Assembly: GCA_038888615.1 (NCBI GenBank)
Contig: JAWAID010000002.1
Coordinates: 627,654-691,653, forward strand
Direction: 5' to 3'
Source of the DNA: Candidatus Korarchaeum sp.
Lineage (GTDB): Archaea; Korarchaeota; Korarchaeia; Korarchaeales; Korarchaeaceae
DNA length: 64,000 nucleotides
Under the pieces are notes generated by a model. That model was not told the origin of the DNA. It saw nothing but the letters and a program-made list of their open reading frames with translations, and searched no databases. Numbering within the stretch: position 1 is the first letter of the stretch; every line of letters begins with the position of its first letter. Position numbers and translations under genes: made by a program. Positions 1 through 64,000 of this stretch are shown here, in pieces.

Positions 1-2
1 AC

Positions 3-1787
3 AGGTTCAGGATGATCTTCCTGGCTCTAACGCTGCTATTCATGCTCCTCCTGTACCCCCCGTCCAGGGCACTAGTGAGAAGCAGAGTGGCCCTGACTAT
101 TGACATCGTTCTAGCCTCGCTGGCGGTTATCTCGATAGCTTACGCCGTATCGGATGAGTACTACGTCTACAGGTCAACGATCCCAAACCTCTACGACATC
201 ATCTTCGGAGCTATCATCTTAATAGTGCTGATAGAAGCCACCAGGAGGTCCTTCGGGAAGGCCTTCACGATAATAGTGCTCTTCTTCCTGGCTTACATGT
301 ACTTCGGCTACTACATACCCGGCCCCCTCTCCCACAAGGGGTACGACGTGGAGAGGATCATAGGTCACATGGTGATGACTCTAGACGGTGTTTACGGAGT
401 TCCACTTGGAGTAGCAGCTTCTTATGTCTCTCTCTTCGTTATCTATGGGGCTCTGATGGATGCAGCTGGTGCAGGAAGCTTCTGGATAGACCTAACTACC
501 TCGCTCATGGGTAGGAAGTCCTCCAGCGCCGGAAGGGGTGCTGTTCTGGCTACGGCCCTGCTGGGAGGGCCCCAGGGGAGCGGAGTGGCCACCACGATGT
601 CCCTAACCCCGGTGCTCTGGCCCACGCTCAAGGAGGCCGGTTACACCGCTGAGATGGCCGCTGGCCTCATATCGGCGGGGGGAATAGGGGCCGTGATATC
701 CCCCCCGCTCATGGGAGCCGCCGTCTTCCTGATGATGGAGTTCCTCGACGTGAGCTACTGGGACATAATACTTATGGTGCTCATGCCCACCCTGCTCTAC
801 TACGTGGCGATGTTCTTCATGGTCGAGGTGGAGGCCAGGAAGCACAGGTTCAGGGTCCCCGAGATATCGGCACCCAGCTTGGGGTACGTCCTCAGGAAGA
901 AGGGTTACCACCTCATCTCGCTAGCCGTACTCGTGATCCTAGTCGGCTTGGGCAGGTCGCCCGCGACGGCAGCCCTCTGGGCGATCCTCACCGTCATAGT
1001 CACCAGCTTCCTCAGCAAGGACAGGAGAGACTGGTTAACCCCTAAGAGGCTCCTGCTCGCCATTTACGACGGGGCCAAGGCCTTCGTCTCCATAGCAGTA
1101 CTACTAGCTGCTGCAGGTATAATAACGGGATCCTTCACGCTGACGGGCTTGGGGCTCAAGGTATCCCACTTGATAGTTGAGCTGAGCGGTGGTATTCACA
1201 TCCTAGTGATGATACTGGCCGCTATCTCAGCCATAATAATAGGACTTGGCCTTCCGATCACGGCCACTTACGTCGTCTGCGTCCCCATAGTGGCCCCTGC
1301 CTTGGTTCACGTTGGCATCCCGATGCACGCGGCTCACATGCTCATCTTCTACTACGCTGTGCTTTCCGAGGTATCGCCTCCCGTGGCCCTCTCACCATCG
1401 GCGGCTGCAGCGATGACCGGAGCCAACGCTTACCAGGCCATGATGCAGGCTTGGAAGTACACCCTACCCACGTTCCTAGTCCCTTTCATGTTCTCAGCTA
1501 ACAAGTTGGCCTCTAATCTCCTCATAGTTGGTGCCGATCTTGAGGGCTTCCTGATAGCTACGGGAGTGTCCTTGGCATCTCTCCTCCTCCTGTCCTTGGG
1601 TAGCGTGGGCTACGTTGGAAGGGACCTCTCGAGGGTCGAGAGATTCATCCTCATAGCTGCTGGCTCCCTCCTGGCCTTCTGGATATTATCCATTGAGGCC
1701 TTCCTCATTTACTCGCTAGCCGCGGCTGTGATCTTCGGAAGGGCTGTCCACGGCATCTTAATGAGGAAACGCGTGAGAGTCACCTAG
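3..1787 (+). CDS. TRAP transporter fused permease, TAXI type (5' partial)
   Basis: Fused small-plus-large membrane subunit of a TRAP-TAXI transporter, which drives solute uptake with an ion gradient and takes its substrate from the TAXI receptor encoded next. The protein is almost entirely hydrophobic, with well over ten membrane segments. Family-typical stretches are GGPQGSGVATT (about residue 175 counted from the ATG at 12), the ISPPLMGAA loop and the VSPPVALSP loop near the C terminus. The frame is open to the left edge, and the stretch RFRMIFLAL aligns with an internal part of full-length relatives, so the ATG at 12 is probably internal and roughly 50 residues lie outside the window. Substrate unknown; dicarboxylates or glutamate are usual guesses. 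Confidence 0.9.
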   Translation, partial: RFRMIFLALTLLFMLLLYPPSRALVRSRVALTIDIVLASLAVISIAYAVSDEYYVYRSTIPNLYDIIFGAIILIVLIEATRRSFGKAFTIIVLFFLAYMYFGYYIPGPLSHKGYDVERIIGHMVMTLDGVYGVPLGVAASYVSLFVIYGALMDAAGAGSFWIDLTTSLMGRKSSSAGRGAVLATALLGGPQGSGVATTMSLTPVLWPTLKEAGYTAEMAAGLISAGGIGAVISPPLMGAAVFLMMEFLDVSYWDIILMVLMPTLLYYVAMFFMVEVEARKHRFRVPEISAPSLGYVLRKKGYHLISLAVLVILVGLGRSPATAALWAILTVIVTSFLSKDRRDWLTPKRLLLAIYDGAKAFVSIAVLLAAAGIITGSFTLTGLGLKVSHLIVELSGGIHILVMILAAISAIIIGLGLPITATYVVCVPIVAPALVHVGIPMHAAHMLIFYYAVLSEVSPPVALSPSAAAAMTGANAYQAMMQAWKYTLPTFLVPFMFSANKLASNLLIVGADLEGFLIATGVSLASLLLLSLGSVGYVGRDLSRVERFILIAAGSLLAFWILSIEAFLIYSLAAAVIFGRAVHGILMRKRVRVT

Positions 1788-1792
1788 ATTCG

Positions 1793-1820
1793 TTAATTTT
1801 TTTATTTTCTATCATTTTTT
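1793..1820 (+). terminator. T-rich archaeal terminator after the TRAP permease
   Basis: Several runs of T follow directly on the permease stop codon with no hairpin, as is usual for archaeal intrinsic termination. A new promoter follows at once, so the receptor gene can be transcribed separately and more strongly than the permease. Confidence 0.5.
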
Positions 1821-1834
1821 GATCCATTATCCTT

Positions 1835-1849
1835 ACGAAAGATTTATAT
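1835..1849 (+). promoter_or_regulatory. BRE/TATA element of the TAXI receptor gene
   Basis: ACGAAAG followed by ATTTATAT fits an archaeal BRE plus TATA box. Transcription would start near 1873, about 20 nt before the ATG at 1894. That leaves room for the Shine-Dalgarno site GAGGTGATC at 1882-1890. Confidence 0.6.
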
Positions 1850-1893
1850 TATGACGGTCTTACGGATGCAGAGGCCCCTTCGAGGTGATCCTC

Positions 1894-2964
1894 ATGAGGA
1901 GAGAGGGGCTGAGCAAGGGTGCCCTCGCTGCGCTGATAATATTGATCCTGATCATACTGCTAGTGGCAGCCTACTACCTCACCCTCCCCGCCCCCACTCC
2001 AACTCCAACCCCAACGGAGACTCCCAAGGCGACGGTCCCCACCACTACTAGGGAGAGGCTGGTCTTCAGCATCGCTACCGGAACCACTGGAGGTGTCTGG
2101 TACCCGCTGGGCGGTGCCATAGCCAGCGTGGTAACGAAGTACGTACCCGACACGGAGGCCACGGCCGAGGCTACGACAGCCGCTCTGGACAACCTGAGGT
2201 TGTTGGTAGCCGGTAAGGCCGGAATGGCCTGGTGCTACGACTACCACATAGTCCTGCTGAACCAGGGGAAGCTAGCGCAGGTATCGGATAAGCCCCAGCC
2301 CGCTAGGCTGTTCATGTCCTTCTACGAGCAACCGCTCCACATAGTGACCTACGAGGGATCTGGGATAAATACGATTTACGATCTCAAGGGGAAGAGAGTC
2401 AGTACGGGTCCGCCTGCCAGCGGTACTGAGGAGCAGGCCTTATACGTCCTCACAGCTCTGGGTATAGATCCAGATAAGGACTTCACGAGGGAAAAGCTCT
2501 CACCCGCTGACTCCGGAGCCGCTATGAAGGATGGGAAGCTGGATGCCTTCTTCTGGAGCGGCGCCGTACCTACCTCCTCCATAGTCGACTTAGCGACGAC
2601 ACCGGGCTTCAAGATAAAGTTCGTCCCGATATCCGGGGAGATAGCGGATAGTATAATCGCCAAGTACCCAGCTGTCTTCCACAAGACGAAGATACCGAAG
2701 GGCGCTTACCCGGGACTCGAGGAGGACGTTGAGACGATAGCCATAACCGCTGTGCTCGCTGTCATGGACAGCTTCCCTGCTGATAGGCTTTACGAGATAG
2801 CTAAGGCCATATTCGATCATAGGGATGAGTTAGCGGCAGCCTGGAAGAAGGCGACCCAGCTCACACCGGAGCTAGCTTACAAGCAGGCAGGGGAGGAGGC
2901 CAGGAAGTACCTGCACCCGGGGGCCGAGAGGTTCTTCAGGGAGATGGGAGTGATAAAGGGATAG
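1894..2964 (+). CDS. TRAP transporter TAXI-family solute receptor
   Basis: Extracytoplasmic solute-binding protein (356 aa) of the TRAP-TAXI system; it delivers substrate to the permease encoded upstream. A basic N terminus and a hydrophobic stretch (about residues 8-28) anchor it. A Pro/Thr linker follows, then the TAXI core starting at FSIATGTTGGVWYPLGG, the family signature. The ATG at 1894 is preferred over the in-frame GTG at 1885 because that GTG lies inside the strong Shine-Dalgarno sequence GAGGTGATC. The N terminus reads SKG-ALAALI, which resembles a class III (prepilin-type) signal rather than a lipoprotein signal; no lipobox Cys is seen. Confidence 0.9.
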   Translation: MRREGLSKGALAALIILILIILLVAAYYLTLPAPTPTPTPTETPKATVPTTTRERLVFSIATGTTGGVWYPLGGAIASVVTKYVPDTEATAEATTAALDNLRLLVAGKAGMAWCYDYHIVLLNQGKLAQVSDKPQPARLFMSFYEQPLHIVTYEGSGINTIYDLKGKRVSTGPPASGTEEQALYVLTALGIDPDKDFTREKLSPADSGAAMKDGKLDAFFWSGAVPTSSIVDLATTPGFKIKFVPISGEIADSIIAKYPAVFHKTKIPKGAYPGLEEDVETIAITAVLAVMDSFPADRLYEIAKAIFDHRDELAAAWKKATQLTPELAYKQAGEEARKYLHPGAERFFREMGVIKG

Positions 2965-3434
2965 TGCGCAAGTTCATCCCGATACTGATCCTACTATTTT
3001 TACCTTCAACAGCTCTCCCATATGAGCACAGCTGCTACCTCCTGACGCTCTCCGACGCCGATAGCGGGAGGCTGATATACTCGGCCTGCCTATACGATGG
3101 GGAGTGTCTGACTTACGATTGGAAGAACTCCCTATACGGGCTCAACGTAACTGAGGTCTTCTCCGTTTGGAACGGGTCCCTGGTCCTGATGGAGATAGTT
3201 TACCACGATCCTCACGGGAACCCCGAGCCCCTAGCGGATCCCGATGACCTCGAGTACCTCTGCCATCAGGGCGGGCCTTTCCGGGCGACGAACGTCTCCA
3301 AGGCCTACGCTGAGATATCGCTCATGGTGGGTAGGGTGGGAAAGCCGAGGGTATCTGTGAGGGACCGGACCTTGGACCTCGATTCAGAGGTCGGGTTCGG
3401 TGGTAGGGTGATCCTGAGGATCTCTCGTAGCTAA
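2964..3434 (+). CDS. DUF1850 family secreted protein
   Basis: A 156-aa exported protein with an N-terminal signal peptide (about residues 1-19, IPILILLFLPSTALP). Its GTG start overlaps the receptor stop codon by one base (TAGTG), so it is translationally coupled. DUF1850 proteins are regular companions of TRAP-TAXI genes and their role is unknown. Several Cys residues (about positions 24, 41, 48 and 99) could form disulfides outside the cell. Assignment rests on context and overall sequence style more than on a sharp motif. Confidence 0.7.
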   Translation: MRKFIPILILLFLPSTALPYEHSCYLLTLSDADSGRLIYSACLYDGECLTYDWKNSLYGLNVTEVFSVWNGSLVLMEIVYHDPHGNPEPLADPDDLEYLCHQGGPFRATNVSKAYAEISLMVGRVGKPRVSVRDRTLDLDSEVGFGGRVILRISRS

Positions 3435-3463
3435 CTTTTTAACCTGGCGGTTCAGTTGGACCT

Positions 3464-5020
3464 ATGAGGGAGCTCATCGCAGCTCTGATCCTGATCTCAT
3501 TGGTCGTGAGCTGCTCATCAGCGGCCTACTTGATCAACGGCGACTTCGGTAGGTTGGAGGTGAGGTCCCTCGAGCTTGCTCAGGGGAACGGAAGGATCTC
3601 AGCTATCATTTACATCCCTAAGGGGGTCGAGAAGGTGCCAGCAGCGGTTTTAGTGCATGGTGTTAGCAGCTCCAAGGAGTCGATGAGCGCCATAGCTTTG
3701 GAGCTAGCTAGGAGAGGGGTCGCCTCACTCTGCATAGACGTCCATGGGCACGGCGATTCGGGAGGTTATCTCAATCTATCATCCGACCCGACGCTCGGGC
3801 TGAGCGTAGCCCTCGATTATCTGAGGCTCCAGCCCTTCGTGGATCGTGGATCTACAGCCCTTGTGGGCCATAGCCTGGGGGCCTCGGCGGTGAGGAGCTC
3901 AGCTGACCGGGGGGCCGTGGCTCACGTCCTCATAGGGGGAGGGGCCTCGTCGCGCTCGGCGGCTCTCGGGAACGCGACCTTCCCGAGGAACCTGCTGATC
4001 GTCGTGGGAAGGGGAGATGTTCTTTTCGACTTGGAGAAGCTTAAGGATGAGCTTGTCCCCACCTTCGGGTCCGAGGTAGAGGTGGGAAGGTTTTACGGGG
4101 ACTTCGAGAGGGGGACCGCCAGGAAGCTAGTGGTCCCAGCGACTACCCACTTACTGGAGCCCTACGATCTCACGACCGTCTCAGAGGTGGTCGATTGGGT
4201 GCTCAGGTCGGTGGGTAGGGGGTTCGAGGTCAGGGGCCTGGTTTACCCCTACAGGGACCTGCTCATGCTCGTCTCCCTTCTCTCTCTGCTTCTGCTAATC
4301 TTCCCGATCTCAAGCGCTCTCCTGAAGGGAGGTGAGATCGAGGAGCCGGAGGCATCCCTCCGGAAGGCGCTCGTCGCTTGGGGCCTTCCCAGCTTCCTCC
4401 TGTTCTTCCCATCCTTCTTGATCGGCTTGGCGATCCCCTTCCCCCCTGTGCTCTTCGCGAACTCGATAGCCATATGGTTCTCCCTTTCCTCCGCCTACGG
4501 TCTCCTACTCGGGAGGAAGAGGCTTATAAGGCCCCGATTCGGACTCTCAGACCTCTCGGTATCTATAGCAATCTTCCTAGTGATTTACTCAGTGATCTCA
4601 TCCCTGAAGTTCGTCTACGGGATGAACCTCTGGCTTTACGTACCCCCGTTGAGGACCTTGGACCTGAGGAGGGCCCTCCTGCTCCTCTACCTCCTCCCCT
4701 TCTCCCTGTGCTTCTTCTACGCCGAGAGCCTCCTGTTAGTGGGGAGGAGCCTCGCTAAGCTGCTGTGCGTCAGGCTTCTCCCCATGTCCTCAGCTCTCCT
4801 GCTGCAGTACGCTTCGATCTTCGCTTTCAATTTCAAACTCCTCCCCTCCCTCCTCGGCTTCTCCCTGGAGTTCCTCCCGCTCATGCTACCGCTCTTCGCG
4901 CTCTCCACAGCGGTCATATGGTGGTTCAGGAAGCTCGGTTCACCTTCAGCCGCCATGTTGGTGAACTCGTTGGTCTTCTCATGGGCCTCGGCTAGCGTCT
5001 TTCCATTCGGTGGTCTCTGA
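3464..5020 (+). CDS. Membrane-anchored alpha/beta hydrolase
   Basis: A 518-aa two-part protein. After a signal peptide (residues 1-20) comes an alpha/beta hydrolase domain (about 30-250) with the oxyanion region VLVHGVSSSKES, the DVHGHGDSGG strand-loop, the nucleophile elbow GHSLGAS and a C-terminal His candidate in ATTHLLEP. The second half (about 270-510) has around seven hydrophobic segments. The active domain would face the outside, so a surface peptidase or esterase is likely; the substrate is unknown. A TATA-like CTTTTTAA at 3435-3442 lies 26 bp before the ATG, pointing to a leaderless mRNA. Confidence 0.8.
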   Translation: MRELIAALILISLVVSCSSAAYLINGDFGRLEVRSLELAQGNGRISAIIYIPKGVEKVPAAVLVHGVSSSKESMSAIALELARRGVASLCIDVHGHGDSGGYLNLSSDPTLGLSVALDYLRLQPFVDRGSTALVGHSLGASAVRSSADRGAVAHVLIGGGASSRSAALGNATFPRNLLIVVGRGDVLFDLEKLKDELVPTFGSEVEVGRFYGDFERGTARKLVVPATTHLLEPYDLTTVSEVVDWVLRSVGRGFEVRGLVYPYRDLLMLVSLLSLLLLIFPISSALLKGGEIEEPEASLRKALVAWGLPSFLLFFPSFLIGLAIPFPPVLFANSIAIWFSLSSAYGLLLGRKRLIRPRFGLSDLSVSIAIFLVIYSVISSLKFVYGMNLWLYVPPLRTLDLRRALLLLYLLPFSLCFFYAESLLLVGRSLAKLLCVRLLPMSSALLLQYASIFAFNFKLLPSLLGFSLEFLPLMLPLFALSTAVIWWFRKLGSPSAAMLVNSLVFSWASASVFPFGGL

Positions 5021-5029
5021 GGTGGTGCC

Positions 5030-5326
5030 ATGTACGAGCTCTTAGTGGTCATAGAGGAGGTCAGGGGGAGGTGCGCAGCCGGCTACAAGCCCGGCGACCG
5101 GTTCCTGATGAGGGGCTTCTACCTGGAGAGGATGCAGGAAGCCAGGGTATGCCTCCATGCCCTCTCATCCATGCTCACCCTCGTATCCCCAATGCTGAAG
5201 GGGGTGCCGGCCGAGGCCCTCGGCGTGGGGAGCGGGGACCTCGCTTACGTCCAGTGCCCGGACCCGGGACCCCCTGTGACCTGCGGAGGTACTGTGGTCT
5301 TCAGGCTCGTGAGGAGGGAGGTTTAA
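5030..5326 (+). CDS. TIGR04076 family protein
   Basis: Small cytosolic protein (98 aa) of a family found in anaerobic archaea and bacteria, without a known function. Family hallmarks are the N-terminal VIEEVRGRCAAGYKPGD, the central CLHALSSML and the C-terminal CPDPGPPVTCGG followed by a hydrophobic strand. The conserved cysteines suggest metal or redox chemistry, but this is inference. GAGGTGGTGCC before the ATG is a good ribosome site, and the gene starts 9 nt after the hydrolase gene, so the two form one unit. Confidence 0.8.
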   Translation: MYELLVVIEEVRGRCAAGYKPGDRFLMRGFYLERMQEARVCLHALSSMLTLVSPMLKGVPAEALGVGSGDLAYVQCPDPGPPVTCGGTVVFRLVRREV

Positions 5327-5358
5327 TTGGGACCCGGTGATCAGCCGAGGGTGATCGC

Positions 5359-6054
5359 TTGAGGGCCGTGTCCTTCGACCTCTGGTTCACGCTGATATGG
5401 GAGACGAAGGAGGACGAGGAGCTCTACGTCAGGATGAGATTGGAGTCCCTCAGGAGCTTCCTGAGTGAGGAGGGATACGAGGTGCCTTTGGATGTCCTCA
5501 GGAGCGTTTACTCAGCCACAAAGGACTTCAGGATGGTGGTCCATCCGAGGGAGCTCTTGAGGATGCTCCTCACTCGCATAGGCTTTGAAGTGAGCGATAG
5601 GTCCCTGGAGAGGGCTTTACAAGCTTACGTAAGCTCAACAGACGGCTTCATCCCCAGGGTCAACGAGGAGGCCCTCGAGGTGCTCCCGGAACTCAGGTCC
5701 ATGGGGTTGAAGCTGGCTCTGGTGACGAACACCTCCTTCAGCCGGAGGAGCGTCAGGGCCATCCTGAGGAACGTGGGACTCGACCTTTTCGACGCAGTGA
5801 TCACATCATGCGAAGCGGGATTCATGAAGCCTCAGAGAGCCATCTTCTCGATGCTGCTCGATGAACTGGGTTTGGAGGCTTCCCAGGTGGTACACGTGGG
5901 TGACTCCTGCTATCATGACGTGATAGGGGCTGCTAACGCCGGTCTCAGGGCCTTGCACTACCCTAAGTTAGCCCATCTGAGGGGTGTCGATGACTCCTGC
6001 CCTGGTTTCGAGAGCATAGGGAGCTTGGGCGAGCTGATGAGGGTCTTGCGTTGA
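5359..6054 (+). CDS. HAD superfamily hydrolase
   Basis: Haloacid dehalogenase-type phosphatase (231 aa). Motif I is FDLWFTL, with Asp6 as the expected nucleophile; motif II is the Thr of VTNTS; the motif III Lys is in FMKPQ; motif IV is HVGDSCYHDV. A helical cap lies between motifs I and II (about residues 20-95). It starts at TTG 5359, backed by GAGGGTGATC at 5348-5357. In motif I the usual second Asp (DxD) is replaced by Trp, as in many HAD members that are dehalogenase-like or of unknown substrate. Substrate not predictable. Confidence 0.85.
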   Translation: MRAVSFDLWFTLIWETKEDEELYVRMRLESLRSFLSEEGYEVPLDVLRSVYSATKDFRMVVHPRELLRMLLTRIGFEVSDRSLERALQAYVSSTDGFIPRVNEEALEVLPELRSMGLKLALVTNTSFSRRSVRAILRNVGLDLFDAVITSCEAGFMKPQRAIFSMLLDELGLEASQVVHVGDSCYHDVIGAANAGLRALHYPKLAHLRGVDDSCPGFESIGSLGELMRVLR

Positions 6055-6094
6055 GGCCCCTGAGCTGGCCGAGTGATAGGGTCAGCGCGGAAGC

Positions 6095-7069
6095 TCAGTA
6101 ATCCTCTCTGGTGAGGAGCCAGGGGTTCCCTATGTGCACTCTGGTCAATCCCTCCTCCCTGGCGACTCTCTCAGCCTCTAGAGCGTGCCTCCTGCTCGTC
6201 TTAGGCAGATCCGTCATCAGGAAGCTTGGATGAAAGGCTAGCAGGCTGTAAGGGGTTTCGGGATTTACGGAAGCTATGAACTTGGCTATCATCCTCACCT
6301 CCTCCTCGTCCACGTAGCCCGGGACCAGTAGGGTGCTTGCCGTGAACAGAGGGACCTCTTTCCTCTCCTCGGATAACCTGAGGGCCTCCCTAGCGTTCTC
6401 GTAAACCATGCCGAGCTCTCTCCCGGTGAGGGCCAGGTAGACCCCGGGGTCCCAGGCCTTCAGGTCGAACTTCACGTTCCCTCCGCTCCTCATGGCGACT
6501 TCCAGCACTGCCCTGAAGGTCCTGCCGTTCAGGTGCCCGTTCGTCTCCCAGCACACCCTCATTAAGCTGGTCCTCCTCATCAGCTCCTTCGCTACGAGGA
6601 GGGCGTTGGCCACTTGAGGAGCTGGGTCCCCGCCGAAGAAGCAGACGCAGGTGACGGGATAACTTAAAGCAGCCTCAACGACCTTTTTAAAGCTAACTAG
6701 GGGCCTCTTGCTTAATGTAAGCTTTCTGAAGAACCAGTTCTGGCAGAAGAAGCAGTCTAAGTTGCAGGCCCCGTAGAAGACGGCCAAGTTATAGTAACCG
6801 AGTTCAGGTCCATCTCTGAGGGTCCACTTAGGGTATCCCAAGCCCGTGGAGGCTGGACAGAACCAGTGAGCTACGCAGTTGGTGGGTATGGGGTCGTAGT
6901 AGTACTCCAGGATCCCGTACTCAGGAGCTCCGGCCAGGTTGACCAGCCTACCCTCGTCGTTCATCACCAGCCCGCAGTACCCCACTCCCCCCTCCGGGAT
7001 CACGCAGTCAGCATCGCAGAGCCCGCATCTGACCCCCCTACCCCTGGGAGGCTCCGGCGGGAGGCCCAT
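6095..7069 (-). CDS. Radical SAM protein, AmmeMemoRadiSam/PflA-like
   Basis: Radical SAM enzyme (324 aa from the ATG at 7069) related to pyruvate formate-lyase activating enzymes. The 4Fe-4S motif is CNLDCFFCQNW (CxxxCxxC), followed by FFGGDPAP and WETNGHL, the usual SAM-binding landmarks. An N-terminal Cys motif CGLCDADC...GYCG precedes the barrel. Its target is unknown. The frame stays open upstream and encodes a CxxC...CxxC knuckle without any standard start codon (next entry), so the true N terminus is probably about 46 residues longer. It is divergent from the nitroreductase gene. Confidence 0.85.
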   Translation of the reverse strand: MGLPPEPPRGRGVRCGLCDADCVIPEGGVGYCGLVMNDEGRLVNLAGAPEYGILEYYYDPIPTNCVAHWFCPASTGLGYPKWTLRDGPELGYYNLAVFYGACNLDCFFCQNWFFRKLTLSKRPLVSFKKVVEAALSYPVTCVCFFGGDPAPQVANALLVAKELMRRTSLMRVCWETNGHLNGRTFRAVLEVAMRSGGNVKFDLKAWDPGVYLALTGRELGMVYENAREALRLSEERKEVPLFTASTLLVPGYVDEEEVRMIAKFIASVNPETPYSLLAFHPSFLMTDLPKTSRRHALEAERVAREEGLTRVHIGNPWLLTREDY

Positions 7070-7208
7070 CCTAGCCCTCTCCCTCCTGTGGGCCGAGAGA
7101 GCGTGCTCACTGGCCTTGGGATCGCTCCTCAGGCACTCCAGACAGACCCCCAGCGTAGCGGATATGAGGGGGGAGGACCTACCGCAGACGACGCACTCCC
7201 CTATACAT
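7070..7208 (-). other. Likely missing N-terminal zinc knuckle of the radical SAM gene, with a frame shift
   Basis: In the same frame as the gene, this stretch encodes CVVCGRSSP...GVCLECLR, a CxxC-x(n)-CxxC knuckle. No ATG, GTG or TTG occurs in frame before a stop. An ATG at 7208 in the neighbouring frame sits about 30 bp from a TATA-like box. If the GGGG run (minus strand, 7198-7201) had one G fewer, the ATG would read MYRECVVCGRSS straight into the gene. This is a sequencing error, a real frame shift, or slippage. Confidence 0.55.
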
Positions 7209-7229
7209 ACCCCCCGTGTTCACCGCGCT

Positions 7230-7244
7230 TCCCTTTTTATCTTA
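7230..7244. promoter_or_regulatory. Bidirectional TATA element between radical SAM and nitroreductase genes
   Basis: CTTTTTATCTTAAG reads as a TATA box on both strands. Its centre is about 25 bp from the ATG at 7262 (plus strand) and about 30 bp from the ATG at 7208 (minus strand). One element could serve both leaderless transcripts. Confidence 0.5.
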
Positions 7245-7261
7245 AGCCCGCTCAAGCGCGT

Positions 7262-7840
7262 ATGCCGGACATATTCGACGTCCTCGCTGAGAGGAGAAGC
7301 GTGAGGAGTTACACGGGGGAGGAGGTCAGCGAGGAACATCTGAACATAATACTGGAGGCTGCTTGCTGCGCTCCCTCAGCCGGTAACCTTCAGGCTTATG
7401 AGATAGTCGTCGTTAGGGATCCGGAGAGGAGGAAGCTCCTAGCTAAGGCCTCATACAATCAGGACTTCATGGTGGAGGCTAGCGTCCACCTCGTCTTCCT
7501 GGCCCTGCCATCGAGGTCGGCGGTCAGGTACGGCAGGAGGGGGGAGGAGCTCTACTCGCTGCAGGACGCCACGATAGCCGCTACCTTCGCGATGCTAGCA
7601 GCTCACGCCTTAGGCTACGGGACCTGTTGGATAGGTGCCTTCGACGACTCGAGGGTGATGAGGGTGATCGAGGCTCCCGCCGACAGGAGACCAGTGGCCA
7701 TAATAGTGATAGGGAAGGGGAGAGGGGAGGAGGGACTCACGAGGAGGAGGAAGATGGGGAGCTTCGTCTTCTCGGAGAGGCACGGGGTGCCCTTCGAGCA
7801 CAGGCCAGCGATGAGCAAGCTCATGAGACCGGGTTGTTAA
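7262..7840 (+). CDS. Nitroreductase family protein
   Basis: FMN-dependent nitroreductase-like oxidoreductase (192 aa). The N terminus is typical: RRSVRSYTGEEVSEE, then CCAPSAGNLQAYEIVVV, and the C-terminal GYGTCWIGAF that packs on the flavin. The ATG at 7262 is chosen because a TATA-like TTTTTAT lies 25 bp upstream and homology starts there; the open frame further upstream overlaps the divergent gene and has no merit. Physiological substrate unknown. The C terminus ends in a free Cys. Confidence 0.88.
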   Translation: MPDIFDVLAERRSVRSYTGEEVSEEHLNIILEAACCAPSAGNLQAYEIVVVRDPERRKLLAKASYNQDFMVEASVHLVFLALPSRSAVRYGRRGEELYSLQDATIAATFAMLAAHALGYGTCWIGAFDDSRVMRVIEAPADRRPVAIIVIGKGRGEEGLTRRRKMGSFVFSERHGVPFEHRPAMSKLMRPGC

Positions 7841-7888
7841 GATCTTTGCGGGAACGCTTATAATGGGTTCACGCTCATAGGACTTGCG

Positions 7889-8266
7889 ATGTTGAAGTTG
7901 AAAGATGAGTTGTTTTACTACGCTATAGCCGGGGCCTCCCTGGGCGATTTGGTCTGGATAGCTGCTGAGATGACGATCTCCATCCTCGAGTTATCCATCG
8001 TGACCTCACTAGTGATATCAGCTATCTCCTCAATCTCTCACGATTTGGAGGAATCTATACCACTTCTACTCTCATTCTTAGTTCCCTTCTTCACCATCCA
8101 AGTCCTACTGAGCTTCTGGTACCTCTCTAGCATCAGTAACTCATTGAAGCTCAACTTCCTCTCCGGTTACCTCCTGGCGACTTCGATGCTCAGCTCCCTC
8201 GCGTTCTCAGCTTCCTTCTTACTTTTCTCACTCATCTTCAGGTTCGCTTTCGAGTTTCTTAAGTAG
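7889..8266 (+). CDS. Small hydrophobic membrane protein
   Basis: Protein of 125 aa with about four hydrophobic segments (roughly residues 8-28, 34-55, 60-85 and 95-122) and few charges. I do not recognise a family. TTATAATG at about 7858-7865 lies 28 bp before the ATG, fitting a leaderless transcript, which supports it as a real gene. No functional link to its neighbours is evident. Confidence 0.55.
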   Translation: MLKLKDELFYYAIAGASLGDLVWIAAEMTISILELSIVTSLVISAISSISHDLEESIPLLLSFLVPFFTIQVLLSFWYLSSISNSLKLNFLSGYLLATSMLSSLAFSASFLLFSLIFRFAFEFLK

Positions 8267-8455
8267 TTTTCAGCGCCCTCCTAAGGTTCTGCGCTGAGCG
8301 TGCGAATGGCAGAGAATTAGCTATACTAATGACTAGCACCTCTGAGTCACTTGACTGATCTCGAATGGGGCTACGGGTTTATCCAGGGCGCTCCAAGGGG
8401 TCTCATGAGGCTCAACGAGGGTAAGGTTAATTAGAGGTATATAGCGTATTTATTG

Positions 8456-9295
8456 ATGTCGTTAGCGGATGATCTTCTCAAAGAGCTCGAGAAGAACCCG
8501 GAGTTAGCCAAGAGATTTGCTAGAAAACTGATCGAGTACATAGAACCTGAGCTATCCGTTCCCGTTCAGATAGGCAAGTTAGTTGAGCAGATGAACAGGG
8601 TCGCCGAGGAGCAGAAGAGGCTCAGGGAGGACTTTAATGAGATGCTGAAGAGAGTTGATAGGAATACTAGGGCTATCACTCAGCTCAGAGGAGCTATTAG
8701 AGGGCTTTTGGAGGCTCAAGCCAAGTCTGAGGAGAGATTGAGTAGGCTGGAGGTAGCCGTAGAGAGGAATGCCGAGGCGATAACTAAGCTGAGTAAGGCT
8801 GTGGATGAGCTCAGGGAGGCTCAAGCCAAGTCTGAGGAGAGATTGAGTAGGCTGGAGGTAGCCGTAGATAGGCTGGTCACTGCTGTAGCCGAGCTGAGGG
8901 TTGAAGTGGGCAGGCTATCCGATACAGTGGGCTACGGGCTTGAGGACATAGCCAGGATACTTGTGCCCCCCTGGCTCGAGAGGCTCCAGGGGGTTGAGCT
9001 CGTGAGCGAGCTCAGGAGGGAGTTCCTGAGGCTGGATGGGGAGGAGGTCGAGGTTAACCTATACTCTGAGGGGAAGAAGGAGGGCAGAGATGTACGCGTC
9101 TTAGGTGAGGTGAAGTCCAGGATCTACGGTGGAGACGTTAGAAGGCTTTACAATAACGCTGTGAGCCCCTTGAGGAGGGCTGGCTTCGAGGTAATCGCGT
9201 TCATGGTCGGTTACGTCGTCCATCCCTCGGCGAGGGAGGAAGCCGAGAAGTTAGGCATCTCAGTCATAGCTGCCTACGAGTTCAGGGTGCTTTAA
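8456..9295 (+). CDS. Coiled-coil protein with PD-(D/E)XK nuclease-like C terminus
   Basis: A 279-aa protein of a type common in thermophilic archaea (DUF3782-like). Residues about 40-160 form a long coiled coil. The C-terminal domain contains EVEVNLYSEGKKEGRDVRVLGEVKSRI in outline, whose last part, an acidic residue followed by E-x-K (GEVKSR), fits a PD-(D/E)XK nuclease core. Two exact 54-bp copies in the coil encode the same EAQAKSEERLSRLEVAV stretch. ATG 8456 is preferred to TTG 8453. It stands just before the distal end of the CRISPR array; a link with DNA processing is possible but unproven. Confidence 0.7.
   Translation: MSLADDLLKELEKNPELAKRFARKLIEYIEPELSVPVQIGKLVEQMNRVAEEQKRLREDFNEMLKRVDRNTRAITQLRGAIRGLLEAQAKSEERLSRLEVAVERNAEAITKLSKAVDELREAQAKSEERLSRLEVAVDRLVTAVAELRVEVGRLSDTVGYGLEDIARILVPPWLERLQGVELVSELRREFLRLDGEEVEVNLYSEGKKEGRDVRVLGEVKSRIYGGDVRRLYNNAVSPLRRAGFEVIAFMVGYVVHPSAREEAEKLGISVIAAYEFRVL
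8710..8868 (+). repeat. Exact 54-bp direct repeat inside the coiled-coil gene
   Basis: Copies at 8710-8763 and 8815-8868 are identical, with a 105-bp period (35 codons, five heptads). This indicates recent lengthening of the coil by tandem duplication or recombination. Confidence 0.9.
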
Positions 9296-9472
9296 CGAGT
9301 CCATTCCTGAGGGAGGATGGAGCTCAAATCTCTAATGAAATCCCCATCCCGTTGGGCTTGACGGTTGCTCATGATGGGTATAAGTCCCTTTGAGCGAGGA
9401 GTCCCCAGATGCTAAGGACATCGGCGGTCGAAAATGGGTGCCTGGGGAGAGAGTGAGGTCACTACAGTAGCA

Positions 9473-12400
9473 CTCTCAACTCCCTCTTCGGGATTCCAGT
9501 CTTGAGAGGAGTATCTGTACCGTGACTGTAAGTCTGCTCTTTCAACTCCCTCTTCGGGATTCCAGAGCTCCATCAAGTGAGCGACTATGAAGCCGGTAAG
9601 CGTACTTTCAACTCCCTTTTCGGGATTCCGAGAGATGCTAACCTCTATGTCGTTGTAATATCTGGATTCACTTTCAACTCCCTCTTCGGGATTCTGAGGA
9701 CCATGAGGTCGAGGACTACATTATTGGCAATCTCTTTCAACTCCCTTTTCGGGATTCAGAGCGTGGAGAGTGTGGGAAGTGGATTGTTTTTGCCCGTGAC
9801 TTTCAACTCCCTTTTCGGGATTCTTCACGAAGAATACATTAACGGAAAGAGAAGGCGAAAACTTTCAACTCCCTTTTCGGGATTCGGTGTTAAACGCACC
9901 CAGCGCCACTCTCTCCAGACTCTCCTTTCAACTCCCTTTTCGGGATTCAATCCATGAAGAGTAGGACTGCATCAAAATTACGGTTTATCTTTCAACTCCC
10001 TTTTCGGGATTCTAACACAAGTCATGGCGTAATAGTTGCCGTAGGCAACACTTTCAACTCCCTTTTCGGGATTCAGGAGAGACACAGAGCAAAGCGAGGG
10101 AGCGTCATAGCACGTACTTTCAACTCCCTTTTCGGGATTCCGAGGTATCACGAGTTCCCGCTTTATACCACCGTATCAACTTTCAACTCCCTTTTCGGGA
10201 TTCAGTTCTACACACAGTTCAAGCCGCACCTTGAGGCAGGTCTAGCTACTTTCAACTCCCTTTTCGGGATTCTTTCTGTGCTTGAAGTTCAGCTGAAACC
10301 GTTGATGTCTTTCAACTCCCTTTTCGGGATTCAGATGTACATCACGTGTACAGCTACGAGCCCGGCAAACGAACTTTCAACTCCCTTTTCGGGATTCAGG
10401 TTGAAGTTAGTGCTTACGTTGACACAAACACTGTTTGCGCTTTCAACTCCCTTTTCGGGATTCAAAGATTACAAATACGTCACAGCAAAGCACGATTTCA
10501 TACTCCACTTTCAACTCCCTTTTCGGGATTCGATTCTTCCTCTCTCCTCCGTCAGCACTCTTTTAACGTAATGTTCCTTTCAACTCCCTTTTCGGGATTC
10601 AATACCGGTGAGGGAGCCGCTTACTTCTCTTTGACAAGACTTTCAACTCCCTTTTCGGGATTCCATAATTGTAATTATTGTCATAGCTCCACCTCCCTAC
10701 TCTGCTCTTTCAACTCCCTTTTCGGGATTCCAACTCATATCCCAGCGAACAGGGTGGAGGTAAAGCTATTTCCTTTCAACTCCCTTTTCGGGATTCCGTA
10801 CCACCTGATATTCTATACCTCTTTCTGTCTCATCTTTCAACTCCCTTTTCGGGATTCTGCAGCAGTCATACCTAGGGTACTCGTTAGGCTTGAGAACTTT
10901 CAACTCCCTTTTCGGGATTCGGAGAAAAATGAGCAGCAGCCTGCAATGTGACGAAAACACGCCTTTCAACTCCCTTTTCGGGATTCGAGGATCACCGCAG
11001 GTGCGGAGAGGAGAGGGACAAGCTTCCTTTCAACTCCCTTTTCGGGATTCCGAGTGGGCGGCTTACATGGACGCCCATTATGAAAACTCTTTCAACTCCC
11101 TTTTCGGGATTCAGGAGATAGAAATGTATGGTTAGAAGGGAATGTTTCAATCTTTCAACTCCCTTTTCGGGATTCTACTTCCGTTCACCTTATTCGTGAA
11201 CTTCAAGCTGAAGCTTTCAACTCCCTTTTCGGGATTCAGAAGCTTTCCAGTAGCAAGATTCTGTATCAACACGTCACGTAACGCTTTCAACTCCCTTTTC
11301 GGGATTCACATCCAACGCCTCCGGCCAATCCCTCAACGTTGCGAAAACTTTCAACTCCCTTTTCGGGATTCTGACTATGAAGCTTATCATGTCCGAGATT
11401 CCCGGTAACTTTCAACTCCCTTTTCGGGATTCCTCCATCCTCACCCACCTCCTCTTTAGTACAGGATAAGCTTTCAACTCCCTTTTCGGGATTCCCCCTA
11501 TACCCCCCGTTGAGGGGGGCAGTGCTGGGGTCCTTTCAACTCCCTTTTCGGGATTCCGTGAAATGGCTTGGCCATGGTAATGCGGATATTCTAACACTTT
11601 CAACTCCCTTTTCGGGATTCACGGGAGCGTGGGTAGATGTAAGTGTCGCCGCTAACGTACCTGCCTTTCAACTCCCTTTTCGGGATTCGGAGGTGATGGT
11701 ATGAGCTACGCCGCTCTCTCCGAATTGCTTTCAACTCCCTTTTCGGGATTCAGAAAGTGGGAGACGGAGCAGATCGAGAGCTCCTCACTCATACTTTCAA
11801 CTCCCTTTTCGGGATTCGGGATTTGAGGAGCTAGTAGAAAGAATAGCGGCAATAATACTTTCAACTCCCTTTTCGGGATTCCTCCAATCGTCTCAATGCT
11901 GAACATACAACCCCAGGTCACCTTTCAACTCCCTTTTCGGGATTCTTGACGTATTCGGCGACGCACTCAACGACGTGGATTATTCTTTCAACTCCCTTTT
12001 CGGGATTCTGAAGGACACCTTTGTTCCGTAAGGCACCGTTATTGAGAACTTTCAACTCCCTTTTCGGGATTCTTTTTGTATAGTAAAAAAACCCCATCCC
12101 CGGAGTCCTTTCAACTCCCTTTTCGGGATTCATAGTTAACAACTTGGCAGCTATTGTGAGCGAAGATGACGTCTTTCAACTCCCTTTTCGGGATTCCTCA
12201 GGATAGGCAATGAGACGGGAACACTAGTTATCTTCCTTTCAACTCCCTTTTCGGGATTCTTGGAAGCCTCACAATCTCACGATCGTGAACCCCTTAAGCA
12301 CTTTCAACTCCCTTTTCGGGATTCCGGCCGTCACGCCGGCCGTGGCGACGGCCGTGGCGACTTTCAACTCCCTTTTCGGGATTCCTAGTCTAATTTTGGG

Positions 12401-13100
12401 GGTGATGTGATGGCGGACGAAATAAGAACTTTCAACTCCCTTTTCGGGATTCCCTTTTGTACAGAAGATACGCAGTGGAGGAGATGTTATGACTTTCAAC
12501 TCCCTTTTCGGGATTCTTGGAGCAGAATTGTTTGGATTTACGGCCGCCAGCTTGGCGGCCGTAACTTTCAACTCCCTTTTCGGGATTCCGAAATCCTCGT
12601 ACTTACCTCTCTTTTTCTCTAATGAGCTCTTTCAACTCCCTTTTCGGGATTCCGATATGACGGAACCCCAGGAGAACCAGGAGAAGAGTGTTCTTTCAAC
12701 TCCCTTTTCGGGATTCTGGAGCTAGCTGGCATCGAGCTGAGGAGGAGGTGGTAAAACTTTCAACTCCCTTTTCGGGATTCCCCTCTCCTCTCAGGCCCGC
12801 TCGAGCTCGGGGTCACGGCAGCTTTCAACTCCCTTTTCGGGATTCCTTTCATAAGGGAATCGCCGGTCATTCATATGTATAATCACACTTTCAACTCCCT
12901 TTTCGGGATTCAGAGCTGTAAAACCTGATAAGGACATCCAGGATTTCTTCCTTTCAACTCCCTTTTCGGGATTCTCTTCACAGAGCCTTCTCACGGCCGT
13001 ATTCTCGAATGCTTTCAACTCCCTTTTCGGGATTCTGGAGAGAAGGGCCTTCACACTCCCCTTCCTGAACTCGTGGCTTTCAACTCCCTTTTCGGGATTC
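9473..13100 (-). CRISPR. CRISPR array, 57 repeats of 24 nt, transcribed on the minus strand
   Basis: I count 57 copies of a 24-nt repeat starting at 9473, 9539, 9605, 9671 and so on to 13077, with 56 different spacers of about 36-48 nt. Read on the minus strand, the repeat starts GAATCCC and ends GTTGAAAG, the usual archaeal crRNA 5' handle, with a short stem from CCC and GGG. Copies at 9473, 9539 and 9671 carry a C in the TTTT tract, and 9473 has a second change. Degenerate copies mark the old end, so the leader is on the right, which agrees with the AT-rich promoter region at 13101-13205. No cas gene lies in the window; the Cas proteins must act from elsewhere. The 24-nt size and handle fit type I-A or III systems of thermophilic archaea. 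Confidence 0.98.
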
Positions 13101-13205
13101 CGATGCCATGATCCCCCGCTTCACTATAAATAGTTTACGGGAAGGGTAATATTTTTGACACCCCTTCGCTGCTACGCGATCTGCGCCCCACTATATAAAT
13201 AGCAG
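13101..13205 (-). promoter_or_regulatory. CRISPR leader with two similar TATA-like elements
   Basis: On the minus strand CTATTTATAG (13122-13133) is centred 28 bp from the first repeat, so the pre-crRNA would start at that repeat. A second copy of the element, CTATTTATATAG, sits at 13189-13202. Both are followed by a similar GTGRRGCG string, so the promoter block seems duplicated about 69 bp apart. Confidence 0.6.
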
Positions 13206-13344
13206 CGAATCGTTAATCTGATGACTTAAGTTACATACCAGCGTTCGTCGGCGTACCTCAGTCCGAAGCTACGCTAACCTCTGAGCCACTGCCCAGGGCT
13301 GGACCCTAAGTTTATTTATTAGCTCCTCTCGGGGAGTAAGGAGA

Positions 13345-14460
13345 ATGGTATCGGATAGCCCGAGGATCGTGGGGGAGGCTGAGCTTCCTCTCCACGAGGG
13401 AAAAGCTCCTAGATGGCTCTACTCAAGGATGAAGGCCCTAGGAAGGGAGATAGTGGTAGCGATCGTGAGGGAGTTTGGGAGGAGGGAGTTCCTCCTGAGG
13501 GTGAGCGATCCCTTCTGGTTCCAATCGCTGGGCTGCGTTCTAGGTTACGACTGGCATTCCTCAGGGGTTACGACCGTCCTCACGGCCGTGATAAGGGATG
13601 TGTTAGATGAGGAGGGATTGGGAATAGTGGCCTGCGGGGGTAAGGGTAAGAGGTCGCTCGAAACTCCGAGTGAAATCATCAGGAAAGCTGATCTCCTATC
13701 TCTGAGCGATTCAAAAGCTAGAGAGCTGGTCAGGATCAGCAGGTTAACTGCTAAAGTTGATAACGCTGCCCTTCAAGACGGTCATTCCATCTACCACCAC
13801 GCCTTGATCTTCAGCGAGGACGGCGATTGGGCCGTGGTTCAACAGGGGATGAACCCGGATAGGAGGACAGCCAGGAGGTATCACTGGGTCTCGTACGGGC
13901 TAAAGGGCTTCCTGAAGGACCCCCACTCCGGGATAATGGCCCATTCACGTGAGGAGGTGCTGAACTTAGCCGCTGAGGAGTCTGAGGAGAACAGGAGAGC
14001 GTCGCTAGACCTGATAGCTGAGGGAAGCTCCAGGCTGAGGAGCCTAGTCTCCGAGGTGAGCTCGGGTCCCCTGAGCCCCTACCTGGAGGGGGTCAGGTAC
14101 CTGAGGATGCCCAGGCGGATAGACTGGCGCGCCGTAGAGGAGGCTAACCAGCTCGGCCTGAGCAACTACGAGGACCTGCTCCTGGTGAGGGGGATGGGGC
14201 CTTCCCTCCTGAGGGCCCTCTCCCTGGTGGCTGAGGTCGTTTACGGGGCTCCGGCCAGCAGGAGGGATCCGGCTAGGTACAGCTTCGCCTTCGGTGGAAA
14301 GGACGGGGTCCCCTTCCCGGTCAGGAGGAGGCTCATGGATAGGGCGATCGAGGTCCTACGCTCAGGCATAGTTCAATCGAACCTAACTGATCACGAGAAG
14401 GGATCCGCCCTCAGGAGGTTGTCTGAGCTCACCTCGGTAGCGGAAAGGGTTAAATCCTGA
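13345..14460 (+). CDS. DUF763 family protein
   Basis: A 371-aa member of DUF763, a family in thermophilic archaea and some bacteria without a settled function. Marks of the family are AELPLHEGKAPRWL at the N terminus, DPFWFQSLGCVLG followed by DWHSSG (about residues 52-72), GGKGK, KVDNAALQDG and WAVVQQGMN with RRYHW. The many invariant His, Asp and Trp residues suggest an enzyme, perhaps acting on nucleic acid. A TATA-like GTTTATTTATT at 13310-13320 lies about 30 bp before the ATG. It is the first gene beyond the CRISPR leader, a position worth noting but not proof of a link. Confidence 0.88.
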   Translation: MVSDSPRIVGEAELPLHEGKAPRWLYSRMKALGREIVVAIVREFGRREFLLRVSDPFWFQSLGCVLGYDWHSSGVTTVLTAVIRDVLDEEGLGIVACGGKGKRSLETPSEIIRKADLLSLSDSKARELVRISRLTAKVDNAALQDGHSIYHHALIFSEDGDWAVVQQGMNPDRRTARRYHWVSYGLKGFLKDPHSGIMAHSREEVLNLAAEESEENRRASLDLIAEGSSRLRSLVSEVSSGPLSPYLEGVRYLRMPRRIDWRAVEEANQLGLSNYEDLLLVRGMGPSLLRALSLVAEVVYGAPASRRDPARYSFAFGGKDGVPFPVRRRLMDRAIEVLRSGIVQSNLTDHEKGSALRRLSELTSVAERVKS

Positions 14461-14477
14461 TATGGTTGAGTCGCTCG

Positions 14478-15281
14478 ATGGGTAAGCTCACCGCGATCCT
14501 CCTCTCGCTGCTGCTGACCGCTTCCATCTACGCCCTCTCAAGCCTCTACTTCGGGAAGATGGGGGAGATATGGGCGAAGGAGAGGAGGATAGAGGTCCTG
14601 AGGAGTGAGATCCTCTACCTAAGGAACAAGGCCGATCAGTACAGGGAGACAGTAGCGCCTCTCGTCCTCAGGCTCTTCAGCTACCAGAAGGAGGGGGAAG
14701 AGGTGAGGTTGCTCTACTCGGGGACCGAGATCTGGAGGGGTAGGTTCGCTGAGCTCAACCTGACTTACGGGGTCGAGAACCTCGGGACCGTGAGGATAGG
14801 GAGGGAAGACGGCAGGGTGGTCGCTAGCATAATCGGGATGCCCTACAGCTACACCCTCAAGACCTTCTACTACGAGGAGTTAGCTGAAGTGGTTCAGTAC
14901 GCCTTGAATAACGCTGGAAGACTCGATGAATCCGCTTCAAGGGATGAGGAGGAGTTAGCGAGGTTAGAAGCCGAGCTGAAGTCCTTCGCTTGGGATCCAC
15001 TGGTGGTTCCGTTCCTAGCTACCCCGATCATCTCGGCCCTCGCGCAGTACGCCCTGCTGAAGAGGGAGGACCCCGAGTTGAGCAGGAGGTACGCTGGCCT
15101 GCTGAGGAACCCCTACGTCCTGCTGCCCTCACTGGCCGTCTATGCGGCCTTTTTCCTCATCGTGGTAGCATTCCATTGGGGCATGATAGTACCGCTCCAC
15201 GTGATAGCGGTCCTATATGGGCTCACCTCAGTACCATCTCTCATCTCACCGCTCCTATTTGCCTACGAAATGATGGAGTGA
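14478..15281 (+). CDS. Membrane protein with extracytoplasmic coiled region
   Basis: A 267-aa protein that I do not recognise. One membrane segment near residues 4-24 is followed by a charged, partly coiled outer region (about 28-170), then three segments at roughly 175-195, 215-238 and 240-262. GGTTAAAT at 14448-14455 is 26 bp before the ATG at 14478, which favours this start over the TTG at 14466. It may be cotranscribed with the DUF763 gene, but the private TATA box argues against dependence on it. Confidence 0.55.
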   Translation: MGKLTAILLSLLLTASIYALSSLYFGKMGEIWAKERRIEVLRSEILYLRNKADQYRETVAPLVLRLFSYQKEGEEVRLLYSGTEIWRGRFAELNLTYGVENLGTVRIGREDGRVVASIIGMPYSYTLKTFYYEELAEVVQYALNNAGRLDESASRDEEELARLEAELKSFAWDPLVVPFLATPIISALAQYALLKREDPELSRRYAGLLRNPYVLLPSLAVYAAFFLIVVAFHWGMIVPLHVIAVLYGLTSVPSLISPLLFAYEMME

Positions 15282-15285
15282 GGGA

Positions 15286-16530
15286 CTAACCCCTCACCTC
15301 GAACCTCTCGCATAGCCCGTTGACGCAGAGCTCATAGCTCCCCTCAGCCAGGGGTCCTATCCTGAGCTTGGCCTCTATCACCCCCATACACTGAACGCAG
15401 ATCTCGCCGATGTCCACCATCCTCAGGTTGACGCGTATCTTGCTCCCGGAGATCTCGTAGCTCGAGAGGACGAACCTCCCACATGGGTTAGCGTGGCCCA
15501 GGCTGTAATTAGCGTAAGCGAAGCTCCCCTTTACCCTCACCCTCAGGGAGGGGTCCTCCTGGTAGCCGCACCTACCTGAGGAGGATAGGAGCTCCACTAA
15601 AGGCCCGCTCGGCGTCACAACCCTCTTCATGATCTTAACCCCCTTGAGGAACTCGATCACATCGTCCACCATTCCCTTGGCGAAGCTCTCAACCCCTCTC
15701 CTGGTGGCGTACCTATCGACGCCCGCTATGACTATCGCTAAGCCCCCCGTTGCCCAGGGCCTCATGACGACGACCCAGTCCCTCATGCTGGCGTTCCCCA
15801 GAACGGGGGACACGAACCTGCCCACTCCGGGGGCCCTGTTGCCTCCCAGGAACAGGACGACCTTGTACTCCCTGGCCCTGGCTAGGGCCCCGGCGTCCCC
15901 CCCTAGGTAATCGACCCTCACCCCCCTGCTCCCGAACGCTTCCCTGAGCACTTGGAAGGAGAGCTCATTGTCTATGCTGTTGGAGACGACGGCCACTGCA
16001 GCTATCTGGGGCTCCCTCATCCTGGAGAAGGTGAAGCCGCACCTGTAAACGCTCACCTGCATTGGCTCCCCTCTCTCCAGCTTGTACCACTCGGCTAGGG
16101 GAACCGGAGGCACCCAGTTGTTCGGGCTCCTCGAGACGTTGATCACGAGCGCTGGGTTTAGGTAGGGGGAGAGGAGGGATTCCGCGTAGATCAGAGGAGC
16201 TTCGCTCAGGTTAACGTCAGTCTCGACCATCAGGAGCGTATAAGATCTTCCTGTGAAGACGTAAGCTCTCAGCTCCCCTCCCTCCTCGTAGGCCCCCATG
16301 GTTAGGGACACGCAGGGGAAGCTCAAGTCGCTGTAGGGGGAGAAGCTGTGCTCTCCAACCCTTATCGAGGCTGATATGCCACTCTCCTTCAAGAAATCCA
16401 TCAGTTCCCTTAGATCGCTGCCCTGCCTGTAGATGGCCCCTACGTAACCTGCCGTGGGGGGGCAGGCCTGGGCCGAGGCCAGGGGGAGAGATATCAGGAG
16501 CATGAGGATCAGGAGGGCTCGCAAGGTCAC
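15286..16530 (-). CDS. Secreted protein of unknown function
   Basis: A 414-aa exported protein. A signal peptide ending near LPLASAQA follows a GTG start at 16530. The longer frame (to 16647) would run into the upstream inositol-phosphate synthase gene and place the signal peptide 40 residues inside, so it is rejected. A TATA-like TTTATC lies about 27 bp before the GTG. The mature part has paired cysteines (RCGY, NPCG, ICVQC, ELCVNGLC), consistent with disulfides, and a middle stretch resembling a Rossmann-like segment (KVVLFLGGNRAPG). No family recognised. Confidence 0.6.
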   Translation of the reverse strand: MTLRALLILMLLISLPLASAQACPPTAGYVGAIYRQGSDLRELMDFLKESGISASIRVGEHSFSPYSDLSFPCVSLTMGAYEEGGELRAYVFTGRSYTLLMVETDVNLSEAPLIYAESLLSPYLNPALVINVSRSPNNWVPPVPLAEWYKLERGEPMQVSVYRCGFTFSRMREPQIAAVAVVSNSIDNELSFQVLREAFGSRGVRVDYLGGDAGALARAREYKVVLFLGGNRAPGVGRFVSPVLGNASMRDWVVVMRPWATGGLAIVIAGVDRYATRRGVESFAKGMVDDVIEFLKGVKIMKRVVTPSGPLVELLSSSGRCGYQEDPSLRVRVKGSFAYANYSLGHANPCGRFVLSSYEISGSKIRVNLRMVDIGEICVQCMGVIEAKLRIGPLAEGSYELCVNGLCERFEVRG

Positions 16531-16592
16531 ACCACTCAGCGCCGCGATAGCTGAAGATAAAGTGATACTGAAAGGTTCGATGGGCTCCGAAG

Positions 16593-17642
16593 CTATCTGC
16601 AGTAGCTCAGCTCGAAGTTTCTGGTGGATTCTACGATGCTCCTCCACCTCCTCGTCCTCTTGAACCCGTACTCACATATCTCATCGACGTAACCCCTCTT
16701 ACCGTCGAGCTTAGCTCTGGCGACGGCCCTTATCAGGTCAAGCACCACGTTGCCCGCGTTCATACCGTCGTTAGCCCTCATAGCCACCTCTATTGAGATC
16801 TCGCTCCCCATGAATCCCGAGCCCACGAAGTAAAGGTGTATCACCCTGTCGTTCCCCAGGAAGTCGACGTAGTCGCTCGTGCCGGCTATTATCTCCCAAC
16901 CCTCCCCGAACTCGGCAGCTATAGCTGAGGACTTGACTGTCCTCTTGTATATCCTCAAGTCCTCGTACATCGTGTTCACCGTCTCCAACCCTCCCCCTAC
17001 ATCTAGCTGGTAGCTCTTCATGGGCTTAACCCCCCTCAACTTCAGGAAGGAGGCCAGTCCCTTGTGAAACGCCGTTCCCCCTACCTGGCTCATGAGATCG
17101 TCCCCGGCCACCACTAACCCGCTCTCGAAGAACCCCCTCTCCACCTCATCATCCGTGGCCACGGCGGATGGGGTCAGGTTCACGAAGGAGGCCCCAGCTT
17201 CCTTAGAGGCCATAGCGTAAGCTTTTGAAGTCTCATCGAGGCCGCTGGATATGGAGTTAACTACCACATCAGCTCCACTGCTCTCTAGGGCCTCTAAGAA
17301 GTCTTGATAGCTACCGCAAACTACTTTTAGGGAGGAAGCCATGTGAGGATTCAGCTCGTCCTTCAGGAAGCCCCTCCTGACCTCGACCCCCATCCTCGGG
17401 ACATCCACCCTCCTCGCGAGGGAGTTAGGTTCCGAGAATATCGCCTCCGAGAGGTCCTTCCCCACCTTCCTCTCATCTACATCGAACGCGGCCACCACCT
17501 CTATGTCCTCCAAGGTGAAGCCCCCCACTGAGGGGTGCCAGAGCCCCTCAGCCATCGGGTAGCTCCTGTAGTAGTGCATCCCCTGTACCACGGCCGATGT
17601 CACGTTACCCACTCCTACGAAGGCCACCCTCACCTTGGGCAT
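16593..17642 (-). CDS. Inositol-3-phosphate synthase
   Basis: Converts glucose 6-phosphate to inositol 3-phosphate with NAD, the first step to archaeal phosphoinositol lipids and, in many hyperthermophiles, to di-myo-inositol phosphate. The 349-aa length fits the archaeal short form. The nucleotide-binding start FVGVGNVTSAVVQG, the segment HPSVGGFTLEDIEVVAAFDVD and the C-terminal LDLIRAVARAKLDGKRG are family features. A TATA-like TTTTTATC lies some 35 bp upstream on the minus strand. It stands alone between a secreted protein and an ABC exporter operon. Confidence 0.93.
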   Translation of the reverse strand: MPKVRVAFVGVGNVTSAVVQGMHYYRSYPMAEGLWHPSVGGFTLEDIEVVAAFDVDERKVGKDLSEAIFSEPNSLARRVDVPRMGVEVRRGFLKDELNPHMASSLKVVCGSYQDFLEALESSGADVVVNSISSGLDETSKAYAMASKEAGASFVNLTPSAVATDDEVERGFFESGLVVAGDDLMSQVGGTAFHKGLASFLKLRGVKPMKSYQLDVGGGLETVNTMYEDLRIYKRTVKSSAIAAEFGEGWEIIAGTSDYVDFLGNDRVIHLYFVGSGFMGSEISIEVAMRANDGMNAGNVVLDLIRAVARAKLDGKRGYVDEICEYGFKRTRRWRSIVESTRNFELSYCR

Positions 17643-17691
17643 GTCGCATCGCCTCAGTGAGCACCTGAAGATAAAAATGATTCACCCAACC

Positions 17692-18471
17692 TCAGTAGAA
17701 ACCTATAGCCCTGACACCGTTCCTCCTGATGTAATTTTCCACTGTCCTTATCATTAGTAAGGCTATGAACGCGAATAGGAGGGTTTCCAGAGCCGATATG
17801 AGTGCTGCTGATTGGATCAGTGAGCTCTCCTCGGAACCCGCGCTCACCTTGAGCAGGTAAGCGGGGGCCACGTAGGGCACACTGAGGTAAGCTACTCTGA
17901 GGGCCTCGGGCAGTACCCTGAGCGGGACGATCATTATCCCGACGGTGGCGAAGTTCAGTATCTCTAGGAACTGCTCTGAGACGCTCGCTCTCATAGCCAA
18001 AGCCGATACTGTAATCCCGTAGAATAGGCTCTGCAGTGAGACGGCTGCTAAACCCATTGAGGCTAGCTCGGGGCTCGATAGGGAGAAGAGGGGCACTGAG
18101 AAGAGCCCCCCTATGAGGGCCCCCATTAGAGCGATCGTCACCGCTGAGACGATCGATGCCGCGATGAGCCTACCGCCTATCACGATGAACGGCGATACCC
18201 CACGCATCAGGTGCTCCTCGACCATGCCCAGGGAGATGAAGAAGTTCGTCCATCCCCCTATTAGTGAGGAGAAGTTCGACACGATGCTCCAGCAGGCTAT
18301 GGTCCAGTATGCCGACATCAACGCTCGGCCCAGCTCCTCCCTTGGGACGAAGAGCAGCACTCCCATCACGAGTAGCAGGACCCACATCGCGTTGGATATC
18401 ACCATGTTGAGGAGGCTGTACCTGTACCTCCAGAGCCTGAGGAAGTGGAGCCAGATCACGGCCCTTATCAT
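17692..18471 (-). CDS. ABC-2 type transporter permease
   Basis: Integral membrane subunit (259 aa, about six segments) of an ABC exporter. It overlaps the second permease gene by 4 nt and is the last gene of a three-gene operon (ATPase, permease, permease). ABC-2 permeases of this class export drugs, lipids or glycans, or act in natural-product resistance; the cargo is not predictable. The C terminus ends in a basic tail. Confidence 0.8.
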   Translation of the reverse strand: MIRAVIWLHFLRLWRYRYSLLNMVISNAMWVLLLVMGVLLFVPREELGRALMSAYWTIACWSIVSNFSSLIGGWTNFFISLGMVEEHLMRGVSPFIVIGGRLIAASIVSAVTIALMGALIGGLFSVPLFSLSSPELASMGLAAVSLQSLFYGITVSALAMRASVSEQFLEILNFATVGIMIVPLRVLPEALRVAYLSVPYVAPAYLLKVSAGSEESSLIQSAALISALETLLFAFIALLMIRTVENYIRRNGVRAIGFY

Positions 18472-19277
18472 ATGGATCCGCTCCCCAAGGCCTTCCTCTC
18501 AGCTCCCCCCATCGCCGCATATGACAGGGCGTTGTAAAAGGCTGCCATGCCCAAAAGCACGCCCATTATCACCAGGGCGTCCCTCAGGATGGGGCCGGAC
18601 ATCAGGGCCGAGAGCCTGGCCAACTCGAAGGTGTGCGTGGTCGGGAGGAGCTGGGAGAGGAGCCTGGCCCAGAGGGGGAAGAGGTGAGACGGGTAGAAGG
18701 CCCCGGATAGTATCAGTATCACGGGATTGAGCCAACTCAGGACGTTGCTCTCCTCCCTCAACACGAGGAGGAAGGAGGCGAATATCGCTGAGAAGCCGAG
18801 AAGCGGTAGCACGCCCACCAGCATCGCTAACGCTATCACTCCAGCGTCTAGCATCGCCCCAAGCCCCTTCCTCCAGATGAGAATCGGTAAGAACTCTGCT
18901 AGCTGTATGAAGCTCCAGAATACGTATCTAGGGATATAGGACATCACTAGGATTGTAGAGGTCCTATGAGGGGATAGTAGGACGTAAGGGAGCGTACCAG
19001 CCCACCTGTGGAGCAGAACTGAGCCTCCGACGTCCCACATGACGGATAGGGAGGCCGAGGCTATCAGGGTGGATGAGACGAAGAAGGCTATCGGATCCAC
19101 ATCGGAGCCCACGTTGACCCTGAAGGACTGAGCTGAGCCGAGGAAGAGACCCGCTCCCAGTATGAGGAGGAGCGTCAAGTAGGGCCAGAGGAGGAATGCC
19201 ACCAAGTTGGCCTTGTTGTTCTTGACGAAGTAAAGGTCTAGGAGCACCCCTGACTTGAAGAGCGAGAGCAGGCTCAT
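18468..19277 (-). CDS. ABC-2 type transporter permease
   Basis: Second permease subunit (269 aa, about six membrane segments) with the typical ABC-2 stretch LILSGAFYPSHLFPLW before the last segments. It overlaps the ATPase gene by 4 nt (19274-19277) and the next permease gene by 4 nt, so the three products are translationally coupled. The two permeases probably form a heterodimer. Confidence 0.83.
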   Translation of the reverse strand: MSLLSLFKSGVLLDLYFVKNNKANLVAFLLWPYLTLLLILGAGLFLGSAQSFRVNVGSDVDPIAFFVSSTLIASASLSVMWDVGGSVLLHRWAGTLPYVLLSPHRTSTILVMSYIPRYVFWSFIQLAEFLPILIWRKGLGAMLDAGVIALAMLVGVLPLLGFSAIFASFLLVLREESNVLSWLNPVILILSGAFYPSHLFPLWARLLSQLLPTTHTFELARLSALMSGPILRDALVIMGVLLGMAAFYNALSYAAMGGAERKALGSGSI

Positions 19278-20281
19278 CCCCTCCCCTCCCTGGTGAGCTC
19301 TACGAACACGTCCTCCAGGCTAGGCTCCCTCACCTCGACCCTCCTCACCCCGCAGCCGAGTGAGTGCAGTTTGCTGAGTAAGGCTTGAGTGAGCTTCTCC
19401 CTCTCACTCGGGGTCGTGATCACCTTCACCCTGACTTCCTCGCTCTCCTGAATCACCTCCAGGGAGTTCCCAATCTCATTGCGGAGCTCAGCCCTGAGAT
19501 CGGACGTGCTGAGCTTAGCGGGAGGGAGCACCAGAAGCTCCACCGTCACGCTTCCCCTCGCCAACCCCTTGAGTCTCTCGACCGAGTCTAGGGCTATTAT
19601 CATGCCCCTATCTATTATCGCAACCCTATCGCACATTATCTCAGCTTCGAACATGTTATGAGTTGTTACAAGCACCGTCTTACTCCCATCGTGAGCTAGC
19701 CTTATTAAAAGTTCCCTGACAAGCCTAGCTGAGTTTGGATCGAGTCCCAAGGTCGGTTCATCGAGTATCAAAACCTCCGGGTCCGTCAGGAGAGCCCTAG
19801 CTATGCTCAGCCTGGCCTTCATACCTGTGGAGTACTCCTCGTAGAGCTTATCCGAGGCCCCTAGCTCATCCAAGCCCACCAGCTTCAGGGTGAGATCAAC
19901 TCTCTCCTTGAGCCTCCCTCCGTTGAGACCGTAGAGCATACCGAAGTACCTCAGGTTCTCCCTCCCCGTCAGCTTCCAGAAGAACCCCCTCTCCACCGAT
20001 AAAGAGACCCCGATCCTCCTCCTCACCTCCTCGGGCTCCCTCACCACATCGTAGCCGAGCACCTTAGCGCTTCCTGAGTCGGGGAGGAGGAGCGTGCTCA
20101 GGATCTTCACAGTAGTCGTCTTTCCTGCTCCGTTGGGGCCTAGGAGGCCGAAGACCTCACCCTCGTCAACTTGAAAGGATATGCCCCTCAGAGCGCGCAC
20201 TATGCTCCTCTCCCTCCGCAGCCCCCTCCTGAGGTAGGTGACGTACCTCTTCTCCAGGCCCTCCACCTCTATCGCTTTCAT
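19274..20281 (-). CDS. ABC transporter ATP-binding protein
   Basis: ATPase subunit (335 aa) of the exporter encoded with the two permeases downstream. Walker A is GPNGAGKTT, the signature is YSTGMKARLSIARAL (STGMK in place of LSGGQ, common in DrrA-like exporters), Walker B is VLILDEPTLGLDP and the H-loop is TTHNM. The last 90 residues form a DUF4162-like C-terminal domain found in exporter ATPases. First gene of the operon. Confidence 0.92.
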   Translation of the reverse strand: MKAIEVEGLEKRYVTYLRRGLRRERSIVRALRGISFQVDEGEVFGLLGPNGAGKTTTVKILSTLLLPDSGSAKVLGYDVVREPEEVRRRIGVSLSVERGFFWKLTGRENLRYFGMLYGLNGGRLKERVDLTLKLVGLDELGASDKLYEEYSTGMKARLSIARALLTDPEVLILDEPTLGLDPNSARLVRELLIRLAHDGSKTVLVTTHNMFEAEIMCDRVAIIDRGMIIALDSVERLKGLARGSVTVELLVLPPAKLSTSDLRAELRNEIGNSLEVIQESEEVRVKVITTPSEREKLTQALLSKLHSLGCGVRRVEVREPSLEDVFVELTREGRG

Positions 20282-20437
20282 GGTTCCACGAGCGCACTCA
20301 GGAGACCTATTTTAAGTTAATCTGACAGAAATGAGCGTTAAGTGGACAATGGGGAAATTTATGAAGTTCCAGATCATCCCCTCAGTGGAGCTCAGCATCG
20401 GTCACACCTTTTAATAGGTGGCTGGGGGATCGGCGGG

Positions 20438-21196
20438 ATGAGAGCCTGCCTGCTCGTGATCTGGCCCTCACTATCACAGGCTTTCGCGATACTCCTAGTG
20501 CTTAGCACGAGACCCTCACCGGTCGTTGAGCTAGGAGTGAGTGAGTCCTTGGGCCTCTCCCTTTTCTACGTGACCTTCGTATTTCTAATGGCCATATTGA
20601 TGGTGTACCTGATTCAGAGGGGAAGGGAGCTCTTCCTTAAGGTCTTCACATCCCTCATACTGGTTTACTCGGCTTTCCTCTCACTCGACACCCTTCTGAG
20701 CTGCTTGGAGGTGCACTGGTCCTTGGAGCTCGCTCTCTCCATCCTCATAGCTTGGCTGAGCTTCAGAGAGGACGCCCTGGGGAACGCGGCTAAGTCGATC
20801 CTCGCGGCCTCGATGGCTCACCTCTTCATCACGTTCTTCAACGACATCTTCATCTACTTCCTACTGGCTCTCCTCTCCGTATACGATACCTACTCAGTCT
20901 TCAGGGGCCCCCTAAGCAAGCTCTTCTCGGTCTCCAGGGACCCATTGAGGGCCCTCACGGTGTTCCAGGGGGACGTGGGGATGGGGCTCGGCGATGTCTT
21001 CTGCTACTCGATGGCCTCGGCCACCTCCTTCAGGTCGCTTAGCTATCCCGCCTACTTCATACCGATACTAACTCTGAACCTAGGCGTGGTGATGACGCTC
21101 TCCATACTCAGGAGGAAGAGGAGGGCCCTGCCCGGGCTTACGGTACCCATACCCATGTGGCTCATACCTCAGCTGGTCCTCTCCTACGTTGCATGA
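20438..21196 (+). CDS. Presenilin/SPP-like intramembrane aspartyl protease
   Basis: Polytopic protein (252 aa) with about eight or nine membrane segments and the two catalytic aspartates of the A22 family: YD in LLSVYDTYSV and GxGD in GMGLGDVFCY. The third motif, usually PAL, appears as PGL in ALPGLTVP. Such enzymes cut membrane-embedded helices such as signal peptide remnants. The start at 20438 is preferred because CTTTTAATAG at 20408-20417 is 26 bp upstream; the longer frame from 20342 adds a non-homologous soluble stretch. Confidence 0.85.
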   Translation: MRACLLVIWPSLSQAFAILLVLSTRPSPVVELGVSESLGLSLFYVTFVFLMAILMVYLIQRGRELFLKVFTSLILVYSAFLSLDTLLSCLEVHWSLELALSILIAWLSFREDALGNAAKSILAASMAHLFITFFNDIFIYFLLALLSVYDTYSVFRGPLSKLFSVSRDPLRALTVFQGDVGMGLGDVFCYSMASATSFRSLSYPAYFIPILTLNLGVVMTLSILRRKRRALPGLTVPIPMWLIPQLVLSYVA

Positions 21197-21244
21197 TCCC
21201 CCGCATCACGTGAATGGGATTTCCGATTCGTTCGATCGTCGTCC

Positions 21245-22624
21245 CTAACTTTCGCCCTTGACGACGGGGACGTTCCACCTACCGTAGGCCAGCCAGAGGA
21301 AAGCCACGGCTCCGGCTAGGAAGTTGCTGAGGGATATGGAGAACCATATCCCCGAGGCCCCCAGCTCCAGTGTGAAGGCCAGGAGATAGCCTAGCCCTAT
21401 CCTCACGATCCAGAGCCTCACGATCCCTATCAAAGTGGGTACGATCGTTCTTCCGGATCCCCTTCCCGCTGACATGCCCACCATGAAGAGCCCGAAGAAG
21501 GGAAGGGTCGGTATCAGGTAGGTCAGGAACCTGTCCGCCTCCGACAGTATCCCTCCATCCTCCGTGAAGGCATCGGCTAGGCTCGCTTTGAACGGGAAGA
21601 CTAGTATGGCACCTAAGCTTATCAGTGAGAAGACTATTGCTGAAGCTTTTATCGAGATCTCCTTAGCTCTCTCGTTCCTATTAGCCCCTAAGCTCTGCCC
21701 TATCATTATCGAAGAAGCTCCCGTGAGACCGAAGAGGGCTGCATCAACTATGTCGGCCACCACGAACCCTATGGAGTAAGCGGCGACCACCACTACCCCT
21801 AGGGCGTTGACGAGCCTGAGCTGGGCTATGAAAGCTAAGCTATTCATGATACCCATGCTCAATATCGGGAGCCCTATCTTAACGCTCAACTTCACCCAAT
21901 CCATGCTGAAATTCCTGGTTAACCTCATCTCCAAACCCTGATACCTGCTGACCAGCCTGTTGAGAGCCACTAAAGCTATGAGGGAGCCGAGTAGGTCCGT
22001 GAGAGCCGCTCCTAAGACGCCTGTCCTGGGGAAGGGGGGAATCCCGAGGATCAGCAGCGGGTCCAGGATCGTGTTAACTGAGACAGCTACCGCGTTTATT
22101 ACAGCGGGTCTCTTCGTATCCCCTATCGCTTGTAGAACTATTTGATATGAGAAGGCGACGTACTGGACGAGTATGTTCAGTGAGATCACCGCAGAGTAAT
22201 CCATGACCCACCCGTATATCTCATCCGGGGTTGAGACCGCTAGCGAGAATATGTGGGCCCTCATGGAGAGGAGGGTCGCGGAGAACAGGATCCCCAGGGA
22301 GAGGGAGGAGGTGAGTAAGCGCGATGCAGATGCGCTGGCATCCCCGTACCTACCCATTCCGATGTACTGAGAGATCACGCTCATCCCAACGGCGTTCAAG
22401 GCCATCATGGGGGCGTTGAAGAGGAATATGACGGGCCAGACCTGTCTAGGCACGGCCACGGCTAGGTCGCTGTACATGCTGAGCCAGAGGGCATCCAGCA
22501 CGTTGTAAGCTACCTGTATCAACTGAGTCAGGAGGGGAGGTATGCCCAGCTTGAAGAAGGTCCAGACAACCGGACCGTTCAGTATCTCCTCACGGTAACT
22601 GCTTATGCTCCTCCCTTCGCTCAC
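21245..22624 (-). CDS. MATE family efflux transporter
   Basis: Multidrug and toxin extrusion transporter (459 aa, twelve predicted membrane segments) which exports cationic compounds in exchange for Na+ or H+. Two homologous halves are visible: PLLTQLIQVAYNVLDALWLSMY near the start and LPILSMGIMNSLAFIAQLRLV in the second half. It starts with GTG; a TTAAAAAGT element at 22647-22655 lies about 27 bp upstream, consistent with a leaderless mRNA. Cargo unknown. Confidence 0.9.
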   Translation of the reverse strand: MSEGRSISSYREEILNGPVVWTFFKLGIPPLLTQLIQVAYNVLDALWLSMYSDLAVAVPRQVWPVIFLFNAPMMALNAVGMSVISQYIGMGRYGDASASASRLLTSSLSLGILFSATLLSMRAHIFSLAVSTPDEIYGWVMDYSAVISLNILVQYVAFSYQIVLQAIGDTKRPAVINAVAVSVNTILDPLLILGIPPFPRTGVLGAALTDLLGSLIALVALNRLVSRYQGLEMRLTRNFSMDWVKLSVKIGLPILSMGIMNSLAFIAQLRLVNALGVVVVAAYSIGFVVADIVDAALFGLTGASSIMIGQSLGANRNERAKEISIKASAIVFSLISLGAILVFPFKASLADAFTEDGGILSEADRFLTYLIPTLPFFGLFMVGMSAGRGSGRTIVPTLIGIVRLWIVRIGLGYLLAFTLELGASGIWFSISLSNFLAGAVAFLWLAYGRWNVPVVKGES

Positions 22625-22692
22625 CCGACCGGTCCCCGCTCCTGAATTAAAAAGTTTTTACTTCCGTAGTGAGGTACAACTGGTTATATTTC

Positions 22693-23703
22693 TTAACGAA
22701 TGATGCCTAATGATGAAAACATTATGTATAATCCTAGTACTGTAAGTAAAATTCCTCCCACTCTAGTCGCGTTGGCTCTCCCAGCGCCGGCCGTGAAGCT
22801 AGCGGCTAACCGCCTGGAGGTCGCCGTTAGGAGCATTAAGACCAAGCTGAGGCTCATGGATAGGGAAACTAAGCCTATGACTCCACTCAGCACGTCCTTC
22901 ATCGAACCTAGGAGGATCAACGAGCCCGTGAGCAGTGGGAAGTTACACTGAACCATCAGGAAGCCGGCGGTGAAGCAGGCCAGGGGACCCCTCCCCAAGC
23001 GGCCGACGATGCCCCTCTCAGGGAGCTTGCAGGCCCTTTGGGGGAGGATAACTGAGTAAAGACCTAGGCCGATTGACACCGCAGCCAGTAGGAGCTTAGC
23101 CCATCCCAAGAGCCAGACGGTCAGGGCCGATGCTATCAGGACGATGGATCCCAGGGCTAGGACTCCGGCCACCGTCATCGGGAAGCAGAGGGCGTAGCTC
23201 CTCCTACCGGAGAGCCTAGCTAGGGAGGAGAGTGAGATCATTATGGGGAGGGAGCAGGGGGATAGCGATATCATCCCTCCGAGCAGTGAGAGGGATGCTG
23301 CCTCGCCCAGCAGTGAAGCCCCCTCATCCTCCAACCAATCCCTCAGGAACTTCCTGGGATCCCCCTCCGGGCGACCGCTGAACCTCTTAACCTCCTTACC
23401 GTCGACGAAGAGTATGAAGGTTGGGGTCTCCCTTATCCCAAGCTCCAGGAAGAGCTCATCGGTCCGTCCGGGGATTAGCTCTACATCGATCACCTTAACC
23501 CCTTCAGGTGGATCCCTCTCGAGCTCAGCCCAGTACGGCATTACCTCCTCGCAGGTCGAGCAGAGTTCGCTCCAGAACATGACGGCTACCTTCCCCTCGC
23601 TTATCTCATTGGTGAGATTCCCCTCTGGCACGCAGTTGAGCAGTATGGGGGAGTGCAAAGCTAGCGCTGAGATGAGCAGTAGGGCAGCTTTCCCGAGGCG
23701 CAT
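22693..23703 (-). CDS. Thioredoxin domain fused to CcdA/DsbD-like membrane domain
   Basis: A 336-aa fusion. After a signal peptide comes a thioredoxin-like domain with the active site SELCSTCEEV (CxxC), then about six membrane segments beginning LGGMISLSPCSLPIMISL, as in CcdA and the DsbD core with its conserved Pro-Cys. It probably carries reductant across the membrane to outer proteins. The domain order (periplasmic thioredoxin first) is less usual than stand-alone CcdA. The ATG at 23703 is preferred because CTTAAATG around 23729 serves as its TATA box; the upstream ATG at 23727 lies within that element. Confidence 0.85.
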   Translation of the reverse strand: MRLGKAALLLISALALHSPILLNCVPEGNLTNEISEGKVAVMFWSELCSTCEEVMPYWAELERDPPEGVKVIDVELIPGRTDELFLELGIRETPTFILFVDGKEVKRFSGRPEGDPRKFLRDWLEDEGASLLGEAASLSLLGGMISLSPCSLPIMISLSSLARLSGRRSYALCFPMTVAGVLALGSIVLIASALTVWLLGWAKLLLAAVSIGLGLYSVILPQRACKLPERGIVGRLGRGPLACFTAGFLMVQCNFPLLTGSLILLGSMKDVLSGVIGLVSLSMSLSLVLMLLTATSRRLAASFTAGAGRANATRVGGILLTVLGLYIMFSSLGIIR

Positions 23704-23759
23704 GGGGAATGGCCGGAGGCGCCCCATTTAAGGGTAACCGTACTGCGCGCCCGATTGAC

Positions 23760-23775
23760 CGAAAGTTTTATAAAT
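23760..23775 (+). promoter_or_regulatory. BRE/TATA of the ilvBNC operon
   Basis: GAAAG followed by TTTTATAAATAG is a near-ideal archaeal promoter. Transcription would begin near 23796, leaving a leader of about 43 nt before the ATG at 23839. No attenuator hairpin is evident in that leader. Confidence 0.7.
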
Positions 23776-23838
23776 AGATCGAGTGTCAAGGGCTTACGCA
23801 TCAGGGGTGGGATTGTTGATCCAACTAGAAGGTCCCCG

Positions 23839-25554
23839 ATGAGTAGGGTCTCCGATTCCCTGGTCTCCTTACTCGAGAGTCACGGTGTCAGCTCCATTAT
23901 GGGAGTCATAGGGGGTTCCATAATGCCCCTCTACGACGCGCTTTACCGCAACGGGGGAATCGAGGTCCTCATGTTCAGGCACGAGCAAGGGGCCGTGCAC
24001 GCAGCGGATGCTTACGGTAGGCTGACCGGTAAGCCGGGGGTCGTGCTGACGACGAGCGGTCCCGGAGCCACGAACATAGTTACGGGCTTAGCTAACGCTT
24101 ACATGGACTCCTCCCCGGTGCTGGCGATAACTGGACAGGTTCCGACCGAGGTTTTCGGGAGGGACGCCTTTCAGGAAGCGGACATACTGAGCATGGCAGC
24201 TCCAGTGACCAAGTTCGTTTACCAAGTCAGGGATCCCGGGGAAGCGGTACCCGCTGTCGATCTGGCCTACAGAATCTCGATAGCGGGCAGGCCGGGGCCC
24301 ACGTTAGTTGATCTCCCCAGGGACGTTCAGGTGGCTGAGGTCAGCGAGTTCAAAGCGATACCGATGGACCCCTCCAAGTATCTCCCACCTCCCCCCGATC
24401 CCGAGAGGGTGAGGGAGGCTTGCAGGCTCATCCTGAGGGCTGAGAGGCCCGTGATATTAGTTGGAGGTGGGGTCAGGATCTCAGGGGCGCAGGAGGAGGT
24501 CCTAGCGCTGGCCGAGCTGCTCAAGGTACCCATAGTGACCACGCTGATGGGCAAGTCCTCCGTCCCCTCCGATCACCCCCTGGTCATGGGGGTAGCTGGC
24601 ATGCATGGGAGGCCTGAGGCCAACGCTGCGCTGGCCAACGCCGATCTCCTGCTCGCTTTAGGCACCAGGTTCTCCGATAGGACAGTCGGTAGGTTCGGGG
24701 AGGTCTCGAGGAAGGTCGTCGTGCACGTAGACCTGGACCCGAGCGAGTTGGGGAAGAACGTCAGGGCCTCGGTCCCGATATTGGGCGATGTCAAGGAGGT
24801 CCTGAGGGCTATGATAGGTCTCCTGAGCAGGGTCGAGATCTTCAGGGACGAAAAGTACCTCTCTTGGCTTAAGGAGATAAGGAGGGAGTTCGAGAGGTCC
24901 CTGGAGGACTGGGCCAAGAGCTTCAAGGGGATCGTCCCCTGGTTAGCTCTCAGGACACTGAGGAAGGTGATGCCAGCTAACTCGATAACCGTTACCGGTG
25001 TCGGGAGTCACCAGATGTGGACCGAGCTCCACTGGGATGTGCTCGTTCCCGGTACCTTCATAACGTCAGCGGGCCTGGGCACCATGGGATTCGGCATACC
25101 GGCCTCACTGGGCGCTAAGACAGCTGCTAGGGATAGGAGGGTGCTCTGCGTCGATGGCGATGGCTCCTTCCAGATGACCTTCAGCAACCTTGCCCTGGTG
25201 AGGGAATACTCCCTGCCCTTCATAGAGGTGATATTCGATAACAGGGCTCTCATGTTGGTTAAGCACTGGCAGAGGTTCCTTTACGGGGGGAGGGTAATAG
25301 CCACGGAGTTCAGGAGGCCCCCGAACCTGGAGAGGATAGCTCAGGCCTACGACATAGAGTACTCGAGGCCTGAGAGCTACGAGGAGCTCGCCAGTAAGGT
25401 GGAGTGGGCCGTCAGGAACGACGAGCCCCTCATAGTGGATCTCCTCATCGATAGTGAGAGCGACATAGTGCTGCCCTGGGTGCAGCCGGGGAAGTGGCTC
25501 ACTGAGGCGATGCTCCCACCCCGGATGGAGGTGAGCCTGGAATGGAGGGGATGA
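23839..25554 (+). CDS. ilvB: Acetolactate synthase, large (catalytic) subunit
   Basis: ThDP-dependent enzyme (571 aa) joining two pyruvates, or pyruvate and 2-oxobutyrate, in valine, leucine and isoleucine synthesis. The catalytic Glu is in FRHEQGAVHAADAYGR, FAD-domain and linker features follow, and the ThDP motif is GDGSFQMTFSNLA ending in IFDN. Homology begins at MSRVSDSLVSLLESHGV, so the ATG at 23839 is used; the open frame from TTG 23755 would read through the promoter. The ACT-domain subunit and ketol-acid reductoisomerase follow directly. Confidence 0.93.
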   Translation: MSRVSDSLVSLLESHGVSSIMGVIGGSIMPLYDALYRNGGIEVLMFRHEQGAVHAADAYGRLTGKPGVVLTTSGPGATNIVTGLANAYMDSSPVLAITGQVPTEVFGRDAFQEADILSMAAPVTKFVYQVRDPGEAVPAVDLAYRISIAGRPGPTLVDLPRDVQVAEVSEFKAIPMDPSKYLPPPPDPERVREACRLILRAERPVILVGGGVRISGAQEEVLALAELLKVPIVTTLMGKSSVPSDHPLVMGVAGMHGRPEANAALANADLLLALGTRFSDRTVGRFGEVSRKVVVHVDLDPSELGKNVRASVPILGDVKEVLRAMIGLLSRVEIFRDEKYLSWLKEIRREFERSLEDWAKSFKGIVPWLALRTLRKVMPANSITVTGVGSHQMWTELHWDVLVPGTFITSAGLGTMGFGIPASLGAKTAARDRRVLCVDGDGSFQMTFSNLALVREYSLPFIEVIFDNRALMLVKHWQRFLYGGRVIATEFRRPPNLERIAQAYDIEYSRPESYEELASKVEWAVRNDEPLIVDLLIDSESDIVLPWVQPGKWLTEAMLPPRMEVSLEWRG

Positions 25555-25820
25555 ACGCTAGGGTCGAGAGGGTGGTTAGCGTGAGGATCTTCGGCTCCTT
25601 AGATCAGCTCCTCAGATTTGTGAACGTTCTGAGGAGGAGCAGGGCTGAGATGAGGAGCATGGAGGTCAGGCTCTTCGGTAGGGAGATCCTGGTCATGATG
25701 AGGGTCGAGGGAAGGCTCAGTGACCTGGAGTGGGTCGTTAGGAAGATATACAACCTCCCCGAGGTGAGGAGCGCTGAGCTACTGGAGAGCGGGGAGGTAA
25801 TAGAGCCCGTTTCGGGGTGA
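25542..25820 (+). CDS. ilvN: ACT-domain small subunit of acetolactate synthase
   Basis: Short regulatory protein (92 aa) made of one ACT domain (about residues 10-75), which would bind a branched-chain amino acid and adjust the catalytic subunit. Bacterial IlvN is about twice this length; the single-ACT form is unusually short. It overlaps ilvB by 13 nt. GGAGGTGA at 25526-25533 places the start at 25542, though ATG 25551 is possible. The symbol rests mostly on position between ilvB and ilvC. Confidence 0.75.
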   Translation: MEGMNARVERVVSVRIFGSLDQLLRFVNVLRRSRAEMRSMEVRLFGREILVMMRVEGRLSDLEWVVRKIYNLPEVRSAELLESGEVIEPVSG

Positions 25821-25824
25821 TAGG

Positions 25825-26802
25825 ATGGCCAGGATTTACACGGAAGCTGATGCCAGCTTAGACCCCCTCAGGGGGAGGAGTGTGGCGGTGATAGGCTACG
25901 GGATACAGGGGCGGGCTCAGGCCCTCAACTTGAGGGACAGCGGACTCGATGTCATAGTTGGGGCCAGGAAGGGGAGCTCCCATGAGCTAGCTGAGAGCGA
26001 GGGGTTCGATGTGATGCCGATAGGGAGGGCCGTGGCCGAGGCTGACGTGATCCTCTACCTACTGCCTGACATGGTGCAACCCGAGGTCTGGAGGGAGGAG
26101 GTCGAGCCTAACCTAAGGGATGGAGCTACCGTCGACTTCGCTCACGGTTTCACCGTACACTACGGGCTGATAAAACCCAAGAGCTCTGTGGATGTGGTGA
26201 TGGTGGCCCCTAAGGCTCCGGGAGCCGCTGTCAGGGAGGAGTTCCTCAGGGGAAGGGGGGTTCCGGCCCTGCTGGCGGTGCACCAGGACGCGAGCGGTGA
26301 AGCCAGGGCCCGAGCCTTAGCTATAGCTAAGGGCATAGGAGTCACGAGGGCCGGCGTCATAGAGACCACGTTCAAGGAGGAGACGGAGACCGACCTGATA
26401 GGGGAGCAGCTCGTACTAGTGGGTGGTCTGATGGAGCTGATAATGAAGGGATGGGAGGTTCTCGTTGAGATGGGCTACCAGCCGGAGGTGGCTTACTTCG
26501 AGGCTTTGAACGAGGCGAAGCTCATAATGGACCTGATATGGAGGTACGGCATCAAGGGAATGCTCGAGAGGGTCTCCGTTACCGCAAGGTACGGTGGCCT
26601 AACCGTGGGGAGTAGGGTTGTAGACGAGGAAGTCAAGAGGAAGATGAGGAGGTTCGCAGAGATGGTGATCAGCGGAGATTTCGCTAAGGAATGGCTCAAC
26701 TTCTACAGCAGCGGGAACTTCAATGAGCTCATGAGGAGGGTGGAGGAGCACGAGATAGAGAGAGTAGGGAGGAGACTGAGGAGGATAATCTTCGGAGATT
26801 AA
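25825..26802 (+). CDS. ilvC: Ketol-acid reductoisomerase
   Basis: Class I enzyme (325 aa) that isomerises and reduces acetolactate with NAD(P)H and Mg2+. The Rossmann motif is GYGIQGRAQALNLRDSG with ARKGSS as cofactor-specificity loop; FAHGFTVHYG and APKAPG follow. The metal-binding knotted domain shows FKEETETDLIGEQ and YFEALNEAKLIMDL. Third gene of the ilv operon, 4 nt after ilvN, with GGGGTGAT before the ATG. The loop suggests NADPH preference, which is inference. Confidence 0.96.
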   Translation: MARIYTEADASLDPLRGRSVAVIGYGIQGRAQALNLRDSGLDVIVGARKGSSHELAESEGFDVMPIGRAVAEADVILYLLPDMVQPEVWREEVEPNLRDGATVDFAHGFTVHYGLIKPKSSVDVVMVAPKAPGAAVREEFLRGRGVPALLAVHQDASGEARARALAIAKGIGVTRAGVIETTFKEETETDLIGEQLVLVGGLMELIMKGWEVLVEMGYQPEVAYFEALNEAKLIMDLIWRYGIKGMLERVSVTARYGGLTVGSRVVDEEVKRKMRRFAEMVISGDFAKEWLNFYSSGNFNELMRRVEEHEIERVGRRLRRIIFGD

Positions 26803-26811
26803 CCTGATTTT

Positions 26812-27861
26812 TCAGAAGATCCTAGATCCCATGTCCTCCGGGAGCTTATATCCATCCGGAGGGCTTATTTTTGAGATCTCCCCGAGAAGAAGACTCAGAA
26901 TCTCCTTCTCCAGCGATTCCTCTAGGACGGCGAAGTCGTAATGCTCCCAGCAGATCCCCAAGAACTTGAGGCCGTATTTCTCGGCAACGGGTCTTATCGA
27001 GATCGAGACATCAGCTCTACCGTCAGCTATAGCTTTGCAGACAGCTGAATGTGTGAAATATTCCCTTCTATAACCCCTCACTAAATCGCTGACCTTAGCT
27101 CCGTTCCCTGAGAGCTCCCTCAAGATCCTATCTATCAGGACCCTAGTACCCGAACCTTTATTCCTGTTAGCCAATCTGAGATTGCCTGACATCAAATCCC
27201 CAGGGCTAAAATGGTTCTTGTAAACCCAGCCCACCTCCCTTTCGTATCCCCTTATGACAGCGACGCCACTGGGGAACATTCTCCTCACTACCGGGATGTT
27301 GTACTGGTTGATTTCAGTATCCAATAAGTGAATTCCCGCAACATCAGCATCCCCGAGCGATAGCGAGAGCAAGCCGCCGTAAGAGCCTATCCAATGCGCC
27401 TCAACCCTGCGGCCTTTCCTTCTCAACCTTTCAACAGCCACCTCGAGCAGTAGATCGTGGCTCCCCATCACGGTCAGCTCGCCCCTTAGCTCAGTTCCGC
27501 TCAGTTCAAGCTTACGCTCCAATCCCAACTTCCTCTCGGAATCCTCATAGAGCTTAAGCAAGCGAGTTCCCACTCTTGTCAACTCCGTACCTCCCCCAAG
27601 CTTTCCCCCTCTCCTCGGCTCTATTACCCTAGCTCCCAGCTTGCTCTCGAGGAAAGCTATCTGCCTCCATACCTTCGAGTAAGGTAGTCCGAGGAGCTTA
27701 GCTGAGGATGTGAGGGAACCCGTCATCTCAATGGCTCTGAGGATGTCAACTGCCCTCTTATCTAAAAGGACAGAATTTCCCCTCTTTATCATTATCTCAG
27801 GCTCAATATCCAGCTCATCTAATGCATCTTCCCCATTTATATCCACCACATCCCCACCCAT
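26812..27861 (-). CDS. ModE-like molybdate/tungstate-responsive regulator
   Basis: Protein of 349 aa with an N-terminal winged helix of the ModE/LysR type (about residues 30-110: SVLLDKRAVDILRAIEMTGSLTSSA in part, YSKVWRQI, then GGKLGGGTELT). A C-terminal periplasmic-binding-like domain (about 125-330) contains LANRNKGSGTR, as in archaeal one-component regulators that sense oxyanions or molybdopterin. It is divergent from wtpABC and most likely controls it through the palindrome at 27912-27931. Which ligand it binds, tungstate or molybdate, cannot be told from sequence. Confidence 0.85.
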   Translation of the reverse strand: MGGDVVDINGEDALDELDIEPEIMIKRGNSVLLDKRAVDILRAIEMTGSLTSSAKLLGLPYSKVWRQIAFLESKLGARVIEPRRGGKLGGGTELTRVGTRLLKLYEDSERKLGLERKLELSGTELRGELTVMGSHDLLLEVAVERLRRKGRRVEAHWIGSYGGLLSLSLGDADVAGIHLLDTEINQYNIPVVRRMFPSGVAVIRGYEREVGWVYKNHFSPGDLMSGNLRLANRNKGSGTRVLIDRILRELSGNGAKVSDLVRGYRREYFTHSAVCKAIADGRADVSISIRPVAEKYGLKFLGICWEHYDFAVLEESLEKEILSLLLGEISKISPPDGYKLPEDMGSRIF

Positions 27862-27892
27862 GCCTTAAAATACCTCAACTCACTGATCGATG

Positions 27893-27931
27893 GAAAACTT
27901 AAATCATTTCGGTTATTCAAAAATGAATAAC
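27893..27931. promoter_or_regulatory. Divergent wtp/ModE promoter with palindromic operator
   Basis: A TATA-like ACTTAAAT near 27896-27903 can be read on both strands. Just downstream lies GTTATTC-N6-GAATAAC (27912-27918 and 27925-27931), a perfect 7-bp inverted repeat. It covers the expected wtpA transcription start, so a protein bound there would block initiation. GGAGGT at 27936-27941 serves wtpA. Confidence 0.65.
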
Positions 27932-27948
27932 GTACGGAGGTATCGATC

Positions 27949-29004
27949 ATGCGGAAAACCGCCTTGATTACAGTAGCAATCTCAGTGATATTGGCAGTCG
28001 CCGGACTCGGTCTCTTGCTGACCCCATCTCAAATATATCAAACTTATTCATCCACCGCGAATGCCCCTGAGAAGTCTAATAAGATCATCATAACGGTATT
28101 CCACGCCGGTTCCCTTACGGTACCTCTCGAGGAGATAAAGAAAGCTTATGAGAGGGAGAACCCTCATGTTGAAGTGAGACTTGAAGCAAGCGGGAGTGTG
28201 GAAGCCATTAAGAAAGTAACTGAACTCAATAAGAGAGCTGATATCGTGATGTCAGCGGACTACTACTTGATACCGAGCATGATGATACCGGAGCATGCTG
28301 ATTGGTACGTGATATTTGCAACGAACCAACTCGTTCTGGCTTACAGGAATGGGAGCAAGTACTCCAGCGAGGTTAAAAGCGATAACTGGTACGATATCTT
28401 GAAGAGGAAAGACGTTAGATTTGGATTTGCAGATCCCAATAAGGATCCCTGCGGATATAGAAGTTTGATGGCGATTCTTCTAGCTACTAAGCTTTACAAT
28501 GCATCCCTGAGTTCCGTCTTAACCGAGGAAACGAATATGAGGATCGAAGGAACTGAGGCCCGGGTTCCGGATCCAATTAAGGGATCTGAGAGAGTTGTAA
28601 TAAGATCTAAGAGTGTTGAGCTCCTCTCACTACTTGAAACAGGGACAATAGATTACGCTTTTGAATACAGGAGCGTTGCTGTCCAGCATAACTTGAGATA
28701 CGTTGAGCTCCCGCCGGAAGTGAGCATGGCCTCCCCTGGGCTAGTGAACCTTTACTCACAGGCTAAAGTCTTCTTGTACGCTGGGGAAGAAAATGAGCAG
28801 ATGGTGGAAGGTGATGTTATAGCTTACGCTCTCACCATTCCGAAAGCGTCTGAGAATAAAGATGCAGCGGTGAGCTTCCTGAAGTTCCTTCTGACAGAAG
28901 GGCTGAGGGTTTTTGAGGAGCAGGGGCAGCCTCCTCTGAATCCTCCCATTGGCATCGGTAACTTACCAGCCGAACTGAAAGGTCTGGTTGAGGTGAGGGG
29001 TTAA
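27949..29004 (+). CDS. wtpA: Tungstate/molybdate ABC transporter, substrate-binding protein
   Basis: Exported binding protein (351 aa) for tungstate or molybdate. A membrane-targeting segment (residues 5-25) is followed by the WtpA/ModA core: IITVFHAGSLTVPLEEI, EASGSVEAIKKVTEL, ADIVMSADY and GFADPNKDPCGYRS, which line the oxyanion site in known WtpA proteins. It is the first gene of wtpABC, under the divergent promoter with the palindrome. Tungstate is the more likely cargo, given the AOR cluster at 43-48 kb. Confidence 0.93.
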   Translation: MRKTALITVAISVILAVAGLGLLLTPSQIYQTYSSTANAPEKSNKIIITVFHAGSLTVPLEEIKKAYERENPHVEVRLEASGSVEAIKKVTELNKRADIVMSADYYLIPSMMIPEHADWYVIFATNQLVLAYRNGSKYSSEVKSDNWYDILKRKDVRFGFADPNKDPCGYRSLMAILLATKLYNASLSSVLTEETNMRIEGTEARVPDPIKGSERVVIRSKSVELLSLLETGTIDYAFEYRSVAVQHNLRYVELPPEVSMASPGLVNLYSQAKVFLYAGEENEQMVEGDVIAYALTIPKASENKDAAVSFLKFLLTEGLRVFEEQGQPPLNPPIGIGNLPAELKGLVEVRG

Positions 29005-29005
29005 C

Positions 29006-29776
29006 TTGCATAGATCTTTGCTTATCTCAACTTTCTCCGTCTTAGGTTCTCTTCTGATACTCTTTCTGCTGGCTCCCCTTCTATCATTCTTTACTGGAAT
29101 CTCCTTAAGCGATTTGATGAAGTATGGACTGAGGGAAGATGCCTTAAACGCTCTCTGCATAACCATTGCTGCTTCTTCTCTCTCCACAATCCTACTTCTG
29201 CTCTTAGGAATCCCAATCTCCTATGTGATCGCTAGGAGGACTTTCAGAGGTAGGGATCTAATTAGATCGCTAGTTGATCTACCGCTCATCATCCCACATG
29301 GGGTCGCTGGAATTGCGATACTGATAGCTTACAACTCAAGAGCCCCTCTGGGCTCCTTGCTAGCTAGAACGGGTATCATTATAGAAGATTCCTTTTGGGG
29401 CATAGTAACCGTCATGTGCTTCGTATCGGCCCCCCTCATGGTGGATACTCTGATAGATGGTTTCCTCTCAGTGGATCAGAGCTTGGAACATGTCGCTAGA
29501 AGCTTGGGAGCAAGTGAGTGGAGGACCTTCCTCACTGTAACGCTCCCTCTATCCTTTAGGTCTGTCATAACAGCTTCCATAATGGCTTGGGCGAGGGGGA
29601 TCAGTGAGGTAGGTGCCCTACTGATAGTAGCTTACTACCCCAAATCGATAAACGTCCTCATAATGGACCGCTTCTGGAATTACGGGCTTGAAGCGGCCAA
29701 AGCCACAGCCCTGCCGCTGCTTGCCATAAGCGTATCATGCTTCATCCTGCTTAAGTGGCTCTCCGGGAGGAGGTAG
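29006..29776 (+). CDS. wtpB: Tungstate/molybdate ABC transporter, permease
   Basis: Membrane subunit (256 aa, about six segments) of the importer. The EAA-type coupling loop is seen in ARSLGASEWRTFLTVTLPLS. It starts at TTG 29006, supported by GAGGTGAGG at 28990-28998. It lies 1 nt after wtpA and 1 nt before wtpC. Confidence 0.92.
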   Translation: MHRSLLISTFSVLGSLLILFLLAPLLSFFTGISLSDLMKYGLREDALNALCITIAASSLSTILLLLLGIPISYVIARRTFRGRDLIRSLVDLPLIIPHGVAGIAILIAYNSRAPLGSLLARTGIIIEDSFWGIVTVMCFVSAPLMVDTLIDGFLSVDQSLEHVARSLGASEWRTFLTVTLPLSFRSVITASIMAWARGISEVGALLIVAYYPKSINVLIMDRFWNYGLEAAKATALPLLAISVSCFILLKWLSGRR

Positions 29777-29777
29777 G

Positions 29778-30860
29778 GTGATAGAAGTCAGGGGACTAAG
29801 GGTGAAGTTGGAGGACTTCGAAATAGATGACCTGAGCTTGGAGATCGGAGACGGTGAGTACTTAGTGATCATGGGACCTTCCGGGGCTGGGAAGACCCTG
29901 CTGCTACAGTGCATGCTCGGTATAGTGAGGCCGACGAGCGGCAGGATAATAATTGACGGTAGGGATGTGACTAATGCCCCTCCCGAGTTCAGGGGCTTCA
30001 GCTACGTCCCTCAGGACTACGCCCTCTTCCCGCATATGAGCGTCTTCGACAATATAGCCTTCGGCCTGAGGGTGAGGGGGTTCAGCGAGAGCGAGGTGAG
30101 GAGGAGGGTTAGGGAGCTCGCCGAGGTCATGGGGGTATCGCGTTTGCTAGACAGGAAGCCCTCGACACTCAGCGGAGGGGAGAAGCAGAGAGTGGCTCTC
30201 GCTAGGGGACTCGCTACCAACCCTAAGGCCCTTCTTCTGGACGAACCGCTCTCCGCACTCCATAGAGCGATGAGAGAGGAGCTTCAGGTCTTCATGAAGA
30301 GGCTCCATGAGGAGCTCCGCTTCACGGCCGTGCACGTCACACACGATGTGGTGGAGGCTGGCTACTTAGGGGATAGGGTGGCCGTTATGTCTGAGGGACG
30401 CTTGCTCAAGGTGGGTAGGCTTGAGGAGCTCCTCAAGGACCCAAGCGATGGGAGGATCTTTGAAGTGCTGGGTTACGAGAACCTCCTCAAGGGGGTAGCT
30501 AGGAGGGAGGGTCAGCTCACCTCGGTTAGGATAGGGGACTCGGAGCTCAGGTCGGCTTACGAAGCGGAAGGGGAGGTGCTCGTCCTCATAAGGCCTGAGG
30601 ACGTTTATGTGCACCACCCGGATGATGTAGGTAGAGTGAGCGCTAGGAACGTCCTCAGAGCTACCGTGGAGGGGCTGGAGTACAGGCCCCCTATCTACGT
30701 GGTGAGCTTCAGGGTCGGTAGCGTAACGCTACGCTCCTCCGTAACTAAACAGATAGTGGAGGATTTCGGGATCTCCAAGGGGAGGGAGTTCGTGATCTCG
30801 GTGAAGGCAACAGCAATTAAGGTAATTCCGAGCAGCTCAGAGCAAACTTTCCTTAAATGA
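29778..30860 (+). CDS. wtpC: Tungstate/molybdate ABC transporter, ATP-binding protein
   Basis: ATPase (360 aa) of the tungstate importer. Walker A is GPSGAGKT, the Q-loop is VPQDYALFPHMSVFDNIAFG, the signature is LSGGEKQRVALARGL, Walker B is ALLLDEPLSALH and the switch His is in THDVVEA. A TOBE-like oxyanion-binding domain fills the last 110 residues, as in ModC/WtpC. It starts at GTG 29778. A 124-bp part of the 3' region is repeated exactly at 32020-32143. Confidence 0.93.
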   Translation: MIEVRGLRVKLEDFEIDDLSLEIGDGEYLVIMGPSGAGKTLLLQCMLGIVRPTSGRIIIDGRDVTNAPPEFRGFSYVPQDYALFPHMSVFDNIAFGLRVRGFSESEVRRRVRELAEVMGVSRLLDRKPSTLSGGEKQRVALARGLATNPKALLLDEPLSALHRAMREELQVFMKRLHEELRFTAVHVTHDVVEAGYLGDRVAVMSEGRLLKVGRLEELLKDPSDGRIFEVLGYENLLKGVARREGQLTSVRIGDSELRSAYEAEGEVLVLIRPEDVYVHHPDDVGRVSARNVLRATVEGLEYRPPIYVVSFRVGSVTLRSSVTKQIVEDFGISKGREFVISVKATAIKVIPSSSEQTFLK

Positions 30861-30898
30861 TGAGAATCATCTTTTATAGGAGAATTTTGTTATGAGAG

Positions 30899-31060
30899 AT
30901 GTACTCCAAGCTCATCGCTGTGCTTAAGCTTAGGAGATGCGCTCAGGTCGTGGGCGGGATTCTAGAGCGTGGACCCTCAGGAAGGGCTAGGGTTTCATCA
31001 GGGTGCATCAGGGATGAGTTCCCGGGGGAGAGGATCTCCCCTACTATACTAGGGGCATGA
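30899..31060 (+). pseudogene. Decayed copy of the small zinc-ribbon gene
   Basis: The first 15 codons (YSKLIAVLKLRRCA) match the intact gene at 32259 (RSKLIAALKLRRCA), but the NCG of the first CxxC is deleted and the rest is scrambled. The TATA box CTTTTATAG at 30871-30879 keeps its place before the ATG, so the promoter outlived the gene. Confidence 0.7.
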
Positions 31061-31072
31061 TTTACTAGAAAA

Positions 31073-31103
31073 TTTTATATATTAGTAGAATATAATCCTA
31101 CTA
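31073..31103 (+). promoter_or_regulatory. VapBC promoter with operator candidate
   Basis: TTTTATATA at 31073-31081 is a good TATA box. TAGTAG-N9-CTACTA (31083-31088 and 31098-31103) is a perfect 6-bp inverted repeat between it and the vapB start, where a VapB dimer would repress its own operon. Confidence 0.6.
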
Positions 31104-31109
31104 GAGAGC

Positions 31110-31355
31110 ATGGTGGAAGAGGTAGTCAAGGTCACACGCAATTACCAGGTGACGATCCCGGCCTCCATTAGATCAATAACTGAGATTAAAGAAGGAGATT
31201 TTGTTAAAATTATTTATGATGAGCACGAGGGGGCCATTAAGATATTCCCTCTGAAGAGGAGGAGAACGACCCTACGAGTCGGCAGGGAGATCAGTGTTGA
31301 GGAGATCGAGGAAGCTATCGAGGGGATTTTGAGTGAGACTGCTTCCCGATACTAA
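31110..31355 (+). CDS. vapB: AbrB-type antitoxin (VapB)
   Basis: Antitoxin of 81 aa with an N-terminal SpoVT/AbrB swapped-hairpin domain (VVKVTRNYQVTIPASIR, then EGDFVKIIY) and a helical C-terminal tail (SVEEIEEAIEGILSE) that would block the toxin. It overlaps the toxin gene by 23 nt. The palindrome before it is the likely autoregulatory site. The module lies between the two copies of the wtpC/zinc-ribbon duplication. Confidence 0.85.
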   Translation: MVEEVVKVTRNYQVTIPASIRSITEIKEGDFVKIIYDEHEGAIKIFPLKRRRTTLRVGREISVEEIEEAIEGILSETASRY

Positions 31356-31740
31356 CGTCCTGATTTACGATACCGTAGAGGATAGTGAGCACCATGAGGA
31401 GGCTGCTAGAATCATCGACGAAGCCGGGGAGGTCATTATACCATCTATTGTGATTCACGAATATATTTGGGCCATGTTTAAGATCGCTCAAGTATCCCCT
31501 AGCTTCTTGGTGATCAAGCTCCGCGAGTACCTCGGAGATCCGAAAGCTGTGTATGTGCTCGAGTCCGCGGAAGTTCTGGTCAGTGCGTTAAAAATGCTGG
31601 AGGCGGATGGAGAAAGCTTGAGAGAAATGAATGACTACATAATTCTAGCTACAGCGCTCCATTACAACTTAAAGCTGGCTACATTTGACAGGAAGTTGAG
31701 GATAAGGGCTCTGGAGAGGGGGCTGGGGGTGGTTCCATGA
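31333..31740 (+). CDS. vapC: PIN-domain toxin (VapC)
   Basis: Predicted endoribonuclease of 135 aa. The acidic PIN residues are present: Asp in LLPDTNVLIYD, Glu in IHEYIWA, Asp in EMNDYIILATAL and Asp in ATFDRKL. It starts with GTG inside the vapB 3' end, so toxin translation depends on the antitoxin. Cellular RNA targets of archaeal VapC are mostly unknown. Confidence 0.87.
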   Translation: MRLLPDTNVLIYDTVEDSEHHEEAARIIDEAGEVIIPSIVIHEYIWAMFKIAQVSPSFLVIKLREYLGDPKAVYVLESAEVLVSALKMLEADGESLREMNDYIILATALHYNLKLATFDRKLRIRALERGLGVVP

Positions 31741-31974
31741 GCTCAGGTATCACGTTACTGTCCACGCTTACATGCAGAACAAGATGGGTACTGAGAAGAC
31801 GATGAAAAACCTCTATTCCTTACCCTCAACGGAGCATTATCGCCTAAGACAATTCAGCTCCATCTTCAAGAGCCCCGGTCGAATCAAGATTCCACAAGGT
31901 ACGGAGGATCCTGCAGAGGGAGCACATCCCTAAGATTCCTCAGGGGGGCTCATCACAGCCAGGGCTTCTCCATC

Positions 31975-32230
31975 TTGAAGTTCTCATCGCCGGTGGACGT
32001 TCACGAGCACTATCCCAACGATGTAGGTAGAGTGAGCGCTAGGAACGTCCTCAGAGCTACCGTGGAGGGGCTGGAGTACAGGCCCCCTATCTACGTGGTG
32101 AGCTTCAGGGTCGGTAGCGTAACGCTACGCTCCTCCGTAACTAGTGGAGGATTTCGGGATCTCCGCGAAGGCGGCAGCTGTCAAGCTGATTCCGAGCGGC
32201 CAGGAGCGAGGGTCATGGTGATAGTCAGCT
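31975..32230 (+). pseudogene. Fragment of wtpC C-terminal domain
   Basis: This remnant repeats the TOBE-domain end of wtpC (the exact 124 bp plus weaker flanks) but has no ATPase part. After the identical block, 8 bases are missing, shifting the frame, and a further block of about 25 bases is lost between two ATCTC copies. It precedes the intact zinc-ribbon gene as wtpC precedes the decayed one. Confidence 0.85.
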
Positions 32231-32258
32231 TTTTATGGGAGGTATCCCTCCTTGAGGG

Positions 32259-32468
32259 ATGCGATCCAAACTCATCGCCGCGCTCAAGCTCAGGAGGTGC
32301 GCTAACTGCGGTAAGGTCGTCAGGGGGAAGGGGTTCGAGTGGAGGGGGAAGGTCTTCTGCAGCAGGAGGTGCAAGGGTGAGTACAGGAAGAGGCATAGGA
32401 GGCGTAGGAGCTATAAGCTCTTCCTCCCCAGCGATACCTTCGAAGCTGTTTACTGGAGGAGGGGCTGA
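32259..32468 (+). CDS. Small zinc-ribbon protein
   Basis: A 69-aa basic protein with one treble-clef-like zinc site: CANCGK (CxxC) and FCSRRCKGEY (CxxxC), as in FCS/MYM-type or TRASH-like fingers. The C-terminal half is rich in Arg and Lys, so nucleic-acid contact is plausible. CTTTTTATG at 32229-32238 is 25 bp before the ATG, fitting a leaderless mRNA. A broken copy lies at 30899-31060. Function unknown. Confidence 0.65.
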   Translation: MRSKLIAALKLRRCANCGKVVRGKGFEWRGKVFCSRRCKGEYRKRHRRRRSYKLFLPSDTFEAVYWRRG

Positions 32469-33314
32469 GGTTTCGCCATCGGATCACGCTACCATCAGCC
32501 GGACGCCTCGTCCAACGTCCCCACCGCTGAGTCCGGAGCCGGATCCCACGGGGGCTTTACCACGTTGATAGGACTTTGGAAGGGAGAACCCTGTTAGGAC
32601 GAGTTTCCGGAGGTTGCGTTGTTCTGACACGAGCCCGCCGGCGACGATGGAACCTTTTACTGGGGAATTCGGGGAGTCGTGAAAGGCGAGGAACTATCGG
32701 ATGATGATTTCACCTCTCCGAGATGAAGTTCGATGTCGCTGAGTCCGTCAGAATAGCGATTGAGGAAATAGGGATTTCGGAGGTCAACATGGAGACCGAA
32801 AACGACGTAGAGAACTTCATCGTTATCCAAATCATTGGTGGGATAATCGTGAAAGTGATGATGAGCTGCTTCTCATCAATGGAGCCCGTTAGGGGGATGT
32901 AGCCTCGGAGACCTAACCGGGTCCCTGAGGAGTGTGAGGGTAAGGGTGACGAGCAACCATTGAGATCAGTGTACCCTTTCCAAGCGGTTCTCACGCCGGC
33001 ATTGAACCTCAGGAGCTCAGATCTACGATCTCCCGTAGGAACGCGATCCCAGAGCTCAAGAAGGTATATTAGAGGACGGAGAGGATTGGATTAACTCCAC
33101 ATGCTCGCAAGTTCATCTGAACACGATTTCCTGAACTCCATTTGAACTTGTGGTTTTCCTTCATCGAGTTCCCCAGGATCACAATGTCCATACGGGTAGC
33201 CTCTGTCGTGCTCTTAGTGGGATCATCAAGCACCGGCATGTTTTAAAGCGTTCGTCTTAAGGATCCTGAGCGGAGAGCGAAGTAAATTTAAGTAGATTTA
33301 CTGGAAGCGGGGCT
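32469..33314. other. Gene-poor stretch, probable gene remnants
   Basis: No convincing gene. The best coding-like piece is a 59-codon frame at 32723-32902 (+) with an even amino-acid mix (FDVAESVRIAIEEIGISEV) but no start signals, perhaps a relic. The end holds the TATA-like AATTTAAG near 33285-33292 for the next gene. Confidence 0.4.
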
Positions 33315-33683
33315 ATGCAGGGCCTGGACCTCCTGAAGGTCGGTGTCTTACTCTTGGGAATCTCGGCTTTGATAATAGCTGGTCTCGCCGTCCACGTTTA
33401 CTATAAGGGTGTGCTGTCCTATCCCGCGCCCATCATGGAGAGCTTCCACGCGTACTGCAGCTTCAATGTCGTGATAATTCATGCGAACGATGATCTGAGG
33501 AACGTTAGTGTTTCTAGTTCGAATGGGACGCTGATATGCAGGTTCGACTCTGTTCCGAAGGGATCGGATGAGGTATGCAATGTGAATAAGGACGGCGTTT
33601 ACGTTGTAAGGGTCGGCAACCTGAAGAGGGCCGTTACTTGTTCGACATGGGTTGCACCCTACCCCCCGAGCCGCGGAGATTGA
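33315..33683 (+). CDS. Membrane-anchored small protein
   Basis: Protein of 122 aa with one N-terminal membrane segment (about residues 8-30) and a small outer domain with four Cys (YCSF, LICRF, EVCNV, VTCST) likely to pair as disulfides. An AATTTAAG element about 26 bp upstream supports the ATG at 33315. No family recognised; it stands alone in a gene-poor region. Confidence 0.55.
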   Translation: MQGLDLLKVGVLLLGISALIIAGLAVHVYYKGVLSYPAPIMESFHAYCSFNVVIIHANDDLRNVSVSSSNGTLICRFDSVPKGSDEVCNVNKDGVYVVRVGNLKRAVTCSTWVAPYPPSRGD

Positions 33684-34210
33684 TCCCATTTATCGACGGA
33701 ATTCCCTCGAAGATGAGCCGATTTGAGCCGCTTCAAGCGGACTCCCTTCCATTCGGGATCACGATACCTCAGGGATTGAGAGTGACGGGGAGAGTGGAAT
33801 ACCGATGAGCTGGGGAGTTCACTGCGCATCGACCTTAATCCATGCCTGAAGTTACTCATTCCTCCTAGCTCGGTGGTTGGTATCCCAGGGACATATCCGA
33901 TCTTCGGAAGTACCGGTGCGCTGAGAACGGAAGTTTATGGGGAAAGCTCGAGGGAGATGATGTTGCGTGATTTTGACTTAAGTGTTCCATCATGGCCGAG
34001 GCTGGCTAAGTTCCGCAGTAGGGCTAGAGTCTGGGGACTGAGTGGTCCCGTGAGGTAAATAACGGCCTTTCGTCCGAGTTCGCCTGAGAGGTGCCGTTGA
34101 GCGGTCCCCCGAGCTCTCAGTCGATGCTGCTTGAGCCGTAGGTTCAACTGAGGGGAAAGCTTGAGAGCGAAGGAAGTAGATTAAGGGTCTATTTGTCAAG
34201 AAATTGGAGC
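33684..34210. other. Intergenic stretch without recognisable genes
   Basis: Only short overlapping frames with poor composition occur on both strands. I see no promoter of note and no RNA gene. It looks like decayed sequence between a small membrane protein and a VapBC module. Confidence 0.4.
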
Positions 34211-34627
34211 TCATCGTGACTCAGATACCCATATCACCTCATCCATCCCCTTGAAGTGTTCATCACCGCTTAGCAGTTTCGCGTCGAGGACCCTCGCGGT
34301 GGCCAGGACTATCGCATCGAAGAGGCTCGGATCCCTTAGTTTCTCCCGCTTCGCTCTCTCCGTTAACTCTAAGTAACACTTTGAGGCTTCTAGAGCTATC
34401 CTCTTGTCTATGGGAACTACTTCCGAGGAATAATCTATCACATCTAAGCGTTCGAGTATCTCGTCCTCTCCAAATCCCTCCCTCAGGTATTTCCTGGCTA
34501 CCTCAGCGAGAACGATGGTGGGCGTGTACACCTCCTCGGATTCCTCGATGATCCTCCTCACCCTCTCACCGCCCTCGCTCCCGATGAATATCTCCACCCA
34601 TCCGTAAGTATCAAGCACTATCCTCAC
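34211..34627 (-). CDS. vapC: PIN-domain toxin (VapC)
   Basis: Second VapC-type ribonuclease in the window (138 aa). PIN acids: Asp6 in IVLDTYGWVE, Glu in VLAEVARKYL, Asp in PSLFDAIVLATA and Asp in LSGDEHF. It overlaps the RHH antitoxin gene by 17 nt. The protein differs strongly from the VapC at 31.3 kb, so the two modules were acquired separately. Confidence 0.88.
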   Translation of the reverse strand: MRIVLDTYGWVEIFIGSEGGERVRRIIEESEEVYTPTIVLAEVARKYLREGFGEDEILERLDVIDYSSEVVPIDKRIALEASKCYLELTERAKREKLRDPSLFDAIVLATARVLDAKLLSGDEHFKGMDEVIWVSESR

Positions 34628-34817
34628 CCCTATCCACCTCCGAGAACGGCCTTATCCTCCCCCTGTCGATACCGAAGACCTCCTCGAGTTTCCGCCTACG
34701 TTGTTGGATGATCAATAGGCGTATGGTCTCGTCAAGCGTGGACACGTTCAGCTTCCTACGCATGCTTTCGAGCATCCTGATCGTGCTCCTCGAAACCCTC
34801 ACAGTGGTCCCGCTCAT
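34611..34817 (-). CDS. vapB: Ribbon-helix-helix antitoxin (VapB)
   Basis: Antitoxin of 68 aa. The N-terminal TTVRVSRSTIRMLESMRRKL is a typical ribbon-helix-helix DNA-binding start, followed by a charged tail that would neutralise the PIN toxin. The ATG at 34817 is chosen; the frame open to 34919 would include the promoter and operator. Confidence 0.8.
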   Translation of the reverse strand: MSGTTVRVSRSTIRMLESMRRKLNVSTLDETIRLLIIQQRRRKLEEVFGIDRGRIRPFSEVDRGEDSA

Positions 34818-34840
34818 GGTACCGTCCGTTCGATCTTGTG

Positions 34841-34858
34841 TATACAGTATATAAGTAT
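34841..34858 (-). promoter_or_regulatory. VapBC operator/TATA element
   Basis: TATAC-A-GTATA (34841-34851) is a perfect palindrome joined to the TATA-like TTATATAC read on the minus strand. A VapB dimer bound there would cover the promoter. Confidence 0.5.
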
Positions 34859-35498
34859 AACTGGCTACCAGTAGATGCAACCTGAGTACCACCGGAAATC
34901 TTGCGAAAAGTTTTAACAAAAGTTTTTGAATTTATTAGGATACATAGCAAACTGAGCAATTTGGAATATTTATATTCCAAAGATGGCCGTGAAGATAAAC
35001 AAAGTGGGTGAGGGAGCCGAGCATGATACCATGGTCAGTGAACGATGCGGATGGTGAAATCGACCGAAGAATCGCCGGATTAGCGAAAGGGAGAATTCGC
35101 TATCTTCAGGTGGAACCAGGATGAAGACGTCAAAAGGTTGGATTGAGGTCGGAGCGGTACGAGGAAGACCTGGCTAACCTCCGAGGATGGGAATGCTCTG
35201 TGAGCTGAGAGAGGAAACGTTAAGTGCCAGGATTGGGGTTCGGGGCGTGCAACCCCAGCGACACTGCCGGACGGCATGAGGGCTAAGCGGGACGATTGCG
35301 AGAGGGCATGGATAGGGGGATCGAATCGAGATCCAGGAGGCCATGAGGAGCTTATGTGAGGAAGGACCTCTGATATTGGACGAGGAATTCGCTAGAAAAA
35401 ACTCGGAGGTCGATAGGGAAGTACGGGGAGATTTCAACGCGGAAGACCCAAGAATGTAAAGCGGACAGTGGGGTAATGAGGAAGCTCCTGGAAGGTCT
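34859..35498. other. Gene-poor stretch with a coding-like relic
   Basis: No intact gene. On the plus strand, roughly 35317-35459 reads as a helical, charged peptide (IQEAMRSLCEEGPLILDE, then EFARKNSEVDRE) without a start, followed by a stop, which suggests the end of a decayed gene. The rest shows only short frames. Confidence 0.35.
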
Positions 35499-36416
35499 TC
35501 ACACACCGAAAACTATCTCGCTTCTCCTGTAAGCTTCTATTAGCTCCTCTATCCCCCTTTTTAGGGAAACTTCGGCCTTGAAGCCGAGCACGCTCTCAGC
35601 CAGCGATGTGTCAGCGCACGTCCTGAGGACGTAGTTCCTTATCGGGTTCGGTATGAACTCGAGGCTGAGGGATACCCTCTCAGCTATCAGAGAGGCCAGC
35701 TCCCTGAAGCTCGTCTCCCTCCCCGTTCCAACGTTGAACACGCCATGAACATCGCTCTCAAGAGCTATCATGAAGGCCCTGACGACGTCCCTGACGTGTA
35801 TGAAGTCCCTCGTCTGCTTGCCATCTCCGAATATCACGAAGGGCCTACCCTCAAGCCCCGCCCATATCATCTGGGATACCACGTTAGCGTACCTCCCCTT
35901 GGGTCTCTCGTTGGGCCCGTAGACGCTGAACAACCTGAGGCCTATGGATTTAACCCCATATAGGTCGTAGTATACGCTCGCGATCCTCTCCATGAAGTAC
36001 CTCGCCTCAGTATAGAGGTCGGTGGATTTGACCGGCATGTCCTCCCTGTGGGGGGGATCGTTCCCGTTGTATATGGAGGATGTGGAAGCGTAGATGAGTC
36101 TGATTCCCCTCTTCCTAGCTAGCTCAATCAGGCTAATGAACTCGCCCAGGGCTGAGCTCACCAGACCCGGGTCCTCCCTGTACATGGGGCTCGAGGAAGC
36201 TATGCCCAAGTGGAGCACAGCATCAAGGCTATCGAGCTCAACCGTCCTGGAGGAGCTGCCCTCCACTATCCTCGCCCCCATCCCCTCGAGGATCCCAGCT
36301 ACCTCCCTAGATCCGGTGGAGAAGTTATCGATGACCGTGACCTCGCTTCCCCTCCTCAGCAGCTCCACCACTAAGTTGCTGCCTATGAAACCCGCTCCTC
36401 CCGTGACCACTATCAT
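35499..36416 (-). CDS. NAD-dependent epimerase, UDP-sugar type
   Basis: Extended SDR enzyme (305 aa) likely acting on a nucleotide sugar. The NAD site is VVTGGAGFIGSN with Asp of VIDNFSTGS; the Ser motif is YASTSSIY; the family C-terminal region RLFSVYGPNERPKGRYANV is present. The catalytic motif YxxxK reads YTEAR, so the usual Lys is Arg. It is divergent from a second epimerase gene, and the start at 36416 lies 28 bp from the shared TATA-like element. Product sugar unknown. Confidence 0.82.
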   Translation of the reverse strand: MIVVTGGAGFIGSNLVVELLRRGSEVTVIDNFSTGSREVAGILEGMGARIVEGSSSRTVELDSLDAVLHLGIASSSPMYREDPGLVSSALGEFISLIELARKRGIRLIYASTSSIYNGNDPPHREDMPVKSTDLYTEARYFMERIASVYYDLYGVKSIGLRLFSVYGPNERPKGRYANVVSQMIWAGLEGRPFVIFGDGKQTRDFIHVRDVVRAFMIALESDVHGVFNVGTGRETSFRELASLIAERVSLSLEFIPNPIRNYVLRTCADTSLAESVLGFKAEVSLKRGIEELIEAYRRSEIVFGV

Positions 36417-36436
36417 ACTCCTGCTGGATCGCGGCT

Positions 36437-36450
36437 TCAACTTTTATTCG
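36437..36450. promoter_or_regulatory. Shared TATA element of the two epimerase genes
   Basis: ACTTTTATTCG (read CGAATAAAAGT on the other strand) is centred 28-29 bp from both the minus-strand ATG at 36416 and the plus-strand ATG at 36473. One near-symmetric element probably drives both genes. Confidence 0.5.
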
Positions 36451-36472
36451 TTATCAACATCCTGAGGGGAGG

Positions 36473-37399
36473 ATGCCGACTGTGATAGTGACCGGAGGTG
36501 CTGGCTTCATAGGGAGCCACACCGTTGACGAGCTACTGAAGATCCCCGATGTGGATCTGATCGTATTGGATAACTTCCACAGCGGATCCCCCGGGAACCT
36601 GAGGAGCTCGAACAGGGTGAGGGTGCTTAATTCGGACATCAGATCGCTGGATCCTCCGGAGCTCTCGGGGGATTTGCTGGGGATAGTGCACCTGGCAGCC
36701 ATAGTTAGCTTGGATGAAGCCTATTTAAACCCTAAGCTCACTCTGGAGACGAACGTAATCGGTACCCTGAACGCTCTAGAGATGGCGAGGAAGTTAGATT
36801 CTGCTAAGTTCGTTTACGCTTCTAGTGTCGCTGTCTACGGTGAGCCCGTGAAACTGCCGATCGACGAGAGTCATCCGACGAACCCCTCCAACCTCTACGG
36901 TTTGAGCAAGCTGATGGGGGAGCAGGTGGCGATGAGGTACATGGAGGATCACGGTATCAAGGTGGTCTCGCTGAGGTACTTCAACGTCTATGGCCCCAGG
37001 ATGAGGAGCGGTCCTTACTCTGGGGTGATCCATAGGTTCATAACCGCTCTCCTGAGGGGGGATGCTGTCAGGATATTCGGGGATGGGAGGCAGACTAGGG
37101 ACTTCGTTTACGTCGAGGACGTAGCTAGAGCTAACGTCATGGCCCTCCTATCCGGGGCTAAGGGTGTGTTCAACATAGGGACGGGGGTTGAGGTCTCGAT
37201 CGGAGAGCTGTTAGATCTACTCTGCGAGACGATTGGGGTAAAAGCCCGCGATGTTAAGTACGAAGCCCCGAGGAAAGGCGATATCAGGAGAAGCAGGGCC
37301 TCCTACAAGGCGGCTAAGGAATCCTTGGGATGGGAACCGAGGGTTAGCCTGAGGGAGGGGCTCGAGAGGACCGTGAAGTGGTACATCGGCTTGAGATAG
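36473..37399 (+). CDS. NAD-dependent epimerase, UDP-glucose 4-epimerase type
   Basis: Extended SDR enzyme (308 aa). NAD motif VTGGAGFIGSHTVDEL, Asp in VLDNFHSGS, Ser in YASSVAVYGE, catalytic YGLSK, then YFNVYGPRM and the substrate-binding NIGTG...VSIGELL. It is close to archaeal GalE-like enzymes that make UDP-galactose or related sugars for surface glycans. GAGGGGAGG before the ATG is a ribosome site. It diverges from a paralogue whose catalytic Lys is replaced, so the two may work in one sugar pathway. Confidence 0.87.
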   Translation: MPTVIVTGGAGFIGSHTVDELLKIPDVDLIVLDNFHSGSPGNLRSSNRVRVLNSDIRSLDPPELSGDLLGIVHLAAIVSLDEAYLNPKLTLETNVIGTLNALEMARKLDSAKFVYASSVAVYGEPVKLPIDESHPTNPSNLYGLSKLMGEQVAMRYMEDHGIKVVSLRYFNVYGPRMRSGPYSGVIHRFITALLRGDAVRIFGDGRQTRDFVYVEDVARANVMALLSGAKGVFNIGTGVEVSIGELLDLLCETIGVKARDVKYEAPRKGDIRRSRASYKAAKESLGWEPRVSLREGLERTVKWYIGLR

Positions 37400-37765
37400 T
37401 TGTTTAAAAATTGATGGTAACTCGAACCTTTTACTTTGAATGGATTAGAGCGCCGTTCGATATATAAGATATCATCTAAAGTTTTTCGATTGGATTCACG
37501 GTATGAGTGGAGGGTACAGGTCCCTCTGAATGCCCAGGCTATCAAACGTTAGAGTAGCGTCCCTGTTCACGGCCATACTTATTAAGTGCCTCTTAGGCTT
37601 TATACGGCTCAATCGCTTCTATAACCACGTATCCCCCACCTTAACGTAGTTGCCCGTATACCATCTCCTCAACCCCTTGGTGATGTGATGCCCGGCGTCT
37701 GAGGATCGCGGAGTTACATGTCCGCTCCAGGTCTCTATATATCTTACCTCCCCCGATGATAACAC
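37400..37765. other. Intergenic stretch before the Lrp gene
   Basis: No gene seen. It ends with the TATA-like TCTATATATC at 37734-37743, about 26 bp before the GTG of the Lrp-type regulator. Another ATATATAAG near 37458-37466 could be an unused promoter. Confidence 0.4.
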
Positions 37766-38233
37766 GTGAGTAGGTTGAGCGGAAGGGGCGAGTTCGATGA
37801 CACGGATCTCGAGATACTTAGGTTGATGCAGAGGAATGCTAGGACCCCTTACTCCGAGATAGCGAAGAAACTCGGTATTCCTGAGGCTACCGTGAAGTAC
37901 AGGGTCCGTAAATTGATAGAAAGAGGGATCGTAAGGGGGTTCTACACTCTCCTGGATCCAGATAAGGTCGGATTCCCCTTCTCGCTGATAATACTGGTTG
38001 ACGCATTACCCGAAGAGCTAGATGAGGTCTTCGAACATGTCAGGGGTATGCGTGAAGCTGCCCACGTGTTCAAAGTGACTGGGAAGTACAACATAGTCGC
38101 GATATTTCACGCCAGGGACATGGACCACGTTTCTAGGATAAGTGAGAGCGTGCGTTCTCTTAGGGGAGTTGCCTCGGCTGAGACTCTGCTCGTCACTGGG
38201 GTAGTCCACATGAACCTGGAGCTCCCGATATGA
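37766..38233 (+). CDS. Lrp/AsnC family transcriptional regulator
   Basis: Regulator of 155 aa with an N-terminal helix-turn-helix (DLEILRLMQRNARTPYSEIA, then GIPEATVKYRVRKL) and a C-terminal RAM ligand-binding fold (about residues 75-150). Members form octamers and often sense amino acids. The GTG start is supported by a TATA box 26 bp upstream. It is followed by a membrane protein and two radical SAM genes on the same strand and may control them. Confidence 0.92.
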   Translation: MSRLSGRGEFDDTDLEILRLMQRNARTPYSEIAKKLGIPEATVKYRVRKLIERGIVRGFYTLLDPDKVGFPFSLIILVDALPEELDEVFEHVRGMREAAHVFKVTGKYNIVAIFHARDMDHVSRISESVRSLRGVASAETLLVTGVVHMNLELPI

Positions 38234-38310
38234 CCTCCGGCCTCGACACACCTTTATTAACGAATCGATAAATTTTATATAATAACTGATTAGCGAACCG
38301 TTAGATAGCT

Positions 38311-38838
38311 ATGGCAGCCAGAAGCTGGAGCTTGGATGTGAGTTTACTCGCGATTTTTTCAGCCCTAGCATTCCTTGCATCATTGTTCGTTAAGATAACA
38401 GTGAACTACGGCGCTATAGTTTATGCTATCGTTCTCCTAACTGGAGCCCTCCTGATCTCGCGTCCCCTATCAGCCACAGCGATATCCTGCATTGCTGGCT
38501 TGCTCTACAGCTTCCAGTCCCCCCTCTTCCTCCTGATGCTCGGTACCTTCCTGGTGAGGGGCCTGGTACTTGACCTACTCTTCATACCAGCTGGGGTTTA
38601 CTGGAAGTCCGCTAGGGGAGAGTACAACGTACCCCTGATTATTTTGGCCATGATGGCCTCCAGCTTCTCAGCTGGGCTCTACCAATACCTCTTTCTCGTT
38701 CTATTCCTGAAGAAGCTCCTGGATTTTGGAGCGTTCATAGTATCGACGATATTCCTGGTCTCAGTGGTATCCAATGCTTTAGCGGGATACGTAGTCCCCA
38801 AGATCATTATGCCGAAGCTGAGGAGGTTGGTGAAGTGA
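38311..38838 (+). CDS. Membrane protein, resembles an ECF transporter S component
   Basis: Protein of 175 aa with about six membrane segments. Size, the alternating short loops and the segment FLVRGLVLDLLFIP recall substrate-specific S components of ECF vitamin transporters, but I see no decisive motif. Its stop overlaps the GTG of the next radical SAM gene by 4 nt, so it belongs to the same operon. A TTTTATATAATA element at 38273-38284 lies upstream of the ATG. Confidence 0.6.
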   Translation: MAARSWSLDVSLLAIFSALAFLASLFVKITVNYGAIVYAIVLLTGALLISRPLSATAISCIAGLLYSFQSPLFLLMLGTFLVRGLVLDLLFIPAGVYWKSARGEYNVPLIILAMMASSFSAGLYQYLFLVLFLKKLLDFGAFIVSTIFLVSVVSNALAGYVVPKIIMPKLRRLVK

Positions 38839-39908
38839 CGCACCTCAGATCTCTGCTCTACGATGCGCCTTCCCAGGCTGAGGAGGTAGCTGAGAGGGCG
38901 AGGTCCGTTGGAGGGGTAAGCTCGGTCGTATGGCTCCTCACTTACAGATGCAACTTGAACTGCCTCCACTGTTACCAGGGAGGAAGGCCTTCTGAGGAGC
39001 TGACGATAGGGGACTGTTTGAGGATAGTAGATAAGCTTGAGAAAGCCGGAAAACCGCTCATCTTTGTTTCAGGCGGTGAACCGATGATCAGAGAGGACAC
39101 CCTCTCTCTCCTGGAGGAGATGAAGGGAAGGGGCTTCAGAGTCGTGTTGAGCACGAACGGTACGCTGATAGACGAATCAAATGCTGGGAGGCTATCGGAG
39201 TCCGTGGACAATATCGCCCTGCCCGTGTACGGTCCCGAGAACTTCCATGACTCGCTCACTCAAGTTTCGGGGAGTCATAGTAAGGTGATGAGATCCCTCA
39301 GCATGATTAAGGGATCAACGGGGCTTACCCTCAAGACAGTGGTCTCGAGGAGCACGTTGAGGTACCTGGATTACCTCCTGGAGCTGGCCTCCAAGTACGA
39401 TGTCACCACGCTCTACCTCTGCGACCTCCTCCCGAAGCGGGGGATGGAGGGAGAGTTGCTGGGAAGGACCGAGTGGATGGAGTTGGTTGATAAGCTCCTC
39501 CAGGTTATTTCGGAGAGGGACGTCGAGATAGATCTGGGGCTTCATCCATCGGCAGCCGTTTATGCTGCGATGAAGCTCGGCTACAGTACCTCCGGGATCA
39601 GGAGGAAATTGGATGGTAGGAGGCTCTCGAGGGAGGGAATGGGATTCATCTCATTAGCACCCAATGGGGACGTTCTGGTGAGTAGCTACGCGCCCGAACT
39701 GAAGGTGGGAAACCTGGTCAAGGGGGATGTGGCGGATGTACTCAGTAACGATCTCTACTCGAAGCTGGGTTCAGGAACCATCAGGGGGAGCTGTTCCAAA
39801 TGCCCCCTCAGGGATGTCTGCGGGGGCTCGAGGGTGAAAGCGTACCTCTACTCGGGAGATGTATTGGGAGAGGATCCCACTTGCCTAGTGAGGGATTTGC
39901 TCGCGTAG
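38835..39908 (+). CDS. Radical SAM/SPASM domain protein
   Basis: Enzyme of 357 aa. The radical SAM cluster motif is YRCNLNCLHCYQ (CxxxCxxC), with VSGGEPM and STNGTL as SAM-binding landmarks. The C-terminal SPASM part has CSKCPLRDVCGGSR and a later CLV. Related proteins include AhbC/AhbD and NirJ of the alternative haem routes and peptide maturases; the sequence alone does not choose. It is coupled to the membrane protein before it and overlaps the next radical SAM gene. Confidence 0.87.
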   Translation: MTHLRSLLYDAPSQAEEVAERARSVGGVSSVVWLLTYRCNLNCLHCYQGGRPSEELTIGDCLRIVDKLEKAGKPLIFVSGGEPMIREDTLSLLEEMKGRGFRVVLSTNGTLIDESNAGRLSESVDNIALPVYGPENFHDSLTQVSGSHSKVMRSLSMIKGSTGLTLKTVVSRSTLRYLDYLLELASKYDVTTLYLCDLLPKRGMEGELLGRTEWMELVDKLLQVISERDVEIDLGLHPSAAVYAAMKLGYSTSGIRRKLDGRRLSREGMGFISLAPNGDVLVSSYAPELKVGNLVKGDVADVLSNDLYSKLGSGTIRGSCSKCPLRDVCGGSRVKAYLYSGDVLGEDPTCLVRDLLA

Positions 39909-41026
39909 ACTTCAATGAGAGACCAATTCTGGTCTTCTGGGAGCTGACGAAAGCTTGTAAGCTCAGATGTAGGCACTGCAGGGCTGAGGCGATACCTGAG
40001 CCATTAGAGGATGAACTGAGTGAGAGGGAAGCTCTGAAGTTGCTGAAGGATATTAGAAGCTTTGGTGAACCACTGCCAGTGCTTATACTGACTGGCGGAG
40101 ATCCCTTAATGAGAAAAGACCTTCCTAGGATAATTGGGAGAGCTCACGAGCTTGGGATTAGGATGGGGATAGCGCCTGCAGTCACCGACCTCCTGAACGA
40201 GGGGATTCTGAAGCTCCTCAGCGCGTACGGATTAGCTGTCTCGTTAAGCCTAGATGGAATTGGGAGAACGCATGACTTCATCAGGAACGAGGATGGAAAT
40301 TTCGGGAAGACCCTATCTGCTCTGAAAATCATTTTAAACTACGGATTGAGGGTCCAGGTCAACACGCTGGTTTGTAAGGAGAGCGTGAGTGACCTCCCGA
40401 GGCTAGCGAAACTGCTTAAGGAGATGGGGATAGGGGTTTGGGAGCTCTTCTTCCTCGTGAAAGTGGGTAGAGGAGTGGATCTCGAGGAGTTAAATCCTGA
40501 GGAGTGCGAGGATGTAGCTCACTTCCTCTACGAGGTCTCCAGGTACGGGATTGAGGTGAGGACAGTGGAAGCCCCCTTCTTCAGGAGGGTGGTCGATGCG
40601 AGGATGAGGGAGCCTGCCGATAGTAGCTTAGAGGATGTGGCTAAGCGTTACGGCTTGGGAGAGACCTATTTGAGGCTCACGGGGGAGCTTATCGATCTAC
40701 TGGGCCATGATAGGGGGAATGCGAAGGTGAGACCGATGAGGACGAGGGACGGCTACGGAATCGTGTTCATATCCCACAATGGGGATGTGTACCCCAGCGG
40801 CTTCGCTCCCCTGAAGCTCGGTAGCATTAGGGAGAGGAGCTTAAAGAGGATATACAGAGATGACGAGATCCTCAGGAAGATAAGGGAGGCTGAGTTCAGG
40901 GGGAGGTGCGGACGATGCGAGTATAGGCATGTATGCGGAGGTAGCAGAGCTAGGGCTCTGGCTTCGAGAGGGGATATCCTCGAGGAAGATCCGGCGTGCG
41001 TGTACGAGCCTCCCCAGGTCCGCTAA
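39881..41026 (+). CDS. Radical SAM/SPASM domain protein
   Basis: Second enzyme of this pair (381 aa from TTG 39881). Cluster motif TKACKLRCRHCRAE, then LTGGDPLMRKDL and SLDGIG; SPASM cysteines in CGRCEYRHVCGGSRA and ACVY. The stretch FWELTKACKLRCRHC is close to that of AhbD/NirJ-like proteins. No ATG precedes the barrel in frame; TTG 39881 overlaps the previous gene by 28 nt and is the best start. Paired SPASM enzymes usually act on successive steps or one peptide/tetrapyrrole substrate. Confidence 0.85.
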   Translation: MPSEGFARVDFNERPILVFWELTKACKLRCRHCRAEAIPEPLEDELSEREALKLLKDIRSFGEPLPVLILTGGDPLMRKDLPRIIGRAHELGIRMGIAPAVTDLLNEGILKLLSAYGLAVSLSLDGIGRTHDFIRNEDGNFGKTLSALKIILNYGLRVQVNTLVCKESVSDLPRLAKLLKEMGIGVWELFFLVKVGRGVDLEELNPEECEDVAHFLYEVSRYGIEVRTVEAPFFRRVVDARMREPADSSLEDVAKRYGLGETYLRLTGELIDLLGHDRGNAKVRPMRTRDGYGIVFISHNGDVYPSGFAPLKLGSIRERSLKRIYRDDEILRKIREAEFRGRCGRCEYRHVCGGSRARALASRGDILEEDPACVYEPPQVR

Positions 41027-41328
41027 AACAGATGAAGCTCCTAACTCCCCTGTCCCTCACCTGAGCCCCCGAGGGGAGTTATGTGTCACCGTCAGCGATT
41101 CTCATATTCAGCAAATCCGTTAACCTTATGTCCCCCTCAGCCCGGGAGGATCATCGTTCTCAGGCCGAATTCCTCCAAAAATTCTCTAAATCATTCAGGT
41201 CATTAAGCAACTCGGAGGACTCGTTCCTATCGAATCGACGGTCTCGCTCTTACATCCGATCCCCCTGAGGCCATCGCTCACTTGGACCACCATACTAACC
41301 CCCACGATCAGGGCGTTAGGAGAGTTGC
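41027..41328. other. Intergenic stretch after the radical SAM pair
   Basis: Only short frames of poor composition. It adjoins the decayed maturase copy at 41330-41530 and is probably also relic sequence. Confidence 0.35.
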
Positions 41329-41329
41329 A

Positions 41330-41530
41330 CGTATGGGCAATCGCACGAGGGCTTATCCCCCAGCAAATCGAACCCATTGCTCCTAGCTATCAAGTACTGG
41401 CTGGGTCTCAATTGGGAAAGGGGAGGCATCCCACTGAGTATCTCTCGGGGAACACATAGGAATTCTGAAAGGTCTTAAGGTCTATAAAGCCCTCAAGGAC
41501 ACCTCCTCTGGGAAGATCGACTGAGATTTT
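41330..41530 (-). pseudogene. Relic of a tungsten-enzyme radical SAM maturase (C-terminal part)
   Basis: Read on the minus strand, one frame gives QYLIARSNGFDLLGDKPSC followed by DCPYVQL. This parallels NYCLITRSNEADCWGNRPSC with HCPYLHG in the intact maturase at 43126-44256. Just upstream, a shifted frame gives FIDLKTFQNSYVFPERYS, comparable to the LIDIWRKSYARIFMRLYF stretch. Stops and frame shifts show that it is dead. Confidence 0.6.
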
Positions 41531-41555
41531 GCTCAAAAAGGAAGATAAAGTGAAG

Positions 41556-42332
41556 TTATATCCTGATTCCAAGGGGCATGAGTACGAACTTGAGCGAGAC
41601 GTAGAGGAAGATCATCCCGAAGATCAGCTTTATCAGCCAAGCTGGTAGCTTAGGAACGAGCTTAGCCCCTATTTGAGCACCCACGGCGGTGCCGATCCCT
41701 AAGAGTATCGCTGCCATTACGTCAACGTAGCCTTGGGCTAGCTTGAACGCTCCAGATACCAAAGCCATCGATATGAATGACGCGAGTGAGGTCCCAACGG
41801 CCAGCTTCACAGGGGCCCCAAGCAGGTAGATGAACGATGGTACGAGAGCATAGCCTCCTCCAAGCCCAACTATGCCGGTGAGTACCCCGATCAGGAAGCC
41901 CAGAGCGCTCTTCTTACTGAAGCTGCCCGGTATCTCCCTACCCTCCTTAGCCCCAGCGAACCTCTTCAAGCCCTCATATATCATCCTGATGGCAACGTAA
42001 AGGAAGGCGAAGCCGAGGATTAGACTCAGGAATGAGGTGTTACCGGCTAGGAACATGAAGAGCAGACTGCCCACAAGAGCACCTATTGCCCCGGATACGG
42101 CTATCACCTTGACTGTCCCGTAATCGACGTTCCCCATTCTTAAGTGACCTATTGCGCCCGAGCTGGCCGTTATTATCACAGCTGTTATGGTGGTCCCCAC
42201 TGCCACGGGCAGGTTGTAGCCGAAGAGGAAGGCGAGCGCGGGGAGCATTATCACGCAACCTCCTGTCCCCAGTAAACCTCCGACGGTACCCCCTAATAAC
42301 CCCGTTAGAAGGAGAGCCAGTTCCTGAAACAC
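41556..42332 (-). CDS. TauE/SafE family sulfite/anion exporter
   Basis: Membrane protein of 258 aa with about eight segments and the two family repeats: GGTVGGLLGTGGCVIMLPAL near the start and GVLTGIVGLGGGYALVPSF in the middle. Members export sulfite, sulfoacetate or other organosulfur anions. The GTG at 42332 follows GGGAGGTCAGG and a TTTAATATAA box; the longer frame to 42434 includes the promoter and is rejected. Cargo unknown; sulfur metabolism is a guess. Confidence 0.87.
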   Translation of the reverse strand: MFQELALLLTGLLGGTVGGLLGTGGCVIMLPALAFLFGYNLPVAVGTTITAVIITASSGAIGHLRMGNVDYGTVKVIAVSGAIGALVGSLLFMFLAGNTSFLSLILGFAFLYVAIRMIYEGLKRFAGAKEGREIPGSFSKKSALGFLIGVLTGIVGLGGGYALVPSFIYLLGAPVKLAVGTSLASFISMALVSGAFKLAQGYVDVMAAILLGIGTAVGAQIGAKLVPKLPAWLIKLIFGMIFLYVSLKFVLMPLGIRI

Positions 42333-42835
42333 CTTACCTGACCTCCCGGACCGCGTTATATTAAAATTTTTAAAAGTTGCGCTACGGATTGTAGCATCTG
42401 ATGGGACCGAGGCTAATGGGAGGCTCATGAGCATCCCTTAAAATGATGTGGGACCTCTTTCGGATTTGGAGGTGGTCTTAGGGATATCTCAAGTCGCGTG
42501 AGGTAGGTTCCAGCGCTCATGGGGAGTCAGAAGTAGTGCCGCAGTGAGCCCATCCGAGCTGGGGTTAGTGGATGCTATAGCGGGCTCGTAGAAATGGAGG
42601 AGGGTTATAAACGATTCTGTTAGATAGAGGGAGCTAGAGGGGATGGATCCCGCTACGCACGATGAGGTTAGCTTAAAAATCCTAGAAGATCTCTCCTTGA
42701 AGCTCCCCGAATGGTTAAGGCGATGAATCGGAAGTAAGCTCATGTTGGCGGTGGCTACGCGGACAGGAGCTCTCAGAGGAGTTCGAGAGAGTCAAGGCAG
42801 AGGATGATTCGGCTCGCATGCGCAGCTGCTTTGAT
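42333..42835. other. Intergenic stretch with a small coding-like relic
   Basis: A 27-codon frame at 42643-42726 (+), behind a TATA-like GTTATAAAC, reads MDPATHDEVSLKILEDLSL and so on, and a further frame near 42746-42835 is rich in Glu and Arg. Together they look like a broken small two-gene module, perhaps an antitoxin and toxin, but this is speculative. The left end holds the TauE promoter. Confidence 0.35.
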
Positions 42836-43093
42836 TTAACCCCCTCCCGCCGGCGGGAATATGTCTACGACGTCCCCCTCCCCCACCTCGGTATCCAACC
42901 ATCCCGAGAGCCTTATGTTCCTCCCGTTCACGAGCATCATGAAGTTCTCATAACCGAACCTCTCCAGAACTTCCTTCAGGTCTCTTAACTTCTCAAGAAG
43001 CTCTGAGAACTTGATCTCCTTATCCAGATGGATCTCCTTGCTCCTCCAACCGAGCTTATCCCTCAGCGTCATGTAGACCCTTACCTCGACCAT
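42836..43093 (-). CDS. MoaD/ThiS-like sulfur carrier protein
   Basis: Ubiquitin-like protein of 85 aa. It has the beta-grasp pattern (VEVRVYMTLRDKLG at the start, VNGRNI in the middle, EGDVVDIFPPAGGG at the end) and a terminal Gly-Gly for adenylation and thiocarboxylation. It follows the radical SAM maturase gene by 32 nt, so it most likely supplies sulfur for the tungstopterin dithiolene of the AOR enzyme encoded divergently. The extra C-terminal Gly is common in archaeal MoaD proteins. Confidence 0.88.
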   Translation of the reverse strand: MVEVRVYMTLRDKLGWRSKEIHLDKEIKFSELLEKLRDLKEVLERFGYENFMMLVNGRNIRLSGWLDTEVGEGDVVDIFPPAGGG

Positions 43094-43125
43094 ACTAGCT
43101 GATCGGGAGCCGAGGCGTTATAAAA

Positions 43126-44256
43126 TTAGAGGGGGCAGAAGGAGAAGCCGTGCAGGTAGGGACAGTGGGCGCACGACGGCCTGTTCCCCCAGCAATCAGC
43201 CTCGTTGCTCCTGGTGATCAAGCAGTAATTGACGAGGGAACAATCGAGACATGAGGGAAGCCTGAGGAAGTAGAGCCTCATGAAAATCCTCGCGTAGGAT
43301 TTCCTCCATATATCGATCAGGCTCTCCTCCCTGAGGTCCCCCAGAACTACCTCCCTTATCCTCCTCCTTATGCCCAAGATCCTGGTGCTCCAGGATCTGG
43401 CGTAGTATATGCAGGGAGCTACCTTACCGTCACACCTCACGAATAGGGCTCTGTTGGACACGAAGGGGCATGATCTCGATGTAGAAGGCGTTAGATTGGG
43501 CCGAGTTACCCTAACGCCCGTCTCCAGAACCTTCAACGCGATCCTACCTAGCTCCTCCTTAAGCCTCTCGGAGCACTCGCTATCGCTTAAGCAATCCAGT
43601 TCTCCATCGAAATCTATGTAATTACTGAACTTCACCTCCCTCAACCCCATCTCCCTGGCGAACTCCAGGGCTTTCGCGACTTCCCTCAGGTTCAGTCTCG
43701 TCAAGGTGAAGATGGCTGTCACCTCAGGCTTAGTAACGAGCTTCTTTGACTTCAATTCGATTACCCTCTTCAGACCGCGCAAGAGACTCGATAGATCACC
43801 TCCTCTCCTTATTAAGCTGTAAGTATGAACGTCATAGGCCTCTATGCTCACGTATATCTCATCCAGCCCCAACTCAACCAGTTCCTCAGCCTCATCCTCT
43901 AAAGTTGACCCGTTCGTGTTCAGAGCCACTTGGAACCCCCTCTCCTTCAGCTCCCTCAGCATCCCGATGAAAGCGGGGTTCGATGTGGGCTCACCCCACC
44001 CTGAGAGCACTACCCTCCTGACGCCGGCCCCCTCAGCGTCCTCTACGATGCGTTTAAAGGCATCCATCGTCATATCACACTGTTTGAAATTTTTAGTAGC
44101 CCTTCTGAAGCAATGCGAGCAATCGTAATTGCAGTTGGTCGATATCTCCAGCATTAGAGTCTTGGGATGGGATCCCTCGCTTAACTTAAGCTCCCAGTCC
44201 CCGTATCTGAGCACATCCTCCAATGACCCTACACCTTTATAACTCTTCGTCTCCAA
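43126..44256 (-). CDS. Tungsten-cofactor oxidoreductase radical SAM maturase
   Basis: Radical SAM protein (376 aa) divergent from an AOR gene, the arrangement typical of this maturase type (W_rSAM_matur-like). Cluster motif STNCNYDCSHCFRR; SAM-binding landmarks SGWGEPT and NTNGST. The C-terminal SPASM region is Cys-rich (CDGKVAPC, LPSCLDCSLVNYC, NRPSCAHCPY). It is thought to modify or insert the tungsten cofactor of the neighbouring enzyme; the exact reaction is unknown. A decayed second copy lies at 41330-41530. Confidence 0.82.
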   Translation of the reverse strand: METKSYKGVGSLEDVLRYGDWELKLSEGSHPKTLMLEISTNCNYDCSHCFRRATKNFKQCDMTMDAFKRIVEDAEGAGVRRVVLSGWGEPTSNPAFIGMLRELKERGFQVALNTNGSTLEDEAEELVELGLDEIYVSIEAYDVHTYSLIRRGGDLSSLLRGLKRVIELKSKKLVTKPEVTAIFTLTRLNLREVAKALEFAREMGLREVKFSNYIDFDGELDCLSDSECSERLKEELGRIALKVLETGVRVTRPNLTPSTSRSCPFVSNRALFVRCDGKVAPCIYYARSWSTRILGIRRRIREVVLGDLREESLIDIWRKSYARIFMRLYFLRLPSCLDCSLVNYCLITRSNEADCWGNRPSCAHCPYLHGFSFCPL

Positions 44257-44319
44257 AAATATTAAATTTTTATACGAATAACGCTTATTAGTGAAACCCT
44301 CCCGGAAAGTGAGGGTATC
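44257..44319. promoter_or_regulatory. Divergent AOR/maturase promoter with GAATAACG half-site
   Basis: TTTTTATAC at 44267-44275 serves the AOR gene and TATTAAATTT (minus strand) the maturase. GAATAACG at 44276-44283, part of the palindrome AATAA-CGC-TTATT (44277-44289), is identical to the right half of the wtp operator with its next base (27925-27932). Confidence 0.5.
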
Positions 44320-46215
44320 ATGCCTCCTGGAGGTTATATGGGAAGCATCCTGAGAGTCAATCTAACCGATGGGAAGGTTTTCAAGGAGCCGCTACCGGAG
44401 GAGGGAGTCCTCAGGGCTTGGCTGGGAGGAAGGGGGCTCGGGGTTTACTACATGCTCAAGGAGGTCGACCCAAAGGTGGATCCGCTGGGCCCGGGGAACA
44501 AGGCGGTGGTAGCGACTGGCCCCCTCACCGGAGTCACGGGAGTGCCCTCATCGGGGAGGTGGTGCTCCGTCACTAAGTCTCCCCTCAATGGGACCCTCCA
44601 TGACGCTCAGAGCGGTGGGAAGTTCGGGCCCGAGCTCAAGTTCGCTGGCTTCGATGCTATCATAGTGGAGGGAGCTTCTGAGAAGCCCGTCTACCTGTGG
44701 GTTCACGATGGCGAGGCCGAGCTGAGGGACGCGAGGCACCTCTGGGGGAAGGACACTCACGCCACTACCGATGCGATAAGGGAGGAGCTGGCCCCTGACG
44801 TGGGAAGGGACGAGGCCAACGAGGTGAAGGTGCTCACCATAGGACCCGCTGGGGAGAACCTCTCGAGGATAGCCTGCTTGATAAACGATAAGTCGAGAGC
44901 TGCAGGCAGAGGAGGACACGGAGCTGTTTGGGGATCTAAGAAGCTCAAAGCGATAGCTGTTAGGGGTCACATGACTCCTAGCGTGGCTAAGGAAGGTGAG
45001 TTTGAGGAGATATCTGAGAAGTCGGTTGATATAATAAAGAAAGCTCCAGTAACCGCTCAAGCCCTTCCGAAGTATGGAACAGCGGTTCTGGTCAACGTGA
45101 TAAACTCCCATGGAGTGCTACCGACTAGGAACTTCCAGACCGGGGTGTTCGCCACCGCTGAGAGGGTGAGTGGGGAGAGGATAGCGGAGGAGATAATGGA
45201 CTGGAAGAAGCAAGAGGAGGAGACCTGCTGGGGATGCCCGATAAGCTGCGCTAGGTACACTAGGATAGAGAAGCCCCCATTCACTGGTGAGGGAGGAGGA
45301 CCTGAGTACGAGAGCGTATGGGCTCTAGGACCGCAAACGGGTACCGATGACCTGGCTGCCGTGAGCAAAGCTAACTACCTCTGCAACGAGCTGGGGCTGG
45401 ACACGATATCGATGGGACACACCATAGGAACGTTGATGGAGCTGGTCGAGAAGGGGAAGATACCTCAGGAGAGGTTGAGAGGGCTGAAGGTCAATTGGGG
45501 TAACGGTGAGGCTCTGGTCGAGTTGACCTGGCGCACGGCGTACAGATCGGGCATAGGGGATGACCTGGCTGAGGGGGCTCTGAGGCTAGCTCAGAAGTAC
45601 GGGGCCCCTGAGCTAGCTATGGTAGTTAGAGGGCAGGAACTCCCAGCCTATGATCCTAGAGGGGTTCAGGGGCATGGACTGGCTTATGCTACGTCCAACA
45701 GAGGCGGGTGTCACCTGAGGGCCTACCTGATCTCAGCTGAGGTGCTGGGGATACCCGAGATGCTCGATAGGTTCTCGACGGCGGGCAAGGGGAGGTGGGT
45801 TAAGAGGTTCCAAGATTCTTTCGCCACCATAGACAGCTTGATAGTCTGCAAGTTCGTGACGTTCGCCTACGGTAATGATATGCTGGCTTCACAGCTCTCA
45901 GCAGTCACCGGTTGGGATGTGAGCGTTGAGGAGTTCGAGAGGATAGGGGAGAGGATATACAACGCTGAGAGAGCGTTTAACGCGCTCTCCTTCGGTGACG
46001 GTGAGGACTACGATACCTTGCCTAGGAGGTTGCTCGAGGAACCGATGCCCGAGGGACCGGCTAAGGGCTACGTCACCAAGCTGAGCGAGATGCTACCTGA
46101 GTACTACGCTGAGAGGGGATGGGTCAGGGGGAGGCCCACTAGAGCTAAGCTAGAAGAGCTAGGGCTCAAATGGGTAGCCGATATGCTTGAGAGGGAGAAC
46201 CTCCTTTACGCCTAA
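44320..46215 (+). CDS. Tungsten-containing aldehyde ferredoxin oxidoreductase
   Basis: Catalytic subunit of the AOR family (631 aa), oxidising aldehydes to acids and passing electrons to iron-sulfur carriers. The N-terminal GSILRVNLTDGKV and WLGGRGLGVYY begin the family fold; PSSGRWCSVTKSPLNG and DKSRAAGRGGHGAVWGSKKLKA (in part) contact the pterin; the cluster is bound by CWGCPISC (CxxCxxxC) and a distal Cys in LIVCKF. The subgroup (AOR, FOR, GOR or WOR-type) cannot be fixed by eye. Its 3' end overlaps the convergent ferredoxin gene by 4 nt. Confidence 0.95.
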   Translation: MPPGGYMGSILRVNLTDGKVFKEPLPEEGVLRAWLGGRGLGVYYMLKEVDPKVDPLGPGNKAVVATGPLTGVTGVPSSGRWCSVTKSPLNGTLHDAQSGGKFGPELKFAGFDAIIVEGASEKPVYLWVHDGEAELRDARHLWGKDTHATTDAIREELAPDVGRDEANEVKVLTIGPAGENLSRIACLINDKSRAAGRGGHGAVWGSKKLKAIAVRGHMTPSVAKEGEFEEISEKSVDIIKKAPVTAQALPKYGTAVLVNVINSHGVLPTRNFQTGVFATAERVSGERIAEEIMDWKKQEEETCWGCPISCARYTRIEKPPFTGEGGGPEYESVWALGPQTGTDDLAAVSKANYLCNELGLDTISMGHTIGTLMELVEKGKIPQERLRGLKVNWGNGEALVELTWRTAYRSGIGDDLAEGALRLAQKYGAPELAMVVRGQELPAYDPRGVQGHGLAYATSNRGGCHLRAYLISAEVLGIPEMLDRFSTAGKGRWVKRFQDSFATIDSLIVCKFVTFAYGNDMLASQLSAVTGWDVSVEEFERIGERIYNAERAFNALSFGDGEDYDTLPRRLLEEPMPEGPAKGYVTKLSEMLPEYYAERGWVRGRPTRAKLEELGLKWVADMLERENLLYA

Positions 46216-46688
46216 CCCCTAAACTTTTTTAGGGTTATTACCCCGCTTGGGCACATCGCTACGCAAGCCGGCTCCAACCCCTCGCTCCTCAGCTGCTCGC
46301 AGAGGTCGCACTTCCCAGGCGCACCTCCGGGTCCCCCCAGCCTGATGGCCCTGAAGGGGCACGCGTGAATGCAATCCAAGCACTTATTGCACTTCGATGG
46401 TATTATGTATAGCCCCCCATCGTCCTTCCTGATTATGGCTTCCCTCTTGCACACCTTCACGCAAGGAGCGTTCTCACAGTGGAAGCAGGACACGGGTTTC
46501 TCAGCCCCTATCCTCGATTTTAGCATCCTCACGTAGGACTTGCCCGCATGGGTGAACTCGCAGACGACGCTGCAGGTCTCGCAGTCTATGCACCTCGGGA
46601 AGTCAATCACCTTCAGGAAGCTCCCGAGTTCCGCGCACTTCTCAACCTCTATATTGAGGAACTCGCACACCTCAGCGGGGCTCTCCAT
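46212..46688 (-). CDS. Four-cluster ferredoxin-type electron carrier
   Basis: Protein of 158 aa in the HycB/DmsB style with four 4Fe-4S sites: CIDCETCSVVC, CFHCENAPCVKVC, CNKCLDCIHAC and CDLCE paired with CVAMC. It lies 3 nt after the GltD-like flavoprotein gene and converges on the AOR gene. It probably links the tungsten enzyme to the flavoprotein, as in AOR-linked electron-bifurcating or NAD-linked complexes. The pairing is inferred from position. Confidence 0.88.
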   Translation of the reverse strand: MESPAEVCEFLNIEVEKCAELGSFLKVIDFPRCIDCETCSVVCEFTHAGKSYVRMLKSRIGAEKPVSCFHCENAPCVKVCKREAIIRKDDGGLYIIPSKCNKCLDCIHACPFRAIRLGGPGGAPGKCDLCEQLRSEGLEPACVAMCPSGVITLKKFRG

Positions 46689-46691
46689 GAG

Positions 46692-47741
46692 TCACCCCCT
46701 CCTCAACCTTCCCTTGACTAAGAGCTCGTCTATCCTCTTAGCCGCGTTCAATCCCTGTTTAACGGCTCTCCCTATCTTGGAGGGCCCTGTCACCACGTCA
46801 CCGGCCGCGAAGATGTTGGTTCCTGGGATGTTGAAGTTCCCATCTACCCTCAGCCTCCCCATCTCATCCAAGGATACGGAGAGCTCCTCGGAGAGGGGAG
46901 GTGTGGGTATCTCCCCTATCGCCTTGACGATTACGTCCGCATCTATCGTGAACTCGCTACCCTCTATAGGCAACGGTCTGGGCCTTCCTGTCTCATCAGG
47001 CTCTCCTAATCTCATCCTAAGGAACTCAACCCCCTTAGCGAGGCCATTCTCGACTAATATCCTCTTAGGTGCCGCGAGCTCGACCCACCTCACCCCCTTA
47101 CCCATCAACCTCCTCACCTCCCACTCACCGGCCGGCGCCTCGCTGATCGACCTCCTGTAGACCAAGTGCACCTCACTAGCCCCCTTGTTTAGACTCTCCT
47201 CAGCAGCATCAACGGCACTTAGTCCTCCTCCTATCACTAAAACCCTCCCTAACCTCCCTAAGGGCTCACCTACCCCCAGCGTAACTGAGTGAAGTCTCAT
47301 CAGGTAATCTATAGCTGAGAAGACGTTAGCAGCGTCTTCCCCCTCTAAGTTCAGCTTCCTGGACCTCCAAGTACCTGTAGTTATCAGCACCGCATCGTAA
47401 TCCCTGGATAACTCGCTTAGGCTCACCTTACCCCTTGAGAGGTGATCACCCTCATCTGACCCTTCGCTGCAGCACACCTTGACCCTCAGGTTGAACCTGA
47501 CTGAGAAGTTCCTCTCAAGATCCTCAACGCCCTCCATAACGCTCTCCAACGGTATCCTGCTCTTGGGTATCGCGAAGACCATCAAGCCTCCTGGTAAGGG
47601 GAGCTTCTCGTAGAACTCGACCTCATGCCCTCTACAAACTAAGTAGCCAGCTGCTGAGAGACCGGCTGCACCGCTCCCAATGACAGCTACCCTGAAACCG
47701 CTCGAGGTCTTCCTCTCCTTGCAGAGGAACGCGAACTTCAA
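46692..47741 (-). CDS. GltD-like FAD/NAD(P) oxidoreductase
   Basis: Flavoprotein of 349 aa related to the small subunit of glutamate synthase and NfnB. The FAD site is VIGSGAAGLSAAGYLVCRGH, the GltD family stretch is PLPGGLMVFAIPKSRIP, the NAD(P) site is VIGGGLSAVDAAE and the second FAD motif is GTNIFAAGDVVTGPS. It lacks the N-terminal iron-sulfur domain of GltD; the four-cluster protein encoded next may replace it. Together they could couple the AOR reaction to NAD(P). Confidence 0.88.
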   Translation of the reverse strand: MKFAFLCKERKTSSGFRVAVIGSGAAGLSAAGYLVCRGHEVEFYEKLPLPGGLMVFAIPKSRIPLESVMEGVEDLERNFSVRFNLRVKVCCSEGSDEGDHLSRGKVSLSELSRDYDAVLITTGTWRSRKLNLEGEDAANVFSAIDYLMRLHSVTLGVGEPLGRLGRVLVIGGGLSAVDAAEESLNKGASEVHLVYRRSISEAPAGEWEVRRLMGKGVRWVELAAPKRILVENGLAKGVEFLRMRLGEPDETGRPRPLPIEGSEFTIDADVIVKAIGEIPTPPLSEELSVSLDEMGRLRVDGNFNIPGTNIFAAGDVVTGPSKIGRAVKQGLNAAKRIDELLVKGRLRRG

Positions 47742-48161
47742 GAGGCTCCCCGGTGGGGAACCGGATAAGCATAAAAAACTATCGGGCGGCTCACCCCCCC
47801 AGAGTGCCTCCTCATGAGCTCGCTGCGGTGCTCTATTATGAGGTTCCTAAGAGCCCTTCTGATACCCCATCGATCGGGTGCTTCCGAAGAAAGGCAGTTG
47901 CGCGGTGCTCTAGCTCATGCCTAAGGAGCTGTTTGAATTTCCCCTTAGACCTTTCATCTCGATCCTTAACTTCCCTTGATTCTCCTTAAGGCTATCACTT
48001 CCTCTCAAATCCTCTCTTGACTCTTCTTGAGCCTTTCGACCCTCCAGCATCTTCCTAATCCCCATGAGATCAGCAGCTGTATATCTGAACTCCTTATCCT
48101 CCTCAGGAGCTCCCATCATCCTGCCCTTGGTGATCGAACGCTCACAAGCTTAAGTGTACGC
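47742..48161. other. Intergenic stretch with a doubtful small frame
   Basis: A 69-codon minus-strand frame at 47910-48119 is charged and helix-like (DLMGIRKMLEGRKAQEES) but has no clear start signals. It may be a small gene or a relic. Nothing else is seen. Confidence 0.3.
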
Positions 48162-48656
48162 TCAGCGACGTGAATCAGCTTGCTCCTCACCCGATCTTAC
48201 GACCAGCACGCTACACGGTGCATGCCTCATCACACCCTCCGCAACGCTGCCGAGCAGGAGCTCCCTTATCCTGCTCATCCCCCTAGTTCCCATCACTATC
48301 AGATCGTGATCCCCTTCCCTGGCAGCCCTCACTATCTCCTGAACCACGTGCCCCTCTCTCATCATCTTCTCCGCATCAATGCCCCGCTCCCTGGCCATGC
48401 CTTGAGCCCTGCTCAGCAGCTCCTCAGCGGTTTTTCTCTCAGCTTCCCTTAGCCTTACGAACTCAGATGGGTTCACTATAGGAGTGGAAGCGATGAAAGG
48501 GGTTTCAGGAGCTACCAGCGGGATCAGGCTAAGGGAAGATACGTAAAGCAGAGTCAACCTACCGTTGAACCTCTTCGCTATCTCTATAGCGACCTCCAAA
48601 GCTTTGAAGGAGTGCTCGGAACCGTCTATCGGCACCAACACCTTGCTGAACATCAA
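48162..48656 (-). CDS. Universal stress protein family
   Basis: UspA-fold protein (164 aa). The N-terminal KVLVPIDGSEHSFKALEVAIE and the C-terminal ATP-binding motif GTRGMSRIRELLLGSVAEGV (G-x2-G-x8-GS) are clear, so it should bind ATP. It acts in the cytosol in stress survival; its precise job is unknown. Monocistronic by appearance. Confidence 0.94.
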   Translation of the reverse strand: MMFSKVLVPIDGSEHSFKALEVAIEIAKRFNGRLTLLYVSSLSLIPLVAPETPFIASTPIVNPSEFVRLREAERKTAEELLSRAQGMARERGIDAEKMMREGHVVQEIVRAAREGDHDLIVMGTRGMSRIRELLLGSVAEGVMRHAPCSVLVVRSGEEQADSRR

Positions 48657-48709
48657 GCGATCCGCGTCGATACCTTAATAAGCTCTACGTGAGGTTAAAA
48701 AAGAATTTT

Positions 48710-49060
48710 TCAGGAATCTTCGAGATCGGGTGAGGGATCGTATGAAGCGGAACCCTCGTATTTCCTCACTCTGCAGAAGACGTAGAACGGTAGCTCCCCG
48801 CTCTCGAGCTCCAAGACGGCTTTCAAGTGGAGGTACCTCTCGGCTTCCTCCAGGAAGCTCCTCATATCCGAATCGGAGCTGAACTCTATGGAGTAGAGGG
48901 AATCTCCCCCATCGCAGTTCTGGAGGTTTAGGACCACTCCTCTAGCGGGGAGGATGTGCTCCTCAAGCGACCTCCCACCGTGAAGGCTCAGGAGTCTCAC
49001 AAGCTGACTCGCGTCAGGAGCGAAACCTAGGACCAGCAGGGTCTCCGCAAAGATGATCAA
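48710..49060 (-). CDS. Hypothetical protein
   Basis: A 116-aa soluble protein that I do not recognise. It shows an alpha/beta pattern with a hydrophobic N-terminal strand (IIFAETLLVLGF) and an acidic, Pro- and Ser-rich tail. It runs in the same direction as the stress protein gene downstream, with a gap of about 50 nt. Composition looks like a real gene. Confidence 0.5.
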   Translation of the reverse strand: MIIFAETLLVLGFAPDASQLVRLLSLHGGRSLEEHILPARGVVLNLQNCDGGDSLYSIEFSSDSDMRSFLEEAERYLHLKAVLELESGELPFYVFCRVRKYEGSASYDPSPDLEDS

Positions 49061-49853
49061 CCCTCTCCTACGTGAGGGGACCGCTATAAAAACCTTTCAC
49101 TCCAGCTTTCCGGTCGAGCCGATGATGCTCCGATCCTCGAAGCTGCATGCAGCTCTCCGCTCATGAGATCAATTTTCCGGATCCTCTTACCTCGATCCCT
49201 TCGATGAGCTCAGCGCAGGGTCCTCTTAAAGCCGAAATATCGATAAAGCTGCGCTCAGGAGCTAGTGATGTGATATCTGAGAACGATCTTCAGAGCGGCC
49301 TCGCTCCTCAGGGAGACTCCTCGTTCATTGAAAGCAGGTCTTCAATTTCTTCTAAGACTTTCTCATTCGCCGACAACACCTCTAACGCTTTTAAGCGCGG
49401 TTATCCCAGTACGCTGAGGTCTAAAGCCAGTCAACGGTAGCTCCTAGGATTCCCGAGTATGGCGCCGCGGTACCGGAGGCCTTTCAGGGATGCTGGTAGA
49501 GGGTATGACGCCGGCGGTGAGGGGGATCTAGGTTGCCTCCGGGGGCTTTGGGACCCACGGATTTCATCCCTTCTCCCTCACCTCCCGGAGGCTGAGGGAA
49601 CAGCGAGGTAACACATCGGAGTTTCACGGTGTACCCTAAGTGGCTGAATGCTCGCTTAGAATCCGAATTTTCTCGATTAACACGTCCTTTCGACTTACTT
49701 CACCATATTGAGCGCGCCTTGTGTTGGTTACGGAGCGATTGGGTAGCATCTCACTGTCCACCCTAGCCGGGGACCCTCGAGGGAAAGCGTTAACTCTGTT
49801 CATGCGGTGTTCTACGATGTCTTCACCGCATAGCTCTCAGATGGGTCGCTCTC
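49061..49853. other. Long stretch without a recognisable gene
   Basis: Frames are short on both strands. A minus-strand piece near 49320-49390 reads as a helical peptide (LKALEVLSANEKVLEEIED) between stops, so it may be a gene relic. No RNA gene or repeat is evident. Confidence 0.35.
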
Positions 49854-50129
49854 TTAGCGGTGCTGAGACGGGCTTCTCATCGCCCTGAAGAGCAGGTAGC
49901 TCAAGGCCATGATCGCTAGGGCCATGAGCATCGCTACCAGGACCATGAGGAGGGGTTGCTCGCCGAGTCCGAAGCATACCGGGAGGAAGAGTATCACGAT
50001 ACAACCTCCACCGCTGACCGAAGGACCGCTGCCGGAGAGCAGCGCGAGTAGCGGGATTAGGAGGAAAGCTAGAATTGAGACGGCGACTCCACCTATTATG
50101 AGGATGTGAGCTAACCTCTCAGCTTCCAA
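49854..50129 (-). CDS. DUF131-like small membrane protein
   Basis: Protein of 91 aa with two membrane segments around a central glycine-rich loop (SVSGGGCIVILFLPVCFGLG). It matches the layout of the DUF131/TIGR00304 protein encoded just upstream and is a diverged tandem paralogue; the GPIPIVLG stretch is replaced by LPVCFGLG. Function unknown. Confidence 0.65.
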   Translation of the reverse strand: MEAERLAHILIIGGVAVSILAFLLIPLLALLSGSGPSVSGGGCIVILFLPVCFGLGEQPLLMVLVAMLMALAIMALSYLLFRAMRSPSQHR

Positions 50130-50133
50130 AATA

Positions 50134-50376
50134 TCACCCCGCCGCTCTCAGCAGCATCAGGAACATTAGGGTAGTTACAAGCACAAGCAGGATAGCTAGG
50201 ATCATGAGTCCCTTAGCTACCTGCTGATCCGTTCCGAGCACTATCGGGATCGGGCCTATCACTATCACCCCTCCCCCTCTGACGCCCTCCCGAGGGGCGC
50301 TGCTAAGGAGGAGCAGGAAGCCGAGCGCTATCATCAGGAAGGCCAGCACCAGCATCAGTACCACCAGCTCGTACAT
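50134..50376 (-). CDS. DUF131 (TIGR00304) family membrane protein
   Basis: Archaeal membrane protein of 80 aa: two hydrophobic segments flank the family signature RGGGVIVIGPIPIVLGTDQ. It is the first gene of a two-gene unit, with the paralogue 4 nt downstream. Family function is unknown. Confidence 0.8.
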   Translation of the reverse strand: MYELVVLMLVLAFLMIALGFLLLLSSAPREGVRGGGVIVIGPIPIVLGTDQQVAKGLMILAILLVLVTTLMFLMLLRAAG

Positions 50377-50426
50377 GCTCCCTCGACTATACTGTGGGTT
50401 TAAAGTATTTTAGGCCTCGGGGGTCG

Positions 50427-50897
50427 ATGCCCTTCACACCCTTCCACCTGGGTCCTGCCCTGCTGATGGGCCTACCCTTGAGGGGGCGCGTGCACGTCCC
50501 CACCCTCCTGCTGGGTAGCATTGTCCCGGACATAGAGCCCCTAGCGATCCTGCTCCTGAAGTTAGATCTCCCCCTGCACTGGTACCTCCACAGCTTCCTC
50601 CCCGCTGCCCTAGCTGGCCTGACGCTGGGTTACCTCACGTACCTGATGGAGCCCGCTTTAGGCAAGCTATACGGGCGGCTCCTGAAGCCCAGGGAGCTTG
50701 GTCTTAGGTCCTTCCTGATCGCCGGAACCTTGGGTACGCTGAGTCACGTGGTTTTGGACGCCCCTCTTTACCCCGAGATGAGGCCCCTCTATCCGCTTCC
50801 CTCCAACCCCTTCTACGATCCGTCCCTGAGTTGGGGCATCACCTCTCTCTGCCTGATCTCCGCAATACTGGGCCTCGCTTACTACGCGATCTCCTAG
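50427..50897 (+). CDS. Membrane-bound metal-dependent hydrolase-like protein
   Basis: Protein of 156 aa resembling YdjM/DUF4184-type membrane hydrolases. Conserved-looking residues are the N-terminal PFTPFHLGPALLMG, IVPDIEPL, LHWYLHSFLPA and GTLSHVVLDAPLYP, with His and Asp residues placed as in metal sites. About four membrane segments. ATG 50427 is preferred because TTTAAAGTAT at 50399-50408 lies some 25 bp upstream. Confidence 0.75.
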   Translation: MPFTPFHLGPALLMGLPLRGRVHVPTLLLGSIVPDIEPLAILLLKLDLPLHWYLHSFLPAALAGLTLGYLTYLMEPALGKLYGRLLKPRELGLRSFLIAGTLGTLSHVVLDAPLYPEMRPLYPLPSNPFYDPSLSWGITSLCLISAILGLAYYAIS

Positions 50898-51115
50898 TTC
50901 GCGGATCCCAGCAGGAGTAGAGCCAAACTTCCAGGCTTTCCGATTCCCGGCGCCTCAGGGAGTCGATGAGTCCTCCTAACCACGCAGGGAGTCCTGAGAA
51001 AACGAAGCGGTCATTTGAGACAGCTGAGGCCATCCATGAAGCTTGAGCTATTGGTCTCTCGAATCGTTCCATCGGGAGTGATAAAATCTATATCCTTCAC
51101 CCTGCCGAAGCCGCG

Positions 51116-51820
51116 ATGGTTCAGTCGGTCAAGGTGTTTGCCCTAGAATCGCCGCTCAACCCTGGGGATTTGGTTGAGAAGCTCAAGGGTTTCTCCTCGC
51201 TTAAGAAGCAGGATGCCTTTGGGAGGAGTGTCGAGATAGGCTCTAGAGTAGTTGATCTCAATCTGGCTGACGGTAAGCTCACTGGTACCTTCGAGGAGAA
51301 CTTCATCCTGAGCTTCAAATATATGGATGAGCTTATCAAGGCGCCGATCACGGTGAGGACCCTCTTCGAGTTCCTGAGCTTCGAGGGGACCACCTACTTA
51401 CTCATAGCGGCTAGGAAGTCTAGAGCCAACAGAATAGCTAATCAGCTATCCTCAGCCATATCCGAAGAGAGGGGTTTCGTCCAGGAGGTTTGGATCACTT
51501 CAGAGGCCCTTAAGGAGTTCTACGAGAGTAGGATGGGGACAGTGAGAGTGCTCTTCTTCACTGACGTCAGGATCCCGAACGTGAGCAGGCTCTCCCTCTA
51601 CGGCAGGGAGCTAGTTGGAACGGACCTTTATCAGGAGTACGTGAGGCTAGGGAAAGTTTGGTACGCCGTATTCGAACCCGATGAAGGCATTGTGATGGGC
51701 TTAACCAGAAACTGCGTGGTCACCTTCTTCTCGAAGCTCAGCGCAGAGGAAGCCCTGGATTTCGTAGAGACCAGGGTAATACCGATGATCGGGATGAGGC
51801 GTGAGCGATATCTGAACTAG
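51116..51820 (+). CDS. Hypothetical protein
   Basis: A 234-aa soluble protein without a motif that I recognise. It begins with strand-like VKVFALESPLNPGDLVEKL and seems to hold two alpha/beta units, about residues 1-120 and 125-234. ATCTATATCC at 51086-51095 is about 26 bp before the ATG, so it has its own promoter. It lies just before an ABC exporter pair with a separate promoter. Confidence 0.6.
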   Translation: MVQSVKVFALESPLNPGDLVEKLKGFSSLKKQDAFGRSVEIGSRVVDLNLADGKLTGTFEENFILSFKYMDELIKAPITVRTLFEFLSFEGTTYLLIAARKSRANRIANQLSSAISEERGFVQEVWITSEALKEFYESRMGTVRVLFFTDVRIPNVSRLSLYGRELVGTDLYQEYVRLGKVWYAVFEPDEGIVMGLTRNCVVTFFSKLSAEEALDFVETRVIPMIGMRRERYLN

Positions 51821-51858
51821 AAGGATTAGGGTTATAATGAGTTAACTCACCCGATCCT

Positions 51859-52599
51859 ATGCTGAAGTACGAGAGCGTCTTCAAGGATTACGGTAGCGTC
51901 AGGGCTCTGAGGGGAGTGACCGCTGAGTTCCAGCCCGGAAGGGTGCACGCTCTCCTTGGGCCTAACGGGTCCGGTAAGTCAACTCTGATGAAGATAGCCA
52001 TAGGACTCGTTAAGCCGAGTTCAGGGAACGTTAGGGTTGACGGCGTAGATCCCGTGAGGGACCCGATATCCGCTAGGAGGATCGTTGGTTACGTCCCCGA
52101 GGAGGTCACGATATACGAGAGCCTAACGCCGGCCGAGTGGTTCAGCTTCCTGGGTTACATCCACGCTTTGCCCAAGGAGTTGCTAAGGGATAGGCTGGGC
52201 TCCCTCATCAAGGCCTTCAAGTTGGAGGAGCATATGGGGAAGTTGGGAGGAGAGCTAAGCTTGGGGAACAAGAGGAAGGTCATGATAATAAGCGCTTTGA
52301 TTCACGAGCCCAACGTCCTCATATTGGATGAGCCCTTCTCCGGGCTCGATCCGGAGGTGGCTAGGGTGCTGAAGGAGATAATGAGGAGGAGGGCTGACGA
52401 GGGGAGGACAGTCATCTTCTCGACGCACGTGCTTGAGCTAGCTGAGGCCATCGCTGATGAGATCGCCATAATGCATCAAGGCGATCTGGTCGCTAAAGGG
52501 CCTATGGGGGAGCTGAAGGGCAAGAGAGACCTCGAAGAATACTTCATGGAGGTAACTGGCCTCTCCTCGGAGCTTCAAGATCTCCTCAGAGCTCTCTAG
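51859..52599 (+). CDS. ABC transporter ATP-binding protein
   Basis: ATPase of 246 aa for the large permease encoded 8 nt downstream. Walker A GPNGSGKST, signature-like LSLGNKRKVMI (in place of LSGGQ), Walker B VLILDEPFSGLDP and His in STHVLELA. GTTATAATG at 51831-51839 is 25 bp before the ATG, indicating a leaderless mRNA. Likely an exporter of the ABC-2 type. Confidence 0.92.
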   Translation: MLKYESVFKDYGSVRALRGVTAEFQPGRVHALLGPNGSGKSTLMKIAIGLVKPSSGNVRVDGVDPVRDPISARRIVGYVPEEVTIYESLTPAEWFSFLGYIHALPKELLRDRLGSLIKAFKLEEHMGKLGGELSLGNKRKVMIISALIHEPNVLILDEPFSGLDPEVARVLKEIMRRRADEGRTVIFSTHVLELAEAIADEIAIMHQGDLVAKGPMGELKGKRDLEEYFMEVTGLSSELQDLLRAL

Positions 52600-52607
52600 G
52601 TGGGACC

Positions 52608-54113
52608 ATGTCCTGGAGGAGGGTAGCTGAGACCTTAGCTAAGGAGGCCAGCTACAGAGCTGGGAAGGAGATGGGTAGGGGAGCTAGGAACCTGAGCGTA
52701 GTGACGGCGGGTAGCGCGCTCAGGTACAACCTGTTCATAATACTTATCTTGACGGCGATATCCCTTACAACTGGCCTCTCAGTTTTTTCAGGAAGAGATG
52801 CAGCTCTATTTACTATGATCGTCCTTTTCCTAGTTGAGATGATGTTAGGGGTTCTCTCAATGGCCTTGAATCTTCAGGCGATAATCTCGGATGAGCTACT
52901 ATATCCTCTTCAGCACCTCCCGATTAGGGAGGATGAGCTAAGGAAGGCCCTGTCCCTGCTCGGCATATACTGGGGAGGTCTAGCCCTCCCCTTCGCGATG
53001 ATACCGGCTGGTCTCGTTTCCTCAGTCATACTGGCGGACCCCTCATACATCCTGGGGTTCTCTTCAGCTTCCATCTGTGCGATGCTCCTCTCAATGGCCT
53101 TAGGTTACCTAGCAGGATCCGTGGGAGGGAGGTACACGAGGAGCGTTTCTAGAAGAGCTCTCTCAACGATCATCTGGGTTATATTGCTTGGGGCTGGGCT
53201 CATGATGAATCCAATACTTGGGAGGCTCTCAGAATCCCTTGAGTCCTCAAAGGAGCTCCTTGAGATTCTAGCTATCCTTCCACCTATCAGTTTCCTGTAT
53301 ATGACGAAGGATCCTCTCTCCGCCATTTCATCACTCCTCTCAATGGCCCTCTCGCTAGCTCTCCTCAGGATCGGTACCTCGAGGTTCTGGCGCATCGCTA
53401 GCTCACCCGTGGTTGAGGCACCACTGAAAGTAGCTACTTGGGGCATCTCCTTCGGTAGTAGAGCCTTCTTAATGAGGGAGCTTAAGCTAACCTCCAGAAA
53501 CCCTAGAATGCTTGCCTCATTACTTGTCTACTCATTCATGCTCCCCCTGTTCCTCATTGCCCCTATGCTCAGTCACGCAGGGGAGCTGGAGGAACTCAGG
53601 GGAGTGCTTCCAGTGATACCGATGATTTTAGGGGGTCTTCAAGGTTCCTTCGCCCCCTATTACCTCTACATAATGGAAGCAGCTGGGGCTAAGGTTCTCT
53701 ATATCCTTCCGATGAGCAGGAGCAGGCTCGCTTCGATGAAAGCGAGTTCCTTCCTCATACTAACAACACCGGTCAGTTTTGGAGTTACGATAGCCATCAT
53801 ACACCTCTTAGGAGCTCCAGATGGGATATTATCAGCTCTACTCTACGTTATGGCTTTGATAGGCTCAACTTACCTCAACTCCCTAGCTTACGCTCACATG
53901 CTACCCAGGGAGCCAGCTCACTGGAGCGTTGAGACCTTCTCTAGGTGGTTAATCGGTACGTTGATGATGATTGAGACCGTATTCTACCTCTCGACCTTCA
54001 TAATCGCTCTCATACTTCCCAGTGAAAGTCTCTTCCTAACGATCCCTTATCTCGCGGTGATCTACACCCTCTCGCTCCTCCTAGCGATGAGGTTGAGCAG
54101 TACACCCCTGTGA
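52608..54113 (+). CDS. ABC transporter permease
   Basis: Membrane subunit of 501 aa with about twelve segments, in effect two permease halves in one chain, with a soluble N terminus of about 40 residues. It follows the ATPase gene by 8 nt, with GGTGGGACC before the ATG. Cargo unknown; membrane stress or lipid export is possible. The PadR regulator gene downstream might respond to the same compound. Confidence 0.78.
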   Translation: MSWRRVAETLAKEASYRAGKEMGRGARNLSVVTAGSALRYNLFIILILTAISLTTGLSVFSGRDAALFTMIVLFLVEMMLGVLSMALNLQAIISDELLYPLQHLPIREDELRKALSLLGIYWGGLALPFAMIPAGLVSSVILADPSYILGFSSASICAMLLSMALGYLAGSVGGRYTRSVSRRALSTIIWVILLGAGLMMNPILGRLSESLESSKELLEILAILPPISFLYMTKDPLSAISSLLSMALSLALLRIGTSRFWRIASSPVVEAPLKVATWGISFGSRAFLMRELKLTSRNPRMLASLLVYSFMLPLFLIAPMLSHAGELEELRGVLPVIPMILGGLQGSFAPYYLYIMEAAGAKVLYILPMSRSRLASMKASSFLILTTPVSFGVTIAIIHLLGAPDGILSALLYVMALIGSTYLNSLAYAHMLPREPAHWSVETFSRWLIGTLMMIETVFYLSTFIIALILPSESLFLTIPYLAVIYTLSLLLAMRLSSTPL

Positions 54114-54536
54114 AGGGATTTCAGCTATGAGACTGTGGGTTCATTTGCAAATCCGTTCCACCGAAACCCTCTATTTCTAGAACTAATGAACTCCTGCTTT
54201 GAGGAGGGCTTTTTGAGGGCTGCGACCCCAACACTTGAGTGTGAGAGGTGTTCTGTCACATAGTTAAGCTACTTCGGGCTCACTAGCTCTCCTCTAAGGA
54301 ATTATCTTCAGCTCATGTGCTCCTTAAGAGCCTCTAGCTCAGAGATCTCGTACTTTCGGTGCATTGAACATCCATGCTCTCTTAAGAGCTATCATGACTC
54401 GCTGACAGGGTTCCTATTGAGCGTCGGAGACCCTTAGCCCAGCAGCAGAGTGGTTCGAATAACTAACTCCCGAGATCCGCGTGCTCTCGCGGTGGAACGT
54501 TTATTAATCTCCGCCAACCGCATTTCAGGGGTTGGG
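54114..54536. other. Intergenic stretch before the PadR gene
   Basis: No gene seen. It ends with GTTTATTAATC at 54500-54510, the likely TATA region of the PadR gene. Confidence 0.4.
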
Positions 54537-54866
54537 ATGAAGCGGGGTGAGGAACCTACCTCGGCCTTCCTAAGGGGGAGCTACAGGCTCCTGATACTCT
54601 CCCTACTGGAGCATTCCAAGATGCATGGCTACCAGATAATGAAGTTGATAGAGCGTATTACGGGGCATAAGCCTAAGATAAGCACCTTCTACTCTATACT
54701 CAATGAGATGGAGAGGAGGGGGTTCCTGAGCTCCCATATGGAGGACGAGAGAAGGATCTACAAGCTGACGGACAAGGGGAGGATCTCCTTAAACGAGTTC
54801 AGATCGAAGCTAGGGGATGGGGCCCTCAGGATACTGGATGCTATACTCAGACCTAAAACCTTATAG
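54537..54866 (+). CDS. PadR family transcriptional regulator
   Basis: Winged-helix regulator of 109 aa: GSYRLLILSLLEHSKMHGYQ at the start, ISTFYSILNEMERRGFLSS as recognition region and RRIYKLTDKGR as the wing. PadR proteins usually repress exporters or stress genes; the ABC exporter upstream is a natural candidate. ATG 54537 is used since homology starts at about residue 10 of this frame. The 3' end overlaps the convergent methyltransferase gene by 14 nt. Confidence 0.9.
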   Translation: MKRGEEPTSAFLRGSYRLLILSLLEHSKMHGYQIMKLIERITGHKPKISTFYSILNEMERRGFLSSHMEDERRIYKLTDKGRISLNEFRSKLGDGALRILDAILRPKTL

Positions 54867-55578
54867 CTTTTAGAGCTGTGAAGATACCGAAGAGCCCTCT
54901 CCTAACCTCAATAACCTCGAAGTAGTCTCCTATTTCCTCAATAAACTCAGAGGATGTCATCATCCTCTCGTAAGTTGGGTAGAGCTCCTTCCAGGGCGTC
55001 TTTAAGCTCCCGTATATGGGTGCTGAGATGAGGGGGGCTATGTACTTCAGGTAAGCTCCTCCGAGTCTCGCCAGCAGCTCGTTATCCGGTTTAGTGACCT
55101 CTAGCACTAGGAGCTGTCCCCCTACCCTCAGGACCCTCCTGAACTCCTCAAGAGCCCCGTAGAAGTCCCTAGCATCCCTCAAGGAGTAGGATGCCACTAA
55201 TAGGTCTACGGAGCCGCTGGGCAGGGGTATCCGCTCGAAAGTGCCTTCGATGAAGTTCAGGGAGAAGTCCCCCTTCAGGAACTTCAACCTATCGAAAGCG
55301 GCTTTCAGCATCGATGGGAGTGGATCTAGGCAGTAGAGCTTAGCCCTCCTGAGCCTCGATAGGAGGAGCTCTGACATGAGTCCGGGGCCGCACCCTGCAT
55401 CGAGCACCACGATTCCATCCTCCAGTAGAGCCATTTCAGCTAGCCTCTTCCTCATCCTCCCACTGTATCCCAGCGATATTACCCTGTTGACAAGTTCGTA
55501 CTTCCTCACTGTCCTCTCTAGGGCCTCTATTACCCTATTCCATTCTTCAGGCCCTAAGCCCCTCCTCCTCATGCCCAC
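54853..55578 (-). CDS. UbiE-like class I SAM methyltransferase
   Basis: Methyltransferase of 241 aa. The SAM-binding motif is VVLDAGCGPGLMSELLL, the acidic residue of motif II is in YCLDPLP, and FERIPLPSGSVDLLVASYSL follows; the layout matches UbiE/COQ5 C-methylases. In an archaeon the substrate may be a menaquinone-type quinone or a lipid, which I cannot decide. It shares direction with the Thi4 gene upstream, 36 nt away. Confidence 0.82.
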   Translation of the reverse strand: MGMRRRGLGPEEWNRVIEALERTVRKYELVNRVISLGYSGRMRKRLAEMALLEDGIVVLDAGCGPGLMSELLLSRLRRAKLYCLDPLPSMLKAAFDRLKFLKGDFSLNFIEGTFERIPLPSGSVDLLVASYSLRDARDFYGALEEFRRVLRVGGQLLVLEVTKPDNELLARLGGAYLKYIAPLISAPIYGSLKTPWKELYPTYERMMTSSEFIEEIGDYFEVIEVRRGLFGIFTALKAIRF

Positions 55579-55614
55579 TCGCCTGAAGCTCGATTCTTGA
55601 GCTGAGCGGTAGGC

Positions 55615-56394
55615 TCAGCTGATGCTCAGGTCCCTGATTACCTCCTCAGCTACCTTCCTCCCCGAGAGGAGCATCGCGCTGAAGATGGGACCCATCCTGT
55701 AGAGCCCCCTCAGCGAAGCCACTGCCATGCCTGCTGCGTAGAGTCCCTCTAGCACCTTACCCGTCATCTCGACTACGGTTTTCTCGCTCACCTCAGAGTG
55801 AGCGGACCTCTCCCCGAGGACCCTGATCCCGGCTCCCGGGTTCTTCCTCTCGACCATCCTGAGGACCTCCGCATCGTGCCCAGTAGCGTCGATAACAGCC
55901 CTAGAGCGTATGAAGAGAGGGTCCACGTGCAGGTCGGCTAGTAGGACTGAGCTCCACTGAACGACGACGCCCTCCACTCTGAACGGATTCTCTCTGACGA
56001 TGAGGTCCTCCACGGTCAGGCCGTGCAGTACCTTAGCTCCCGAATCGATGGCTCCTGCGGCTAGCTTAGCCATGAGCTCGGCTGAATCCAGGGCGTACAG
56101 ACCGAACTCAGCTAAGTAAGTGTACTTCACCTTGAAGTCATCCAGTATGGGCGTGGCTCTCTCATCCACAACTATCCTGTGGAGCTGCATCCCTCCACCC
56201 CCCATACCTCCCCCGAAGCTCAGCCTCCTCTCCAGTACCACCGTCCTCAATCCCGATTGAGCTAGGTACTTCGCCGCCGTCAGACCTGAGGGACCTGCGC
56301 CCACTACTATGGCATCAGAGTCCACTATGTTCAGCCAGTCCTCAGATGTGGATTTCCATATGGCCCTCGCTATCCTGACCTCGAGCGGCTCCAT
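55615..56394 (-). CDS. Thi4 family ADP-thiazole/ribose-1,5-bisphosphate-type enzyme
   Basis: FAD/NAD-binding Thi4-like protein (259 aa), which makes ADP-thiazole for thiamine from NAD and glycine. The dinucleotide site is [16 protein letters not shown], followed by [15 protein letters not shown]. Where the suicidal yeast enzyme uses Cys, this protein has His in LADLHVDPL, as in the archaeal sulfide-dependent catalytic forms. DATGHDAEV and the C-terminal [12 protein letters not shown] are family features. ATG 56394 sits 27 bp from CTTAAAAAG at 56417-56425. Confidence 0.88.
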
Positions 56395-56428
56395 CGCCGG
56401 AATTTGGGACCTCAAGCTTAAAAAGCAG

Positions 56429-56662
56429 CTAGACCACCAGAGGTACCTTAGCCCTCCTCATCAGCTCCCTGAATTCCTCTAAGCTGAGTTCAGCTACCCT
56501 AGCCGCCAACCTAATATCGCCCGTCTCCACGTAGAGCTTCAAAGCTATCCTTATCCTGGGAGGTTGGCTCTCTATGAAGCTCCAATCAGCCTCCCTCCTC
56601 CTCAACTCCCTTGCTTCCTCCTCTAGCTTCCTCCACTTCTCAAGCTTCTCCTCTAAGCTCAT
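56429..56662 (-). CDS. UPF0175-like antitoxin
   Basis: Helical protein of 77 aa: a charged N-terminal coil ([17 protein letters not shown]) and a C-terminal UPF0175-like helix-turn-helix ([20 protein letters not shown]). It overlaps the PIN toxin gene by 23 nt. Its N-terminal half is identical to that of the gene at 57178-57426, on the other side of the toxin. Antitoxin role inferred. Confidence 0.72.
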
Positions 56663-57400
56663 CCCTAACCCTCTCTAGATCGGCCTTGGGGAACCTATGC
56701 CCCGTATCGCGTTCGTACTCCATGAAGGGGTCGGAGCCGGTCAGTAAGCCCGTCCTGATGCCCTCGGTGATGACCTCCAGGGCCCTCCATACCTCCACTC
56801 CCTCTAGCTCCTCGAGCACATCGGCTGCCATGAGCGCCCCTCTGTTCTCCGTTAGGACCACGTAACCCATCCTCCTGCCGAATACTAAGCAGAGGCTCTC
56901 TGGGAGATCCACTCCCCTCAAGCCCGGAACCTGCTTAGACCTCTCGATCAACTGTCTGGCCCGCTCAACCAAATCGGGTGTCTCCGTTAGGAGAGTTAAG
57001 GACCCCCTCGAGAGGGAATCAGCGATCCACTCGAGCGTTGACTCCTTTCTCACTTCCATCAGGACGGATTCTGGTACGAAGACCGTGATGAATAGCTCGA
57101 ACAGGATATCCCTCCTCCTCCAGGCTGACCAGTCTATGAGGAAGCATGTGTCTGCTACAGCAAATCTCCTAGCTGCTTTAACAGACATTAGGGATACCAG
57201 CCCTCCTCCTCAACTCATTGAACTCCTCAACACTCATGCCGGCCAACCTAGAGGCCACGTAGAGATCGCCCGTCTCCACGTAGAGCTTCAAAGCTATCCT
57301 TATCCTGGGAGGTTGGCTCTCTATGAAGCTCCAATCAGCCTCCCTCCTCCTCAACTCCCTTGCTTCCTCCTCTAGCTTCCTCCACTTCTCAAGCTTCTCC
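56516..57400 (-). repeat. Exact 136-bp direct repeat flanking the PIN toxin
   Basis: Positions 56516-56651 and 57265-57400 are identical (offset 749). They encode the same residues from [17 protein letters not shown] to LKLYVETGD in both antitoxin-like genes; the ends of the two genes differ. Recombination between the copies would delete the toxin. Confidence 0.93.
56640..57188 (-). CDS. PIN-domain toxin-like nuclease
   Basis: Protein of 182 aa with PIN features: Asp13 in VADTCFLIDW, Glu in PESVLMEVRKES, Asp in RGVDLPESLCLVFG and an ending VVLTENRGALMAAD in which Asn or Glu replaces the usual final Asp. Longer than VapC by about 45 residues at the C terminus, which is helical and charged. 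It overlaps antitoxin-like genes at both ends (11 and 23 nt), so all three are translated together. Confidence 0.78.
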   Translation of the reverse strand: MSVKAARRFAVADTCFLIDWSAWRRRDILFELFITVFVPESVLMEVRKESTLEWIADSLSRGSLTLLTETPDLVERARQLIERSKQVPGLRGVDLPESLCLVFGRRMGYVVLTENRGALMAADVLEELEGVEVWRALEVITEGIRTGLLTGSDPFMEYERDTGHRFPKADLERVRDELRGEA

Positions 57401-57426
57401 CTTAACTCGAGCATCCCATTGATCAC
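57178..57426 (-). CDS. UPF0175-like antitoxin, upstream copy
   Basis: Antitoxin-like protein of 82 aa and first gene of the antitoxin-toxin-antitoxin unit. It has the same 43 central residues as the downstream copy, then a different C terminus (LYVASRLAGMSVEEFNELRRRAGIP in parts) with the UPF0175-like turn. Its stop overlaps the toxin start by 11 nt. The changed C-terminal helix could alter which toxin or DNA site it binds. Confidence 0.72.
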   Translation of the reverse strand: MINGMLELREKLEKWRKLEEEARELRRREADWSFIESQPPRIRIALKLYVETGDLYVASRLAGMSVEEFNELRRRAGIPNVC

Positions 57427-57484
57427 CGAGGGCTCAGTAAAAAAGCTTCCGCAAACTATTAATCTTCCCCCCGGGGGAATCGGT

Positions 57485-58459
57485 ATGGTACACGATGTGC
57501 TCTACCTCTCCTATCAGGACGTGGTCTCCCTGAGCATAGGCCTGGATTCAATCATAGAGGCCGTTGAGGACGCGTTCAAGCAGAAGGGGATGGGACTAGT
57601 CGAGATGCCACCTAAACCCGGTATACACCCTAGGAGGGACTCTTTCATACATGCTATGCCCGCTTACCTGAGAGGAATCGATGCCGCTGGCTTGAAGTGG
57701 ATCTCAGGGTATCCCGAGAACCCCAAGAGGGGGCTCCCGTACATAACGGGGGTGTTCGTGCTCAACGATCCCGATACCGGATTGCCCTTAGCCATCATGG
57801 ATGCCACCTGGCTAACGGCCTACAGGACGGCTGGGGCTACGGCAGTAGCATCTAAGTACCTAGCTAGGAGGGACAGTGAGGTTCTAGCTATACTGGGGTG
57901 CGGTACTCAGGGGCGATCGAACACGATCATGCTGACCAGGGTCCTGCCCCTCAAGGTGGTTAAGGCTTACGATGTGAACGCTAAATCCCTTGAGAGCTAC
58001 GAGTCTTTCGTTAAGGAGAGAACCGATCTGAAGGTGATCAGGGCTTCCTCTCCGAGGGAGGCTTTGGAGGGATCCGATGTCGTTGTGACCGCCGGTCCAA
58101 TACTGAAGGAACCTAACCCCGTGATAGAAGCTGATTGGGTAAAGCCTGGGGCTTCAGCCTTCCCACTGGACTTCGATTCTTACTGGAAGTCCTCAGCTAT
58201 AGCTTCTATGGACAAGTTCTACACGGATGATGTGGCCCAGTTCAATTATTACGTGCGGGAGGGGTGGATAAGGCCCGTGGAGAGGGTATCGGGTGAGCTG
58301 GCTGAGGTCGTTGCTGGAGCGAAGCCGGGAAGGGAGAGGGAAGATGAGAGGATAATGTGCATGAACCTGGGGTTAGCGATACTGGACGTAGCCGTCGGCA
58401 AGCTCATCTATGAGGAAGCCATGAGGAGGAAGGCCGGTAAGCTCCTCCCCTTCCTTTGA
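57485..58459 (+). CDS. Ornithine cyclodeaminase/mu-crystallin family protein
   Basis: NAD(P)-dependent enzyme of 324 aa. The N-terminal dimer and substrate part holds KWISGYPENP; the Rossmann part has TAYRTAGATAVASKYL and LAILGCGTQGRSN; a later region reads VTAGPILKEPNPVI. Members deaminate ornithine, alanine or related amino acids, or reduce cyclic imines. ACTATTAATC at 57453-57462 is about 28 bp before the ATG. The M20 amidohydrolase follows 9 nt later and a Liv transporter after that, suggesting amino-acid use. Confidence 0.9.
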   Translation: MVHDVLYLSYQDVVSLSIGLDSIIEAVEDAFKQKGMGLVEMPPKPGIHPRRDSFIHAMPAYLRGIDAAGLKWISGYPENPKRGLPYITGVFVLNDPDTGLPLAIMDATWLTAYRTAGATAVASKYLARRDSEVLAILGCGTQGRSNTIMLTRVLPLKVVKAYDVNAKSLESYESFVKERTDLKVIRASSPREALEGSDVVVTAGPILKEPNPVIEADWVKPGASAFPLDFDSYWKSSAIASMDKFYTDDVAQFNYYVREGWIRPVERVSGELAEVVAGAKPGREREDERIMCMNLGLAILDVAVGKLIYEEAMRRKAGKLLPFL

Positions 58460-58468
58460 GGTGGGAGC

Positions 58469-59899
58469 TTGAGGGATTACGTTAGCTCAGTTATCGAATT
58501 CATTGAGGAGAGGAGGGAAGTCTTCTCAGATATAGCTATGAGGATATGGGAGTACGCTGAGCTCGGGTTGATGGAGTTCAGGTCATCAGAGCTCCTCTCG
58601 AATACCTTAGAGGCTAGCGGCTTCTCGGTGGTTAGAGGGGTAGCTGACATGCCGACGGCTTTCGTGGCGAGCTGGGGGAGGGGTAAGCCAATCGTAGGGA
58701 TAATGGGGGAGTACGACGCCTTACCTGGCCTATCACAGAAGCCGGTACCTTGGAGGGAGCCCCTAGTTGAGGGAGCGCCCGGCCATGGGTGCGGGCACAA
58801 CATACACGGTGCCTCAGGCTTAGCAGCAGCACTAGCTGTGAAGGAGGCGATGGAGGAGCTGGGCGTAGGTGGCACGGTCAGATTCTACGGAACTCCAGCT
58901 GAGGAGAACTTCAGCGGCAAGGTCTTCATGGTTAGGGAAGGACTGTTCGATGATGTGGATGCCGTTATCTCGCACCATCCCGCTGATATGAATGCCGCCA
59001 CTCTTCTGAGCAGTCTAGCGGTGATATCATGCAGGTTCCACTTCTACGGGCAGGCATCGCATGCCGCAGCCTCCCCTGAGGAGGGGAGGAGCGCTCTGGA
59101 TGGCGTTGAGCTAATGAACGTGGGCGTGAACTACCTGAGGGAGCACTTGATTCAGGAGGCCAGGATCCATTACGTGGTCGAGAGGGGAGGGGAGCAGCCC
59201 AACGTGGTGCCTGAGTACGCCAGGAGCTGGTACTACGTGAGGGCACCTGAGGTGGATCAGCTGGAGAGGATATACGGCAGGGTTTTGGACGTAGCGAGGG
59301 GAGCAGCCCTCATGAGCGGTACCAGGGTCGAGGTGGAGGTGATGGACGCCATGTACAACGTGGTCCCGAACAAGCCCATAGCGTCGAGGATAGTCGAGAA
59401 CATGAGGCTCATTGGTGTTCCGGAGCTCAGTGAGGAGGAGAGGAGCTTCGCTGAGGAGATAGCTAAGACCATTCCCAGGGAGGTAAAGGAGAATGAACTG
59501 AGGAAATCTAGGAGGCCGGGATGGGAGAGGCTATTGGACAAACTGATGGATGACGAGGTCCCGGACCCATGGGGGGAGGGTGAGTACGCGATGGGCTCCA
59601 CTGACGTGGGGGATGTCAGCTGGAAAGCCCCGTCAGTGGAGTTCAACACAGCGGCTTGGGTCTTAGGCACTCCAGCTCACTCCTGGCAGAGCACCGCTCA
59701 ATCCGGATCCCCTCTAGCCAAAAGATCCCTTCTCTTCGCTGCTAAGGTCATGGGCTTGACTGTGCTTGATCTCCTCACCGATGACGATCTTCTGAGTAGG
59801 GCTAAGGAAGATCACCTTTCGAGATTAAGGGGAAGGAACTACAGGCCACTCGTCCCTAGTGAGCTAAAACCCCAGGTGGAGTTCTGGAAAAGGAGATAA
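58469..59899 (+). CDS. M20 family amidohydrolase, AbgB-like
   Basis: Zinc or manganese amidohydrolase (476 aa) of the AbgB/M20D type, removing an acyl or p-aminobenzoyl group from an amino acid. Metal-site motifs: GHGCGHNIHG, the Glu-Glu pair in TPAEENFSG and HHPADMN; GQASHAA is the dimerisation-domain signature. The C-terminal AWVLGTPAHSWQSTAQ is also typical. TTG start with GAGGTGGGA before it. It probably releases amino acids taken up by the neighbouring Liv system. Confidence 0.9.
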   Translation: MRDYVSSVIEFIEERREVFSDIAMRIWEYAELGLMEFRSSELLSNTLEASGFSVVRGVADMPTAFVASWGRGKPIVGIMGEYDALPGLSQKPVPWREPLVEGAPGHGCGHNIHGASGLAAALAVKEAMEELGVGGTVRFYGTPAEENFSGKVFMVREGLFDDVDAVISHHPADMNAATLLSSLAVISCRFHFYGQASHAAASPEEGRSALDGVELMNVGVNYLREHLIQEARIHYVVERGGEQPNVVPEYARSWYYVRAPEVDQLERIYGRVLDVARGAALMSGTRVEVEVMDAMYNVVPNKPIASRIVENMRLIGVPELSEEERSFAEEIAKTIPREVKENELRKSRRPGWERLLDKLMDDEVPDPWGEGEYAMGSTDVGDVSWKAPSVEFNTAAWVLGTPAHSWQSTAQSGSPLAKRSLLFAAKVMGLTVLDLLTDDDLLSRAKEDHLSRLRGRNYRPLVPSELKPQVEFWKRR

Positions 59900-59998
59900 T
59901 TTTTCTTAGTTTAAAGAATAAATAAAGTGATTTTATGTTAAAAAGTTTAACGGAAGGCTCCCCAACAAAATATTTATAAAGAATCCCCGCGATCCGCT

Positions 59999-61333
59999 AT
60001 GGGGTGCTTCCCCATGTCCTCAAGGAGAGGTATATCTACGCCTGTTCTAGCCCTTCTCCTCATCATCATGCTCCTGATCGGTGTTGCCATAGGCTACTTC
60101 ATCCCCAGGCCAGGGGCCGCTGAGACAGTGACCGTAACCGCTCCGGGAGCCGCCGTTACTACCACTGTCACAGTAGGGACGGCCTTACCGTCTGAGGTAC
60201 CTTTCGGGGTGATAGTGTCGAGGAGCGGCACTTGGGCATCATCGGGCCTTCAATCAGAGGTGATAGCTAAGATCGCTGAGAGCGATATAAACGATTTCGT
60301 TAAGGCTCTAGGTTTGAACGTCAAATTCAAGTTCTACTTCGAGGACGATGAGACTAACCCGAGCTTGACCCTGCAGAGAGCACAGTCGTTAGCTGCCAAG
60401 GGAATCAAAGTCATATTCGGAAGTCTCACAAGCAAGCAGACCAAGAGCCTCGCTGAATTCGCTAACACACAGAAGGTGGTAGTGATGAGCTCTGCCTCCA
60501 CAGCTCCTAGGGAGAGGGTAGCCCCGCCAGGTGGTTACCTATTCAGGATAACAGCGGAGTCATCAACACCCGACTCGAAGGCATTGCTGAATGTCCTCAA
60601 GACGCTAGGCATAAAGTATGTCGTTACGATAACTATAGATGACACCTATAACCTAGCCGTAAGGGACGCGTTCGTGAAGCTAGCTCCCGACTATGGTGTC
60701 ACTGTGCTGCTCAATGCCGTGTATCCACCTGACATGAAGGATTTCTCAGCCCTCTTAGATCAAATGGAGGCTGCAGCTAAGCCTTATGTCGATAAGGGCG
60801 AGAAGGTGGCTGTTTTCGACAACGGATGGCAGGAGGACCTAACTCTCCTCCTGACTCAAGCTAATGCTAGGAAGAGCTTCCTGCTGAACCTCCAGTGGAT
60901 AACTCCTGATACAATATATCCTGCTGACGTCGTGTTGAAGAACGCAGCTGATCTAGCCTCTAAGGTCAGGGTCGTATGCGTCCAATTCACCGCTCCGGAC
61001 ACTCCGCTGAAGAGGAGGATAGTTGAGGCTGTGAAGAAGGAGATAGGAATGGAGCCCGACATATGGGCATTACAAGCTTATGATGCTGCTTGGGTGCTAG
61101 CCTTATCCACGCTTCTAGCTGGTAAATACGACGCTGATGCGATAAAGGCGGCCATACCCTACGTAGCGAAGATGTACTGGGGTGTCAGCGGAAACACCGA
61201 GTTGAACGAGAAGAACGATAGGAAGTCACAGAGCGAGGAGATATGGGCAGTGATAGATGGGAAGATGACACTAGTAGGTATGTACGACCCGATCTCAGAC
61301 AGCATAACTTGGTACCGTACCCTAGGATCCTAA
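59999..61333 (+). CDS. Branched-chain amino-acid-type ABC transporter, substrate-binding protein
   Basis: LivJ-like receptor of 444 aa (type I periplasmic-binding fold from about residue 70). Its leader reads SSRRG-ISTPVLALLLIIML, which resembles a class III (prepilin-type) signal, followed by a Thr/Ala-rich linker. ATATTTATAAA at 59969-59979 lies 25 bp before the ATG at 59999, so this start gives a leaderless mRNA; the ATG at 60014 is the alternative. Genes for the ATPases and permeases follow. True ligand unknown; amino acids or amides are usual. Confidence 0.9.
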   Translation: MGCFPMSSRRGISTPVLALLLIIMLLIGVAIGYFIPRPGAAETVTVTAPGAAVTTTVTVGTALPSEVPFGVIVSRSGTWASSGLQSEVIAKIAESDINDFVKALGLNVKFKFYFEDDETNPSLTLQRAQSLAAKGIKVIFGSLTSKQTKSLAEFANTQKVVVMSSASTAPRERVAPPGGYLFRITAESSTPDSKALLNVLKTLGIKYVVTITIDDTYNLAVRDAFVKLAPDYGVTVLLNAVYPPDMKDFSALLDQMEAAAKPYVDKGEKVAVFDNGWQEDLTLLLTQANARKSFLLNLQWITPDTIYPADVVLKNAADLASKVRVVCVQFTAPDTPLKRRIVEAVKKEIGMEPDIWALQAYDAAWVLALSTLLAGKYDADAIKAAIPYVAKMYWGVSGNTELNEKNDRKSQSEEIWAVIDGKMTLVGMYDPISDSITWYRTLGS

Positions 61334-61455
61334 TCTAACTCCAAATTCGCACATTTATTTTTTCGAAACCCCACTGAGCTAACTCACCTCGTGGCAAACA
61401 TAAGTTTTTAAGAAAAAGGTCCGTAGTGGGCCAGCTCGAAGGAGAGGATGGGAGA

Positions 61456-62208
61456 ATGATGCTAAGAACGGATAAACTTGTGAAAAGATTCGGCGGTTTA
61501 ACAGCTGTGAATGAGGTGAGCATAGAAGTGAAGAACGGATCCATAACGCTCCTAATTGGACCTAACGGTTGCGGGAAGACCACCTTCGTTAACACTGTGA
61601 GCGGTTACTACAAGCCCGATGGGGGCAGGGTGTTCTTCAGTGGTGAGGAGATAACGGGCTTACCGCTGCATAAGACCTATGAGAAGGGTTTGGTTAGGAC
61701 CTTTCAGATACCTTCCCCCTTCCTACAATTATCAGTACTTGAAAACCTGCTTATAGCGGCTAGAAACCATCCCGGTGAATCCTTCTCAAGGCACCTAGTC
61801 AGATCCTCCTGGATGAAGGATGAGAGGGACTTCATAGATAGGGCCTTCCAAATAATGGGGGTCCTCGGTCTCGAGGGTTATTGGGATAAGGAGCCAGCAT
61901 CGCTAGATGCAGGAGCTCTTAAGCTCATAGAGATCGGTAGGGCCCTGATGTCAGACGCCAAGATGGTGATCCTAGACGAACCGATAGCGGGTGTGAACCC
62001 AAAGTTGGCTCACAGCATCTTCTCCCATATAGTAAAGCTGAGGGATGAGATGAAGCTGACCTTCCTCATAATAGAGCATAGACTAGACATTGCGCTCAAG
62101 TACGTCGACTTCGTGTACGCGATGCATCAAGGGAGAGTAATTGCCAGTGGGACCCCCGATGAGATCGCCAGGAACGAGCAGGTCAGGATGGTTTACGTGG
62201 GTGGTTGA
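61456..62208 (+). CDS. livG: Branched-chain amino-acid-type ABC transporter, ATP-binding protein LivG
   Basis: First ATPase of the Liv-type importer (250 aa). Walker A GPNGCGKTT, Walker B MVILDEPIAGVNP and the LivG-type Q-loop region RTFQIPSPF. The signature motif is altered to SLDAGALKLIEIGRAL, where most LivG proteins have LSYGQ. ATG 61456 with an upstream GGAGAGGATGGG site is preferred to GTG 61426, since AGTTTTTAAG at 61402-61411 puts transcription start near 61432. Confidence 0.92.
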   Translation: MMLRTDKLVKRFGGLTAVNEVSIEVKNGSITLLIGPNGCGKTTFVNTVSGYYKPDGGRVFFSGEEITGLPLHKTYEKGLVRTFQIPSPFLQLSVLENLLIAARNHPGESFSRHLVRSSWMKDERDFIDRAFQIMGVLGLEGYWDKEPASLDAGALKLIEIGRALMSDAKMVILDEPIAGVNPKLAHSIFSHIVKLRDEMKLTFLIIEHRLDIALKYVDFVYAMHQGRVIASGTPDEIARNEQVRMVYVGG

Positions 62209-62210
62209 TC

Positions 62211-62915
62211 ATGCTATCCGTAGAGGGATTGAACTCCGGCTATGGGAAGCTGCATGTGCTTTACGACGTTTCACTTGAGTGTGGGAGGAAGGAGATCGTC
62301 TCGGTGATAGGCCCTAACGGGGCTGGGAAGACCACTTTATTGAACAGCATCTTCGGCATAGCGGACATCTACTCGGGTAGAGTTAAGCTGGATGGTGAGG
62401 ACATATCAGGGCTCCCCCCGCATAGCATAGCGAGGAAGGGAGTTGCTTATGTCCTTCAGATGATAAACATATTCTCAGAGCTATCGGTTGAGGAGAACCT
62501 GAGGATCTCGATGACCTTCTCTAAGACAGGAGAAGATGTCCTTGACTACGTATATGAACTCTTTCCGATCCTTAAGGAGAGAAGGAAGCAGAGAGCCGGT
62601 ACTCTGAGCGGAGGAGAGCGTCAGATGCTCGCGATAAGCATAGGACTCGTGAGGAGCCCGAAGCTGCTGCTACTGGACGAGCCCACCGCGGGCCTGATGC
62701 CCCTCTACGTTAACCTGATAATGAAGAAAATAGGTGAGATAAGGGATCAAAGGGATCTGAGCATTATCTTGGTTGAACAAAATGTCCAGAAAGCTCTTGA
62801 AGTTGCTGATAAGGTATACGTATTGGTCAGCGGTCAGGTTGTTTTCAAGGGTCTCCCCTCTGAGCTGGTGAGCGAGAGGGAGATAATGAGGCTCTACTTA
62901 GGGGTGGGTGATTGA
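62211..62915 (+). CDS. livF: Branched-chain amino-acid-type ABC transporter, ATP-binding protein LivF
   Basis: Second ATPase (234 aa). Walker A GPNGAGKTT, canonical signature LSGGERQMLAIS, Walker B LLLLDEPTAGLMP. GGTGGTTGATC just before ATG 62211 is a near-perfect ribosome site, so this ATG is favoured over the TTG at 62205. It follows livG by 2 nt. Confidence 0.93.
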   Translation: MLSVEGLNSGYGKLHVLYDVSLECGRKEIVSVIGPNGAGKTTLLNSIFGIADIYSGRVKLDGEDISGLPPHSIARKGVAYVLQMINIFSELSVEENLRISMTFSKTGEDVLDYVYELFPILKERRKQRAGTLSGGERQMLAISIGLVRSPKLLLLDEPTAGLMPLYVNLIMKKIGEIRDQRDLSIILVEQNVQKALEVADKVYVLVSGQVVFKGLPSELVSEREIMRLYLGVGD

Positions 62916-63824
62916 ATGCAGGCTGCGATATCTCCAGCTACACTCATATCCGCTTTAGTTTGGTCCTCCATCCTGTCGCTCACCGCAATAGGTATAACCC
63001 TACTCTACAGGACCACCAGGGTCCCTAACTTCGCTCACGCATCGTTCGTCACCACTGGGATATACGCCTCCACGATAGTTTGGGTCTTCGGGTTCCATCC
63101 TTACCTTGGGATCCCAGTAGGATTTGTACTAGGAGGTTTAGAGGCCGTCTTGTTATTCTATGCAATTCTAGAACCGCTTAGGAGAAGAAAAGCGTCTATA
63201 TTCCTCCTGATGATAGCTACTCTCTCGTTCGACATCCTGATGTACGGGGTCCTCAACGTCCTCGCCGATACTCTGCAATTCGAGTTCAAGATACTCTCGA
63301 GGAACATCTACTTCGTCCCGATGGACTTCAACATCGGTGGAATTCAGGGGGTGGTCCTGATCTCCTTCGCTACGTTCTTAGCGACCTTCATATCGCTCCA
63401 GTTGCTCCTCTACAGGACTAACTTAGGTGTCGCTTTGAGGGCATGCATGGAGAACCCCGCTTTAGCTCAGACACTGGGGGTCAATGTCTCCAGAATGCTC
63501 CTGCTCTCCTGGTTCATAGCGGGCGCTACTGCGGGAGTGGCCGGTGCGCTGATGCCCTTCTACCAGATGTGCAACGTCTTCACGGGCACGTACTACTTAG
63601 CGGAGATGTTCTGCGCTAGTATAATGGGAGGGCTGGATTACCTAATCGGAGCACCCATCGGTAGTTTCATATTGGGATTCGCTAAGATACTTCTCCTCTC
63701 GTTCTTAGCCTCAGTGATAGGTCCAGATATAATCAATTACATGATGATAATACCTCTAGGCGTCATGGTCATAGTGCTAGCGACTCTGCCGACGGGGATA
63801 GCCTCCCTGATCATGAGGAGATGA
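62916..63824 (+). CDS. livH: Branched-chain amino-acid-type ABC transporter, permease LivH
   Basis: Membrane subunit of 302 aa, about eight segments. Family features: LTAIGITLLYRTTRVPNFAH near the N terminus, LGVALRACMENPALAQTLGV as the coupling region and GAPIGSFILGF. It starts directly after the livF stop codon. The substrate is shared with the receptor encoded at 60 kb. Confidence 0.92.
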   Translation: MQAAISPATLISALVWSSILSLTAIGITLLYRTTRVPNFAHASFVTTGIYASTIVWVFGFHPYLGIPVGFVLGGLEAVLLFYAILEPLRRRKASIFLLMIATLSFDILMYGVLNVLADTLQFEFKILSRNIYFVPMDFNIGGIQGVVLISFATFLATFISLQLLLYRTNLGVALRACMENPALAQTLGVNVSRMLLLSWFIAGATAGVAGALMPFYQMCNVFTGTYYLAEMFCASIMGGLDYLIGAPIGSFILGFAKILLLSFLASVIGPDIINYMMIIPLGVMVIVLATLPTGIASLIMRR

Positions 63825-63834
63825 GGTGGTCATT

Positions 63835-64000
63835 ATGGAGCAGTTATTGGAGCAAATAATCCTTTTCGTCACCAGCTTCATCGCAGTGTACTCAGTTTAC
63901 CTCATATCCACGGTGAGCTTGAACATCCAGAGGGGTTTCGCCGGTATCCCGCAATTCGGCCTGATATTCTCAACGGCGGGGGCCGCCTACGTGATAGGCA
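63835..64000 (+). CDS. livM: Branched-chain amino-acid-type ABC transporter, permease LivM (3' partial)
   Basis: The frame from ATG 63835 runs off the right edge (55 codons). It begins MEQLLEQIILFVTSFIAVYS and continues with LISTVSLNIQRGFAGIPQFG, the LivM N-terminal pattern (usually N-x-Q-x-G...G-x-P-x-F/FG). GAGGTGGTC before the ATG is a ribosome site. It pairs with LivH. Confidence 0.85.
   Translation, partial: MEQLLEQIILFVTSFIAVYSVYLISTVSLNIQRGFAGIPQFGLIFSTAGAAYVIG

What the first reader, a model, noticed from the sequence alone, without database searches (positions are those of the whole stretch)
9563..10373. Two CRISPR spacers come from the same gene of two diverged genetic elements
Spacers 9563-9604 and 10333-10373 align over 41 bases with about 27 matches. 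Read in one frame they encode ELHQVSDYEAGKR and DVHHVYSYEPGKR. Most changes in the shared codons fall in third positions (TAT/TAC, GAA/GAG, GGT/GGC, AAG/AAA, CGT/CGA), the mark of a protein-coding target under selection. The host seems to have sampled the same viral or plasmid locus at least twice from related but different elements. This identifies a protein family of an unseen parasite.
Basis: partly seen in the sequence, partly recalled or inferred. Interest (0 to 1): 0.75.

Follow-up and report, generated by a model that had tools for sequence, protein, structure and literature searches.

The report
Related CRISPR spacers from diverged parasites
A hot-spring archaeon (probably Korarchaeum) has stored two immune-memory sequences that look like the same 13-residue stretch of a protein from two distantly related parasites, cut at exactly the same place; this is ordinary CRISPR behaviour seen unusually clearly, and the parasite itself was not found.

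Summary
Spacers 9563-9604 and 10333-10373 match at 27 of 41 bases when aligned at the leader-side (PAM) end. That is the best long match in the 56-spacer array (0 of 200 shuffles reach it). Read in one frame they give ELHQVSDYEAGKR and DVHHVYSYEPGKR; 8 of 14 differences fall at third codon positions and five codon changes are silent. If all 255 spacers of the genome and every offset and frame are searched, the pair is only borderline. Two other facts carry weight: the ends align exactly, and the genome holds stronger pairs of the same kind (EWAAYMDAHYEN/EWATYMDTHYEN; a trio encoding [IV]RERKH[IV]FW). Nearly identical overlapping spacers reveal the motif CCN beside the target in 5 of 5 cases, the adaptation motif of type I-A systems in Sulfolobales. 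The likeliest history is separate acquisitions at one conserved CCN site in homologous genes of diverged elements. "Same gene" is less certain than "same domain": the peptides fit helix 3 and the turn of Cro/C1 (XRE) regulators, but 13 residues cannot decide. No protospacer was found in viral contigs, genomes, phages, plasmids or Korarchaeia.

The parts
9473..13100 (-). CRISPR array, 57 repeats of 24 nt (crRNA sense GAATCCCGAAAAGGGAGTTGAAAG), 56 spacers of 35-48 nt; repeats degenerate at the left (old) end
13101..13232 (-). leader; nearly identical to the leader of the array at G000:C2:618608, so new spacers enter at the right end
   Evidence: the two leaders printed side by side; compared by eye
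9563..9604 (+). spacer A (second oldest); + strand in frame reads ELHQVSDYEAGKR; crRNA is the complement of this sense
10333..10373 (+). spacer B (12 spacers younger); + strand in frame reads DVHHVYSYEPGKR; ends at the same homologous base as spacer A
11051..11088 (+). spacer encoding EWAAYMDAHYEN; homologue EWATYMDTHYEN is a spacer of another array (L009:1622), same PAM-side end, 33/38 identical
11495..11532 (+). spacer homologous to a spacer of array L011 (4603), acquired from opposite strands (TPALPPSTGGI / TSAAPPSTGGI, 29/38)
12781..12821 (+). spacer homologous to a spacer of the C1 array (897777), opposite orientation, 29/36

Best explanation
The two spacers are independent acquisitions, well apart in time, at the same conserved protospacer site in homologous coding sequence of two diverged mobile elements. 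The PAM was probably 5'-CCN in crRNA sense. Adaptation picked the same CCN site in both and measured about 41 nt from it, so the PAM-side ends coincide. Protein-level selection on the target kept the amino acids alike while silent positions drifted, and 14 mismatches would probably leave the older spacer useless against the second element, so a new spacer was worth keeping. Shown: similarity, coding pattern, common end, similar pairs elsewhere in the genome, CCN beside overlapping protospacers of the same repeat family. Inferred: that these two targets had CCN, that interference fails across 14 mismatches, and the nature of the target. The best guess for the target is the helix-3/turn segment of a Cro/C1 (XRE) type regulator (about 40%).
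For: End-aligned similarity and shuffles. Codon-position bias and five silent changes. In the 255 spacers of five arrays at least nine related pairs, where a shuffle gives scores of 14 at most, including two more protein-conserved families. CCC, CCT, CCT, CCT, CCA are the bases 5' of five protospacers seen in nearly identical overlapping spacers; type I-A cas genes (Cas7a, Cas5a, Cas8a, Cas3, Cas6) and two Cas1 sets lie in the genome, one with Cas4/Csa1 of subtype I-A beside an array of this repeat family. CCN is the adaptation motif of type I-A systems of Sulfolobales, spacer length is measured from the PAM end, and that end goes nearest the leader (PMC4390879), which is the end where A and B agree. 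XRE fit: in a neutral HTH_3 scaffold the A peptide scores 35.2 and B 31.3 bits, against 12.6 for a masked stretch, 13.3 for a shuffled peptide and 35.7 for a genuine XRE stretch.
Against: No protospacer found anywhere. Genome-wide the translated score is borderline. XRE identity: one of five unrelated peptides with the same motif scores 30.6 in the scaffold, and a profile of korarchaeal XRE domains ranks spacer A joint first but within the shuffle range and does not list B among its best 12.
Confidence: 0.75

Rival explanations
1. Homologous domain, not the same gene: both spacers come from XRE-type regulators of unrelated elements, alike only because the recognition helix and YExGKR turn are conserved across the superfamily.
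For: Of 20 viral contigs with H-x-V-x-x-Y-E-x-G-K-R, 10 are XRE domains. XRE genes of viral contigs found with this motif show up to 26 of 41 bases in common with a spacer (inflated because the search fixed many of those bases). Korarchaeal genomes encode a regulator with VSDYESGRR at this position.
Against: 27/41 with an exact common end is a little more than between the two XRE types seen in viral contigs (23/41). E/D, L/V, H, H/Q at the start are not conserved in the superfamily.
Confidence: 0.35
2. Chance resemblance of two unrelated spacers.
For: Genome-wide free-frame translated null maxima reach 40-41; local DNA score 13 is within the null.
Against: 0/200 and 0/60 shuffles within the array; 0/1000 end-aligned within the array and 2/300 genome-wide; codon bias p = 0.023; exact end alignment as in the strongest pair.
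Confidence: 0.08
3. Duplication of one spacer inside the array followed by mutation.
For: Both lie in one array.
Against: A spacer in the array is not translated, so no third-position bias or conserved peptide is expected; neighbouring spacers of A and B are unrelated; the repeats between them are intact.
Confidence: 0.02

Closest known systems
Type I-A CRISPR adaptation of Sulfolobales (CCN subfamily), PMC4390879
   Same: CCN on the 5' side of the protospacer in crRNA sense, spacers of about 40 nt, length set from the PAM end, PAM end at the leader side, several arrays served by related adaptation genes
   Different: here inferred in a korarchaeon from overlapping spacers alone, without any known target genome
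Spacers against diverging virus populations (e.g. SSV/SIRV in Sulfolobus islandicus, PMC6452263)
   Same: host immunity follows diverging viruses; mismatched targets accumulate with age of the spacer
   Different: there both viruses are known; here two spacers are compared with each other and the parasite is unseen; divergence is larger (14 of 41)
XRE / Cro-C1 helix-turn-helix regulators (Pfam HTH_3)
   Same: V/I-x-x-Y/I-E-x-G-K-R spacing of helix 3 and turn
   Different: only 13 residues known; the second residue after GKR is predicted G/A/V/D/E (a CCN PAM forces G as first base), not the common P

Membership tests
Type I-A CRISPR-Cas array of the CCN class | regular repeats ending GTTGAAAG/ATTGAAAG with unique 35-48 nt spacers and a leader | tested here: met
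Type I-A CRISPR-Cas array of the CCN class | type I-A effector and adaptation genes in the genome | tested here: met
   Cas7a, Cas5a, Cas8a, Cas3, Cas6 and Cas1 beside the C1 array; Cas1 and Cas4/Csa1 (subtype I-A) beside the same-repeat array at C2:605655; none were seen directly beside the window array
Type I-A CRISPR-Cas array of the CCN class | CC at -3/-2 of the protospacer | tested here: met
   5 of 5 nearly identical overlaps, all of array L011, which shares repeat and leader with this array; not testable at the two targets of the finding
Two samples of one gene in diverged elements | homologous protospacers in syntenic genes | not testable with these tools
   no protospacer found in any collection
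Two samples of one gene in diverged elements | coding-type divergence between the spacers | tested here: met
   4/2/8 of 13 by codon position, five silent changes, Fisher p = 0.023
XRE / HTH_3 regulator | whole-domain Pfam match above cut-off | not testable with these tools
   only 13 residues exist; bare peptides give no match
XRE / HTH_3 regulator | residues fit helix 3 and turn better than unrelated peptides with the same motif | tested here: inconclusive
   A 35.2, B 31.3 bits; controls 30.6, 22.3, 21.9, 21.6, 19.6

The most novel reading that the evidence does not exclude
The korarchaeon's arrays record a so far unseen family of viruses or plasmids whose members share conserved genes: one with H-x-V-x-x-Y-E-x-G-K-R, one with EWA[AT]YMD[AT]HYEN, one with [IV]RERKH[IV]FW. 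None has a credible match in the collections searched.
Probability: 0.4. Interest if true: 0.55.

Novelty: new member of a known kind. Interest (0 to 1): 0.36.

Why it matters
Spacers compared with each other, with no target genome, here give three things about an unseen parasite: conserved protein stretches, repeated sampling of diverged relatives, and the targeting motif of the immune system (CCN). The peptides are concrete baits for finding parasites of this host group in hot-spring metagenomes.

Tried and rejected
An apparent integrated element on G000:C1 (partial hits of several spacers) turned out to be a fifth CRISPR array with another repeat, so those hits are overlapping spacers, not protospacers. 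The 27 genome hits of the motif are about what chance gives by my estimate (about 30); in-frame ones include a conserved C-terminus in Rubrivivax-type bacteria (VHDVFPYEPGKRF), and only one is XRE. ERKHVFW viral hits are in a 57-aa open frame and in an implausible frame. A phage hit of spacer A (32 nt, 84%, E 0.6) is noise. Spacer folding shows nothing for A and B. Two 20-21 aa peptides assembled from overlapping spacers found nothing convincing in phages (best E about 10). The search for related loci refuses queries of 20 aa. In one search one of the joined query pieces carried two extra bases at its 5' end by a typing slip; this does not affect the result.

Full report
What is there. The window carries a 57-repeat CRISPR array at 9473-13100. 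Degenerate repeats lie at its left end. The right flank (13101-13232) is nearly identical to the flank of another array of the same genome (printed, compared by eye), so the right side is the leader and crRNAs are read from the minus strand (GAATCCCGAAAAGGGAGTTGAAAG, then spacer). Spacer A (9563-9604) is the second oldest; spacer B (10333-10373) is 12 spacers younger. The host sits in a class of 26 held genomes; the single-contig relative G006 of 1,590,757 bases has the size I recall for Candidatus Korarchaeum cryptofilum OPF8, so the window is probably a sister Korarchaeum species (from memory, not tested).

The observation. A and B agree at 27 of 41 bases with no gap when aligned at the leader-side end. 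Within the array this is the best long overlap at any offset or strand and none of 200 shuffled arrays reaches it; the translated score of 40 is not reached in 60 shuffles (maximum 38). With ends aligned, 0 of 1000 shuffled arrays reach it; genome-wide it ranks second of 32,385 pairs and is reached in 2 of 300 shuffles. When all frames, offsets and all 255 spacers are allowed, shuffles reach 36-41, so the pair would be borderline if found that way. A short local DNA score does not separate it from chance. Mismatches fall 4, 2 and 8 of 13 on codon positions 1, 2 and 3 (p = 0.023), with TAT/TAC, GAA/GAG, GGT/GGC, AAG/AAA and CGT/CGA silent.

It is not alone. Four arrays of this repeat family and one of 113 repeats with another repeat (GTCTCAATGAAAAGAGGATTGAAAG) were read: 255 spacers. 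All-against-all comparison finds at least nine related pairs; a shuffle gives 14 at most. Two further families show the same protein-level conservation: EWAAYMDAHYEN/EWATYMDTHYEN (window 11051-11088 and array L009, offset 0) and a trio encoding [IV]RERKH[IV]FW.

The PAM without a target. Where a spacer overlaps a nearly identical spacer that reaches further, the overhang shows the bases beside the protospacer. For five spacers of array L011 these are CCC, CCT, CCT, CCT and CCA, i.e. CCN 5 of 5 (chance about one in a million if bases were equal). Two weaker cases for the other repeat show TCA. The genome holds a type I-A effector set (Cas7a, Cas5a, Cas8a, Cas3, Cas6) beside the 113-repeat array and a second Cas1 with Cas4/Csa1 of subtype I-A beside an array of the window's repeat family. 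In Sulfolobales type I-A subfamilies use CCN or TCN, spacers are measured from the PAM end, and that end is inserted nearest the leader (PMC4390879). A and B coincide exactly at that end. If both targets had CCN, the coding strand continues NGG, so GKR is followed by an ANG codon (K, T, R or M) and then by G, A, V, D or E.

What the target may be. In viral contigs, 10 of 20 matches to H-x-V-x-x-Y-E-x-G-K-R are XRE-type helix-turn-helix domains, where the segment is helix 3 and the following turn. Placed in a neutral HTH_3 scaffold, peptide A scores as well as a genuine XRE stretch and B somewhat less; four unrelated motif-bearing peptides score about 20-22 bits, but one scores 30.6. A profile from korarchaeal XRE domains does not separate A or B from shuffled spacers. 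Korarchaeal genomes themselves encode a regulator with VSDYESGRR here. I put XRE at about 40% for both. If true, 'same gene' weakens to 'same domain'.

What could not be found. No protospacer of A or B turned up in IMG/VR by several degenerate patterns, GTDB genomes, phage and plasmid records or the 26-29 korarchaeal genomes; spacers of the sister families found none in phage records either nor, for EWAxYMD, in IMG/VR. Exact-pattern scans tolerate mismatches only at the degenerate positions, and hot-spring metagenomes were not open to me, so absence is weak evidence.

Verdict. It is a clear instance of known CRISPR biology, raised somewhat by the exact common end, the parallel families and the motif inferred from spacers alone.

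Noticed in passing
G000:C1:895405-902600 (L098 about 3405-10600): A 113-repeat array with a different repeat beside cas1, cas2 and cas4 and a type I-A effector set; several of its spacers overlap protospacers also sampled by the arrays of the window's repeat family.
   Followed up: partly
L011:2443, G000:C1:900969, G000:C1:896766: Three spacers of two repeat families encode [IV]RERKH[IV]FW, a conserved stretch of an unknown parasite protein.
   Followed up: partly
window 12517-12564 and 12325-12360: Two G+C-rich spacers contain inverted repeats; 12517-12564 forms a 12-bp perfect hairpin (-22.4 kcal/mol, z -5.9), suggesting a terminator- or origin-like protospacer.
   Followed up: no
window 8453-9295 and L098:17049-18047: Two related coiled-coil proteins with internal repeats (AQAKSEERL[ST]RLE) and a similar C-terminus; one lies next to the window array, the other about 6.5 kb from the C1 array. 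Only coiled-coil matches in Pfam.
   Followed up: partly
G000:C1:896003 and C1:900969: Spacers of the second repeat family show TCA at the 5' side in overlapping spacers, which hints at a TCN motif for that system (two cases only, one of them diverged).
   Followed up: no
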